From a virus: 44,573 nt of DNA. Every line of letters begins with the position of its first letter. The stretch's first letter is position 1. Shown piece after piece: positions 1 through 44,573 of the stretch. The stretch is from positions 1 through 44,573 of IMG/VR virus record IMGVR_UViG_3300047472_000097. One strand, given 5' to 3'. The notes beneath the pieces are model-generated. The model was not told the origin of the DNA. It saw only the letters and a program-made list of their open reading frames with translations, and did no database searches. A program made the translations under genes and the position numbers.

Positions 1-1134
1 CCAAAAATTCGGGAGCAAGTAAATAACGGATCGAACTACTTCGCCATGAAGCTGATTCAAAAGGCTGAGACAGTACAGGGCGGCGGTAACAACTTCTCCA
101 TCTCCCACCACTACGGCCGTAACTCCGGCGTAGGTGCTGGTACAGAAGCAGGTACACTGCCTACAGCCGGTAACCAGCAATACAAGAAATCCACGGGTAA
201 TGTGGGATATGTGTATGGACGTTTGCAAGTTACAAACGCACTGATCCAGGCGACAAAGAAAGACTCTGCCACTTACCTGAAGGAAATGACTGCTGAAGTT
301 CAGGGATTGACCAAAGACCTGCAACGTTATGTGCAGCGCTCCACGTTCGGTAACGGTACAGGCCGGCTGGCAACCTTCGCGGTTAATACTTCGGTGAATA
401 CACTGACCGTTGACAGCGTTCGTGGGTTCCACTTCGGTCAGATCATCGATATCGTCAACTCTGGCGGTACTCCAACGGTCACAGGACGAACCGTAACATC
501 AATTGACCCGGTAGCTAAGACCATCACAATCTCCGGCGCAGCAGTGACCACAGCAGCTACAGACATTGCGGTGGTAACCGGCACTTATGGACTTGACCCT
601 ATGGGACTCGGCGGAATTATCTCCGCAACCACAACGCTCCAAACGCTGGATGTAGCGACATATCCATGGTGGAAGGCGACCGTACTGGCGAATGGCGGCA
701 CACCGCGTGCTATCTCTGATGCCCTGCTGAGACAACTGGTTGACTACGTTGACCTTGCATCTGGTAAAAAAGTAGACTGGCTGGCGGCAGATTACGGTGT
801 GCGTGCAGCATATGAAGCTCTACTGACCGTAAACAAACGCTATGTGAAGCCTATGGAACTTGAAGGTGGTTACACTGCGCTTGAGTTTGACGGTATGCCG
901 ATGGTTGTTGACCGCGACATGCCTTCTAAAACCGTATGGGCCGGTAACTTTGACGACCTGGGATGGTATCAAACCTCTGAACTGGATTGGCTGGACGAGG
1001 ATGGTTCGATGTTCTCCCGCGTTCCTAACGTGGCCGCATACGAAGCAACTGCATTCTGGTACTACACAATGGTCTGCTTCGCCCGTAATGCATTCGGCGC
1101 ACTGACTGACATCACCGTTCCAACCGGTTACTAA
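1..1134 (+). CDS. Major capsid protein, main part
   Basis: This is the open 3' part of the gene starting at 44520; codon 1 of the window is in frame and the first visible ATG (base 46) is internal. The product would form the icosahedral shell, assembled around the scaffold protein encoded just upstream. The sequence is a mixed alpha/beta protein with a Thr/Val-rich segment at about residues 150-210 of the full protein, which could be an inserted domain. An HK97-type fold is expected for this gene order but cannot be proved by eye. A strong terminator follows directly, which would favour high capsid transcript levels over downstream genes. Confidence 0.85.
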
Positions 1135-1140
1135 TCCATT

Positions 1141-1162
1141 GGGGGCTATATGCCCCCTTTTT
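1141..1162 (+). terminator. Rho-independent terminator after capsid gene
   Basis: A perfect 6-bp stem GGGGGC/GCCCCC (1141-1146 with 1152-1157) encloses a TATAT loop and is followed by five T. It sits 7 bp after the capsid stop and before the ribosome binding site of the next gene. It would lower read-through into the connector and tail genes. Confidence 0.85.
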
Positions 1163-1176
1163 CTTTAGGAGGAAGC

Positions 1177-1584
1177 ATGAACAGACACTATTTTGCAGGA
1201 TATCAACGGGTTTTTATCAACGATGTGAACGGAATTGAGCAGCAACTGCAAGAGTTTGACCCGGAATTATACATTATGTGGCGACCAAAGGACAATTCAT
1301 GGCTGATCATGGACGCAATGACCGAAACAGCTGTGATGAAAATACCTCAAATCGGATTTGAAACGCTTGATCAACGGGTTTACCGTGAGATCCGGCGTGT
1401 GGCTAAAGAAGGATACTCCGCAATTGCTGAAATTGAAGCGAACGAATCCGCCCGTAAACGTGAGTTCGAGCGTAAAACGAACGATCTTGCTGAAGACTTT
1501 GCTAAAGAAGCACGTGAAGCGTTTGTCAATGCGTATGACTACAACCGGGAAAGTGGTGTAACCAAGTATGTAGGGGGTGTATAA
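1177..1584 (+). CDS. Hypothetical protein between capsid and adaptor genes (135 aa)
   Basis: The ATG at 1177 is preceded by TTAGGAGG at good spacing; an earlier in-frame ATG at 1150 lies inside the terminator and is unlikely to be used. The 135-residue product has a mixed N-terminal half with several aromatic residues and a charged, probably helical C-terminal half rich in Glu, Arg and Lys. It is followed without gap by the adaptor gene. The position between capsid and head-tail adaptor suggests a minor head or connector role, but no family is recognised. Confidence 0.7.
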   Translation: MNRHYFAGYQRVFINDVNGIEQQLQEFDPELYIMWRPKDNSWLIMDAMTETAVMKIPQIGFETLDQRVYREIRRVAKEGYSAIAEIEANESARKREFERKTNDLAEDFAKEAREAFVNAYDYNRESGVTKYVGGV

Positions 1585-2172
1585 ATGCCGTCACTTGTTG
1601 AAATACGGGCCAGAATTTTCCGATCTACCAGCGGAATGTACACCGACTCTTACCACATGGACGATTTGGCAAATGATGCACAAAACCAGTTGGTGGAAGG
1701 TGCAAGACTCCGGGGAGTGCAGACCATATCCGTACTAAACGGTACAGATACATATGCACTACCAAGCAACTTCAAGTCACCCGGTGAACTGCTTTATCAG
1801 CAACCAAATTACTGCACTACAACCTATCCTCTGCTTGATCTGACTTCAAACCAGTTTGGATATTCCATAGAGAACGGAAATATCATACTCAAGCCCTCAC
1901 CGCAGGAAGATCGTGTGCTGACACATTACTACTACAAATATGCCACAACGCTTGTGAATGACGCAGATGTGCCGGAGATTGACCCACAATATCATGATTT
2001 GCTGCACTTCTACGCAGCCGGAATGATTTTGCTCTTGCCTACGCTGAACATTCAAGACAAAACCTTATCAGACCGGTACTTGAAACGCTGGGAAGAAGGC
2101 AAAACGAACTTCATCATGGACATGCAGCGTAAAAACAAATCCAGCACAGGCAGAACGGTGGTGCACTGGTGA
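1585..2172 (+). CDS. Head-tail adaptor (connector) protein
   Basis: This 195-residue protein starts with a helical domain (MPSLVEIRARIF, then a YHMDDLANDAQNQ segment) and continues with a beta-rich part. The arrangement resembles adaptor proteins that bind under the portal ring, such as P22 gp4-like or gp6-like families. It lies after the capsid region and before a second protein of similar build. The GTG start of the next gene overlaps its stop, so the two are probably translationally coupled. The adaptor role is inferred from gene order and general build, not from a catalytic motif. Confidence 0.65.
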   Translation: MPSLVEIRARIFRSTSGMYTDSYHMDDLANDAQNQLVEGARLRGVQTISVLNGTDTYALPSNFKSPGELLYQQPNYCTTTYPLLDLTSNQFGYSIENGNIILKPSPQEDRVLTHYYYKYATTLVNDADVPEIDPQYHDLLHFYAAGMILLLPTLNIQDKTLSDRYLKRWEEGKTNFIMDMQRKNKSSTGRTVVHW

Positions 2173-2825
2173 TCTATGCATCTGATTTAGTGTCAACTAT
2201 CAAGCAACTCGCGCAATCCTACCTGGAGGAAATCGGGGACGAAGAGGGCGTACAGAATGCGTACATCTTCCAATTCATGAATCAAGCGCTGAGAAAGCTT
2301 GCACACATTGCGTATCAGCAGAAAAACTCAGATGCGCTTTATATTTCCTCTGACGACTATGCGGTGTTTCAGATCGGCGGAACAGATATCTCAGATATCT
2401 ACTCTCCACTTCGAATCCTTGACCCAAACGGACGCGATATGCAAAAGAGAGTATCCTTCGCAGACACCCGGGGATGGTGGAGAGAAGCGACCAATACGCC
2501 AATTCATATCAAAGGCTTCGCGCTTGCAACAAACCCATTGCCTGCTGGCAATCACATCTTGCAATACTTGGCCTACCCTGCACCAGTGGCGGCACTCACA
2601 AGCCCCGTACAGTTCCCGGATGCCGGTTCGATGGGACTCTGCTATTATGTGGCCGGGTTAATCTTGGAGAGCCGTCCAACGGCTAAAGATTTGGTTATGC
2701 ACTACATGAACCTATCTCAAACGCACCTGAAGATCGCTGTTCAAGCCAATATTGACGGAAGAGGCACATCAAGCGGCGGTTATGTACCGTCCATCAGCAC
2801 AGTAGATGTTGCTTTTGGAGGTTAA
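2169..2825 (+). CDS. Second adaptor-like tail connector protein
   Basis: The GTG start overlaps the previous stop (GTGA). The 218-residue product again begins with a helical N-terminus (SDLVSTIKQLAQSYLEEIGD) followed by a beta-rich middle and a helical C-terminal part. The same layout as its neighbour suggests a pair of stacked ring proteins between portal and tail nozzle. Such tandem adaptors fit a short-tailed virion. No specific family motif can be named with certainty. Confidence 0.6.
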   Translation: MIYASDLVSTIKQLAQSYLEEIGDEEGVQNAYIFQFMNQALRKLAHIAYQQKNSDALYISSDDYAVFQIGGTDISDIYSPLRILDPNGRDMQKRVSFADTRGWWREATNTPIHIKGFALATNPLPAGNHILQYLAYPAPVAALTSPVQFPDAGSMGLCYYVAGLILESRPTAKDLVMHYMNLSQTHLKIAVQANIDGRGTSSGGYVPSISTVDVAFGG

Positions 2826-2828
2826 ACC

Positions 2829-4436
2829 ATGGCAGAAACCCCATTCGCAATTGAAATCACACCATCACTTGGCATGAATTCAGCGCTGAATCCGGGCCAA
2901 CTACCTGCCGGATCGCAACGCTTAGCACTGGATGCTTGCCTAAAGTCCGTGAACACCATCGGCAAGCGACCTGGTAGCGTCCCTGTAACGACTTCTGCGT
3001 TAGGTGGACCATTAACCTACCTCATACCCTACAAGTCCACAGCATCGAGCGTAGCGCCTGACCTGTTCGCTGTATCGGGGAGTACATTGTACAAGTACTC
3101 TGCGGGAGCTTTGGCAGCGCAGACGATGACGAACGCGTTCACCAGTTCCAATGTGTTTGGTGTAGGGTATACCGACTATGCAGATGTTTCGAACCTCTTA
3201 CTGACGAGTGGAGGAAGCTTGCAGCAGTATGACGGAACGGCCGTGAAAAATGTGGTGCCGATAGCGAATGACCCGGACCCAGCACCTAACAATACGTTGG
3301 CTACGATTAACGCACGGGGGCTTAAATACGTTTGGGTATTCACAGGCCATGTGTTTGTATCGGACGGCACAGACTTGGTGTGGTATTCCAAACGATATCA
3401 TTACGACTACTTCCCGGGGGATGTGCAGTACTTCCGATTTATCAGAGACAACGACTATGTAACCGGCCCAGGGATTGACTTCGGCGGTTTATGTTTGCTG
3501 CCTATGCGCAGAGGCTGGGGCGTGATATCGGGGGAAACGTTCGATGATGGCGTGTCAACAGATGTTCCGTTTAAAGCAAACCTTTACCTAAACACAAACA
3601 ACGGCAACATATCATCCCGTGGGATTGCAAAGATCACCTATCCCACAGGTCAGCAAACGGTCGCCTACCTATCTGACAACGGTATGAATGAGATATACGA
3701 TACAGGCATTGACAACGTTGAAACATCCGGTACACGGCAGTACAGCACACGGAACCTGATGGACAATAAAATCGACTTTAACAAATTTGGGTTCACAGAC
3801 TCGGAAAAGACTGAAGCCGTGGTGGCGTTTGACTCATTAAGCGGTCGGCTGAAACTGGCGATTGACCGGGGATCTACACATTACATCTTCAACTACGACA
3901 CTCAGAATCAAGAGTGGTACCTGTGGCGCTTACCGTGGTCTACAAAGTCATTGACGGAGTTCTCCGGGGCGATGCACTTCGGCAACACAACGGGCCTACT
4001 GCACAAACTGGATGAGACACTATACACAGATTGGGACCAAGCAGCTAAGTCTTCGGGAACCACTGTGAAGTTCTATATTGCCACAGGCCTACTGAGTGCA
4101 GAGTTCACCGGGGAATCATCGTACTTTCATTACATGCAGGTTGAATCAGCCATGTACACCGTCAAGTCCTCGCTGGACATCAAGTTTGTGTATGGTGCGG
4201 GAGCTTTACTGCTGGACAAGGCGATATTCAATGAGATCGGCGTGTATGACGTGTCGGCCTACGATGAAGCACAATACGCAAACCTGAACTATACCGACAA
4301 CATCAACCAAGTCAAGCGCAAAAAGCTTCACAAAAAAGCCAAATATGCGCAGATCATCTTCAGCAATGACAGAGACGAACCGATTGAAATCCTCCGCTAT
4401 CGAGTGGAAGGAACGGCATCGGGAATAGGAGGTTAA
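2829..4436 (+). CDS. Tail nozzle or stabilisation protein (P22 gp10-like)
   Basis: This 535-residue, strongly beta-rich protein contains successive short segments such as LFAVSGSTLYKYS, LLTSGGSLQQYDG and HVFVSDGTDLVWYSK, which look like blades of a propeller. In P22-like podoviruses the nozzle protein gp10 is a beta-propeller that extends the adaptor ring and binds the tail tip. Here it follows two adaptor-like genes and precedes the tail fibre, the expected place. The start is an ATG with GGAGGTTAAACC upstream. A tail hub of another type is possible, but no tail tube genes are near. Confidence 0.65.
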   Translation: MAETPFAIEITPSLGMNSALNPGQLPAGSQRLALDACLKSVNTIGKRPGSVPVTTSALGGPLTYLIPYKSTASSVAPDLFAVSGSTLYKYSAGALAAQTMTNAFTSSNVFGVGYTDYADVSNLLLTSGGSLQQYDGTAVKNVVPIANDPDPAPNNTLATINARGLKYVWVFTGHVFVSDGTDLVWYSKRYHYDYFPGDVQYFRFIRDNDYVTGPGIDFGGLCLLPMRRGWGVISGETFDDGVSTDVPFKANLYLNTNNGNISSRGIAKITYPTGQQTVAYLSDNGMNEIYDTGIDNVETSGTRQYSTRNLMDNKIDFNKFGFTDSEKTEAVVAFDSLSGRLKLAIDRGSTHYIFNYDTQNQEWYLWRLPWSTKSLTEFSGAMHFGNTTGLLHKLDETLYTDWDQAAKSSGTTVKFYIATGLLSAEFTGESSYFHYMQVESAMYTVKSSLDIKFVYGAGALLLDKAIFNEIGVYDVSAYDEAQYANLNYTDNINQVKRKKLHKKAKYAQIIFSNDRDEPIEILRYRVEGTASGIGG

Positions 4437-4437
4437 C

Positions 4438-6108
4438 ATGGGAAACGTACCTACAACGAACCTGAACGCGTACTACGCCACGACAACGCCGGGTAATACG
4501 ATTAACTCAGGCGTGATTGACCCGGCGTTACAGGACATTGCGCAGGCTATCAACGATAACTTTGCATTGTTCTCTAACTTTATCAATCCAGTTTCGGGTG
4601 AGTTGTTGATTCCTGACCAAACCATTGTGACCCGGCATATCCGAAATAATGCGATCACTAATCCGAAGTATGCATCGTTATCCATTACTGCGGATAAACT
4701 AGCAGACGGATCAATTACTCTGACCAAACTTGCAGAATTAGTGGTTACGGCAGCAAAAATAGCTAACTTCACAATCACTGAAGGTAAAATGGCAAATGGA
4801 TCTGTGAGCCGCAGAATGATCCTACCTGGAGTTGTTGGCGCTAACGAGATTGATCCAACTATCTTAAACCCAATATCTGACGCTACGATTAACGTAAGGT
4901 TGAATCAAATTGATGAACAGTTGGCGGAAACTACGAAAATAGATGATCTTATGAGTAACCAGGTTATTTATGGTCTGACACCTCAAACATCAGCCAGCTT
5001 AACGTCTAACATTTTAGACGGTTTGGCATTTGTCTCTGGAAAACGAGTAACAAAAGGAGCCTTCACAAAAACTTACAGTGCCTCTAAGGACACCTATGTT
5101 GATATATTGAGTGACGGAAACTATACATTTATAGAAGTGGCGAACGGAGGGACTTTTCCGGCCATTTCAGCGGGTAGTGCAAGAGTGGCGAAAGTGGTTA
5201 CAAACGCAACAAGTATCACTGCTGTCGACACATACGGCAACAATACCTATTTTGGGTATTCATCGGGTGCAGCTAATACTAAAGGATGGAAAAATACATT
5301 TTTAGGATACTTTGCAGGCCTATCAAATACTGAGGGATCTTACGGAACGTTTATGGGTTACTACGCTGGTCATTTGAATACCAAAGGCAATCAAAATACC
5401 TTCATCGGTTATGGTTGCGGGCGTGGTAACACCGAAGGGAACTATAACGTGTTCTTGGGCTTCCAGACAGGTCACCTCAATACAACGGGCAATCAGAATA
5501 CCGCCCTTGGCTATATGGCCGGAGAGGCCAATCTAACCGGACAGGACAACGTGTTTGTTGGGTTTGAGGCGGGGTTTGTAAACACATCTTCTTTTAACGC
5601 ATTCATTGGTTCAGGTGCTGGTATTCATAACACTTCAGGAACACGAAACACTTTTCTCGGGACTCAAGCTGGCGCAGGAAATACAACGGCTAATGATAAT
5701 GTTTATCTTGGATACCAGTCCGGTTTGTTGTCAACTGGAGTCTGGAATACGGCAGTCGGTGCCAGCAGCCTGAATGCCAATACCACAGGATACCTCAACA
5801 CTGCCATAGGCTATAACGCCGGGTCCAAAGTTGTTGGCGGAAATAGCAATACTTTCATTGGTGCCGATGCGGGTAATGACGCTGCTCAAGTAGCCAGCGT
5901 AACTAATTCAACAGCTATCGGTGTTGGGGCTTTTACAACTCTTTCGAACTCAGTTCAGCTAGGGAATGCAAATGTTGATTATGTTCTTACTCATGGTAGT
6001 TTCGAAGCTCAGGATATAGGAGACGGTTTTATATGTAAATCACCGAATGGAGCAAGACATAGAATAACCGTTTCGAATGTAGGAGAAATCGTAGTAACGG
6101 GAGTATAA
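4438..6108 (+). CDS. Tail fibre or receptor-binding protein with 17-residue repeats
   Basis: The 556-residue product has an N-terminal virion-attachment-like region (about 1-180), a middle beta region, and residues 269 to about 480 made of twelve tandem 17-residue units plus a partial one. The unit pattern is N-[TV]-x-[LIV]-G-[YF]-x-x-G-x-x-N-T-x-G-x-x. Such Asn/Gly/Thr repeats are known from YadA-head-like trimeric stalks and phage fibres. The last 70 residues are non-repetitive and may form the tip. The ATG lies one base after the previous stop, behind AGGAGG. It probably binds the cell wall receptor. Confidence 0.75.
   Translation: MGNVPTTNLNAYYATTTPGNTINSGVIDPALQDIAQAINDNFALFSNFINPVSGELLIPDQTIVTRHIRNNAITNPKYASLSITADKLADGSITLTKLAELVVTAAKIANFTITEGKMANGSVSRRMILPGVVGANEIDPTILNPISDATINVRLNQIDEQLAETTKIDDLMSNQVIYGLTPQTSASLTSNILDGLAFVSGKRVTKGAFTKTYSASKDTYVDILSDGNYTFIEVANGGTFPAISAGSARVAKVVTNATSITAVDTYGNNTYFGYSSGAANTKGWKNTFLGYFAGLSNTEGSYGTFMGYYAGHLNTKGNQNTFIGYGCGRGNTEGNYNVFLGFQTGHLNTTGNQNTALGYMAGEANLTGQDNVFVGFEAGFVNTSSFNAFIGSGAGIHNTSGTRNTFLGTQAGAGNTTANDNVYLGYQSGLLSTGVWNTAVGASSLNANTTGYLNTAIGYNAGSKVVGGNSNTFIGADAGNDAAQVASVTNSTAIGVGAFTTLSNSVQLGNANVDYVLTHGSFEAQDIGDGFICKSPNGARHRITVSNVGEIVVTGV
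5242..5880 (+). repeat. Coding tandem repeats, 51 bp per unit, in tail fibre gene
   Basis: About twelve 51-bp units (two are 48 bp) encode the 17-residue motif with anchors such as NTFLGY, NVFLGF and NTAIGY. Conservation is at the protein level; the DNA units have diverged, so recent amplification is unlikely. Regular unit length points to a solenoid or trimeric beta stalk. Confidence 0.8.
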
Positions 6109-6122
6109 AGAGGAGGGGAACT

Positions 6123-6272
6123 ATGAATTTCGTGTTTAAGTTGTCAGAACAAGAGGGCCAAATTGTGCTAACTGCCTTGCGGAAGGAGCCTTATGGTCTT
6201 GTGGTTGATCTGATTGACAAGATACAGTCCCAGGCTATCGAACAGAGAAAACAGCAAGATGATAAACAGTAG
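6123..6272 (+). CDS. Small hypothetical protein (49 aa)
   Basis: The ATG at 6123 follows AAGAGGAGGGG with good spacing, and the 49-residue reading frame (starting MNFVFKLSEQEGQIV) ends at TAG 6272. The protein looks like one or two amphipathic helices with a Gln/Lys-rich end. It lies between the tail fibre and a terminator-like hairpin. The strong ribosome binding site supports translation. A small tail assembly or fibre accessory function would fit the place but is a guess. Confidence 0.65.
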   Translation: MNFVFKLSEQEGQIVLTALRKEPYGLVVDLIDKIQSQAIEQRKQQDDKQ

Positions 6273-6292
6273 GACCATACTGCGCACTACCC

Positions 6293-6320
6293 AGCCCTCA
6301 ACCGAGGGCTATTTGCTTTT
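6293..6320 (+). terminator. Terminator-like hairpin
   Basis: AGCCCTC (6293-6299), AACC loop and GAGGGCT (6304-6310) form a perfect 7-bp stem followed by ATTTGCTTTT. The interrupted T tract suggests partial termination before the virion protein gene. Confidence 0.65.
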
Positions 6321-6335
6321 GAAAGGAGGCCCCAC

Positions 6336-8012
6336 ATGTCAACCAGACTCGAACAACTCCAAGCCGCAGCCAAAGCTAAAACAGCGGCCGGACAGCCTAT
6401 ATTCACCTCAACCGTGAACGCACCACAAGTCGCCACACCAGCGGTGCAGACGGCAGCGGTTCCGGCACCAACACAGAACAAACTAACTCCAGCGCCGCAG
6501 CCTATCGGGACGATGAAGGCCAGCAGCACACCAGCCATATCTCCGCAGATCCAAACGGAGATTCAGCGTAAAGCAGCAGCGGGAATACCCTTAACCAATA
6601 CGAGCAATGCAGCCAATAACGCCGCATATGCCGCAGCCGTTCCAAAAGCTGCAGTTACTCCAGTGGCAACGCCTAAAGCTGCTGTATCGCCTACAGTATC
6701 ACCTACAGCGCAAGCAACGCCTACAACAAACTATGTGGCGCAAGGCGGGAAGACGCTCAACGATATCCTGTATCTGAAGGACAATTACAATGCGTCCAAC
6801 AAAAACTATATCGCCTCACAGGCAAACCCTTTATACGCCCAACTGGACCCGAACACTGCCGCAATGGTCAAAGGAATGAGCGCGGATCAACTCCGCAGCT
6901 ATATCAATGGTATGGGTGCCAAGTCGCCTACAACCACTTCAGAAACATCAATAGAAGAGGTGGTTCCGAAGGATTACCGATCTCTCGCCACCGCAGCGTA
7001 TGAACGTGAGCTTGCTGCCATGATGGCTGGGGCACAGGCGCAGGAAACGGAACTCAATCGAAGAAACGAATATGCTGATTTTAATACAGGAGAAAGACGG
7101 GTGCTGCAAGATTCATCTATAGCAAGAAATGAAGCTCCGGTGGCATGGGATGGTTCTGGCGGCTACCGTGGAGCACAGCGTGACCGGTCAAGAGACATTG
7201 AAGACCATTACACGGATGAAGCACTAAAAGACAATGTAGCAGCAGCATACGCTCAGACAAACGCATTCCGTGATCAGTCAGGTAATTACATCGAGACAAA
7301 GGCGAGTGAATTGGAAAGCGCTGAAAAACAGTACAACCTCCAACTCGCAGGGTTGACTGGGGAAATCAACGGTCAGCAGACCATACAAGGTGCGGCTAGT
7401 GCTGCATCAACCGCAGGTCAGTTACTATCTAACCAAAGTCAAGCTATCTCTAACCAGATCGCACAGATCGACCTTGCTAACTATCCAGAGACTTCACAAC
7501 TCCAAATCAAGCAGCTACAGCAGCAAGTGCAGTCCGGTAAGATCAGCAACGACACAGCGGCGTATCAGTTAACGCAACTGACGGATCCGAATAGCGCAAC
7601 GAACCAAGCGGCGGCGCTTGACCTAGCAATGAAGAGTATTGACGCTTCAAATTATTCAGAGGCAGCTAAACTCCAACTGGAGCAATTGCGCAAAACCGTT
7701 GCAGAGATTGGAAAAACTCCATACCAGTCGGATGCTGATGCTAGGCTGGATCAGTTAAAGGTGCTGACCGCAGAAGCTGAATTGCAAAAACTGCAGGAGA
7801 TCGAAGCCAAGGCAGCAGGGAAAACATATGAAGATTACCAGTCCAATATTGAGAAATTGGCAGTGAGGGATAACAAGACCGGTGCATTGAAAAACCCTGA
7901 TGTGGTAGAAGAATATATTGTGAACTCCGATTTGTCCGAATATGAAATGTACCGTGCCTACCGTGCAAACGGCCTGACATGGGGCGGGGCGGTACCCTCA
8001 AAGGGGGAGTAA
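6336..8012 (+). CDS. Putative internal virion or ejection protein (558 aa)
   Basis: The ATG at 6336 follows GAAAGGAGG. Residues 1-140 are Ala/Pro/Thr/Gln-rich and probably disordered; the rest is rich in Ala, Gln and Leu with long helical or coiled-coil stretches. There is no recognisable enzymatic motif in this frame. The gene lies between the tail fibre and a giant protein, where short-tailed phages carry DNA ejection proteins. Its last codons carry an AAAGGGG slippery heptamer and a stable stem, so part of the product probably continues in the -1 frame into a muralytic domain, giving about 696 residues. It may otherwise end at TAA 8012. Confidence 0.65.
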   Translation: MSTRLEQLQAAAKAKTAAGQPIFTSTVNAPQVATPAVQTAAVPAPTQNKLTPAPQPIGTMKASSTPAISPQIQTEIQRKAAAGIPLTNTSNAANNAAYAAAVPKAAVTPVATPKAAVSPTVSPTAQATPTTNYVAQGGKTLNDILYLKDNYNASNKNYIASQANPLYAQLDPNTAAMVKGMSADQLRSYINGMGAKSPTTTSETSIEEVVPKDYRSLATAAYERELAAMMAGAQAQETELNRRNEYADFNTGERRVLQDSSIARNEAPVAWDGSGGYRGAQRDRSRDIEDHYTDEALKDNVAAAYAQTNAFRDQSGNYIETKASELESAEKQYNLQLAGLTGEINGQQTIQGAASAASTAGQLLSNQSQAISNQIAQIDLANYPETSQLQIKQLQQQVQSGKISNDTAAYQLTQLTDPNSATNQAAALDLAMKSIDASNYSEAAKLQLEQLRKTVAEIGKTPYQSDADARLDQLKVLTAEAELQKLQEIEAKAAGKTYEDYQSNIEKLAVRDNKTGALKNPDVVEEYIVNSDLSEYEMYRAYRANGLTWGGAVPSKGE

Positions 8013-8425
8013 TTAGCCCTACGGCTTCGGCTAGTGGGGCTAAACTCAACTCAAGTCTTGGCGGGTCACTTAAGAACACTGGAGATATCTTCTCTTCGAT
8101 TGGTGCTAAATACGGCATTGACCCTGCTTTGCTTGCGGCTATTGCTGTACACGAGACAGGTAACGGTACAAGCAATGCGGTCAAGACAAAGAACAATGTG
8201 GGCGGCATGATGGGTACAAACGGACTCATGACGTTTGACAGTATCGAAGAAGGAATCGAAAAGATGGCATCTAACCTGAAACGTAACTACATCGACAAGG
8301 GACTGACAACCATCGAAGCGATCCAGAAAAAGTATGCTCCAAATGGCGCGGCAAACGACCCGAACGGACTCAACGATTACTGGGTTAAAGGTGTAACCAC
8401 GTACTACAATAAATTTTCGAAGTGA
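7979..8425 (+). CDS. Glucosaminidase-like muralytic domain, -1 frame extension of the virion protein
   Basis: This frame encodes a lysozyme-superfamily glucosaminidase-like domain: IGAKYGIDPALLAAIAVHETGNG carries the likely catalytic Glu in HETGNG, and further typical segments are NNVGGMMG and FDSIEEGIEKMA. It cleaves peptidoglycan glycans in related proteins. The first ATG (7979) has no ribosome binding site and lies within the upstream gene, and no better start precedes the domain. It is therefore best read as the C-terminal 139 residues (from 8006) of a frameshifted fusion. In the particle it would open the cell wall during DNA entry. Confidence 0.75.
   Translation: MGRGGTLKGGVISPTASASGAKLNSSLGGSLKNTGDIFSSIGAKYGIDPALLAAIAVHETGNGTSNAVKTKNNVGGMMGTNGLMTFDSIEEGIEKMASNLKRNYIDKGLTTIEAIQKKYAPNGAANDPNGLNDYWVKGVTTYYNKFSK
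8000..8043 (+). promoter_or_regulatory. Candidate -1 programmed ribosomal frameshift signal
   Basis: The heptamer A-AAG-GGG (8000-8006) lies in the correct phase of the upstream gene. Six bases later (8007-8012, including the TAA stop) a stem starts: 8013-8022 pairs with 8034-8043 over 10 bp with one G-U pair. Inside it, 8023-8025 pairs with 8030-8032 around a TTCG tetraloop, with one bulged A at 8033. Slippery site, spacing and stem all match the classic bacterial and viral -1 arrangement. There is no T tract, so it is not a terminator. Confidence 0.8.
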
Positions 8426-8436
8426 GGAGGCACGAA

Positions 8437-11400
8437 ATGGTAGTCGAATCGTTTGTGGAGAAACGTAAAAGAGAATTGCGCGAAAAAAACGGAGGGGGCA
8501 CAGAGAGTGCCTCCTCTTTTATTGAACGCAGAAAGAAAGAACTTCGCGGAGAAGTGAAAACACCTGAACAGCAGCAGAAATCCAGTGTCACAAGTCAAGT
8601 GTTAAAAGACACTTTGTCCGGCGTGATGAAACAGCAACCAGTTCCGCAGAAAGAGCCATACGCTGTAGACTTTAAAGCTGAACAGGCGAAGAACAAGACC
8701 GCAGAAGTTGTACCGTCCATCCGTCTGACACCAAAAGAAACGCCTACACTACAGGACAATATTCCAGCACCTCAATTGCTTCAAACTAGCCAGGGAATAC
8801 AGTCCACACTCAAAGACAAAGTTCCAGCAGCAAACCTTGTGCAGCAGACAGGGCGCGGCCCGGCCAATGCTTCGGATATCCCGGGTATCTCGCAATACGA
8901 GATCAATAAGAAGGAAATCGCAGACGACAACGCGCCGGACGCAGTCAAAGCGTATGCCAACATCATGAACTACATCACACAAGGTAATCCCGCGGGGGTT
9001 GCAGTATCCCGGTCATTCGCTGGTAACTCTGGAGCAACCCGCAGAGACTCCACAGGTAACGCAGTAGTTGACAAGGTGACTGACGTAGTCAATGACTTCG
9101 TAACACCGTTTATCACACCTACAGGCGCTCCAGTTGGTCAAGGTATCATCGGTTCAACGTATGATGCAACTGGCAGAGCATTAAGCGGAAAAGCAGGACA
9201 GTCTATCTTAAACGCTGCCGGAAAGGTTATCCCGGGATCTCCGAACGTAGTTAAGACCGCAGCTACAGAGGCGCTTGCTGGCGGTATGCAGGGCGTAGGC
9301 TTCGGACTGCAACAAGGACAAGACAGCGGTAACGAAATCGCCCGTAACGCTCTCCTAGGCACCGCAGCAGGTGGCGTGCTGGGTGGAGTTGGTGCGGCAG
9401 TAGGCGAAGGACTAACATCCGCACTCAGCAAGATCATGAAGCGATCCGGCCGGGCAGATGATGAAGTCGCGGCAACGCTGGAGGAAGTGTTCACACCGAA
9501 AGCAGAAGTTGTACCACAAAGCGAAATCAAGACGAATCTGCCGGAAACAAACCCTTTGGCTCTCCCACAATCCCCTGACCTTTTGGCACTACCTCCAGGG
9601 CGTAGCACATCGACTTCAGCACGGATTGAGCAACGTCAGAACGTGTACCGTCAAAAGTTTGAGAACCTCATTGCAGAATATAATAAGATGCCAAATCATA
9701 CGCCAGGTCGAGAAGATATGGAGTTAGAGAGCCTTTGGTCACAAATGGCTGACCGTACCGATCCAAGTCTCAACGAACTGATTGATCTGGCTTATCCGAA
9801 ACGTGCCGCCGTTCCACAGAAAGGAATGATAGGTGCAGCCCGGGCCAATCAAGAAATGCGCGAAGTCGCTGGCGTAGGAAACCCGGTTAAAAGCTCAGCG
9901 CCGCAGGTGTTCGCGGATGCTGCCCAGCCTAAACAGGTGATCGCAAAGGTCGGAACCACCGGAACCTCGAAAGAGGGGTCAATGCGCAGCAGCGCCTTGA
10001 CTCGTGAACAGGAAATCATGAACAAGGTCAATGCAAAGCAGCCTCTGACACAAGCAGACATTGAGTTTGCGCAAAGTGCGGAGTTTGATAAAAATAAGTT
10101 ATTCCCGGAGGCTACTCCCGAGAAGTCAAGCTATGTTAAACCAGTAAAATCAGCGGTTGAGCCTATTAAGACGAAGGTCGAAACAGCACCAGAGGTTAAA
10201 GCAAAGGTGAAAGCAGAGCCTGCGGCAAATAAAACGATCGTCACAGAAGTGAAGAAAGTATCCAAACTCTCTTCGGCTCCCGAAAAGAAAACGCCGGGTA
10301 TCCGGGCCAACTTTAAAACAATGACCGACAGCAAGGCGATTTCCTCCACGCTTAAAGGTAAAATTGCTAAGCTGGATCAAACATATCAAGCATCCAAGAA
10401 TGCTGATGTACTGGCGAATTCAAACGAAGCATTGAAAGACTTGGCAAAAGTAGAATCTGATTTCCTTAAGTCTGGTTCATCCGGTGCACAGCACATCAGC
10501 AACGGATACAGAGCCATGCAGGAGCTTGATAAAGCAGGCGAAAACGCCCGCGCCTTGGCTATAGCCGACAAACTTGCTAAAGACCTCACAGAAGCCGGAC
10601 AGACGGTTCAGGCTGCATCCTTGATCTCTCGGTTATCGCCAGAAGGCCAGCTGCTTAACCTCATCCGTACTGCCGAGAAGAACGGTAAAGTGGTTGATGT
10701 TGCGGATAGCGTGAAATTTAAGAACCTTGCTGAAAAAGTTCGAGAAACCGCCGGCGCCGGGAAAGAAGAAAATGCGATTGCGGACATTCTGAATCGATTG
10801 GAGCAAGGTGGAGCGAATGCGGACGACATCAAAGCGCTGGGGGATTACCTGAAGTCTGCAGAAAGCAAAATCAACGCCAAACCTGCGGATAAAGTCACGA
10901 ACAAAGTATCCAAAGAATTGCAAGATGTTCGTACCCGGGACAAAGTCGTTTCCTTTTTGGAATCACAAGAAGCCGCAGCGCTTGCCCGTATCAACAAACG
11001 CAAGGGACGTTTAAACTCCCTGCCAGTAGACGAGTGGATTGACTACTCTATTGTCATTGCTGCAAAGGTAGGCAAGGGGATTATAAAGGCTGAAACCTAT
11101 GCCGAGGACCTTGTGAAGCTATTTGGAGAGGAAATCAGACCTGTAGCTCGTCAAGTGTTCGAGAAGGCGCAGGAAATTGCAAATTCTGTATCAAAAAGCG
11201 CCGCCTCTGGTGACTTAGCCAAAGCAAATGCAGCATTCCGCAAAGTGTCAGGCCAAGCAGACGCTGAGAAAGCGATTGTAAAAGAAACAGCTGCTCATGT
11301 GCGTCAGTTAATTGAAGATGCTAAGAATGGGAAGTTGACTCAGGATGGAGTGCAAAAACTTCGAGATTATTCAGATGAAATTGCAGAGATGTTGGCAGAA

Positions 11401-13635
11401 AAGAAGCCGACTTTGTTACAAACAGAAGAGCAAAAGTATCTTCAAAAGGTTAAACAACTTGCAAAAAAAATAGCAGATGTTGAAGAATCAAAGACACCTA
11501 CAACCCAAGACAATCGAGAGATATCCAACCTGCTGCGGCAAGTTTCCAAGCTGACAGATGAACCACTAGAAAAACTGAAGCCGGATCCAAAACTGAACCA
11601 AGCACTCAGCGACATTGCTCACGATGTTATGGAAAAGACTCGTCCTACCCCTAAGCCTACTACGCTGCAAGAAAAGATAGTTGAAAAGTATATCAAGGCT
11701 AATCCAGAAGTTACGCCAAAGGATATTGAATCACTGCGTAAACTGTCCAAGAGCCTGACAGATCTGCAAGGATTGGAACGTACCAAGGCAGACATGGCGA
11801 TGCAGAAGATCCTAAACAGCTACGAGAAATCATCAATCATGGACAAGATCAACGCTATCCGGTATATCGCCATGCTGTTTAACTCCGGGACTCAGGCCAT
11901 CAATTCGATATCCGGCCCGGCCATGGCAACCACGGCACGAGTGGCGGATATGTTCGGCGTGATGATCGATTCTACACTATCCACCATCATGAAGACACCA
12001 AGGACCACCACTCTGTATGGCGCGAACCCGGTCAAATTCACTGCAGAGTATTTCAAAGCGCTGAAGACCGGTGCTAAAGCAGGTTGGGAAGGCGTGAACC
12101 CTGCGGGAATTCAAGGGTCAAACGAAATTCGGGGACTCACATACAAAGGAAAATATAACCCGTTAAGTTACCTTGAACGGTCCCTTGGTGCAGTGGCGAA
12201 AGGTGCCGACTATGCCACGTATTCCGCGATCTACAAGGGAGAAATGGAGAAGCAAGGCTTCCTGGATGCACTGGAAAGCGGCATCAAGCGCAGCAACAAA
12301 GACGCAATCAAGCAGCATATCCGTAAGTTTGTAAACGATCCGCCTGAAGCAGCACTGGAACAGGCTGACCGGATCGCCAAGAACTCCACTTTCCAGCGTA
12401 ATGACACACTGGGTGGAGAAACGGCAAACTGGTTAAATAGTGGATCCGGTAAGGTGCAAAAGGTTGTTAGTCCGGTAGTAAGAACAGTATTCCCATTCGT
12501 TCGTACACCGATCAATATCGCCTCTACAGCGGTCACTATGACACCGGGAGGGATTATCAAGGGATTGATTCAGCTGTCCTCTAAATCCAATGCTACGCAG
12601 CGTGAAGCGATTCGTACTCTATCGCTTGGCCTGACCGGTACCGGATTATCGGCCATTGGGTATTACCTGAATCAACTTGGCATCATCACCGGATCAAATG
12701 ACAGCGGAGATAAGAACGTTGACAACATCCGGGAGCAGGTAGGTAAAGGTAAATATCGTTTCAACACATCGGCCTTGCAACGCTATGTAGGCGCTCTGTT
12801 AGACGGTAAAGGCGCTGACGCAGCAGAGAAAGCGGCCAAGTATCAAGAAGGCGATAAACAGTTTGACTACAACAAGCTCCAGCCGCTGGCCTTTCCGTTA
12901 GCCATTGGTGCAGAAGCAAGCACATTGAAAGGCAAGCCGAATCAAATTACAGGCACCGTTTCAGGAGCAGCAGGTTCTCTATTCGGAATGTCCACCCTAA
13001 GAGGTGTACAAGATGTGTTTCAGCCGCAGTTTGGAGGTACACAAGGGGAGAAGGCGACAGGCGTATTAAACCGTCTTGGAGAGTCGTTCCTGAAGTCCTT
13101 CAGCCCTTCGATGCTGGCGCAGGAAGCCCGTAGACAAGACCCAATTATGCGGAAGACAGCGTATAATGACGGAATTGTGAAGGATGTAACAGAATACTAC
13201 AAGTCACGTACACCGGGACTATCTCAGTCGCTGCCAGCAAATAAAACCACACTTGGTCAAAACAAGCTTAACGCGCCCGGCATTAAAGGTCAGTACCTGA
13301 ATCAGTACAAGTCCGAAGTTGCCCGGTACACTCAGGCCGGTCAGTTTATCGTGGATCTGATGGAACGCACTGGTGATACTTCAATTGCACCATCAGCACC
13401 GGCTAAAAAAGTTCGCGGAAAGAACGAAAATGACGAATCTGTGACAATTTCAATCCCTCCAAAACGGTATGAAAAGCTGCAAGAGGACATTGGTAACGAG
13501 ATCATCAACCGCGTGATGGAGATTGAGGGCGGAACGGATGAGGAATTGATCACGCAACTAGAGGAAATTTACAGCGAAGTCCGCAAGGAGTACATGGACG
13601 AGGTAAAAGAAGAGTTAGGATTGCAGGTGAACTGA
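8437..13635 (+). CDS. Giant putative ejection or internal virion protein (1732 aa)
   Basis: The ATG at 8437 follows GAGGAGG; an earlier GTG at 8422 overlaps that site and is less likely. Residues 1-30 are charged, then a long low-complexity part. Around residue 290-320 there is a glycine-zipper stretch (GTAAGGVLGGVGAAVGEG) that could enter membranes. The middle (about 550-1100) is Lys/Glu/Ala-rich helical or coiled coil. Residues near 1130-1430 are more hydrophobic and globular and include a possible membrane segment (GLTGTGLSAIGYYL). Size, composition and place beside the muralytic virion protein suggest a DNA ejection channel or core protein. No enzymatic motif was found. Confidence 0.65.
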   Translation: MVVESFVEKRKRELREKNGGGTESASSFIERRKKELRGEVKTPEQQQKSSVTSQVLKDTLSGVMKQQPVPQKEPYAVDFKAEQAKNKTAEVVPSIRLTPKETPTLQDNIPAPQLLQTSQGIQSTLKDKVPAANLVQQTGRGPANASDIPGISQYEINKKEIADDNAPDAVKAYANIMNYITQGNPAGVAVSRSFAGNSGATRRDSTGNAVVDKVTDVVNDFVTPFITPTGAPVGQGIIGSTYDATGRALSGKAGQSILNAAGKVIPGSPNVVKTAATEALAGGMQGVGFGLQQGQDSGNEIARNALLGTAAGGVLGGVGAAVGEGLTSALSKIMKRSGRADDEVAATLEEVFTPKAEVVPQSEIKTNLPETNPLALPQSPDLLALPPGRSTSTSARIEQRQNVYRQKFENLIAEYNKMPNHTPGREDMELESLWSQMADRTDPSLNELIDLAYPKRAAVPQKGMIGAARANQEMREVAGVGNPVKSSAPQVFADAAQPKQVIAKVGTTGTSKEGSMRSSALTREQEIMNKVNAKQPLTQADIEFAQSAEFDKNKLFPEATPEKSSYVKPVKSAVEPIKTKVETAPEVKAKVKAEPAANKTIVTEVKKVSKLSSAPEKKTPGIRANFKTMTDSKAISSTLKGKIAKLDQTYQASKNADVLANSNEALKDLAKVESDFLKSGSSGAQHISNGYRAMQELDKAGENARALAIADKLAKDLTEAGQTVQAASLISRLSPEGQLLNLIRTAEKNGKVVDVADSVKFKNLAEKVRETAGAGKEENAIADILNRLEQGGANADDIKALGDYLKSAESKINAKPADKVTNKVSKELQDVRTRDKVVSFLESQEAAALARINKRKGRLNSLPVDEWIDYSIVIAAKVGKGIIKAETYAEDLVKLFGEEIRPVARQVFEKAQEIANSVSKSAASGDLAKANAAFRKVSGQADAEKAIVKETAAHVRQLIEDAKNGKLTQDGVQKLRDYSDEIAEMLAEKKPTLLQTEEQKYLQKVKQLAKKIADVEESKTPTTQDNREISNLLRQVSKLTDEPLEKLKPDPKLNQALSDIAHDVMEKTRPTPKPTTLQEKIVEKYIKANPEVTPKDIESLRKLSKSLTDLQGLERTKADMAMQKILNSYEKSSIMDKINAIRYIAMLFNSGTQAINSISGPAMATTARVADMFGVMIDSTLSTIMKTPRTTTLYGANPVKFTAEYFKALKTGAKAGWEGVNPAGIQGSNEIRGLTYKGKYNPLSYLERSLGAVAKGADYATYSAIYKGEMEKQGFLDALESGIKRSNKDAIKQHIRKFVNDPPEAALEQADRIAKNSTFQRNDTLGGETANWLNSGSGKVQKVVSPVVRTVFPFVRTPINIASTAVTMTPGGIIKGLIQLSSKSNATQREAIRTLSLGLTGTGLSAIGYYLNQLGIITGSNDSGDKNVDNIREQVGKGKYRFNTSALQRYVGALLDGKGADAAEKAAKYQEGDKQFDYNKLQPLAFPLAIGAEASTLKGKPNQITGTVSGAAGSLFGMSTLRGVQDVFQPQFGGTQGEKATGVLNRLGESFLKSFSPSMLAQEARRQDPIMRKTAYNDGIVKDVTEYYKSRTPGLSQSLPANKTTLGQNKLNAPGIKGQYLNQYKSEVARYTQAGQFIVDLMERTGDTSIAPSAPAKKVRGKNENDESVTISIPPKRYEKLQEDIGNEIINRVMEIEGGTDEELITQLEEIYSEVRKEYMDEVKEELGLQVN

Positions 13636-13796
13636 TGGAAAACCTCATTCAATTTGACGAATCCGAGTACCTACAAATTGACTTCACAGATAAATCACTT
13701 CAACTAATAGCATCCTTGAACGGGGATGAAGTAGCGAACAATCTATATGCCCCGGCGGTGATGATTAATGTGGAGTGTCTTCGAGACGCTGTATGA
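13635..13796 (+). CDS. Small acidic hypothetical protein (53 aa)
   Basis: The ATG overlaps the stop of the giant gene (TGATG), which points to translational coupling. The 53-residue product starts MENLIQFDESEYLQID and is acidic. It overlaps the start of the next gene by 29 bp. No family is recognised. Confidence 0.6.
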   Translation: MENLIQFDESEYLQIDFTDKSLQLIASLNGDEVANNLYAPAVMINVECLRDAV

Positions 13797-14973
13797 TCTG
13801 TGCTATTTTATCTTCAAAAATATAGACAGCATCAAATGGGAGGCCCTTATAGGGTACTCCCTTTATTTATTCGGCAAGCGTTCCGGGATGAAGATGTTCC
13901 GCAGGTTCATGGTGACGCACTTCAAACATTTGGAGGATGAGGATACACAATGGCGAAACTGGGTTTCAAAACAACTCGTGAGGGTAGGCGGGGAGCCATT
14001 TCTACCCCAAAGAGAGTACCGTGGTGCTGGGCGTTCAAGGAAGTTGCCAGCGAAGAACTTCGATTCATCTTCAACGAAATTACAGGGGGCAATCGCCCCG
14101 GAAAGGCGGTACCCGATGAAGACAGTCATACTTGATGCGGGACATGGAAAAAAAGACTCCGGCGCAGTAGGCGCAACCAAGAAGCTTGAGAAGGACTTCG
14201 ACCTATCCATGGTGCTGAAGGTCAATGAGTTGCTGAAAAAGAACCCGGAGATTAATGTAATCCTCACGCGCTCTACAGACGTATTCGTGGAGCTTGTAGA
14301 CCGCGCCAAGATCGCCAACAAGGCAGCGGCAGATGTGTTCCTATCTATCCATGCCAATGCCGGGGAACCACCTGCTAAAGGCTCTGAGACGCTGTACACG
14401 AAGGACATGGACAAACCATTTGCGGATGTCATCCATAAATATCTAATGTCTGTGACCGGACTGACCGACCGCAAATGCCGGTTTAAAAACCTGTCCGTCT
14501 GCCGGAACACGACTATGCCGGCCTGCCTGATTGAACCGGGATTCTTAACCAATCCAGCAGAGGAAGAATTACTCTTTAATGAAGAGTTTCAAAACAAGCT
14601 TGCTGTAGCGATGGCTCAAGGGATCTGCGAATACCTGGGCGTGAAGTACGGAGTGCGGTCCACTCCGGCCGGAACGTATCCGGCAGATGTGCTGCTTAAC
14701 GATGTGCCATATGAGGGCTTGCTGATCGAAGGTAAGAGCTGGGTGCCTGCTAAGCTGATCCTGAACGCCCTGGGCGCTCGCTGGTCCTACGCGCTGCGGA
14801 GTATCTATGTGGGAGACACCAAAGTCGAGACAAAAATCTACGATGGCACCAGCTACATTAAAGGCACGGACCTTCGTGACCTTGGCGTGGTTCGCGGCGT
14901 GTTCCTGGACCCCGATGCAATCAACACCAAACGAGTGTTAATTTATCCAAAGGAGAGTGTGACAAATGAATGA
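13768..14973 (+). CDS. N-acetylmuramoyl-L-alanine amidase (endolysin)
   Basis: The catalytic part starts near MKTVILDAGHG and has the Amidase_3 pattern: a His in DAGHG, a Glu in KLEKDFD, a His in SIHAN and a Glu in LIEPGF, the usual zinc and catalytic residues. It would cut the amide between muramic acid and the stem peptide at lysis. The C-terminal 100 residues resemble a copper-amine-oxidase-like stalk domain (LLIEGKSWVPAKLILNALGA). The frame opens at 13768 with an extra N-terminal part of about 116 residues containing a hydrophobic stretch. Alternatively, translation may start at ATG 14116 (GGAAAGG upstream), giving a normal-sized enzyme. Confidence 0.85.
   Translation: MWSVFETLYDLCYFIFKNIDSIKWEALIGYSLYLFGKRSGMKMFRRFMVTHFKHLEDEDTQWRNWVSKQLVRVGGEPFLPQREYRGAGRSRKLPAKNFDSSSTKLQGAIAPERRYPMKTVILDAGHGKKDSGAVGATKKLEKDFDLSMVLKVNELLKKNPEINVILTRSTDVFVELVDRAKIANKAAADVFLSIHANAGEPPAKGSETLYTKDMDKPFADVIHKYLMSVTGLTDRKCRFKNLSVCRNTTMPACLIEPGFLTNPAEEELLFNEEFQNKLAVAMAQGICEYLGVKYGVRSTPAGTYPADVLLNDVPYEGLLIEGKSWVPAKLILNALGARWSYALRSIYVGDTKVETKIYDGTSYIKGTDLRDLGVVRGVFLDPDAINTKRVLIYPKESVTNE
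13950..14135 (+). CDS. Possible overlapping small gene (61 aa)
   Basis: An ATG at 13950 follows GGAGGATGAGGA at near-ideal spacing and opens a 61-residue frame that ends at 14135, just past the internal amidase start at 14116. Its codon choice looks at least as natural as the amidase frame over the same bases. Either this small protein and a short amidase are the true genes, or both frames are used. The product is basic and of unknown function. Confidence 0.4.
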   Translation: MAKLGFKTTREGRRGAISTPKRVPWCWAFKEVASEELRFIFNEITGGNRPGKAVPDEDSHT

Positions 14974-15235
14974 TCTGCTTGCTCAAGTTATGGCCTTTGC
15001 CTCTGTCATGTCTGGAGTAGTGGTTGTGTTACTCAATCTTGTAAAAGCAACAATCACTCTCCCAAAGAATCTTATTCCTATTATCGGGCTTGTTATAGGT
15101 TTGTTAGCAGGTGCCTTAGCTTTCAGCTTTACTGACCTAACATTAGCACCGCGATTGTGGGCCGGAGCATTCGCCGGGCTATCAGCAACCGGACTTTTCG
15201 AGCTTATCAAAAACAATCCAGGAACAACGAAGTGA
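14966..15235 (+). CDS. Holin-like membrane protein
   Basis: This 89-residue protein has at least two membrane segments (around residues 5-30 and 38-58) and possibly a third weak one, with a short charged C-terminus. It lies directly after the amidase and overlaps it by 8 bp, the usual place of a holin that lets the endolysin reach the wall. The ATG is preceded by AAGGAGAG. Its stop overlaps the GTG of the protease gene. The family cannot be fixed by eye, but a small hydrophobic protein in a lysis block is well supported. Confidence 0.75.
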   Translation: MNDLLAQVMAFASVMSGVVVVLLNLVKATITLPKNLIPIIGLVIGLLAGALAFSFTDLTLAPRLWAGAFAGLSATGLFELIKNNPGTTK

Positions 15236-15891
15236 TCAAGCGCATATGCATTATGCTGCTGGTCACTTTTTTTATGCCTGTTTCCGCCGGCGCATATCCA
15301 TATAACCAGCAGCATACCTTTCAGGCGCAACTTGAATCTGCCCGGGCTAAGACAGCCATCGTCACGGCGTACTATACCTCATACTTCGAGGGTACGCGTA
15401 TCCAAGGCACTGGTACCGGTACACTGATCGGTGATGGGCTGCTGCTGACCAATGCACACGTAATCGGCAGTAACACAGGTACGCTGCACATTGATGTGAC
15501 CACCTACGACAAAGTGGTCCATGAAGGAACGTTGCTGCGCATTGACCGGTCCGTGGATCTGGCGCTCATACGCATTGACAGTACCGCAGAGGGCTTTACA
15601 TTGTCGGACACACAAATATACCCCGGGCTGCCCATTATGACTGTGGGACATCCGCAGGGGCTTGCACACTGGAGCTTTTCGGAAGGTGTTGTTGTAGACA
15701 TTGCTCGCCCCTGTATCATGACCTCCGGGGAGCGCTGGACCGCCATCATGACGGATGCACAAGCCATTCAAGGCAACTCCGGTGGACCACTTATAAATGA
15801 CCGCGGGGAAATAGTGGGGATTATGCGGGGAGCAGCAGATGGGTATTCGTTTGCAATTCCAATCGCTGAAGTGAAAGAGTTTCTGCAGTAG
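15232..15891 (+). CDS. Secreted trypsin-like serine protease
   Basis: The likely start is GTG 15232, overlapping the holin stop (GTGA). It gives 219 residues beginning with a signal peptide (MIKRICIMLLVTFFMPVSAGA). The mature part has the full trypsin-fold triad: His76 in TNAHV, Asp109 in RSVDLALIRI and Ser183 in GNSGGP, and looks like the protease domain of HtrA/DegP-type (S1C) enzymes without a PDZ domain. It should act outside the membrane. Its place as the last gene of the lysis block, before a terminator, is unusual. It could attack surface proteins during lysis or act in the lysogen. Confidence 0.85.
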   Translation: MIKRICIMLLVTFFMPVSAGAYPYNQQHTFQAQLESARAKTAIVTAYYTSYFEGTRIQGTGTGTLIGDGLLLTNAHVIGSNTGTLHIDVTTYDKVVHEGTLLRIDRSVDLALIRIDSTAEGFTLSDTQIYPGLPIMTVGHPQGLAHWSFSEGVVVDIARPCIMTSGERWTAIMTDAQAIQGNSGGPLINDRGEIVGIMRGAADGYSFAIPIAEVKEFLQ

Positions 15892-15918
15892 GCCATCCTT
15901 AACCAGGTGGCCTTTTTT
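15890..15918 (+). terminator. Rho-independent terminator closing the lysis block
   Basis: AGGCCATC (15890-15897) pairs with GGTGGCCT (15906-15913) over 8 bp with one wobble pair, followed by a six-T run. It overlaps the stop codon of the protease gene and separates the late transcript from the convergent integrase. Confidence 0.85.
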
Positions 15919-16118
15919 CATGTAGTTATCCATATTGTGGACAATTATGTTACTCGGGTAACTTTTGGGTAACAAACTGTACATATAGTGGCATGCAGTA
16001 ACAATAAAATGTTACAATAGCATTCGTACTAAAAAACATTGAAATCAACGAAATAACCTACTGGGCATATACAGAAATAACTAAACCTAAATATATTACA
16101 AATTATGTAGTACACAAC
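15919..16118. other. Probable attP region with integrase arm sites
   Basis: This 200-bp AT-rich gene-free stretch lies at the 3' end of the integrase gene, the most common place for attP. It contains GGGTAACTTTTGGGTAAC at 15956-15973, which recurs with one change at 16173-16190 inside the integrase 3' end. Such paired direct repeats flanking a core fit arm-type integrase sites. The crossover core cannot be identified without the host junctions. Confidence 0.55.
15954..15975 (+). repeat. Direct repeat, left copy (candidate arm site)
   Basis: TCGGGTAAC-TTTTGGGTAACA occurs here; it contains two GGGTAAC units 11 bp apart. It matches the copy at 16171-16191 except for one base. Two binding units one helical turn apart suit a protein dimer or paired arm-binding domains. 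Confidence 0.6.
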
Positions 16119-17498
16119 CTAGGTATAATACAGCCTTGATATATCAACGATTTTACCGTCATTATTGGTTTCGGGTAACATTTGGGTAACATTTGCTTCG
16201 TTTTGGGTCGGTTTTTTTAATAATTCTCTGAATTTTACGACAGCCTCTTTCTTTTTCGACTTCGTAGTGTGCAGGTAAATTTTCTTCGTAATCTCATCAT
16301 CAGCATGTCCTAACATTTCCATGATCTGCTCCAGTCCAACTCCGGCTTCAGCCATTAAGGATGTAAAAGTGTGCCGCAAGGAATGGGTAGACAACTCCGT
16401 GTTAAGGTTTGCAATCTCAAGCAGCCGTTTCATTCGTCTATTCACATTATTCGGAATCAATGGATAGCCGATATACGGATTCGATTGTTTGGCAAATATA
16501 AACCCCTTATCGTGATGATTGGGATTCTTTTCTTTGATCTGCTTGTTCTTCTCAATTAACCACAGCAAAATATCTTCAATATCTGGATCCGTCTCATTGT
16601 CCCGGATGGATGACGTAGTCTTTGGCGTATCAATTTCATACGTTGCATAATTGTTATTGGGATTCGCTAGGTTCTTGATGATCTTTAGCCTATGCAGCGC
16701 AGGACGGAATACAGGCTCTTGTAAGGCGCACAACTCGCCAACCCTCATTCCCATGTATGACAAGGTCATGAACACCTCATAATCCAATTCAAGGCCGTGT
16801 AGTAATGCAGTGTCTAAAAAGGTAATGAGTTCATCTCTTTCTAAGTAGTCCGGTATGTCTTCCCACGCTTCAACATCTTCAACAGTTTGGTACTCTGCTG
16901 GTACATGTACCTTCGGAGCCGGATTTACATCAACTAATCCAATTTCAAGGCCAAACTTAAAAATCATGTTACAAGTTGCATGTACACCAACGAGCGTACT
17001 ATATGCAAGCGGCGGTTTTTCGTTCTCTTCATCCCCAGCCTTTAATTTTGATAATATTACTTGATACTCCAAGGCTGTGATATCACGAGCAACACGATTA
17101 CCCATACATTCGATTAATATACGTTTTTCATTAATTCTTTTACGCAACGTGTTTTTCTTCTTTTTCTTACCAGTCATAGCATAGTGCGCATACCATTGTT
17201 CTGCCAAGTCAACAAACAATGTGTTAGCACGTTCGTCCTCTTGCTTTTTTTCCTGTTCCCTACGAGCCACATCTTCTGGAAGTGTATCGGTCTTGAACTG
17301 TTCCATTAAGATAACTGCAGCTGCCTCGGCATCATCCTTAGTATCAAAACCGCCGCGCTTCTTCTGATTTCGGCTTCCGTCCGGCTTCTTCCCCAAATCC
17401 AACATAAACGCCCACTTTGCTCCACACTTACATTTCTTCTTCTGCAACCCCGGACACTTACAATGAGGCTTATAGTAATGACCTTTCACCTGGATCAC
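16119..17498 (-). CDS. int: Tyrosine recombinase integrase
   Basis: The 459-residue protein carries the tyrosine recombinase residues: about Arg252 in YMGMRVGEL, His372 and Arg375 in HSLRHT, His398 in MLGHA and Tyr408 in KIYLHT. It integrates the phage at attP/attB and, with an excision factor, excises it. The N-terminal arm-binding part includes a Cys cluster (C13, C15, C23, C25), a possible zinc knuckle, followed by an AP2-like beta segment. Residues 80-200 resemble a SAM-like core-binding domain. A tail of about 50 residues follows Tyr408. It reads opposite to the late genes. Confidence 0.95.
   Translation of the reverse strand: MIQVKGHYYKPHCKCPGLQKKKCKCGAKWAFMLDLGKKPDGSRNQKKRGGFDTKDDAEAAAVILMEQFKTDTLPEDVARREQEKKQEDERANTLFVDLAEQWYAHYAMTGKKKKKNTLRKRINEKRILIECMGNRVARDITALEYQVILSKLKAGDEENEKPPLAYSTLVGVHATCNMIFKFGLEIGLVDVNPAPKVHVPAEYQTVEDVEAWEDIPDYLERDELITFLDTALLHGLELDYEVFMTLSYMGMRVGELCALQEPVFRPALHRLKIIKNLANPNNNYATYEIDTPKTTSSIRDNETDPDIEDILLWLIEKNKQIKEKNPNHHDKGFIFAKQSNPYIGYPLIPNNVNRRMKRLLEIANLNTELSTHSLRHTFTSLMAEAGVGLEQIMEMLGHADDEITKKIYLHTTKSKKKEAVVKFRELLKKPTQNEANVTQMLPETNNDGKIVDISRLYYT
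16171..16191 (+). repeat. Direct repeat, right copy (inside integrase 3' end)
   Basis: TCGGGTAACATTTGGGTAACA lies in the integrase coding end, 217 bp from the left copy and in the same orientation. It encodes part of the C-terminal tail of the integrase, past the catalytic Tyr, where sequence is free to serve as a binding site. Confidence 0.6.
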
Positions 17499-17540
17499 TC
17501 CTTCAATCTCTCTATGTCTGTATTGTATGGTAGGGGTAAT

Positions 17541-17568
17541 AAAAAGACCATACCCGGATTGAGTATGG
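17541..17568 (-). terminator. Rho-independent terminator (minus strand)
   Basis: On the minus strand CCATAC and GTATGG (17563-17568 and 17548-17553) form a 6-bp stem with a 9-base loop, followed by a T5 run (17541-17545 read in reverse). It ends the transcript of the secreted stalk-domain protein before the integrase gene. Confidence 0.75.
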
Positions 17569-17586
17569 CCTAACGAAGATATCTAT

Positions 17587-18318
17587 TTATTTTGTATTAA
17601 GCGCAATGTTGATGTAATCTGTATACTTTTGGTTCGCTTTTTTTGTGCCATTGATAGCTGATTTTATTCCAAGTGTGTTACTAGAAGTAAATGCGGTCAT
17701 GTTTTCTGATGATCTATTTGAATAATAACTATTTAGTGCAGAATCCATTTTTTTATAGTAATCAATTGAATCGTAATAGTTTGTTAAAACATAATTCAAA
17801 TCATTATCACTATATCTTTTAGCTTCCTCGTATGAAGCATTATAAAATTCTATGATTGAGTTTAAATGATCGTTTGCATTATTAAGTGTTTCTTTTGAAG
17901 ATGGACTGTTTGCTATTATATTACTCGCTGCCGTGAAATACTCACTAGATATTCTTGACAAAGATTCTCCTAATGATTCGAGGTTGTGGAAGAAATCTGC
18001 ATATTTAACTGCATTCTTTATTGAATCTGTAGTTATAGAGCTACTCACTGTACTTGATGTCACAGTAACGTCAACCGTCTTATTAGTCTGATCCCAAGTA
18101 TATGGTATCCCCAACTGAAGTAGCATATTGATAGGTATCATTGTACGACCATTGTAATTTATGGCTGGAACGTCAGTGGTCTTAATTGCTGCACCGTTAG
18201 AAGTTATTCGGATAATGTCATTACCTTTATAAGATCCCCATACGCTTGCCGCGCTTACAACTCCGGTTAACATCAAACTAGCTGCTACTGCTATTCCTAT
18301 GATTTTCTTTTTCATCAC
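17587..18318 (-). CDS. Secreted stalk-domain protein, probable lysogenic conversion gene
   Basis: The 243-residue product has a clear signal peptide (MMKKKIIGIAVAASLMLTGV, likely cleavage near VSA-A). Residues about 30-90 resemble the copper-amine-oxidase-like stalk domain (INYNGRTMIPINMLLQLGI). The rest is helical and Asn/Ser/Tyr-rich. The gene is more AT-rich than the structural genes, stands alone with its own terminator, and is not needed for phage growth by any known logic. It therefore looks like a moron expressed from the prophage and exported to the cell surface. The function is unknown. Confidence 0.75.
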   Translation of the reverse strand: MMKKKIIGIAVAASLMLTGVVSAASVWGSYKGNDIIRITSNGAAIKTTDVPAINYNGRTMIPINMLLQLGIPYTWDQTNKTVDVTVTSSTVSSSITTDSIKNAVKYADFFHNLESLGESLSRISSEYFTAASNIIANSPSSKETLNNANDHLNSIIEFYNASYEEAKRYSDNDLNYVLTNYYDSIDYYKKMDSALNSYYSNRSSENMTAFTSSNTLGIKSAINGTKKANQKYTDYINIALNTK

Positions 18319-18472
18319 TATTTCCCCTTAATATATCCGCATCGGCTGCGGTATTTACTATATGTTCCTCGTTATTTCCCAACACTTACTATAATTTACT
18401 TGTCATATTTTACACAATGATTATTTCCTAAAATCCCCTTAAAATGAGGTATCACACCAAGGGGGAACATTA
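18319..18472. promoter_or_regulatory. Divergent intergenic region with weak promoter candidates
   Basis: Between two divergent genes. On the minus strand TTGTGT, 18 bases and TATAGT form a possible promoter for the secreted protein; a CCGCA-TCGGC-TGCGG hairpin lies in its leader. On the plus strand TTGTCA, 16 bases and TATTTC is a weak candidate for the LytTR-like gene. AAGGGGG precedes the plus-strand ATG. Confidence 0.4.
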
Positions 18473-18805
18473 ATGAAAATGATCGCTGTAAAGATGTACG
18501 GTAGAGACGACACGGAATCCGATTTTGTCGAATTGGATCTGCTAGATGAAATAAACTACATCGACCTATGGCAGAAAAATAGACACTCAACTAGGGTGCT
18601 AGCATTTCACACGGACCACGGTTCTTACATAGCCGTTACAGTTTTGTTGGATATCGCAATGATATGCCACCACTACGGGTACGAAATGATGGGTCACGCT
18701 GTTGTTAATCTCCGGCGCGTTAAAACAATTAAAGCAATTGATAATAACGGGTCTATTGTAACTTTCATTGGTGGTTCATATATTGACGTTAAAAAGCAGG
18801 TTTAA
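18473..18805 (+). CDS. LytTR-like DNA-binding protein
   Basis: The ATG follows CAAGGGGGAAC. Residues about 45-108 resemble a LytTR DNA-binding domain: a HGSYIAVTVLLD segment, then GHAVVNLRRVKTI and a final strand GSYIDVKKQV, echoing the S-Y-I-V-N-L-x-x-I-K-x-I signature of LytTR proteins. There is no receiver domain, so it would act alone as a small regulator. It lies in the lysogeny block and may control the divergent secreted gene or host genes. The call is by pattern and moderately sure. Confidence 0.55.
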   Translation: MKMIAVKMYGRDDTESDFVELDLLDEINYIDLWQKNRHSTRVLAFHTDHGSYIAVTVLLDIAMICHHYGYEMMGHAVVNLRRVKTIKAIDNNGSIVTFIGGSYIDVKKQV

Positions 18806-19015
18806 TCAAGAAAGTCAACCCCTTTTAGGGTGCTCTACCCCTACAATCGTTCGACTACGTTCGACAGCGTTTTCATAAATAGAGTGATATATTAACGACA
18901 TAAAGTAATTAGTACTAAAGGGCAGGTGATTATTGCGAAAATATGTATTATCATTGTAAATAGTTCACCATGTACTTAACTTTCTACCGGGTCGGAGCAG
19001 CTAAGCTGCCCAAGC

Positions 19016-19228
19016 CTACTCTTTCACTATTTCGTAAATTTCGTCCATAGAACAATTTAATGCCTTTGCTATCGTCATTAGGGTCGGCAATGACATTACC
19101 GTCTTATTGTTCGTATACTCAGATATTTGTGACTTGGCGATACCGGTAATATCGCTCAGCCATTGTTGACGCAGACGTCTTTTACGTAAAATTTGTTTGA
19201 GTAGGCAACGACCAGGTACATAACCCAT
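19016..19228 (-). CDS. Small Xre-type regulator
   Basis: This 70-residue protein is a single helix-turn-helix of the Cro/CI (Xre) family: LRQQWLSDITGIAKSQISEY is the HTH, followed by LPTLMTIAKALNCSMDEIYE. TAGGTGA precedes the ATG. It stands apart from the main repressor and reads in the same direction, so it may be a second lysogeny regulator or a host-directed factor. A divergent small gene starts 112 bp away. Confidence 0.8.
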   Translation of the reverse strand: MGYVPGRCLLKQILRKRRLRQQWLSDITGIAKSQISEYTNNKTVMSLPTLMTIAKALNCSMDEIYEIVKE

Positions 19229-19340
19229 GTCGATGTCACCTATATTTTTTTATTTAAAATAAGAACATACGTTTTGTTTAACCCAGTGATGTGGTAATAT
19301 TAACAGAGCATCGCTGTAAAAACTCTAAGGGGTTGTTTCA

Positions 19341-19508
19341 ATGGACAAGATCAAGATGGATATAACACGAAAAACGCTAGATGAGTTAGGAGTAGAAATA
19401 AGTTGTATCTTACACGGTATTGAATCTATGAACCCCTTGGACATGAAGCCTGAGTACATTAAAGCTTATCTTCTTTTGCGCTATGAGCAGGAACTTGTTT
19501 CTTCATAG
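19341..19508 (+). CDS. Small hypothetical protein (55 aa)
   Basis: The ATG follows TAAGGGG with acceptable spacing. The 55-residue product (starting MDKIKMDITRKTLDELGVEI) looks helical. Its 3' end overlaps the end of the convergent repressor gene by 50 bp. This could produce antisense interference with the repressor. The function is unknown. Confidence 0.55.
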   Translation: MDKIKMDITRKTLDELGVEISCILHGIESMNPLDMKPEYIKAYLLLRYEQELVSS

Positions 19509-19884
19509 ACCGTTCTGCCCGGACCAGAGCAATAAACCTTCTTACATCTTCGTCGTCCAGTTTAATCCCATCAACGATAAAGTCCATTTTTGCCATGATC
19601 TCTTCATCAGTGAGATCCAAAGAATCGATTAAAACCCGGGATGGTTCTGATAAGATCTGTTCTGGGTTATCCGTTCTTCCTAATAGATAATCCATTGATA
19701 CAGAGAAGTAGTCAGCAATAAGTTCTAAACGTTCCCTTTTAGGCAATTCTCCCCTTGTTTCATACCTCCTTAGTGAAGAAGATGGAATGTCCAAAGCTTC
19801 AGCCAATTGATCCTGAGACAAGTTCTTTATCTTCCTGAGTTCTTTCAACCTATATTTGAACTCATTTTCCATGTTTGACACCAT
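19459..19884 (-). CDS. CI-like lysogeny repressor (Xre family)
   Basis: The start at 19884 (MVSNMENEFK) follows AAGGAGG at 9 bp; longer frames start upstream but lack such a site. The product has 141 residues with an N-terminal Xre helix-turn-helix (NLSQDQLAEALDIPSSSLRRYE) and the typical LPKRERLELIADYFSVSMDYLLGR extension. The acidic C-terminal half would give oligomerisation. There is no LexA-type peptidase domain, so induction by self-cleavage is unlikely and the antirepressor downstream is the likely switch. It is divergent from the Cro-like gene across an operator-rich region. Confidence 0.85.
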   Translation of the reverse strand: MVSNMENEFKYRLKELRKIKNLSQDQLAEALDIPSSSLRRYETRGELPKRERLELIADYFSVSMDYLLGRTDNPEQILSEPSRVLIDSLDLTDEEIMAKMDFIVDGIKLDDEDVRRFIALVRAERSMKKQVPAHSAKEDKL

Positions 19885-19917
19885 CCTTTTATTCCTCCTT
19901 ATATTGTAGAGTAAATT

Positions 19918-19947
19918 GTTCATAAAATAAACGTTCAAAAACTGATC
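19918..19947. promoter_or_regulatory. Two adjoining operator-like sites near the repressor gene
   Basis: GTTCATAAAATAAAC (19918-19932) and GTTCAAAAACTGATC (19933-19947) each differ by one base from the dyad GTTCA-N5-TGAAC and touch each other. They lie 34 bp upstream of the repressor start and would let the repressor control its own leftward transcription. Confidence 0.6.
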
Positions 19948-19956
19948 AAAAAGGTG

Positions 19957-19985
19957 TTGACATGTTCAGTTATTGAACTTATACT
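19957..19985 (+). promoter_or_regulatory. Main early rightward promoter
   Basis: TTGACA (19957-19962), a 17-bp spacer and TATACT (19980-19985) form a near-consensus sigma-A promoter for the Cro-like gene and early operon. The spacer itself holds a perfect operator dyad. Confidence 0.9.
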
Positions 19986-20011
19986 AAGGTCATGAAGTTC
20001 AGTAATTGAAC
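19964..20011. promoter_or_regulatory. Two perfect operators on the early promoter
   Basis: GTTCAGTTATTGAAC (19964-19978) fills the spacer between -35 and -10, and GTTCAGTAATTGAAC (19997-20011) lies just downstream of the start point. Centres are 33 bp apart, three helical turns. Binding would block the promoter directly. Confidence 0.85.
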
Positions 20012-20030
20012 AGAAACGAGGTGAACAAAA

Positions 20031-20270
20031 TTGACTGATAAAGACCTTAAACCATTGCCAAACTTGATCAAAGCAAGAAACGAAGTAGGATACACTCAAG
20101 AGCAACTAGCGAAGAAATCAAAGGTTTCACGTCCATTGTTGTGTAATATTGAACGTGGTTACGCATTGCCTTCTCTGCCTGTAGCTTACCGAATTGCGAA
20201 AGTACTAAAAAAACCAATCGAGCATCTTTTTTTTAATGACAATGTTCAAAAATTGAACAAAACAGCATAA
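20031..20270 (+). CDS. Cro-like Xre regulator
   Basis: The probable start is TTG 20031, behind CGAGGTG; it gives 79 residues. The Xre helix-turn-helix (YTQEQLAKKSKVSRPLLCNIE) is followed by LPVAYRIAKVLKKPIEHLFF. It is the first gene of the early rightward transcript and divergent to the repressor, so a Cro-like role is likely. The last codons contain a perfect repressor operator (20244-20258). A TTG start would keep its level low. Confidence 0.8.
   Translation: MTDKDLKPLPNLIKARNEVGYTQEQLAKKSKVSRPLLCNIERGYALPSLPVAYRIAKVLKKPIEHLFFNDNVQKLNKTA
20244..20258. promoter_or_regulatory. Distal operator inside the cro-like gene
   Basis: GTTCAAAAATTGAAC is a perfect GTTCA-N5-TGAAC dyad (TGTTCA/TGAACA with flanks) located 247 bp from the previous operator and 26 bp before the antirepressor start. 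It could be a roadblock or a loop partner. Confidence 0.7.
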
Positions 20271-20283
20271 GGAGTGATTATGT

Positions 20284-21042
20284 ATGAGCCTTCCTCAAAT
20301 ATTCAACTTTGAAACGAATGATGTTAGAACATTCAACATCGATGGTGATCCTTGGTTTGTTTTAATGGATACTTGTTCGATTCTTGGACTTAGATCATCT
20401 GATGTAAGACAACGATTAAGCGACGATGTGGTTTCAAACCACCCTGTCACAGATTCATTAGGCAGACGTACATCGGCAACGATTATCAATGAAGATGGGC
20501 TATATGATGTGATTCTTGATAGCAGAAAGCCAGAAGCTAAGAAATTTCGCAAATGGATCACAAGCGAAGTCATCCCAATGATCCGCAAAACAGGCGGTTA
20601 TGTAATCCCGCAGACAATGCCTGAAACACTCCGGCTGCTGGCTGCAGAGATCGAGAAGAACCAAGCGATTGAAGCAGAGAACAGACAACTTGCATTACAG
20701 GCTGCGGCGCAGGATCAGAAACTACAGGAACAAGCAACACCGGTTGCGATTTACAACTTGGCGATATCGGCTCACAACACCATGTCAATGCAGGAAGTGG
20801 CCAAATCACTGAATACCGGCCGCACGCGGTTGTATCAAATCCTCCGGGCAGAGGGTGTGATCATGAAAGACTCTACCTTACCATACCAACGCTTCCTCGA
20901 TGCAGGTCACTTTAAAGTCACGGAGCGTCCAAGAGCCAGTGGAGACACCATCGTCAACGATCCGGCCACACGGGTTACAGCAAAGGGTTTCGATTATATA
21001 GCTCGCCTCCTTCATAAGAGATCAGAATCACAAGTTTCATAG
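20284..21042 (+). CDS. Phage antirepressor (BRO-N plus KilAC)
   Basis: The 252-residue product has a BRO-type N-terminal domain (VRTFNIDGDPWFVLMDTCSI ... FRKWITSEVIPMIRKTGGY) and a KilAC-type C-terminal domain (MSMQEVAKSLNTGRTRLYQI ... TAKGFDYIARLLHK), joined by a helical linker. Such proteins bind or displace phage repressors. It follows the Cro-like gene by 13 bp. As the repressor lacks a cleavable domain, this protein is a good candidate for the induction switch. Confidence 0.9.
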   Translation: MSLPQIFNFETNDVRTFNIDGDPWFVLMDTCSILGLRSSDVRQRLSDDVVSNHPVTDSLGRRTSATIINEDGLYDVILDSRKPEAKKFRKWITSEVIPMIRKTGGYVIPQTMPETLRLLAAEIEKNQAIEAENRQLALQAAAQDQKLQEQATPVAIYNLAISAHNTMSMQEVAKSLNTGRTRLYQILRAEGVIMKDSTLPYQRFLDAGHFKVTERPRASGDTIVNDPATRVTAKGFDYIARLLHKRSESQVS

Positions 21043-21112
21043 AATACTAGTATCAATTATATACCGACACCAATCGACTTAAAAGGATAATAATGCCAAG
21101 GAGGTACACACG

Positions 21113-21358
21113 ATGAAGCTCGAAGAACTGCCCGAAGTGCTTACGGCACAACAGATTGCGGATTACCTGGGGCTGGCGCGGCTGACCATATACGAGCAAT
21201 ACAAAATCCCTCCATCCCGCGGCGGCATACCAAACTTCAACGTAGGAAAGTCCCGGCGCACATTAAAGATTGACTTTGTTGGATGGCTTAACAAGCAGCG
21301 CGGCGTACAGGATGAGTTAGCTACAAAGCGCATGAACAAAATTCAGGGAGTTTCATAG
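21113..21358 (+). CDS. Helix-turn-helix protein, excisionase-like
   Basis: The ATG follows AAGGAGG. The 81-residue product has the pattern LTAQQIADYLGLARLTIYEQ, a MerR-like winged helix found in excisionases and phage control proteins, followed by GIPNFNVGKSRRTLKIDFVG. It may be the excision factor for the integrase or another early regulator. Confidence 0.65.
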   Translation: MKLEELPEVLTAQQIADYLGLARLTIYEQYKIPPSRGGIPNFNVGKSRRTLKIDFVGWLNKQRGVQDELATKRMNKIQGVS

Positions 21359-21368
21359 GAGGGATCAC

Positions 21369-21635
21369 ATGGTTGAACTCGTGGTACTACCGGCGCACCA
21401 GCGGCTGGCCGAGCTGCACACGATTGCTGATAAGCGCCCACTTAAGCCTGATGAGCAAGTCGAACTGGAAGATTGCATGCAGATCAACGCAGACGTGATG
21501 CTCGAGCTAGCAAAGATCAAGATTGCATCGAAGCAAGCGTTTAAGACGGGTGATGTAGATTGGCAGCACGACATCTGCGCCCGGATCGAGGCAGTAAGCA
21601 AGAAATTCATTCGAGGGGGAATTTACAGTGGCTAA
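21369..21635 (+). CDS. Hypothetical helical protein (88 aa)
   Basis: The ATG is preceded by AGGAGGGAT. The product is mainly helical (HQRLAELHTIADKRPLKPDE) with an HDICARIEAVSKKF C-terminal part. Its build is that of small early proteins seen in Paenibacillus phages, but I cannot assign a function. It overlaps the next gene by 8 bp. Confidence 0.65.
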   Translation: MVELVVLPAHQRLAELHTIADKRPLKPDEQVELEDCMQINADVMLELAKIKIASKQAFKTGDVDWQHDICARIEAVSKKFIRGGIYSG

Positions 21636-21843
21636 GAAGCAATCGGATATCAGACTGTTGCCGTTGAAAAAGTACAGCTACAAATACCCGGGATCGCCTA
21701 AATGCGGCTGCGGCCGTCCTGCAGAGTATGAGGTCTACGATCACCACGAGCCACATTGCCAGTCATGCATGCTGGAGGCGGTAGATTGCCAGATCCCAGT
21801 GATGGTACGGCGCATTGAGGGAGGGTTTGACGATGCAAGCTAA
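21628..21843 (+). CDS. Small Cys-rich protein, possible zinc finger (71 aa)
   Basis: The GTG at 21628 follows CGAGGGGG. CGCG near residue 26 and CQSC near residue 50 could bind one zinc ion. The gene overlaps both neighbours, which indicates a tightly packed early operon. The function is unknown. Confidence 0.6.
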   Translation: MAKKQSDIRLLPLKKYSYKYPGSPKCGCGRPAEYEVYDHHEPHCQSCMLEAVDCQIPVMVRRIEGGFDDAS

Positions 21844-22063
21844 GTATCCACCGCCGGCGCCATCAATCCAGTTCTACGTTGAAACCACATGCGGACACCT
21901 ATACTGCTGGTCTGCGGTAGACATGGAAAGCCTATTCTTTGCTCTACATGATAGAAACTTGAAAGCGAGAACGGTCATGACATGGGCCGAGCACGAGGAA
22001 CTGCAGGCTGAAATTGAACTGAGCAAAGCCTACATCGAAAGAGAGCTGAAAGAATCTGCTTAA
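21833..22063 (+). CDS. Hypothetical protein (76 aa)
   Basis: The ATG at 21833 lies 7 bp after GAGGGAGGG; an in-frame TTG at 21815 is upstream but inside that site. The product is a short globular protein (FYVETTCGHLYCWSAVDMES) ending in a charged helix. It overlaps the previous gene by 11 bp. No family is recognised. Confidence 0.6.
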   Translation: MQAKYPPPAPSIQFYVETTCGHLYCWSAVDMESLFFALHDRNLKARTVMTWAEHEELQAEIELSKAYIERELKESA

Positions 22064-22110
22064 GACGGTAAGTGACATATTGGAGCATTACGGGAAGGAG
22101 ACGAAGGAGG

Positions 22111-22263
22111 ATGATACCACAAGATCGGAGCCTGTACCTGGAACTGGCGAAGCAGAGGCCGAATGACAAACGGTGGGTGAGGACGTGCTTTAAGAACTAC
22201 GCAAGGGTGCTAAAAAGAGAATGGGCAGCCGTTGGAGGGCCACCCATGTCAGTTGCATATTAA
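22111..22263 (+). CDS. Small basic protein (50 aa)
   Basis: The ATG at 22111 follows GGGAAGGAGACGAAGGAGG. The product (MIPQDRSLYLELAKQRPNDK...) is rich in Arg and Lys with RTCFKNYARVLKREWAAV, a helical basic segment that could touch nucleic acid. An in-frame GTG at 22072 would add 13 residues but has a poor ribosome binding site. The function is unknown. Confidence 0.5.
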   Translation: MIPQDRSLYLELAKQRPNDKRWVRTCFKNYARVLKREWAAVGGPPMSVAY

Positions 22264-22306
22264 AATATTCAATCTCAGTATACCAAAACTTTAGGAGGAA
22301 TGGAAC

Positions 22307-22432
22307 ATGCCTGAATCCTGGGAACAGTTACAAGAATATATCCAACAACTCAAATCCGAGAACGAGGACTTAGCGATGCAGTTGACGATGGCGAATGACT
22401 ATATCGCTGCACAGGAGGACACACGGATATGA
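22307..22432 (+). CDS. Small coiled-coil-like protein (41 aa)
   Basis: The ATG follows TTAGGAGGAATGGAAC. The 41 residues (starting MPESWEQLQEYIQQLKSENE) have a heptad-like pattern. The stop overlaps the next start (ATGA), so it is coupled to the Gp157 gene. Confidence 0.6.
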   Translation: MPESWEQLQEYIQQLKSENEDLAMQLTMANDYIAAQEDTRI

Positions 22433-22920
22433 GAATATACGACCTCGCACAGCAATACGCTGACATGTTGGAGTTTCTGGAAGACGACGCAGACAACGAG
22501 CAGTTACAGGCCATGCTGGATGGCTTAGAGGGCAAGATCGAAGAAAAGATCGAAAACACCGTAAAGGTCATGAAGTCGCTGGAGTTTAATGCAGCGGCAA
22601 TAGATACAGAGATTAAGCGACTCAGTAGTCGTAAAGCAGCAATCACGAACAATGTAACTTACCTTAAGGCGAACATTGAACAATCCATGCTAACACTGGG
22701 AATCGACAAGGTGAAGGGGAATATTTACACCGTGGCAATGCAGAACAATGTGCCAAAAGTAAATGTCCTTTGTGAAGAATTAATACCTGAGTACTACTTC
22801 AATTTACCTCTAGTTGAGCCACAACTTGATAAGCGTAGACTGCTGGAAGCCATGAAAAACGGAGAATATTCAGGACCTGGCGCTTCAATTGTGCAAGAAA
22901 AATCTCTGAGAGTGCGGTGA
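22429..22920 (+). CDS. Gp157-family protein
   Basis: The 163-residue protein has the layout of the phage Gp157 family: acidic helical N-terminus (MRIYDLAQQYADMLEFLEDD), a long coiled-coil middle, and a C-terminal block VEPQLDKRRLLEAMKNGE. This family usually sits next to the ERF or RecT recombinase genes, as here, and is thought to take part in phage recombination. ATGA overlap with the previous gene; the next start (GTG) overlaps its stop. Confidence 0.85.
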   Translation: MRIYDLAQQYADMLEFLEDDADNEQLQAMLDGLEGKIEEKIENTVKVMKSLEFNAAAIDTEIKRLSSRKAAITNNVTYLKANIEQSMLTLGIDKVKGNIYTVAMQNNVPKVNVLCEELIPEYYFNLPLVEPQLDKRRLLEAMKNGEYSGPGASIVQEKSLRVR

Positions 22921-23639
22921 TTGAAATGTGCAACAAGAGTGATAGTATCGCAAATCTAGCAAAAGCATTAGTTGCTTTCAACATGGAAGTCAAAATCATC
23001 GAAAAGGACGCTAAGAATCCGCATTTCAAGAACGACTATGCCACCCTGGACACCATCATTGACGAGGTCCGACCGTTGTTGGCTAAGCACGGGCTTGTGA
23101 TCATGCAGTTCCCGGGCGGTGACGGCGAGCACTATACCCTTCGGACGATGTTGGTCCATGAATCCGGGGAGTATATCGAGTCCGAACCGTTGACCATGAA
23201 GCCTGTGAAGAACGATCCGCAGGGTATCGGCAGCTGCACGACCTATGCCCGGCGTTACAGTTTATCGGCCATGTTGTCACTTAACACTGGGGAGGACGAT
23301 GACGGAGAGAAGGCAACTCATGCCAGCACGCCAGCACATGCTCCTGCAGCGCCACCAAGCACTCCAAGCACTCCAAAACCTTCAACCAATACAAATACCC
23401 AGTCCAGTACATCGGGGCCAGCAGCGCTTATCAGTTCGGCTCAGATTAGCTACTGCCACAAGCTCAAGAATGATAAAGGAATATCTGAGGATGATTTCAG
23501 AGCCATGATCTCGGCTATTCCCGGCCGGGAGAGCATCAAAGAACTCACCAAGTCCGAAGCCAGCGCTTTTATAAACAAGCTTACCGCATACAAGAGAGAC
23601 GGTATGGATGCTGTGACATATGATGAAATTCATTATTGA
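22917..23639 (+). CDS. ERF-family single-strand annealing protein
   Basis: The GTG at 22917 overlaps the previous stop; an ATG at 22926 is an alternative. Residues about 10-125 match the ERF family (NPHFKNDYATLDTIIDEVRP, then GSCTTYARRYSLSAMLSL). These proteins anneal complementary single strands during phage recombination and circularisation. A Thr/Pro/Ser-rich linker (about 125-165) leads to a C-terminal helical part. Circularisation by ERF suits terminally redundant, headful-packaged DNA, as in P22. Confidence 0.9.
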   Translation: MIEMCNKSDSIANLAKALVAFNMEVKIIEKDAKNPHFKNDYATLDTIIDEVRPLLAKHGLVIMQFPGGDGEHYTLRTMLVHESGEYIESEPLTMKPVKNDPQGIGSCTTYARRYSLSAMLSLNTGEDDDGEKATHASTPAHAPAAPPSTPSTPKPSTNTNTQSSTSGPAALISSAQISYCHKLKNDKGISEDDFRAMISAIPGRESIKELTKSEASAFINKLTAYKRDGMDAVTYDEIHY

Positions 23640-24024
23640 CCGGAGGTGTGACCATGCAAAAGAAGAAAAAAAGGAAGTATCGGCGTGGAAAAAGGACATT
23701 CTCAAGCACCATAAAAAGAGTAAGACCCGTTCACAGCGTGCAGAGTTTCCCCTGTGGGTAGTCGGTGAGCTCATCGCGGAGTCCGGCGGCCTATGCCAAG
23801 TCTGCTTCGTCAGCCGCGGAACTCAAACACATCACATCATGCCCCGGAGCAGATCCGGCCGGGGCGTTAAAGAAAACGGCCTGCGTGTCTGCAACTACTG
23901 CCACAAGGTGATCCATGAGAAAAACTCTGTACTGAACAAGTACATTGAGCTGCACCGTGAAAAGTACGGAGAAAACTTCTGGTTCGATGAATTGGACCGA
24001 ATCCAGTACAAGGAGGAAGCCTGA
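23620..24024 (+). CDS. HNH endonuclease
   Basis: The C-terminal part has an HNH motif with zinc ligands: CQVC, THHIMPRSRSGRG, CNYCHKVIH. The protein has 134 residues if started at ATG 23620, within the ERF gene, where no good ribosome binding site is seen. A strong site (GGAGGTG) instead serves ATG 23654 in another frame, which reaches an A7 tract; a -1 slip or a homopolymer error there would give a start MQKKKKEVSAWKK. This early HNH protein may process phage DNA or be a selfish nuclease. Confidence 0.75.
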   Translation: MMKFIIDRRCDHAKEEKKEVSAWKKDILKHHKKSKTRSQRAEFPLWVVGELIAESGGLCQVCFVSRGTQTHHIMPRSRSGRGVKENGLRVCNYCHKVIHEKNSVLNKYIELHREKYGENFWFDELDRIQYKEEA

Positions 24025-24260
24025 TGAAACTGTGGGAGCAATTCTTAGACTTAAAAGTCAAAATACACAACATCACCATAGACGAAGATAAACGGCACGA
24101 AAATGCACGCTTCCTCCGGTCTATAGAATCTATAGAACGGACGTTGAAACGCTCTCTCCGAGGCTCTGAGTATCGAATCCTATTCACCCTCGATGATCCC
24201 CAGGCTGAACTTGTTAAAAATCTACTGAAAGAGGCGAAAGAGAATGGGCAGAGAGATTAA
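24024..24260 (+). CDS. Hypothetical helical protein (78 aa)
   Basis: The ATG at 24024 shares its A with the previous TGA stop; GGAGGAAG lies before it. The product is helical and charged (RFLRSIESIERTLKRSL). It overlaps the next gene by 17 bp. No known family is evident. Confidence 0.6.
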   Translation: MKLWEQFLDLKVKIHNITIDEDKRHENARFLRSIESIERTLKRSLRGSEYRILFTLDDPQAELVKNLLKEAKENGQRD

Positions 24261-24735
24261 ATTCCGGGCGTGGGATACAGAGACCAAGGAAATGAGCTAC
24301 GACTATTTGAACAAGAATTGGCTGCGGGTGTGTATTGAATCTCCTTATGTCGAGCTGATGCAATACACAGGATTAAAGGACAAAAACGGCAAGGAAATAT
24401 ATGAAGGTGATCTAATTAAATACATTTCAAGAGAGACAGTGGGAGAAAGAAAAGTAAGTAAAAAACGTGGATATGATACGTACGCAGTTTATGGAGACGT
24501 AGAAATTATTGGAGTGGTTCGATTCGGGGAACTAAAAAGCCCGTTCATAGAAGGCATTCCTTTGTACTACGTTGACACAGACGCTTCTGTATCTTATGAC
24601 ACATATTTTTTTGGTTCAGGAAAAAAAAGTGATGTTCCTAGTAGAACCACTGCAAAACTTACCAAGCCGTTGAACGCCAAAATTAAATATGAAGTCATCG
24701 GAAATATACACGAAATCTCGGAGGTCACCCCATGA
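24244..24735 (+). CDS. YopX-family protein
   Basis: The 163-residue product begins with the YopX signature (REIKFRAWDTETKEM) and has the typical YTGLKDKNGKEIYEGDLIKY box and a final YEVIGNIHE. YopX proteins are common in Firmicutes phages and prophages and adopt a beta-barrel fold; their role is unknown. A long insert lies between the two blocks. Confidence 0.9.
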   Translation: MGREIKFRAWDTETKEMSYDYLNKNWLRVCIESPYVELMQYTGLKDKNGKEIYEGDLIKYISRETVGERKVSKKRGYDTYAVYGDVEIIGVVRFGELKSPFIEGIPLYYVDTDASVSYDTYFFGSGKKSDVPSRTTAKLTKPLNAKIKYEVIGNIHEISEVTP

Positions 24736-24872
24736 AACAACTCGTAACCCGTGACCAGCACGGCACCATATGCACTACACGAGAAGAGACGATGCCCACC
24801 TTAAACGACATTCTGATGCGTTTGAGCGTGGCCCTTCTGGTACTAGCTGCGGCACTGGCGGTGCTATTGTGA
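24732..24872 (+). CDS. Small single-pass membrane protein (46 aa)
   Basis: ATGA overlap with the YopX gene. The 46 residues end in a hydrophobic helix (RLSVALLVLAAALAVLL) reaching the C-terminus, so it looks tail-anchored. Its stop overlaps the GTG of the next gene. It could be a superinfection or host-takeover factor; the function is not known. Confidence 0.6.
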   Translation: MKQLVTRDQHGTICTTREETMPTLNDILMRLSVALLVLAAALAVLL

Positions 24873-25090
24873 GCCGCAAGGAAACGCTGCTGAATCTGGA
24901 CGAACTACTCAAGGTATGCGCCGGCTGCGATAAGAAGAAAACAGCCGGATACCTATCTACCCAGCACAACCGGTTCCAGCACTATTGCCACAATACATGC
25001 AAGACAGGAAAGAAACTGCAGCGCATTGCAGATGACCTGGATAAGGAAGTCCGGGCGCGGCGGAAGCAAAAGAAAGGGATGAGCGCATGA
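24869..25090 (+). CDS. Zinc-finger-like protein (73 aa)
   Basis: The GTG at 24869 overlaps the previous stop (GTGA). CAGC, then a His/Cys pair in HYCHNTC, form a probable zinc finger; the C-terminal 20 residues are basic helix (RARRKQKKG). It may be DNA-binding. The stop overlaps the next ATG. Confidence 0.65.
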   Translation: MSRKETLLNLDELLKVCAGCDKKKTAGYLSTQHNRFQHYCHNTCKTGKKLQRIADDLDKEVRARRKQKKGMSA

Positions 25091-25248
25091 GAGCACAAAT
25101 CGCCATGTGGAAGGAATTCATCACCGTATATACCACAGCCTTAGCAGAGGCAGAGAAATACGGTGATGTGGGCGGCACATAGTGGAACAAGCACATGATT
25201 GACTTTTACCAGGAGAAGATTGACGAGGCGGAAAGGCAGAGTGCTTAG
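25087..25248 (+). pseudogene. Small helical protein interrupted by an amber codon
   Basis: ATG 25087 overlaps the previous stop. The frame runs 31 codons (MRAQIAMWKEFITVYTTALA...), meets TAG at 25180-25182, then stays open for 21 more codons (WNKHMIDFYQEKIDEAERQS) to a second TAG at 25248. Both halves read as one helical protein of 53 residues. A point mutation from AAG, CAG or GAG is the simplest view. It overlaps the convergent ribbon-helix-helix gene by 4 bp. Confidence 0.65.
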
Positions 25249-25400
25249 TCCTGCTTACTATCTTTCATAGCATTGCGGAGGATGACATTGATCATTGAGC
25301 TAACTGATCTGTCATCCTCCGCAGCTGCCTTGCTTATGAACTCAAATACATCTACGTCTAACGTGATTGATAACTTTTCTTTATTGGTTTGTCTGACCAT
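25245..25400 (-). CDS. Ribbon-helix-helix (CopG/Arc-like) regulator
   Basis: On the minus strand, ATG 25400 behind GAGGTG opens 51 residues. KLSITLDVDVFEFISKAAAE is a typical ribbon strand and first helix, followed by DDRSVSSMINVILRNAMKD, the second helix. Such proteins bind short tandem operators as dimers. It is the only gene on this strand in the early region. No toxin partner lies beside it, so it is more likely a stand-alone regulator than an antitoxin. Tandem 10-bp repeats lie upstream. Confidence 0.8.
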   Translation of the reverse strand: MVRQTNKEKLSITLDVDVFEFISKAAAEDDRSVSSMINVILRNAMKDSKQD

Positions 25401-25419
25401 ATAAATACACCTCAAAAAA

Positions 25420-25490
25420 AGTATAGCATTTTATCCGATAATCCAAACATTTATCTTGCCAAGTAGGATAAAGTAGGATAAAGTAAGAAT
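25420..25490. promoter_or_regulatory. Promoter and tandem-repeat operator for the ribbon-helix-helix gene
   Basis: On the minus strand an extended -10 (TGCTATACT, 25420-25428 complement) serves the 25400 gene. TTTATCC at 25430-25436 lies in the spacer. AAGTAGGATA occurs at 25461-25470 and 25471-25480, followed by AAGTAAGAAT at 25481-25490: direct repeats of exactly one helical turn, the kind of target ribbon-helix-helix proteins use. Confidence 0.6.
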
Positions 25491-25518
25491 ATGAACAGAA
25501 CAGAAGGAGTTGAGACAC

Positions 25519-25716
25519 ATGGCAAAGTTTTACTATCACGCTTGGACGAGCGCGGAGGATAAGTTACTCAAGCAAATCATGGTCACCGGCATAACAGATC
25601 GTAAGAAGGTTCTGGACCTGTTCAACGAAGCCTCTGAACGTCTGCAGCGCACCGCCAAGTCTTGTCAGAATCGTTGGTACGAGCTTCGCAGCGCTGAAAA
25701 TTCTAAGGCCGTTTAG
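25519..25716 (+). CDS. Myb/SANT-like DNA-binding protein (65 aa)
   Basis: The ATG at 25519 follows AAGGAG at good spacing. The 65 residues form a Myb-like three-helix domain: HAWTSAEDKLLKQIMV, the middle KKVLDLFNEASERL, and RTAKSCQNRWYEL, with the spaced Trp and aromatic residues typical of Myb repeats and of RsfA-type regulators. It lies between the tandem-repeat operator and the replication initiator and may regulate early genes. Confidence 0.7.
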   Translation: MAKFYYHAWTSAEDKLLKQIMVTGITDRKKVLDLFNEASERLQRTAKSCQNRWYELRSAENSKAV

Positions 25717-25727
25717 GCGGTGGTGAC

Positions 25728-26552
25728 ATGGATGGATGGTTTAAATTACACCGCAAGATTACTGAAAGCCCGGTATTCACTGATCCTGAACTTTTAAGAC
25801 TTTGGCTCTTATGCTTGGCAAAAGCAACGTACAAAGAAACATCAGTTGTGATTGATCGACAGCAAGTAACGCTACTCCCTGGAGAGTTTATCACTGGCAG
25901 AAAATCATTAACGAACGACTACAATGTGGGGCTAAAACCAAGGCATAAGAAAAAAGAACTTTCGCTGTGGCGTGATTTAAAATTTCTCGAAGAGTGCGGA
26001 AATTTGAACATCAAATCAACCAACAAATACAGCGTCATATCAATAGTTAAGTGGTCTGAGTATCAAGAAAATGAACAACAACTGAACAACAACAGAACAA
26101 CAGATGAACAACAACTGAACACAAACAAGAAGTTAAAGAACTTAGAGAACTTATCTACTACTACAGCAGAGGACGAACCGGAAACATTAGGAAAGGCATT
26201 CACAAAAATATTCAATCAACTTCATATGGATGGATTGACCAGTGACTTCTTTATGAAGATTAAATCCAAGGGTTACACAGAACGCTTTTGTATTGAATTG
26301 CTGCTTGAAGCAGGAGAATCATGTCAAGGATCAAAACCAAGTCTTCGCTATATGGAATCAATTCGCGACAGGTGGATAAAGGAAAATATTTACACCCGAG
26401 CGCAGTCAAAGCAACAGAAGCAGGGATCTAAGGTGCAGGCTATTAACAAGAAGAATGAAAAAGCTGCTTCATACCAGGACCATGTAATGAAACTTCAAGA
26501 TGAAACGAGGAACCGCAATGAATATACCGATGGAGACATTGTTAACCTCTGA
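25728..26552 (+). CDS. DnaD-like replication initiator
   Basis: The 274-residue product has a winged-helix N-terminal part (WFKLHRKITESPVFTDPELL ... WLLCLAKATYKET) typical of phage replisome organisers, an Asn/Gln-rich linker (about 118-145), and a C-terminal helical part. It would bind the origin and load the helicase encoded next, whose gene it overlaps by 35 bp. The linker DNA contains 18-bp direct repeats that may be the origin. Confidence 0.75.
   Translation: MDGWFKLHRKITESPVFTDPELLRLWLLCLAKATYKETSVVIDRQQVTLLPGEFITGRKSLTNDYNVGLKPRHKKKELSLWRDLKFLEECGNLNIKSTNKYSVISIVKWSEYQENEQQLNNNRTTDEQQLNTNKKLKNLENLSTTTAEDEPETLGKAFTKIFNQLHMDGLTSDFFMKIKSKGYTERFCIELLLEAGESCQGSKPSLRYMESIRDRWIKENIYTRAQSKQQKQGSKVQAINKKNEKAASYQDHVMKLQDETRNRNEYTDGDIVNL
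26071..26121 (+). repeat. 18-bp direct repeats, candidate replication origin
   Basis: ATGAACAACAACTGAACA occurs at 26071-26088 and 26104-26121, start to start 33 bp (three turns), with a related GAACAACAACAGAACAAC between. They lie inside the initiator gene in its Asn/Gln linker. Many phages place their origin within the initiator gene, but low-complexity coding can produce similar repeats. Confidence 0.45.
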
Positions 26553-27822
26553 ACAGAGCATACAGGCTGAGCGAGGGATCATATCGGTAGTACTACAGGG
26601 TGGAAAGGTATTGGACGAACTTGCTGGACACTTACACCCGGAAGACTTCCAAGAGATCGCATTCCGGCACATTTACGAAGCAGCCTTATCCCTTTATTCC
26701 AAGAATGAACCGGTTGACATCATCACTGTCAGCGCGAAACTCCAACAGGCGAAGGTGCTGGAAGAGATCGGCGGCGTAACTAACCTATCACGGATAGCAA
26801 AAGCCGAATTCACAGGAGGATACACGAATCATTATGTGAAGATCATCAAGCGCCAATCAATCCGAGTAAAGGGAATGATGCTTGCCGGAGACATTCAAGC
26901 CATTACTACCGAGGATGATTTCGAAACACCGGAAGAATACCTGCAACTGCTGGACACGATGTTTACTCAAATGCGTCCGGAGTTAAAAGGCGCAATGAAG
27001 TCTTTCTCTGATACAGAAGAATCATTTATCGAGTCATTGTTGACTAAGGAAGCGTTGATCAAAACCGGGTTTGAGAACTTCGACACATGGTCTGGAGGAA
27101 TCGGCAGAGGATGGCTATACATATTAGCCGGCCGGCCGAGTATCGGAAAAACAGCAAGGGCAATGCAGATGGCAACAAATATGGCGCGCCAGGATGCCGG
27201 GGATGTGCTGGTGTACTCACTGGAAATGACCAGCAATCAGTTGAAAGAGCGAATTATGTCAACCATCACAGGGATTAATTACGCCAAGATCAGGCAGAAG
27301 GATCTCAGTGAGTTTGAATTCAACCTAATCAAGAAGGCGCACACCATGTTCAACCAGTACCCAATGATGATTGATGACAGCTCAGGTGTTACTTTCGACC
27401 AAGTTAGGGCCACAGCCCGTCAGATTCACCGCCAAAAAGGCAGAGTCGGGGCCATATTTGTGGACTACTTAACCCGGATGAACATCAAGCAGCAGAAAGG
27501 CGAGACCTGGAGCCGTGCAGTAGGTGAGGTTGCCAAACGCTTCAAATGGCTGGCACAGGAGTTAGATTGCCCGGTCATACTTCTAGCACAACTTAGCCGA
27601 GAAGGAGCAGAGGGAGCGCCGCAGCTGCATCATCTTCGAGATTCAGGGGAGATAGAGCAAGAGGCAGACACCGTAGAATTCCTTTGGCAAGATCCAGATG
27701 AAACCAGTCGGGACGGAGTGATTGTACAGTCTACCATTGCAAAGGGCCGGCACACGGGAACGAAGGCTTTCAAGTACCTGTTCAAAGGATGGGTGCAGAA
27801 ATATGAAGACTATAACCGCTAG
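26518..27822 (+). CDS. DnaB-type replicative helicase
   Basis: The ATG at 26518 follows CGAGG; a longer frame starts at 26500 but has a poorer site. The 434-residue protein has a DnaB N-terminal domain (about 1-110: SEQSIQAERGIISVVL), a Walker A (GRPSIGKT, near 205-212), Walker B region (GAIFVDYLTRM) and the DnaB box LAQLSREG. It unwinds DNA at the phage fork as a hexamer, loaded by the preceding initiator. No separate loader is seen. Confidence 0.95.
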   Translation: MNIPMETLLTSEQSIQAERGIISVVLQGGKVLDELAGHLHPEDFQEIAFRHIYEAALSLYSKNEPVDIITVSAKLQQAKVLEEIGGVTNLSRIAKAEFTGGYTNHYVKIIKRQSIRVKGMMLAGDIQAITTEDDFETPEEYLQLLDTMFTQMRPELKGAMKSFSDTEESFIESLLTKEALIKTGFENFDTWSGGIGRGWLYILAGRPSIGKTARAMQMATNMARQDAGDVLVYSLEMTSNQLKERIMSTITGINYAKIRQKDLSEFEFNLIKKAHTMFNQYPMMIDDSSGVTFDQVRATARQIHRQKGRVGAIFVDYLTRMNIKQQKGETWSRAVGEVAKRFKWLAQELDCPVILLAQLSREGAEGAPQLHHLRDSGEIEQEADTVEFLWQDPDETSRDGVIVQSTIAKGRHTGTKAFKYLFKGWVQKYEDYNR

Positions 27823-27834
27823 GGAGGGATAAAC

Positions 27835-28005
27835 ATGAAAAGCAGATGGGATGTATACGAATACTTGAAAAAGCACGCATTACCTAACCACCTGTTGCCG
27901 CGGGCACAGCAGTTGGAACCGATATTCCCGGAACTTGAACGAGAAGAGATCCAGGAAGGGATCGAAGAATATAAGGCTGCAAAATGGCTGCGTAAAGTGG
28001 CCTAA
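27835..28005 (+). CDS. Small hypothetical protein (56 aa)
   Basis: ATG behind GGGAGGGAT, 12 bp after the helicase. The 56 residues (MKSRWDVYEYLKKHALPNHL...) look helical and charged. It shares the replication operon. No known family is apparent. Confidence 0.6.
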   Translation: MKSRWDVYEYLKKHALPNHLLPRAQQLEPIFPELEREEIQEGIEEYKAAKWLRKVA

Positions 28006-28066
28006 CAAGAGGGGGTAACCGGAGTTAACGGAGCCACTACGCGCGATAACAAGGGAGGAAACAGGG

Positions 28067-28369
28067 ATGAACTACGAATACGGCGATATCAACTATCACT
28101 ACATGCCGGTTGATCACCCCGGAGTATGGAGTTATCCAAATGATTATAAATATCCGGTTGCTTATAACGAGAAAGTGTTTGGAGCTAAACCTATCGGTAT
28201 CATGTGCCACGCTGGCGATATCGTTTGTACAGATCACGGATCATACTACGAGCCGCCGGTATATGACTTAGATACTGTAGAAGTTCTGATTATCAAACCC
28301 ACCATGAGGTGTTGGGGAAGGGGATTATCAATCCGCACAACTAATACAAGCCCCACACAGACGTTATAA
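28067..28369 (+). CDS. Hypothetical Tyr-rich protein (100 aa)
   Basis: ATG behind AAGGGAGG. The product is rich in Tyr and His (NYEYGDINYHYMPVDHPGVW) and ends in a less ordered tail. Just before its stop and in the gap after it, AGACGTT (near 28357) and AACGTCT (near 28403) could form a hairpin. The function is unknown. Confidence 0.6.
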   Translation: MNYEYGDINYHYMPVDHPGVWSYPNDYKYPVAYNEKVFGAKPIGIMCHAGDIVCTDHGSYYEPPVYDLDTVEVLIIKPTMRCWGRGLSIRTTNTSPTQTL

Positions 28370-28435
28370 CCGCAAGGACTGGAACAAGGGGTGTTACCAA
28401 TAAACGTCTTATAGAGGCGTACGGGAGGCTATACG

Positions 28436-28717
28436 ATGAAAGTAAAAATTCAAGATTTATACGTTGACGGAGATTACAAAGGAACTCTATACGTGGAATC
28501 GGATGAACGGCAGTACATGCTCAACGAATATAACGGCAAGCAAGACAAGGACGGCCGGGACATTTACAAGACTCACGGGTTTTACCCATCAGTTGAGAGT
28601 GCGTTGCAGAAAGTGTTGAAGCTTCGTATCGGCAGAAGCACCGCCCAGACGCTCTAAGAGCTTATTGCAGACGTTGAAAGCATCAAGGAAGACATTCGGA
28701 AAGCATTGCAATTTTAA
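28436..28717 (+). pseudogene. Small protein gene interrupted by an ochre codon
   Basis: ATG behind ACGGGAGG opens 73 codons (MKVKIQDLYVDGDYKGTLYV...) to TAA 28655-28657. The same frame then stays open for 19 codons (ELIADVESIKEDIRKALQF) to TAA 28717. The extension is a good amphipathic helix, so the original protein was probably 93 residues with Gln, Glu or Lys at the stop. The first part may still be made as a shorter product. Confidence 0.6.
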
Positions 28718-28757
28718 TCGCTCTACGGGGCGTACAGAAGGTGAGAGGGTGAAGGGA

Positions 28758-29000
28758 ATGGTAGAAGAAAACGGTTTGAATGAGTATCAAATAGCTTTAG
28801 TTAGAACGTTGTGGGAATTAGCACAAGGAAGGATAAACACTATTTATTCACCGCAAGGCGCAGAGGAAGAAAAACAGGCAGTAGAAGAATGGATGGGACG
28901 CGTGTTTCCTAAAGAGTGCAACGAATGGATTAGGGCCGAAGGGCATCAATCGACAGAATCCGCTCAGGCAAAGCCGGGGGCCGAAAAGAGGGAGGTTTAG
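28758..29000 (+). CDS. Hypothetical protein (80 aa)
   Basis: ATG 28758 or the GTG at 28749 (AAGGTGAGAG upstream) is the likely start. The helical N-terminal half (NEYQIALVRTLWELAQGRI) is followed by a polar tail. The last 20 codons coincide with one copy of a GC-rich element that is otherwise found between genes, so the true C-terminus may be altered by its presence. Confidence 0.6.
   Translation: MVEENGLNEYQIALVRTLWELAQGRINTIYSPQGAEEEKQAVEEWMGRVFPKECNEWIRAEGHQSTESAQAKPGAEKREV
28932..28990 (+). repeat. GC-rich accessory element, copy 1 (coding)
   Basis: Starts GGGCCGAAGGGCAT and ends GCCGGGGGCCGAAAAG. It matches the copies at 30800, 33163 and 33831. This copy lies inside the 3' end of a gene, 14 bp before the next ATG. 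Confidence 0.55.
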
Positions 29001-29003
29001 ACT

Positions 29004-29273
29004 ATGAATAAACTAACAGAGATCAAACGAATGAATGAAAATTTCAAAATCTTCATAAAGGCGAGCAACACTAAGTTAACAACATGGGAAGAAGAGCTAT
29101 TAAACGATGTATTCACCCTCATTTCTCTCCTAGAAGAAAAGGACAAAGCCCTAGCGTTCTACGCAGACCATTCAAACTGGAGTTACGACTATTCTGGTGA
29201 TGGGATGATAGGTGATGGCGGAGAAATCGCCCGTAAAGCCCTTAACACATCCTCTAACAACGAAGGAGACTAA
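29004..29273 (+). CDS. Hypothetical acidic protein (89 aa)
   Basis: ATG behind GGGAGGTTTAG. Helical N-terminal half (MNENFKIFIKASNTKLTTWE), then LLEEKDKALAFYADHSNWSY, a pattern recurring in small phage proteins of unknown role. Packed 3 bp from the next gene. Confidence 0.6.
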   Translation: MNKLTEIKRMNENFKIFIKASNTKLTTWEEELLNDVFTLISLLEEKDKALAFYADHSNWSYDYSGDGMIGDGGEIARKALNTSSNNEGD

Positions 29274-29276
29274 ATC

Positions 29277-29570
29277 ATGACACCAGAACGGAAAGAAGAG
29301 ATAGCAACAACGCGCGGGAAAAGGGATTGGTACACCTTACAACGGTACATCATGGAGTTACTGGATGCTCTAGAAGAGGCACAACAACAGAACGAAAGAC
29401 TCCGCAAAAATTTCATGTTCAGCGGATCGGCATTAGAGGCGGCACAACAGACCATAGCCAGGCTAACAGCCGCACTAATCGCCGAACGGGACGATGCCCT
29501 CACTTGGGACGGTATAGGTACGGTTAACCGGATCAACGAGGCCCTTGGGGAAGGAGCTAAGGAATCATGA
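29277..29570 (+). CDS. Hypothetical coiled-coil protein (97 aa)
   Basis: ATG behind GAAGGAGAC. The middle is a probable coiled coil (YIMELLDALEEAQQQNERLR and LEAAQQTIARLTAALIAERD). Overlaps the next start (ATGA). No function assigned. Confidence 0.6.
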   Translation: MTPERKEEIATTRGKRDWYTLQRYIMELLDALEEAQQQNERLRKNFMFSGSALEAAQQTIARLTAALIAERDDALTWDGIGTVNRINEALGEGAKES

Positions 29571-29785
29571 ATGAAAAACAGAAAGAGCTTTTTATAGAAC
29601 TATTGAAAATGCCTGTTGGGACGATCCTCAGAAAAGGTAAAACGGAACGAATTCTAATTGGTTTAATACCTGGAATGATTGTCTATAGAACAAAGCGTTC
29701 TAAAACTAAGCATACTGGATTGAATATAGTTTCATTTATGAAATGGGCTGAAAAAGCTGAAATCATAGAGGTGGAGCAGCCATGA
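29567..29785 (+). CDS. Hypothetical protein (72 aa)
   Basis: ATGA overlap with the previous gene; GGAGCTAAGG lies upstream. The product has a helical start (KQKELFIELLKMPVG) and a basic beta-like middle (LRKGKTERILIGLIPG). It overlaps the next gene by 4 bp. Confidence 0.55.
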   Translation: MNEKQKELFIELLKMPVGTILRKGKTERILIGLIPGMIVYRTKRSKTKHTGLNIVSFMKWAEKAEIIEVEQP

Positions 29786-30183
29786 CACAGGTACAGACAA
29801 TGACCAACCCGGAGCTTAACCGGGCGCTGGCGGAGTTGATGGGGTACACGGTTGAACCTAGCGTTCAAATCGGAGTCTTCCGTCTGATGAAGGGCGGGAA
29901 GATACAAGCGACATCCAGCGTGCCGGAGGAATTGGTATGGTCATATGCTCCTGATTATGCTGGAGACCCTGCTGCCTCTCTAGAGGTACAGACAGCAGCG
30001 TGCAATGATCATCTCTACTGGTACATTCAGGCACTGTCTAGGGTTGTAGGCGCTGACGGATATTGGGATAGGGGAGCGTTAGACTATGAAGGTATAGCAC
30101 TTTTGCTCACCGCCAGCCCCAGAGAGAGGGCAGAGGCGGCATATATCACGCTTAGAAAGGATGTGGGGAAAAGTGGAATGTAA
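29782..30183 (+). CDS. Phage ABA-sandwich domain protein
   Basis: The 133-residue protein shows the pattern of the phage ABA sandwich domain: NPELNRALAELMGYTVEPS near the start, YWYIQALSRVV, and a final LLTASPRERAEAAYITL. These proteins are frequent in Firmicutes phages; the biochemical role is not known. The ATG overlaps the previous stop. Confidence 0.75.
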   Translation: MTQVQTMTNPELNRALAELMGYTVEPSVQIGVFRLMKGGKIQATSSVPEELVWSYAPDYAGDPAASLEVQTAACNDHLYWYIQALSRVVGADGYWDRGALDYEGIALLLTASPRERAEAAYITLRKDVGKSGM

Positions 30184-30799
30184 ATATTACGAAATCAATG
30201 AAACGCAGGCGCGACAAGCACGCAATATGTGGAGTTTTTCGGAGTATGTTGCAGGCAGTGCGACAGAGGATTACAAGCAGTGCGTTGACACGGCATATTT
30301 ACATGTCGATGCCGTACCAGAACATGCGAAAGAAAAAGCCTTATATTACGCCGATATGTACGCTAAAAAATTAGCGGAAAATATCAATAAAGGTTTTCGT
30401 ATTGAGTTAATGTGTCCGTCCGTAATGATTAGTGGTGCGGGTAATTTCCCGGTACGCAAAAAAGAAAAGCAAAACGAAGCAAGAGGGCGGCATTATGAAG
30501 AATATGAACGAATAAAAGGTTATTTAGAAAAAATCAAATGGCTTAAAAATTCAAAACCGATTGAGCCAACCGACCAGCCAAATAAAGAATATGACGGAGA
30601 TTATTTTAAGGTTATAGAAAACGCAGAAATCGACCGCTTGCAGCTTGTATTTGATGGTAAACCAAGCGATAGCATTCGTACAATACTAAAATCAAACGGA
30701 TATAAATGGTCGCCGAAAAACGGAACATGGCAACGCCAACTAACGGATAATGCAAGGGCAAGTGTGGTAAGAGTTGAACGCGGAATAAAGGCAATATAA
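30161..30799 (+). CDS. Conserved mobile-element protein, AT-rich (212 aa)
   Basis: ATG 30161 or GTG 30173 (GGGGAAAA upstream) is the start. The sequence has a helical domain with CPSVMISGAGNFPVRKKEKQ, a block I recall from phage and plasmid proteins of Firmicutes without known function, and a C-terminal motif ILKSNGYKWSPKNGTWQRQL. The gene is clearly more AT-rich than its neighbours, which suggests recent acquisition. It overlaps the preceding gene by 23 bp. Confidence 0.65.
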   Translation: MWGKVECKYYEINETQARQARNMWSFSEYVAGSATEDYKQCVDTAYLHVDAVPEHAKEKALYYADMYAKKLAENINKGFRIELMCPSVMISGAGNFPVRKKEKQNEARGRHYEEYERIKGYLEKIKWLKNSKPIEPTDQPNKEYDGDYFKVIENAEIDRLQLVFDGKPSDSIRTILKSNGYKWSPKNGTWQRQLTDNARASVVRVERGIKAI

Positions 30800-30866
30800 A
30801 CGGCCGGAGGCCACCATCCGAAGGAATAATCCCAGGCGACAGCCGGGGGCCGAAACAGATCGGGGA
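30800..30866 (+). repeat. GC-rich accessory element, copy 2 (intergenic)
   Basis: Begins right after a stop codon with ACGGCCGGAGGCC and contains GCCGGGGGCCGAAACAG. It matches the copies at 28932, 33163 and 33831 and precedes the HNH gene at 30909. Confidence 0.6.
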
Positions 30867-30908
30867 GTAGGAGTAACCCTCCTCTCCCACTAAGGGAGGC
30901 AGATACTG

Positions 30909-31391
30909 ATGGAGCAGTGGAAACCAGTTAGGGATTTCGAGGATTTATACGAAGTTAGCAGCTATGGAAGACTGCGGAACATCAAGACTAGAAAGATGCG
31001 GAAAAGCTCAATAATCAATAAGTATTATGTAATTGGCCTTTCTAATAATGGGAAATTCAAGAATGCTAAAGTCCATCGTATGGTAGCTGAAGCTTTTATT
31101 ACTAATCCATATCATTACCCGCAAGTAAATCATATCGATGGCAATAAACTGAATAATTGCGTTGAAAATCTCGAATGGGTAACCAGACAGCAAAATTTAG
31201 AACATGCTTGGGCGATGGGATTAGGGCCACGCCCGAGAGAAGTGATACAAGTGAAAGATGGCGTAGAGGTCGGAAGATTTAGAAGCATAGCAAAAGCAGC
31301 AAAACATGTCGGGGGTAGCCCATTGGGACTAAGAAATGCGTGTGTAGGTAAATGCCGAAGATGGAAGGGTTACGAATGGAAGTTTGCTTAA
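30909..31391 (+). CDS. NUMOD4-HNH homing endonuclease
   Basis: Order of parts: NUMOD4 (EQWKPVRDFEDLYEVSSYGR), an HNH motif (KVHRMVAEAFI ... VNHIDGNKLNNCVENLEWV, with the catalytic His and Asn), and a C-terminal NUMOD1-like helix-turn-helix (RFRSIAKAAKHVGGSPLGLR). Length (160) is normal. It is a free-standing selfish nuclease, inserted between accessory genes behind a repeat element. Confidence 0.9.
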   Translation: MEQWKPVRDFEDLYEVSSYGRLRNIKTRKMRKSSIINKYYVIGLSNNGKFKNAKVHRMVAEAFITNPYHYPQVNHIDGNKLNNCVENLEWVTRQQNLEHAWAMGLGPRPREVIQVKDGVEVGRFRSIAKAAKHVGGSPLGLRNACVGKCRRWKGYEWKFA

Positions 31392-31409
31392 AATGAGGGA
31401 GGAAGCCCA

Positions 31410-31460
31410 ATGACACAAATACCGAGGGACTGGCAAAAGGATATGGAGGGATATGAATGA
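31410..31460 (+). pseudogene. Remnant N-terminus of a displaced gene
   Basis: ATG 31410 behind GGGAGGAAG encodes only 16 residues (MTQIPRDWQKDMEGYE) before TGA, which overlaps the start of the next HNH gene. The strong ribosome binding site and sensible start suggest that the rest of a gene was lost when the HNH gene arrived. Confidence 0.45.
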
Positions 31461-32020
31461 AAAACGAATATATCGTCAATGGTTCAGTCGCTTGTGTCTT
31501 AGTAAAAAGGAATTCGGGGTTGATAGACCGCATTATCGTTGATTCAGATGATTTGGAAAGAATATCTGAATTTCCGAACACGTGGAATATAACTCAGGGT
31601 TATGCCTATGGGCATTTACCTCGCAACAGAAACAAGAGAGGTTATGTCAGCATGCATAGGCTGGTAATGGATGCGCCTAAAGGTAGTGTTATTGATCATA
31701 TCAACCACAATACTTTAGACAATAGAAAAGCAAACCTGAGAATTTGTTCAACCAGTGAGAATGCACAAAATAGATTGGGTGCACAAAGAAATAGCAAGAG
31801 TGGCATAAGAGGGGTGACGTGGGACGAAAAAAATAGAGTTTGGATCGTTACCTACAAGAAGGAAGGGCAGATTTATCAAGTAGGTCGATTCCGTTCGAAA
31901 GAAGAAGCAAGAAAAGCTTCAATTGCAGCAAGGAAAGAGAACTTCCCGTTTTATGTAGGAGAGTCCCTATACCCAGATACCCCAGCACCCACAACCAAGG
32001 AGGATGAAATTAATGACTAA
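31457..32020 (+). CDS. HNH-AP2 homing endonuclease
   Basis: The 187-residue protein has an HNH motif (MHRLVMDAPKGSVIDHINHN, NLRICSTSENAQN) and an AP2-type DNA-binding domain (GIRGVTWDEKNRVWIVTYKK ... QVGRFRSKEEARKA). It is the second homing nuclease within 1.2 kb. The last 15 residues are Pro/Asp-rich and may derive from a former host gene. Confidence 0.9.
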   Translation: MKNEYIVNGSVACVLVKRNSGLIDRIIVDSDDLERISEFPNTWNITQGYAYGHLPRNRNKRGYVSMHRLVMDAPKGSVIDHINHNTLDNRKANLRICSTSENAQNRLGAQRNSKSGIRGVTWDEKNRVWIVTYKKEGQIYQVGRFRSKEEARKASIAARKENFPFYVGESLYPDTPAPTTKEDEIND

Positions 32021-32411
32021 ACTGAAACTTTCTGAGCTTGAAGATGATATTGAAGTTGGCCGTGATGGATCTGTGGATGAAAATTGGACTGTCGGGGAAT
32101 TAAAGCACGAAATCATTAACCTTGGTGAATCGCATCATAAACACACAGACTGGTGCACGCTTAAACCTGAGACATGGCGGCCAGATGCTGAAAGCATGAT
32201 CAGCCAGTATATCGAAAATGAATATCAAGATATGTACGAAGATTGGGACGAACGGGCGAATGACTGCATAACGCCGGAACACATCGCAAAGATTCAGGCT
32301 GTACTGGATGATGCGTTTAAAGATGGCCATGCGACACAGTATTGGAGCTATGATAAGCCAGTTGAAATTGATATCCTGCCTACCCCAGCACCCAAGGAGG
32401 GAGAAGCATAG
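32013..32411 (+). CDS. Acidic hypothetical protein (132 aa)
   Basis: Of two in-frame starts, ATG 32013 is chosen since AAGGAGG lies 9 bp upstream; ATG 32004 touches that site. The protein is strongly acidic with several Trp residues (SMISQYIENEYQDMYEDWDE). Acidic phage proteins may mimic DNA, but nothing specific supports that here. Confidence 0.65.
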   Translation: MTKLKLSELEDDIEVGRDGSVDENWTVGELKHEIINLGESHHKHTDWCTLKPETWRPDAESMISQYIENEYQDMYEDWDERANDCITPEHIAKIQAVLDDAFKDGHATQYWSYDKPVEIDILPTPAPKEGEA

Positions 32412-32575
32412 TGCTTACATTCAGATTAGGCAAATGCAGTGCATGCGGTCGAACAAAGCCACTGAAGGGGACTAAGAATAAGCGCTGCTATGATTGTACT
32501 CTTTCCGGATTCACCAAAAAGTCCAAAAATATCCCGTGGAAGCAGGTGGAGTCAAACGATGAAACAGGCGTATGA
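32411..32575 (+). CDS. Small zinc-ribbon protein (54 aa)
   Basis: GTG 32411 overlaps the previous stop; GGAGGGAG is upstream. CSAC and CYDC, 16 residues apart, form a clear zinc ribbon, followed by a basic segment (TKKSKN). It probably binds nucleic acid. Confidence 0.65.
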   Translation: MLTFRLGKCSACGRTKPLKGTKNKRCYDCTLSGFTKKSKNIPWKQVESNDETGV

Positions 32576-32843
32576 CAAAGAATCTATCTATGACGAGAAG
32601 ATAGCTCCCCTAATGCAGCGGATTATTTAAATATGCAAGGCGGAAGAACTACCAATGGTGGCATCATTTTATATTCAGTCAGCAGATGTAAGCAGGTTAG
32701 AAGGAGAGATGGTCGTTTCAACAATCATTCCAGCAAAAGACAACACACCTGCTGCATTCAAGGAAATCGAGAGAGTGCTTTATCCACGGAATTATGCCAT
32801 GGCTGTCACCATAACTCGTGTCGAGGAAGGAGATAACAGATGA
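32559..32843 (+). pseudogene. Small protein gene interrupted by an ochre codon
   Basis: ATG 32559 (GTGGAG upstream) opens 23 codons (MKQAYDKESIYDEKIAPLMQ...) to TAA 32628-32630. The same frame continues for 70 codons (ICKAEELPMVASFYIQSADV...) to TAG 32843. The two parts read as one protein of 94 residues in a pattern common among phage proteins (DEKIAPLM...ICK...IPMVASF). The downstream part has internal ATGs (32655) but no good ribosome binding site. Confidence 0.65.
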
Positions 32844-33163
32844 CACCTACAAGGGAAGAGAACAACATGAAAAAACTCGAAACGGGCTTATACGTTGAAA
32901 TTGAAGGTATCACGGTTCACTATGGCAGGGTGTTAAATACGCTTCGCCCGGCAGGTTGGGATGGAATGGTCTACTTTGTTCATACAGGGTCTTATGACGG
33001 GATAACTAAGCACAATGCTGCCGTTGAAAAAGTGGCTGATCTGTTTGAATCCCAAAGCTATGACCATGGAAGTGAATGGAGAGAAACAAAGCGTGAGTTA
33101 ATTGATTCTGATGAATCTTCGTATGTCTCACTAATTTCTTTCAGGATCAGAGACAGTTACTGA
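32840..33163 (+). CDS. Hypothetical protein (107 aa)
   Basis: ATG behind GAAGGAGA, overlapping the previous stop. The product is mixed alpha/beta (LYVEIEGITVHYGRVLNTLR). A second ATG at 32867 with its own GGGAAGAG could give a protein 9 residues shorter. No family is seen. Confidence 0.6.
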   Translation: MTPTREENNMKKLETGLYVEIEGITVHYGRVLNTLRPAGWDGMVYFVHTGSYDGITKHNAAVEKVADLFESQSYDHGSEWRETKRELIDSDESSYVSLISFRIRDSY

Positions 33164-33225
33164 TTGGCCGCCAGGCCTCCGATTCGACCGCAATACTCAG
33201 CGTAGCGGAGGCCGACACAGGTCTG
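33163..33225 (+). repeat. GC-rich accessory element, copy 3 (intergenic)
   Basis: Begins ATTGGCCG directly after a stop codon. GGCCTCCG (33174-33181) pairs with CGGAGGCC (33206-33213) over 8 perfect bp. Matches the copy at 33831 at about three quarters of positions, including ATTGGCCG, TCCGATTCGA and CAGGTCTG. Confidence 0.7.
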
Positions 33226-33273
33226 TACTTAACTTATAAGGGGGCATAGACCCCAAAGGGAGAGGATAACAGG

Positions 33274-33471
33274 ATGGAAAGAATGTTTGAGGAAACGGTC
33301 CAGATAGACTATTGCCAATGCGTTTATTGTGGTCACAAATTCGGGGGCCGCAGTGCTTGCAATGCTGATATGGACTGCACCACTGTCACATGCCCAGAGT
33401 GTGAGAAGGAAATGAATGTGTTCATCTCTGTGGAATATACGTGTTCGCCTATAGATGATTCAGAGGTATAA
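33274..33471 (+). CDS. Zinc-ribbon protein (65 aa)
   Basis: ATG behind GGGAGAGG. CVYC and CPEC, separated by a short loop, form a zinc ribbon (YCQCVYCGHKFGG ... TCPECEKEM). It may bind nucleic acid or act as a small adaptor protein. It follows repeat copy 3. Confidence 0.65.
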   Translation: MERMFEETVQIDYCQCVYCGHKFGGRSACNADMDCTTVTCPECEKEMNVFISVEYTCSPIDDSEV

Positions 33472-33485
33472 GGGGGAGAAGAGGA

Positions 33486-33659
33486 ATGTTCAGGAAAAAG
33501 GATCGGCAACTGTTAGAATTGGTTGAAAGCCAGACTAGAAGTATTGCTGCACTCACTATGGCATTGACTTCATGCCTTGCTGATGCAGGCCACATTGACG
33601 GAGATAAGGCAGCGGAGATATCGAAAGAACTCATGAAAATATATAACGTACGGAAGTAG
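33486..33659 (+). CDS. Small helical protein (57 aa)
   Basis: ATG 33486 behind GGGGGAGAAGAGG encodes 57 residues (MFRKKDRQLLELVESQTRSI...) with two helices. The spacer between it and the next gene repeats the same AGGGGGAGAAGAGGA leader, so the two translation signals look duplicated. Confidence 0.6.
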   Translation: MFRKKDRQLLELVESQTRSIAALTMALTSCLADAGHIDGDKAAEISKELMKIYNVRK

Positions 33660-33675
33660 AGGGGGAGAAGAGGAT

Positions 33676-33831
33676 ATGATCGTAATCAACTTTGAATGCA
33701 ACGCCTGCGGCAGCAAGGACGGGCAACTCGACATGCTACTTGATGAACCTATAATATTCTGCCGTAAGTGTGAGGAACATGAACCTATCAAGGACTACGA
33801 TATTGTGGGACACGGAACGGAAATAGATTAA
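33676..33831 (+). CDS. Zinc-ribbon protein (51 aa)
   Basis: ATG 33676 behind GGGGGAGAAGAGG. CNAC and CRKC (FECNACGSKDG ... IIFCRKCEEHE) form a zinc ribbon; the end is acidic. The stop codon is followed directly by repeat copy 4. Confidence 0.65.
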   Translation: MIVINFECNACGSKDGQLDMLLDEPIIFCRKCEEHEPIKDYDIVGHGTEID

Positions 33832-33891
33832 TTGGCCGAAGGGCTCCGATTCGAACGAATTACCCAGTTTACGGGGGCCGGAGCAGGTCTG
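33831..33891 (+). repeat. GC-rich accessory element, copy 4 (intergenic)
   Basis: Begins ATTGGCCGAAGGGC immediately at a stop codon, contains TCCGATTCGA and ACGGGGGCCGGAGCAGGTCT. GCTCCG and CGGAGC can form a 6-bp stem in the place where copy 3 has an 8-bp stem. Confidence 0.7.
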
Positions 33892-33921
33892 GCTCCCCAT
33901 AAAGAAAGGAACAACAAACCT

Positions 33922-34116
33922 ATGATCAATTGGATCGAGTATGACCCGGCGAATCCGCCAGAAGAGCACATAGAACATTTAGTATGCTCGAGTGGATCCC
34001 ATGTATGGGTAGCGAGGTTTATTTCTGGTAAATGGCACGTGGATTACAGCACCCTTAATTATGTCACTCACTACGCCCATATCAACCTACCAGGGGAGGA
34101 AACAGACAATGCCTAA
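33922..34116 (+). CDS. Hypothetical Trp-rich protein (64 aa)
   Basis: ATG 33922 lies after AAAGAAAGGAAC. The product (MINWIEYDPANPPEEHIEHL...) with HVWVARFISGKWHVDYS looks like a small beta protein, a type common in phage accessory regions. It overlaps the next gene by 8 bp. Confidence 0.6.
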   Translation: MINWIEYDPANPPEEHIEHLVCSSGSHVWVARFISGKWHVDYSTLNYVTHYAHINLPGEETDNA

Positions 34117-34327
34117 AACGCACATTGAATTCCTTAACGACATTTGCAGAAAAATCAAACAGTCCCCCGTGAATGGAAATGATCGCACGGTATCAGCCAC
34201 ATTCACACAGGAAGAAATAGATGGACTGGAAGAACGGCTGTCAGAAATCAACGGAATATTATTAGAGCGCCAAATTCAAGATGTCCGCAATCTAGCTAGA
34301 ACGAAAGGAGTAAAGGACAATGCCTAA
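34109..34327 (+). CDS. Hypothetical helical protein (72 aa)
   Basis: ATG 34109 behind GGGGAGGAAAC. The product is helical (MPKTHIEFLNDICRKIKQSP ... LEERLSEINGILLERQIQDV). Overlaps the next gene by 8 bp. The function is unknown. Confidence 0.6.
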   Translation: MPKTHIEFLNDICRKIKQSPVNGNDRTVSATFTQEEIDGLEERLSEINGILLERQIQDVRNLARTKGVKDNA

Positions 34328-34727
34328 ACTGACGAATGAAGATATCGAAGAGATAGAGAAGACATTGACAAAAACATGGTCCATGCATGGTATGGAAGCT
34401 AGACGGTATCAAGAGAAAATGCGGAATAATTCCTACAAATGGCTGACTGAATTAGTTGCCGAAGTGAAATATTTGCGGTTGCTGGCGGCTGACCCCACAC
34501 CACCAGTACAGCCAGACATCACACAAAGAGCCGGAAAATATTTCATAGTTAGCGTGAAGGACGAAGGATTCCATCTCCAATCGGATGAAGGAGAGGAAGT
34601 CCACTACATTCTGATAGACATTAACGGGAGAATGGAAGGCTATTCTGATGATTTGAAGGAGATAGAGTCGATCTACGGTAGAGTGACACGCATTCCTGGG
34701 GAGGTAATAACCGATGACCAGCGCTAA
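34320..34727 (+). CDS. Hypothetical protein (135 aa)
   Basis: ATG behind AAAGGAGTAAAGG. A helical N-terminal half (DIEEIEKTLTKTWSMHGMEA) precedes a beta half (YFIVSVKDEGFHLQSDEGEE). It overlaps the following gene by 14 bp. No known family. Confidence 0.6.
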   Translation: MPKLTNEDIEEIEKTLTKTWSMHGMEARRYQEKMRNNSYKWLTELVAEVKYLRLLAADPTPPVQPDITQRAGKYFIVSVKDEGFHLQSDEGEEVHYILIDINGRMEGYSDDLKEIESIYGRVTRIPGEVITDDQR

Positions 34728-34974
34728 AAAGCAGCACCGCCGTATCACCCCTATGCCGGTAATATCCAGTTTCCCGCCACCCGATCGTACAACCGTCCGC
34801 AGCGAGGTAACCACCTACGTGCTGACGGAGGAACAACTGGCTGAAGTGATCGCCAAGTACGGACCACCCACCCGGCCATACGGCAGCTATAGCAGCATAG
34901 CGACACCGCCAACACGCCAGCAGGGAGGTGCCAAGCGTGGCAAACAAGTACGGGGCAAAAAAGACGCAAGTTAA
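34714..34974 (+). CDS. Hypothetical proline-rich basic protein (86 aa)
   Basis: ATG behind GGGGAGGTAATAACCG. The product has a central helix (YVLTEEQLAEVIAKYGPP) between disordered Pro/Ser/Thr-rich parts and ends in a basic tail (GGAKRGKQVRGKK). The last 38 bp overlap the next gene. A DNA-contacting role is possible. Confidence 0.55.
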   Translation: MTSAKKQHRRITPMPVISSFPPPDRTTVRSEVTTYVLTEEQLAEVIAKYGPPTRPYGSYSSIATPPTRQQGGAKRGKQVRGKKDAS

Positions 34975-35275
34975 CGGGATACTGTTTGACAGTAAGCGAG
35001 AAGCCAACCGGTACAGAGAGCTACTTCTGATGCAGCGCGCCGGGATCGTTAAGGACATTGAGCTTCAGCCGCAATATGTACTCACAGATAAATTCAGGCA
35101 CAAACGCACAGGTAAGGTAATCCAGCCCATCAAGTACACGGCAGACTTTCTGGTCACCTATCCAGACGGACACCAGGAGATCGAGGATGCAAAGGGAGCT
35201 ATCACTCGGGACTACTCGCTACGAAAGAAACTGTTTTACAACCGTTACCCAGAACTCGAAATCAAGGAGGTTTGA
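34937..35275 (+). CDS. DUF1064 family protein, probable PD-(D/E)XK nuclease
   Basis: GTG 34937 behind GGGAGGTG gives 112 residues. The sequence has the DUF1064 pattern: NKYGAKKTQVNGILFDSKRE near the N-terminus, then YTADFLVTYPDGHQEIEDAK, where D, E and K are placed as in PD-(D/E)XK nucleases. Members of this family in phages are thought to be junction or structure-specific nucleases. Confidence 0.85.
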   Translation: MANKYGAKKTQVNGILFDSKREANRYRELLLMQRAGIVKDIELQPQYVLTDKFRHKRTGKVIQPIKYTADFLVTYPDGHQEIEDAKGAITRDYSLRKKLFYNRYPELEIKEV

Positions 35276-35279
35276 GTTT

Positions 35280-35477
35280 ATGAGAGCAGCATGGATCAAC
35301 CTTGGCACTGGATATCAGCTTATAGACGACTGTGGAGCCCATAGAGGCACAATCATCACCATGGACAAGCAAACACACCAGCGGAGCTTAAGAGCGCTGT
35401 ATGAGCCTCCTGTGGTGGTATACACGGAAGGATGCAAGATACTGCATAAAGGTGAGATTGATTGCAAAACGGCATGA
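35280..35477 (+). CDS. Hypothetical protein (65 aa)
   Basis: ATG 35280 behind AAGGAGG, 4 bp after the DUF1064 gene. The product (MRAAWINLGTGYQLIDDCGA...) looks like a small beta-barrel. It is the last gene before a new promoter. The function is unknown. Confidence 0.6.
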   Translation: MRAAWINLGTGYQLIDDCGAHRGTIITMDKQTHQRSLRALYEPPVVVYTEGCKILHKGEIDCKTA

Positions 35478-35512
35478 TTAAATCTATGAAAACGTGAGAA
35501 AACGAAAGATAT

Positions 35513-35544
35513 TTGTACAATAACGCCGGGAAATAGTGTATAAT
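35513..35544 (+). promoter_or_regulatory. Probable internal promoter
   Basis: A consensus -10 TATAAT (35539-35544) lies 52 bp before the next ATG. The nearest -35-like element is TTGTAC (35513-35518), at a long 20-bp spacing. It would drive the coiled-coil gene and the ArpU-like gene separately from the accessory operon. Confidence 0.55.
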
Positions 35545-35595
35545 ATAGGTAATAATCAATAATATGAACGTATATGACGCGAAAGGGTGAAATAC

Positions 35596-36621
35596 ATGGA
35601 TTTGACAACGGCGACACTGCAAGAATTGAAGGCAAGAATAGCAGAACTCCCACCGGGGGATGAGTTTAACCGGATCTCAAACCGCATTGCTGAATTGGAA
35701 CTGGAGGAACGTTCAAAGGCTGCTGAGCAAGAAACGGTCACCAATGAAGTCGCGAAGTTCATGGACAGTCTAGACTTCGAAGGCGTGGACCCGAAGGATT
35801 TATTTGTGAACTACACGGAAGAAAAAGCTGCAGCCTCGTATGGATACGTAAATGCCGTGATTCAAAGCGCTGTAGCAAAGATGAAACAGGCTGAGCTTGC
35901 CAATACGAATACGCTTGAAGCTACAATTTCCGCGCTTCAGGAGAAATACAAACAGTCTGAGGAAGCAAACGAGCAACTTAACCTGGAACTGAGCAATAAA
36001 ACACTGGAGATTGCGGACCTGAACAGCAGGCTCACTAACGCTACGCGGATGCTTGGAGAAGAACAGGCGGAAGTAGAGCGCCTGAACAGCCAAGTGGACG
36101 ATCTACGCAAGGAAATTGCTATCGGCGCTGCAGCAGCATCGAAGGTTGTTGAAGTTGACGTGCGTAGTACCCGGGAGATTTGGGAAGAAGAACGGCGTAA
36201 GGAAGAGGACGCAAAACCGGTTATCTACAACATCCGCTGGAAAGACGATATCCGCCGGGACACATACTTGGCTGAACTGGCCGCAACGGACGAAACCATT
36301 GAGATTCCTTACTACGCCATGAACGGAGACCTGAAGGACCCAACAGCTATGAAAGGGAGACACCGGGTGGTGACCAGCGAAGAAGCGCCATCGTTTCGAA
36401 CCGCAGCCGCTGTTGAAGAAGATCATACGAGCAATGTTCCCGTGGGTAGCGACTTAACACTCACTGTACCTGCCTTTCGTGACGATGAAGACGAGAGCCC
36501 CACAGAGCCTGGATTGGCTGCTGAGGCATCAACAGTGGCTGGATCGCCAGTTACACGCGAAGAATTCGAAGAGCTCAAAGCAAGAGTCGCCCAGATCGAA
36601 TCCATTAGATCGGTTGCTTAA
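35596..36621 (+). CDS. Coiled-coil protein (341 aa)
   Basis: ATG 35596 behind GAAAGGG; first gene after an internal promoter. Residues about 95-180 form a long coiled coil (heptads in ISALQEKYKQSEEANEQLNL and LNSQVDDLRKEIA), followed by an acidic region and a final short coiled coil. No enzymatic motif is visible. As the last large early gene it may be a scaffold for replication or late switching, but this is a guess. Confidence 0.65.
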   Translation: MDLTTATLQELKARIAELPPGDEFNRISNRIAELELEERSKAAEQETVTNEVAKFMDSLDFEGVDPKDLFVNYTEEKAAASYGYVNAVIQSAVAKMKQAELANTNTLEATISALQEKYKQSEEANEQLNLELSNKTLEIADLNSRLTNATRMLGEEQAEVERLNSQVDDLRKEIAIGAAAASKVVEVDVRSTREIWEEERRKEEDAKPVIYNIRWKDDIRRDTYLAELAATDETIEIPYYAMNGDLKDPTAMKGRHRVVTSEEAPSFRTAAAVEEDHTSNVPVGSDLTLTVPAFRDDEDESPTEPGLAAEASTVAGSPVTREEFEELKARVAQIESIRSVA

Positions 36622-36648
36622 GAAGATAAACGAGTAGGAGGTGAGCAC

Positions 36649-36888
36649 ATGATCATCAAGCACAGCGGAATGAAGCCGGAAGAATCCATGCTAGTCATAT
36701 GCAAGAATGAGCATGTGCTTATCTACTATGATGAGGATCGTCAGGGATGGTCTATCAATCGGTCAACCAAAAAATCGTTAGGCCATACGAGTGAAGTGTA
36801 CAGGCGCATTGAGGGATTCAGGGAAGTAGCATTTATCACAACTGAACCATTGAAGGAGGGAGAACATGGACAACAACACGGTAATTAA
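36649..36888 (+). CDS. Hypothetical protein (79 aa)
   Basis: ATG behind TAGGAGGTGAG. Small mixed protein (MLVICKNEHVLIYYDEDRQG). It overlaps the ArpU-like gene by 23 bp and is probably co-transcribed with it. Confidence 0.6.
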   Translation: MIIKHSGMKPEESMLVICKNEHVLIYYDEDRQGWSINRSTKKSLGHTSEVYRRIEGFREVAFITTEPLKEGEHGQQHGN

Positions 36889-37303
36889 GCTGCTGGCGGA
36901 TTATCGATCCTACAAGTTTGCATTGATGAACCTTGGTGGAGAGCAAGAATCAAGATATACGAACCGTAACGTGTACGCAGAAAGAAAGCCTCTGCACATC
37001 AGCAACTACAACACATGGTATGACCGGGAAAGATACACACGTGTTGTCGGTCTGCTGGAATCAGCTGTAGACTTTGTATTGAGTGACGAACAGCGTTCAA
37101 TCATCCGTGACAAATACATGGAGCGCAACCGGCTAAACCTTGGCGAGATTGCGGATAAGCTTCACAAGGACCGCAAGACGGTATCTACGCAGCACAAAAA
37201 AGCGATCAACAGCCTATGCAAAGCGCTGCTGCCAATCAGCCAAGACTACATGGAGATCAACAACCTGGACCACATGTTTGAAGACCTCAAGCCTTCGGCG
37301 TAA
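36866..37303 (+). CDS. ArpU-like late transcription activator
   Basis: ATG behind GAAGGAGGGAG. The 145-residue product ends in a sigma-70 region 4-like helix-turn-helix (LNLGEIADKLHKDRKTVSTQ HKKAINSLC, residues about 92-118) after a YDRERYTRVVGLLESAVDFV segment. That is the layout of ArpU/RinA-type regulators, which stand at the end of the early region and turn on late genes. Its stop touches four helically phased TTACCCAT repeats upstream of an extended -10 promoter, the likely binding sites. Confidence 0.8.
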   Translation: MDNNTVIKLLADYRSYKFALMNLGGEQESRYTNRNVYAERKPLHISNYNTWYDRERYTRVVGLLESAVDFVLSDEQRSIIRDKYMERNRLNLGEIADKLHKDRKTVSTQHKKAINSLCKALLPISQDYMEINNLDHMFEDLKPSA

Positions 37304-37358
37304 TTACCCATTTCTTACCCATTATTGCCCACAAATTACCCATACGAAATGCTAAAAT
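37304..37358 (+). promoter_or_regulatory. Late promoter with four phased activator sites
   Basis: TTACCCAT at 37304, 37315 and 37336, plus TTGCCCAC at 37325: start-to-start 11, 10 and 11 bp, so all face the same side of the helix. An extended -10, TGCTAAAAT (37350-37358), follows. No -35 consensus is present, as expected for an activator-dependent promoter. A second possible -10, TATAAG, lies at 37364-37369. Confidence 0.7.
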
Positions 37359-37489
37359 AGTAGTATAAGGAACATGGGCATGGGCGGCAGATAGCTACTT
37401 GCGCAGTCGCCGCCCACTCTGTTTCTTCTCACTTGGATGATTCACTCCTACCCCTTGGCGCTGGCCGTAATCGGCTGGCGCTACATTTT
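37359..37489 (+). other. Structured leader upstream of tRNA
   Basis: This part of the gene-free late leader holds two strong inverted repeats: TGGGCGGC with GCCGCCCA (about 37379-37422), and GCGCTGGCCG (37458-37467) with CGGCTGGCGC (37472-37481) around a TAAT loop, extendable to 12 bp. The second ends 8 bp before the tRNA and is followed by a short T run, so it may guide processing or act as an attenuator. Confidence 0.6.
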
Positions 37490-37563
37490 GCTCCCTTAAC
37501 TCAGCCGGGTAGAGTAGCCGCCTTATATGCGGTTTGGCGGTGGTTCAAATCCATCAGGGAGTA
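37490..37563 (+). tRNA. tRNA-Ile (anticodon TAT)
   Basis: All arms fold: acceptor GCTCCCT/AGGGAGT (one G-U), D stem ACTC/GAGT with a loop containing GGG, anticodon stem GCCGC/GCGGT with loop CTTATAT, 5-base variable loop, T stem GGTGG/CCATC with loop TTCAAAT, discriminator A. T33 and A37 are in place, so the anticodon at 37524-37526 is UAU, reading AUA. No 3' CCA is encoded. It lies in the late leader, and most bacteria read AUA with a lysidine-modified CAU tRNA instead. Confidence 0.9.
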
Positions 37564-37628
37564 TAGCAACACCCATCCATAACGCGCTAATGCGCACACT
37601 TCGATGTTGGGGATGGTTTGCATATATA

Positions 37629-37745
37629 TGATGGTTTACAGTAGATAACACAGAGTGCAAGGGCTGTGTTCAGGACACAACTGTCGGCTGCGAAAGCAGG
37701 AGGGGCCCCGAAAGGGGCGCACGGGTTCGAATCCCGTACCATCAG
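37629..37745 (+). ncRNA. Unusual tRNA-like RNA with extra hairpins
   Basis: TGATGGT (37629-37635) pairs perfectly with ACCATCA (37738-37744), and ACGGG-TTCGAAT-CCCGT (37721-37737) is a perfect T arm. Between them lie 85 bases with four hairpins in place of D, anticodon and variable arms: AACACAG/CTGTGTT, GACA/TGTC, CTGC-GAAA-GCAG and GCCCC-GAAA-GGGGC. At 116 nt it exceeds any normal tRNA. A TTCAGGA loop (anticodon CAG) is possible only in a competing fold. It may be a tRNA mimic or a degenerate or inserted tRNA. Confidence 0.6.
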
Positions 37746-37751
37746 CACAAG

Positions 37752-37782
37752 AGAGTGACGGTATATCGCCGTTGCTCTTTTT
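37752..37782 (+). terminator. Rho-independent terminator after tRNA-like RNA
   Basis: AGAGTGACGG (37752-37761) pairs with CCGTTGCTCT (37769-37778) over 10 bp with two wobble pairs, followed by a T5 run. It ends the tRNA transcript before the packaging genes, so late genes need read-through or another promoter. Confidence 0.8.
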
Positions 37783-37922
37783 GCATTTGCGGCAAAGCCG
37801 CCATCGAGTCGGACCGAATAGGCTTAACGAAGTGGAGGCCGGACAGGGTTGAGGCATTCAGAAAAATATCTCTATTGGATACTAATGATCATGATATTTA
37901 TATCCTATCAGGTGGTGAGATA
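37783..37922. other. Gene-free remainder of the late leader
   Basis: Contains a GCGGC-AAA-GCCGC hairpin directly after the terminator and a ribosome binding site (AGGTGGTGAG, 37910-37919). I see no clear promoter in it. Together with 37304-37782 it makes up about 620 bp without a protein gene. Confidence 0.5.
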
Positions 37923-38666
37923 GTGGCTACAGCAAAACCATTTATAAAACTCACCTTAGAAGACGGCACCGAGGTAGGCGTACCCACAGACGAGATCATG
38001 AGGTTTCAGAACTGGGGATCACACTTTGAAGTGATGATGAACAACAAAACCAGTTATAAGCTGCTGGGAGGCCCGACACTAAGTCAATTTCTCTCGGAGA
38101 TCAGTGAAACCGCAGCAGCGATTGTGATGAACATCGAAGGTCCGGTAGAGTTCGCCGGGGATTTGAACATTGCAGACACGGTAGACGTACACATCACCAA
38201 TCAGCAGGACGGTAACCGGGCGATAACAGCCATTCCACAGCTCACCATCGCGGACATCATCAGTTTAAACGTGGATAGCCTGCCAAACTTCACTATAAGC
38301 GTGATGCCAAATCTCAACATTGCCAGCATGCCCAACCTTACCATAGCGTCCATGCCTACACTGAGCGTCACACAGGGCGTGCAATCCTTGACCATTACAC
38401 AAAGTACCGTAGCGGTCACGAACTCCTCTACAACGCTTATAGCAGCTAACGCAGCGAGAAAGTATCTAAGGATACAGAACCAATCCCCCACATCCAAAGT
38501 GTGGATCAGGATTGGAGCCAGCGCAGCAACCACGGCAAACAGTGAGCTGCTGATGCCACTACAGTCCATCACATGGCCGATTGGTCAATACATTCCAACG
38601 GCGGAGATCAGGGCCATAGGAGACACGGTAACCTCCAAGAACATCCATGTGGAGGAAGGGACATGA
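37923..38666 (+). CDS. Beta-rich probable structural protein (247 aa)
   Basis: GTG 37923 behind AGGTGGTGAG is the likely start; the frame is open further upstream but without a good site. Residues about 115-150 carry short repeats (PNFTISVMPNLNIASMPNLT), a beta-solenoid-like pattern. The C-terminal 80 residues (RKYLRIQNQSPTSKVWIRIG ...) resemble a beta-sandwich often seen in phage decoration or fibre proteins. It is the first protein gene of the late region. A head fibre or decoration role is a reasonable guess. Confidence 0.6.
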   Translation: MATAKPFIKLTLEDGTEVGVPTDEIMRFQNWGSHFEVMMNNKTSYKLLGGPTLSQFLSEISETAAAIVMNIEGPVEFAGDLNIADTVDVHITNQQDGNRAITAIPQLTIADIISLNVDSLPNFTISVMPNLNIASMPNLTIASMPTLSVTQGVQSLTITQSTVAVTNSSTTLIAANAARKYLRIQNQSPTSKVWIRIGASAATTANSELLMPLQSITWPIGQYIPTAEIRAIGDTVTSKNIHVEEGT

Positions 38667-39034
38667 TCATCAACGTCCTGAACTTTGACGGAACTAACAT
38701 GAACGCCGGACCCAAGTGGGAAATCATCGGATCCGCAGTGACAAACTCCAGCGGAGTAGCGACATTTTACATCACGGACAATGGACTCAGTACCGGCAAC
38801 GTCCTGTTAAGCACCATAGACTACGCATGCCCCAGCACAGTCAGCAACGCAGCACAGGCCATCAACGTACCTGACGCACAAATGGCTGAGTTAAATCTTG
38901 CAGGTAAGTATGTAAGCGCCAGAGCAAGGACAATGTCAGGCGTGGTGGTGCTATCCATCAACGTATTGGGGTCCATTGGGTTCGTGGGAGCCGGCACAAC
39001 GATCTATTTCAGGGTGATTGGTAGCCCGGCATAG
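38663..39034 (+). CDS. Beta-rich probable structural protein (123 aa)
   Basis: ATG 38663 (ATGA overlap with the previous stop, GGAGGAAGGG upstream). The 123 residues (MIINVLNFDGTNMNAGPKWE ... TIYFRVIGSPA) are beta-rich, Thr/Ser/Val-rich and lack long helices. Coupling to the previous gene suggests that the two act together, for example as head decoration or fibre components. No family is recognised. Confidence 0.6.
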   Translation: MIINVLNFDGTNMNAGPKWEIIGSAVTNSSGVATFYITDNGLSTGNVLLSTIDYACPSTVSNAAQAINVPDAQMAELNLAGKYVSARARTMSGVVVLSINVLGSIGFVGAGTTIYFRVIGSPA

Positions 39035-39120
39035 CGTAATTACGTTGTTACAAGAATAATGAGTCTCCGAAATTGCGGGTGTTATATCGTAAATAAGTGA
39101 TTATGAGGGAGGTGAAGACA

Positions 39121-39522
39121 ATGGGAGCAGGTGTAGCGCTTAATACAGAACAAAAGGAACGCATAAAGGCCCTGCTTGCCATAGGTAAGGCAAAGAACCA
39201 AATAGCGAAAGAGTTGAAAATATCATGGGCCACGGTGGACAAGGTTAGCAAAGAAAATCCAGATGAGGTTGAGAAGTTACGAGACGATAAAAAACAAATG
39301 ATGATAGATAACATTTGGGCTAGCCTTGTCGATGCTCAAGAGTTAGGACACAGCATGATTAAGGAGGCCAAGGAAGGAAGGAGAGACATACCACTTAATC
39401 AGATATCAACGTACTATGGAACGCTATATGACAAGATGGCCTTAATGAATGGTGAGTCCACTCAAAACATTGGCGGGGGGATGGTGATCAGCATTGGTAT
39501 CCCAGACAAAGCCGAAGAATAA
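39121..39522 (+). CDS. terS: Terminase small subunit
   Basis: ATG 39121 behind GGGAGGTGAAG; an in-frame ATG at 39097 lies before that site. The 133-residue protein has an N-terminal helix-turn-helix (KERIKALLAIGKAKNQIAKE LKISWATVDKV) followed by helical oligomerisation segments. Small terminases bind the packaging site and recruit the large subunit, encoded next and overlapping by 29 bp. Confidence 0.8.
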   Translation: MGAGVALNTEQKERIKALLAIGKAKNQIAKELKISWATVDKVSKENPDEVEKLRDDKKQMMIDNIWASLVDAQELGHSMIKEAKEGRRDIPLNQISTYYGTLYDKMALMNGESTQNIGGGMVISIGIPDKAEE

Positions 39523-40984
39523 GGTTATCGTATTTCCTTACCAACCACAGCCAAGGCAAAAGCTGTTTCACTACACCACAACAGACCCAAAGTATTGGGC
39601 AGATGAAATATTGTACGGTGGTGCAGCTGGTGGAGGTAAGTCAGCAGCCATTGTTGGTGATGCGTTCAAGAACGCTGTAAAGTACGAGGGCATCAACATA
39701 TTAGTGCTGCGGCGTACCTTGGGCGAGCTTGAAGGCAGTATCATCTTGAAGATGCTGGAATGGTATCCAAGGGAGATATGCAAGTATAACTCTAGCAAGC
39801 ACGTCTGGGAGATAAACATTCCAGGTAGAGCCACAAGCCGCATATGGTGTGGGTATTGCGAGCAAGAGAATGACGTATATCGCTATCAAGGTAAGGAATT
39901 TGAAATTATCTACATTGACGAAGCGACTCACTTCACCTACACACAATTCAAGTATCTGAAGTCACGTAACCGCACAGCGAACCAGAAGGCCATAGCGGAC
40001 GGCTTAAGGCCACATATGAAGCTAACCACTAACCCGGGAGGCGTAGGGCATGTGTGGGTCAAGAAGCGCTTTATAGACATTGGCGAGTGGGAACAGGCAC
40101 ACAACATACAGGAACTTGACGACGAGGAACAACCGGTAACTGATCGAAATGGTCAACCGGTTATGACTCGTCGTATTTTTATACCTGCAAAGCTCAGCGA
40201 TAACCAGTACATCGATAATGACTATGAAAATAAGTTGTTGACGATGGAAGAAAAGCTCAGACGTCAATTGCTTGATGGGGATTGGGACGCGCTTGAAGGG
40301 CAATTCTTCAGCGAGTTTAGCCGCGCTGTACACGTCATAGAGCCGTTCGATATACCTTCGGAGTGGAAGAGATTCCGCATGATGGACGAAGGCTACAACG
40401 ACCCTTACGTTTGCTTGTGGGCGGCACTTGATCATGTTGGCAACTGCTATATCTATCGCGAGTTCATAAAGAGCCGCCTGCTATCCAGTGAACAAGCCGC
40501 AAAAACAAATGAACTCACGTATGGAGAGAAGATCGATTACAGCGTAGGTGACACATCGTTCTGGAACAAAGGGAAAACGGATGGAGAAGCTCCCTACGAG
40601 GTGTTCATAAAACACGGTATCGCAATGATCCAAGCCACAAAGGAACGTGTGAACGGATGGAAACGAGTTCGTGAATGGCTGCATGTGTTTGACGACACAG
40701 ATCCAGTAACAGGGGAGACGTTTAAAAACGCACGCTTGAAGATATTCAAGAACTGCAAGGGACTCATCGAATCTATTCCGGCCATGATCATTGATGATAC
40801 AAATCCTGAAGATATTGAGGACCACACATTAGATCATGCGCCAGATGCTCTGCGGTATGGGCTAATGAGTAGACCATCACCGAATAAGAAAAAGGTTCTT
40901 GACATGGACACCAGCATGGAAGCGAGGGCCAGACGGAACATAAAGAGCATCGGCAAAAAGAAGAAGGGAATGACGGCGGTATGA
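39494..40984 (+). CDS. terL: Terminase large subunit
   Basis: The start is a TTG at 39494 within the small subunit gene, behind a GGGGGGATGG stretch. The 496-residue motor has a Walker A (GGAAGGGKS, near residue 45), Walker B (IIYIDEATHF, near 140), and a C-terminal RNase H-like nuclease with Asp residues in MMDEGYNDPY and LDHAPDALRYG. It cuts concatemers and pumps DNA into the head. The companion P22-like portal suggests headful packaging, which fits the circularly closed sequence. Confidence 0.95.
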   Translation: MVSQTKPKNKVIVFPYQPQPRQKLFHYTTTDPKYWADEILYGGAAGGGKSAAIVGDAFKNAVKYEGINILVLRRTLGELEGSIILKMLEWYPREICKYNSSKHVWEINIPGRATSRIWCGYCEQENDVYRYQGKEFEIIYIDEATHFTYTQFKYLKSRNRTANQKAIADGLRPHMKLTTNPGGVGHVWVKKRFIDIGEWEQAHNIQELDDEEQPVTDRNGQPVMTRRIFIPAKLSDNQYIDNDYENKLLTMEEKLRRQLLDGDWDALEGQFFSEFSRAVHVIEPFDIPSEWKRFRMMDEGYNDPYVCLWAALDHVGNCYIYREFIKSRLLSSEQAAKTNELTYGEKIDYSVGDTSFWNKGKTDGEAPYEVFIKHGIAMIQATKERVNGWKRVREWLHVFDDTDPVTGETFKNARLKIFKNCKGLIESIPAMIIDDTNPEDIEDHTLDHAPDALRYGLMSRPSPNKKKVLDMDTSMEARARRNIKSIGKKKKGMTAV

Positions 40985-41253
40985 GTGATATAGCGTGGGT
41001 GGCTTTGTGGACAATCCCAATAATTGCAATACAGATTATCGATAAGTGGAAAGCGCAGAAAGAGCATGAAGCATTGGTCGAACGACTTATGAAGAGTCAT
41101 TACGATGACAAAATGGAGTGGCACCAAGAACGTCAGCAACTCCTAGACCGCATACAAGCCCCATCCTTTGACCACTTGAAGCACCAAGAGGCCAAGATCA
41201 TCAAGGCCCAAAATGAGCAGCCTAAAGAGGTTGTAACCCTGGAGGTAGTGTAA
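40981..41253 (+). CDS. Small membrane-anchored coiled-coil protein (90 aa)
   Basis: ATGA overlap with terL. Residues 4-20 (IAWVALWTIPIIAIQII) are a membrane segment; the rest is a charged coiled coil. Such proteins occur between terminase and portal genes in some phages. A link of packaging to membrane or superinfection control is possible but unproved. Confidence 0.6.
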   Translation: MSDIAWVALWTIPIIAIQIIDKWKAQKEHEALVERLMKSHYDDKMEWHQERQQLLDRIQAPSFDHLKHQEAKIIKAQNEQPKEVVTLEVV

Positions 41254-41474
41254 TGGACAAATTATATACATTGAGCGTGGGTAACACCACGGAATACGGA
41301 GTGGCAGACAGTGAAGAAAGCATGAGAGAAAGCGCGGGAGACATTGACCCGCGCTTTTCTTATTTGCCCGTAAAGATTGATGAAGTGAAGGTAGAAGGGT
41401 ACGAGATCACCCTGACACCGCTGACAGAGGACAAGCCAAAGAACAAGGGTGGCAGACCGAGAAAAGAAGCGTAA
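41253..41474 (+). CDS. Hypothetical protein with basic tail (73 aa)
   Basis: ATG 41253 overlaps the previous stop by one base; GGAGG lies upstream. The C-terminal GGRPRKEA is AT-hook-like and could touch DNA. A strong terminator-like hairpin lies inside the gene (41329-41358). The role is unknown. Confidence 0.6.
   Translation: MDKLYTLSVGNTTEYGVADSEESMRESAGDIDPRFSYLPVKIDEVKVEGYEITLTPLTEDKPKNKGGRPRKEA
41329..41358 (+). terminator. Intragenic terminator-like hairpin
   Basis: AAAGCGCGGG (41329-41338) and CCCGCGCTTT (41348-41357) form a perfect 10-bp stem with a 9-base loop, followed by TCTT after the T run TTTT. It lies within an open reading frame between terL and portal, so it could attenuate late transcription unless ribosomes or an antiterminator suppress it. 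Confidence 0.6.
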
Positions 41475-41501
41475 TCCAGCGCCATGAAAGGGGGTGAAAC
41501 C

Positions 41502-43631
41502 TTGGAAGACGGTAAAATGACTGAATCCGAATGGGTCAGCAAGGTTGACGAGCTGCTGAAGACTGGTGAAGACTACGCCAACCGCAAACAGATGATCATC
41601 AACCTGAACTACTACGTATCCAACCAATGGATTGGCTGGGATAATGCAGCGCGTTCCGTGAGATCCTTGCCGCAGGATGGACAAGAGCGCATCACCCATA
41701 ACGTGATTCAGCCGCGGGTAATGACCAAGCTTGCGAAACAGACGAAGAACCGCATCAAATACGACGTTGTGCCAGACACAAACGATGAAGACCGGGCAGA
41801 GACGGCCAAGGCTGCGACAAAGTTCCTTCATGTGTGGTGGGATGAGCAAGAGGTTGACCTAAAGACGCGCGATTCCTTCCTGTATGGAAACGTAGACGGC
41901 TGGTGCGCTGCTAAAGTGTTCTTCGATGCTGAATCTGGCAAGGACATCACTCCTGGCGAGGAAGATCCAGGGTATGAGGATGATCAGAAGCCCATCCACA
42001 CAGGTGAAATCAAGATGCGTATCTGCAACCCACTCACTTTATACATTGATCCTGCGGCAACGACAGAGGATGAAATACGCTGGATCGTGGAAGAGAAGCC
42101 GCGAGACGTTGATTACATCAAGGAAACGTATGGTAAAGAGGTTTCGCCAGACGATACCGTTACATACGCGCCATCCTTTGACATCACAAACAATAATCTC
42201 GGTAATCTTGGCGGTGACTTTGCTTCCCGTAAGAATAAGAAGATGGCGATGGTACGGGAACTATGGATGAAACCATGTAAGAAGTACCCGGGCGGACTGA
42301 AGATCACCACAACCCGCGCTGAGTTCTTAGATAAGGACGAGAAAGCAGGCGACCTGCCTTACATTCTATTTGGTGATATTCCTATTCCTGGCACAGTGAA
42401 GTATAAAGCCTTCATCGAAAATATGTTGCCGATTCAGCGGAGCTTGAACATTTCACTAACGATGTTTGCGACCAATATGAAGAAGATGGGCGCGACAAAG
42501 TGGGCTGTTCCGTTAGGCTCGAACGTGGATGAAGAAGAACTGAACGATGAAATTAGCGGAATAATCCATTACAACGCTACGGCCGGAGGAAAGGTCGAGC
42601 GTATTCCTGGTGCAGATATACCGAATGGGTTTGACCGGCTAATCGAGTACTACAACCGCCTGATTGACGATATGAGTGGCGCTCGGGAGATCAGTGGGAA
42701 CACCCTTCCTGCGGGACTAGATACTGCTTCAGGGCTGGCGCTGATGGTTGAGCAAGAGAATGAGAAGCTTGCTGTCAACTCTCAAAACTATGAACGCGGC
42801 ATGAAGAAGGTACTCAAGCGTGTTCTGAAGTTGATGAAGAAGCATTACACCGAGGAACGTATGGGCCGTATCTTAGGACCGGACAATCAGATTGAGTTGG
42901 TGTCATTCACTGGTTCCGACCTCAGTGGTGAAGAAGATATCAACATTGTGCAAGGTTCGTCTCTACCAGAAATGAAGTCGGCTCAGCAGGACAGAATCAT
43001 GTCACTGTGGGGCGCGGGTGCCATCGTCAATAAAGAGGGCATGCCGGACGCGAATGCCTTCCTCAAGCTCATGGGATTGGGCGATGCAAACGAACTGTTC
43101 GAGCAGAACCAACTGGACGAGAACAAATCGAAGATGGAGAACAAAATATTCGCTGAAATGGCTGAGAACGAACAGATGGTTATGGAAGTCATGCAGTACA
43201 CCAACGATCAGCAGCAGTATCAAGCACTTATTCAACAGGCTCAAATGGCCGGGATTAACCCTGAGGCAATTCCTAAACCGCCGGCGATTCCAGGAGCGCC
43301 AATCGTTCGCGATTTCTATGACCACGATATCCATATTTACAACCACAATATGTTCCGAAAGTCCTCAGAATACGAGGAATTACCACCGGAAATGCAAGCC
43401 TTTGTTGATGCTCATGTGCAAGAACACATTGACTTCTTGCAAGCCCCAATCATTGCACAGCAGCAAGCTGAACAGGCTGCGGTACAGCAAGAACAGGAAG
43501 GCAAGAGCAAAGAAGCCACAGAACAGCACGGCAGAGCCGTAGAGCTGAAGTCGATGGACAATCAATCTAAGATGCAGAGTGAACAAATGAAAGCTCAGAC
43601 AGCCTTACAGACGGCTGGAATGAGGCAATAA
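41502..43631 (+). CDS. Portal protein (P22-type)
   Basis: TTG 41502 lies 7 bp after AAAGGGGGTG and is the likely start; ATG 41484 and ATG 41517 are alternatives. The roughly 709-residue protein has typical P22-like portal features: NYYVSNQWIGW near the start, RITHNVIQPRVMTKLAKQTK, YIDPAA, and a long helical Gln-rich C-terminus (about 600-709) like a barrel domain. It forms the dodecameric DNA gate at one head vertex and binds the adaptor proteins. Its size is typical of short-tailed phages. Confidence 0.9.
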   Translation: MEDGKMTESEWVSKVDELLKTGEDYANRKQMIINLNYYVSNQWIGWDNAARSVRSLPQDGQERITHNVIQPRVMTKLAKQTKNRIKYDVVPDTNDEDRAETAKAATKFLHVWWDEQEVDLKTRDSFLYGNVDGWCAAKVFFDAESGKDITPGEEDPGYEDDQKPIHTGEIKMRICNPLTLYIDPAATTEDEIRWIVEEKPRDVDYIKETYGKEVSPDDTVTYAPSFDITNNNLGNLGGDFASRKNKKMAMVRELWMKPCKKYPGGLKITTTRAEFLDKDEKAGDLPYILFGDIPIPGTVKYKAFIENMLPIQRSLNISLTMFATNMKKMGATKWAVPLGSNVDEEELNDEISGIIHYNATAGGKVERIPGADIPNGFDRLIEYYNRLIDDMSGAREISGNTLPAGLDTASGLALMVEQENEKLAVNSQNYERGMKKVLKRVLKLMKKHYTEERMGRILGPDNQIELVSFTGSDLSGEEDINIVQGSSLPEMKSAQQDRIMSLWGAGAIVNKEGMPDANAFLKLMGLGDANELFEQNQLDENKSKMENKIFAEMAENEQMVMEVMQYTNDQQQYQALIQQAQMAGINPEAIPKPPAIPGAPIVRDFYDHDIHIYNHNMFRKSSEYEELPPEMQAFVDAHVQEHIDFLQAPIIAQQQAEQAAVQQEQEGKSKEATEQHGRAVELKSMDNQSKMQSEQMKAQTALQTAGMRQ

Positions 43632-43632
43632 C

Positions 43633-43660
43633 AGGCCGCGTACAGACCAGTGCGCGGCCT
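43633..43660 (+). terminator. Hairpin between portal and scaffold genes
   Basis: AGGCCGCG (43633-43640) and CGCGGCCT (43653-43660) form a perfect 8-bp stem. There is no T run, so it is either a weak terminator or an mRNA processing or stability element that sets the ratio of portal to scaffold and capsid. Confidence 0.45.
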
Positions 43661-43725
43661 AATCTATCTTTACATTATGTCGGGCGTTAACGAGCTGTGG
43701 TCGCCGCACAGAGAGGGGTACTACC

Positions 43726-44505
43726 ATGGAAGATTTTATTGAACAATCGGGCGTAGAAGAAACACCTGCCGCCGAGGTGACTGCAACACCTGAAGTTGAA
43801 ACACCGGACACGGTATCTGTATCTGAATCGGGCGCAGAAGACAAGGTTGCCGCCGAACCTGAGAAACAGAACAACTTCGAAAAAGCCTTTGCGAAGAGAC
43901 TCGCTGCGGAGAAGAGCAAGTGGGAATCGGAGACAAACGAGAAATACAAGGATTATGACACGCATAAAGAGCTGAGCCAATACCTGCAAGAGATTAATGG
44001 TGCAGATGCGCTCACGCTCAAGGAACAAATTGAAATGAGCAAACTTCAGGCCCGGGCAGAAGATAACCAAATCTCGCCGGAAATGCAGAAGCGACTTGAA
44101 ACGCTGGAACAGAAGGCGGCGAAGGCTGATCAACTGGAACAAATCCAGCAGCAGGAGCAGCAAACCCGGACGTACTTCGACACACTGACCAAGTTCACCG
44201 AAGGCAAGGACCACAACGCCGAAGAGTTGAACAAATTCATGATCGAAAACGAATTGACGTATGACCCAAACAACATCGAAAAGAGTTTAAACCTTGCCTA
44301 TAAAGCTATGAGAGCTGAAAAGCTAGAGGCTGAACTCAAGACTGCGAAGGAATCCGCAGTGAAAGAGTATCTGCAAAGCAAATCGGCTCCAAAGGTTGAA
44401 GGTGCAGGAACTCCCGGGGTTGTGGTCGAGGATACCAGCAAGATGGGCTGGAGCGACATCAACAAACGAGTGGCGGCACGAATGGCCGCAAACCAACAAA
44501 CCTAA
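43726..44505 (+). CDS. Capsid scaffold protein
   Basis: ATG behind AGAGGGG. The 259-residue protein starts with an acidic disordered part (about 1-50), then long helices rich in Glu, Lys and Gln (about 50-230), and a short basic C-terminal segment (SDINKRVAARMAANQQ) typical for capsid binding. It lies directly before the capsid gene. It should guide shell assembly and then leave. Confidence 0.85.
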   Translation: MEDFIEQSGVEETPAAEVTATPEVETPDTVSVSESGAEDKVAAEPEKQNNFEKAFAKRLAAEKSKWESETNEKYKDYDTHKELSQYLQEINGADALTLKEQIEMSKLQARAEDNQISPEMQKRLETLEQKAAKADQLEQIQQQEQQTRTYFDTLTKFTEGKDHNAEELNKFMIENELTYDPNNIEKSLNLAYKAMRAEKLEAELKTAKESAVKEYLQSKSAPKVEGAGTPGVVVEDTSKMGWSDINKRVAARMAANQQT

Positions 44506-44519
44506 AGGGGATATGACAA

Positions 44520-44573
44520 ATGGCAGCTAATTTAACTACAATTGCAGACGCACTAAAAACGGACTACCTTCCT
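44520..44573 (+). CDS. Major capsid protein, N-terminal part (continues at base 1)
   Basis: The ATG at 44520 opens 18 codons that run off the window end without a stop. Base 1 begins in exactly the next codon, so the protein reads ...TDYLP|PKIREQ... across the junction. Joined, the gene encodes 18+15+362 = 395 residues. It follows the scaffold gene by 14 bp, behind an AAAGGGG-type ribosome binding site, which is the normal scaffold-capsid order of tailed phages. The call rests on position, length and the capsid-like N-terminus; no short motif is diagnostic. Confidence 0.85.
   Translation, partial: MAANLTTIADALKTDYLP

Follow-up and report, generated by a model that had tools for sequence, protein, structure and literature searches.

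A putative -1 frameshift junction linking exchangeable cell-wall hydrolases to a probable ejection protein in Paenibacillus-associated phages

The locus and its recoding signal

The window, by which is meant the whole stretch of DNA analysed (44,573 nucleotides), is a 44.6-kb virus contig that encodes a terminase, portal, capsid, SU10-type adaptor, integrase, DnaB helicase and Amidase_3 endolysin. A trypsin-like peptidase (PF13365) is encoded near the endolysin, at 15157-15891. The features under study are collected in Table 1. Central to them is the gene for a 558-residue protein, whose 3' end reads ...TCA AAG GGG GAG TAA. A -1 frame, open from 7946 to 8425, overlaps this end and encodes a glucosaminidase-type domain beyond the slip site (Pfam, E=9e-11). 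Slippage at the heptamer is predicted to yield a fusion of 557 + 139 = 696 aa, and the spacer satisfies the criterion for -1 cassettes of a structure placed after 5-9 nt.

These elements had been proposed from a sequence-only reading of the window and were re-derived here. The heptamer in the phase of the upstream gene, the 6-nt spacer, and the 10 + 3 bp stem with its TTCG loop and single bulged A all proved exact to the base. Re-reading of the frames, together with the Pfam match, bore out a glucosaminidase-like domain in the -1 frame, and the proposed fusion length of about 696 residues agrees with the sum above. The further claim that some copies of the 558-residue protein are actually extended to this length gains support from the sequences of relatives, and has not been shown experimentally.

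Table 1. Features of the window at and around the junction (nucleotide positions; all on the strand shown)
Feature	Position	Strand	Remarks
SU10-type head-tail adaptor (PF24175)	1585..2172	+	
Nozzle-like tail protein, 535 aa	2829..4436	+	P22 gp10/Sf6 gp8/T7 gp12 fold
0-frame gene, 558 aa, helical/disordered putative ejection (internal virion) protein	6336..8012	+	TAA 8010-8012; homologs in about 50 contigs
Slippery heptamer A AAG GGG	8000..8006	+	In phase, one codon 5' of the stop
6-nt spacer	8007..8012	+	Includes the 0-frame stop codon
Putative stimulatory hairpin	8013..8043	+	10 bp (8013-8022/8034-8043), bulged A8033, 3 bp (8023-8025/8030-8032), loop TTCG (8026-8029)
-1 frame extension, 139 aa post-slip, Glucosaminidase (PF01832)	8006..8425	+	AVHETG motif; stop 8423-8425
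Giant gene, putative second ejection protein, 1732-1737 aa	8437..13635	+	1732 aa from ATG 8437; strong SD

Conservation of the junction in relatives

Relatives were gathered by several routes. A search with query P0001 returned four IMG/VR relatives (a first genome scan with it gave no matches), the downstream giant protein led to twelve loci, and an alignment of giant proteins led to four named Paenibacillus genomes. Prophages of Paenibacillus sinopodophylli, P. harenae and P. plantiphilus (L018, L020 and L021) are among the relatives. A DNA pattern scan (TCGGGAAACTGANNAGCCC) returned 29 contigs, 25 of which have the same junction. The lysin-bearing loci share one layout, in which a gene of 415-640 aa is followed by a hydrolase ORF in -1 from its end and then by the giant gene; those found independently through the giant gene all conform to it. 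Pooled over these searches and the protein search described next, about 48 distinct contigs, comprising the window, IMG/VR contigs and Paenibacillus prophages and including some close copies, carry a wall-hydrolase module in the -1 frame and never in the 0 or +1 frame. For the least biased test of the frame relation the query was restricted to the last 150 aa of the upstream protein: a lysin-length -1 ORF was present at the slip site in 25 of 25 loci, and in none of the 25 was the lysin ORF in +1 or in frame. At the level of sequence, the signal, the frame relation and their conservation are demonstrated.

Two loci, L019 and L024, have neither lysin nor slippery site and serve as natural controls, which indicates that the gene can yield the short product and nothing else. 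No INPHARED phage record matched the 558-aa or the 1737-aa protein; the capsid alone was matched, at up to 36%, in Arthrobacter and Microbacterium phages. In these phages no lysin ORF separates the counterparts of the two genes (431 and 1803 aa in Jasmine), and Pfam detected no lysin domain in the shorter one. In Arthrobacter phage Jasmine (L041:21072-25712) and Microbacterium phage Shocker (L042:22181-27636), a gene of ~420 aa is followed by one of ~1800 aa with no lysin between them. This retained gene order suggests a related module without frameshift.

Canonical heptamers of four kinds occur at the junction (A AAG GGG, G GGA AAC, G GGA AAG and C CCA AAC), separated from the 0-frame stop by one codon or none. 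The window's own heptamer is kept in L001, L010, L004 and L013, and the G GGA AAG of L021 is the lambda-type heptamer. At the ends of 18 homologous genes, 12 of 72 codon positions hold an in-phase X XXY YYZ motif, compared with 22 of 9346 in the rest of these genes. The expectation that the heptamer would be conserved in relatives was met only in part: it is canonical in most (11 of the 18 first-set loci and 20 of the 25 protein-found loci), and G5 or T5-6 runs stand in its place in the remainder. The seven exceptions in the first set are L003, L007, L008, L009, L012, L014 and L018, and L003 lacks a canonical heptamer even though it is a close relative (63% identity). The G5 form, NNG GGG GAG, is found in L003, L007, L008, L009, L012, L082, L085 and L087-L089, and the form GTT/TTT TTT CAG TAG in L014 and L018. 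For the G5 form we infer that tRNA-Gly in the P site can shift from one GGG to another, and that tRNA-Glu could pair anew with GGA if a G-U pair is allowed in the middle position. The -1 frame of L009, L015, L016 and L030 becomes open no more than 4-6 codons upstream of the 0-frame stop, which pins any shift to the junction. Sequence comparison supports the view that the differing slippery sites may be functionally equivalent.

A motif of the type TCGGGAAACTGA..AGCCC was also encountered in four unrelated contigs (L045, L052, L065 and L063), at the end of an ORF of 127-156 codons that is followed by a -1 ORF of 83-106 aa, a layout like that of tail assembly chaperones. That these are chaperone overlaps is an idea based solely on their layout; the most that PHROGs yielded was a weak tail-protein match for L063, and chaperone identity is unconfirmed.

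The RNA at the window's junction folds with a z-score of -3.8 relative to dinucleotide shuffles, and only one of 500 synonymous recodings of the -1 frame folds as well. Over 18 loci the recoding test gave a mean z of -3.1, with 16 loci at or below 17/500; the hairpins of L004 (35/500) and L007 (112/500) were not significant. When the 42-nt folding energy was averaged over 15 loci from -900 to +450, a single deep minimum appeared exactly at the slip site (-17.7, compared with a profile mean of -6.3 and sd of 1.8). A hairpin lies a few bases 3' of the slip site in nearly every lysin-bearing locus examined, L004 and L007 being weak, and the stems of several relatives are unrelated in sequence. 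Compensatory stem changes, named earlier as a check on the signal, were found: in the arms of 26 loci the inner stem pairs covary (A-U/G-C/U-A; C-G/G-C), with a score matched by none of 500 shuffles and far above all slid registers. Because these loci were partly chosen through the 5' arm AGCCC and the arms were anchored on GGGGC, only inner pairs 6-8 provide an unbiased test. In a full alignment of the nine closest hairpins covariation is weak, since the stem hardly varies there.

Lysin modules and the carrier protein

The hydrolase behind the junction swaps among four Pfam families, an exchange that is demonstrated by domain matches above the Pfam cut-offs. Glucosaminidase is found in the window and L016 by Pfam and in L001, L003, L010 and L030 by close similarity. 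SLT occurs in L008, L009, L012 and L021, with a shorter SLT form in L013, L018, L027 and others; L004 carries Peptidase_M15_3, and a VgrG3-like C/GH46-like domain is present in L007 (Pfam) and L100 (sequence similarity). Different slip sites carry the same lysin type, and the same slip site carries different lysins. The dN/dS of the window's lysin is 0.05 relative to L001 and 0.02 relative to L010, strong evidence, as far as sequence comparison allows, of purifying selection.

The identity of the carrier is less direct, and its presence in the virion has not been shown. The predicted structure of the 558-aa protein is nearly all helix with a disordered N-terminus (pLDDT 58.7) and had no match in a structure search; sequence and fold searches likewise returned no significant match to known ejection proteins. 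The 535-aa neighbour was modelled with modest confidence (pLDDT 54.6, pTM 0.58), and its top matches among solved structures are podovirus nozzles, namely P22 gp10 (E 2e-11), Sf6 gp8 and T7 gp12. This nozzle fold suggests, on the basis of a model, that the phage is probably short-tailed and the carrier probably an ejection protein. The gene order fits a podovirus ejection module, in which nozzle and spike are followed by the helical protein and the giant gene; the latter follows the lysin in relatives as well. The earlier designation of the carrier as an ejection protein is favoured by podovirus synteny, by the helical, partly disordered fold and by the nozzle-like neighbour. It finds no backing in homology and remains an inference, resting on synteny alone given the low pLDDT and the lack of a structural match.

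In many relatives the tail genes are separated from the putative ejection gene by one for a small protein whose N-terminus resembles a signal peptide. The one in L019 (L019:6345-6866) has a copper amine oxidase N-terminal domain (PF07833), and similar small signal-peptide proteins are encoded in L007, L011, L013-L018, L027 and L030. The giant protein of L015, L016 and L030 has a different C-terminal half (ending ..VPY), matched in L016 by phrog_9854 and phrog_14770, while its N-terminal part is still related, indicating that the giant gene is modular too.

Competing explanations, proposed mechanism and known systems

One alternative is that the lysin is translated on its own, by ribosomes that reinitiate or initiate internally close to the 0-frame stop, with GGGGGAG as Shine-Dalgarno (SD) sequence and GTG, ATT or ATG as start. 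GGGGAG does look SD-like, a GTG overlaps the stop (GTGA) in L003, L004 and L008, and an ATG in frame with the lysin stands at 7979 of the window. However, the best anti-SD duplex of this ATG, the sole one nearby, reaches only -1.8 kcal/mol, compared with -15.6 and -12.7 at the flanking genes, which upholds the earlier claim that it lacks a ribosome binding site. No ATG, GTG or TTG precedes the catalytic region in six of the 18 loci, and no lysin start codon is conserved among relatives, an absence plain from the sequences themselves. Starts present in other loci have weak SDs (best -7.0 kcal/mol), outside the range of true neighbouring starts (-9.7 to -18.2). No spacing separates the GTGs from the SD-like run, an SD is absent from the G GGA AAC class, and canonical heptamers and hairpins would be left unexplained; separate initiation is thus very improbable. 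Still less room is left for transcriptional slippage, in which stuttering of RNA polymerase at G5 or T5-6 would join the frames in some mRNAs. Such runs do occur in part of the family, but G5 is short for RNA polymerase slippage, the sites of most relatives, G GGA AAC or C CCA AAC, contain no run exceeding three, and a short spacer followed by a hairpin is in keeping with a stimulator that acts on ribosomes. The G5 run could also mark an indel, through sequencing error or gene decay, that split one original reading frame. The 25 of 25 loci in -1 and the purifying selection, which is strong in both frames, refute this; the identical layout recurs in about 48 contigs, and relatives encoding both parts in one frame without the heptamer, the finding that would have refuted the sequence-only reading, were sought and none was found.

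A more serious reservation concerns the carrier. The frameshift may be real and the carrier another minor virion protein or a transient assembly protein, with the lysin delivered elsewhere. The lack of homology or fold match for the 558-aa protein leaves space for this, and the lambda G/GT frameshift products are absent from mature virions (PMC5009743). Against it stand the position of the gene after the nozzle and tail-spike genes and before the giant gene (cf. T7 gp14-16, P22 gp7/20/16), its helical, partly disordered make-up, and a hydrolase cargo that suits entry. We regard this possibility as unlikely, and it is the one among the alternatives that most deserves to be kept in mind.

The preferred reading, to which we assign a probability of roughly 0.9, is that programmed -1 frameshifting makes two products from the gene, a minority of them lysin-tipped and probably packaged as ejection proteins. 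Most ribosomes would stop at the TAA and release the 558-aa protein. Others, in the minority, would pause at the hairpin, shift from A AAG GGG to AAA GGG and thereby pass the stop, translating the -1 frame to give the 696-aa form ending in a glucosaminidase-type wall hydrolase. That slippage occurs, and with what efficiency, is inferred without reporter or ribosome profiling data. Both forms would probably be packaged as internal virion proteins of a short-tailed phage, which would place a limited number of lysin-bearing copies in each virion; these may open the peptidoglycan of a Gram-positive, Paenibacillus-related host during DNA entry. Location in the virion and a role in entry are likewise inferred, no virion proteomics being available. 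Slip signal and hairpin would be the constant element, and the enzymes exchanged behind them are of the glucosaminidase, SLT transglycosylase, M15 peptidase and VgrG3/GH46-like types. The broader proposition, that widespread short-tailed phages of Paenibacillus-like hosts use such a dosage-setting junction with swappable hydrolases to make few copies of an ejected internal protein enzymatically active, is one towards which we lean with appreciably less assurance.

If true, recoding in phages would serve not only to decorate virion shells but also to ration a wall-degrading enzyme brought in at entry. With about 48 contigs providing natural variation in slippery site, hairpin and enzyme, experiments can address directly both how the mechanism works and why only some copies are extended. 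Frameshifted lysin modules are easily missed by annotation, because the lysin often lacks a start codon.

T7 gp16 and Tal2009 are also virion-borne lysins, the dosage of Tal2009 being altered by proteolysis. In T7 gp16, T5 pb2, the TM4 tape measure and Tal, the lysin is likewise part of a virion protein used at entry, but it is encoded in frame and present in every copy, whereas dosage in the window would follow frameshifting. Virion-associated peptidoglycan hydrolases encoded in frame are well known, e.g. T5 pb2 and the TM4 tape measure (PMC6116005), and slippage between two endolysin ORFs has been sought and not found (PMC7260188). Frameshift-extended virion proteins are known as well. T7/T3 gene 10A/10B, Lactobacillus A2, SPP1 and lactococcal 936 TpeX extend capsid or major tail proteins (PMC5009743, PMC6669499), likewise by a frameshift close to the end of a structural gene that puts a C-terminal extension on some subunits. 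What is added there to shell or tube proteins is an Ig-like, carbohydrate-binding or unknown domain, whereas the window has a catalytic wall hydrolase, swapped among unrelated enzyme families, on a putative ejection protein. For a frameshift-appended virion lysin no published equivalent was found in open-access papers, in line with the sequence-only reading, which did not know the tagging of a subset of ejection proteins in this way as described. Lambda G/GT shares a -1 slip near the gene end, but its products are chaperones and carry no enzyme (PMC5009743). E. coli dnaX shares the heptamer, short spacer and stem-loop (PMC5009743); its shift gives a shorter product and that of the window a longer one, and the upstream Shine-Dalgarno stimulator of dnaX was not identified here, although it was not systematically tested for. 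Retroviral Gag-Pol likewise has an enzyme frameshifted onto a minority of structural subunits and hence packaged (PMC5009743); virus and enzyme are unrelated, and what the two systems would share is the logic alone.
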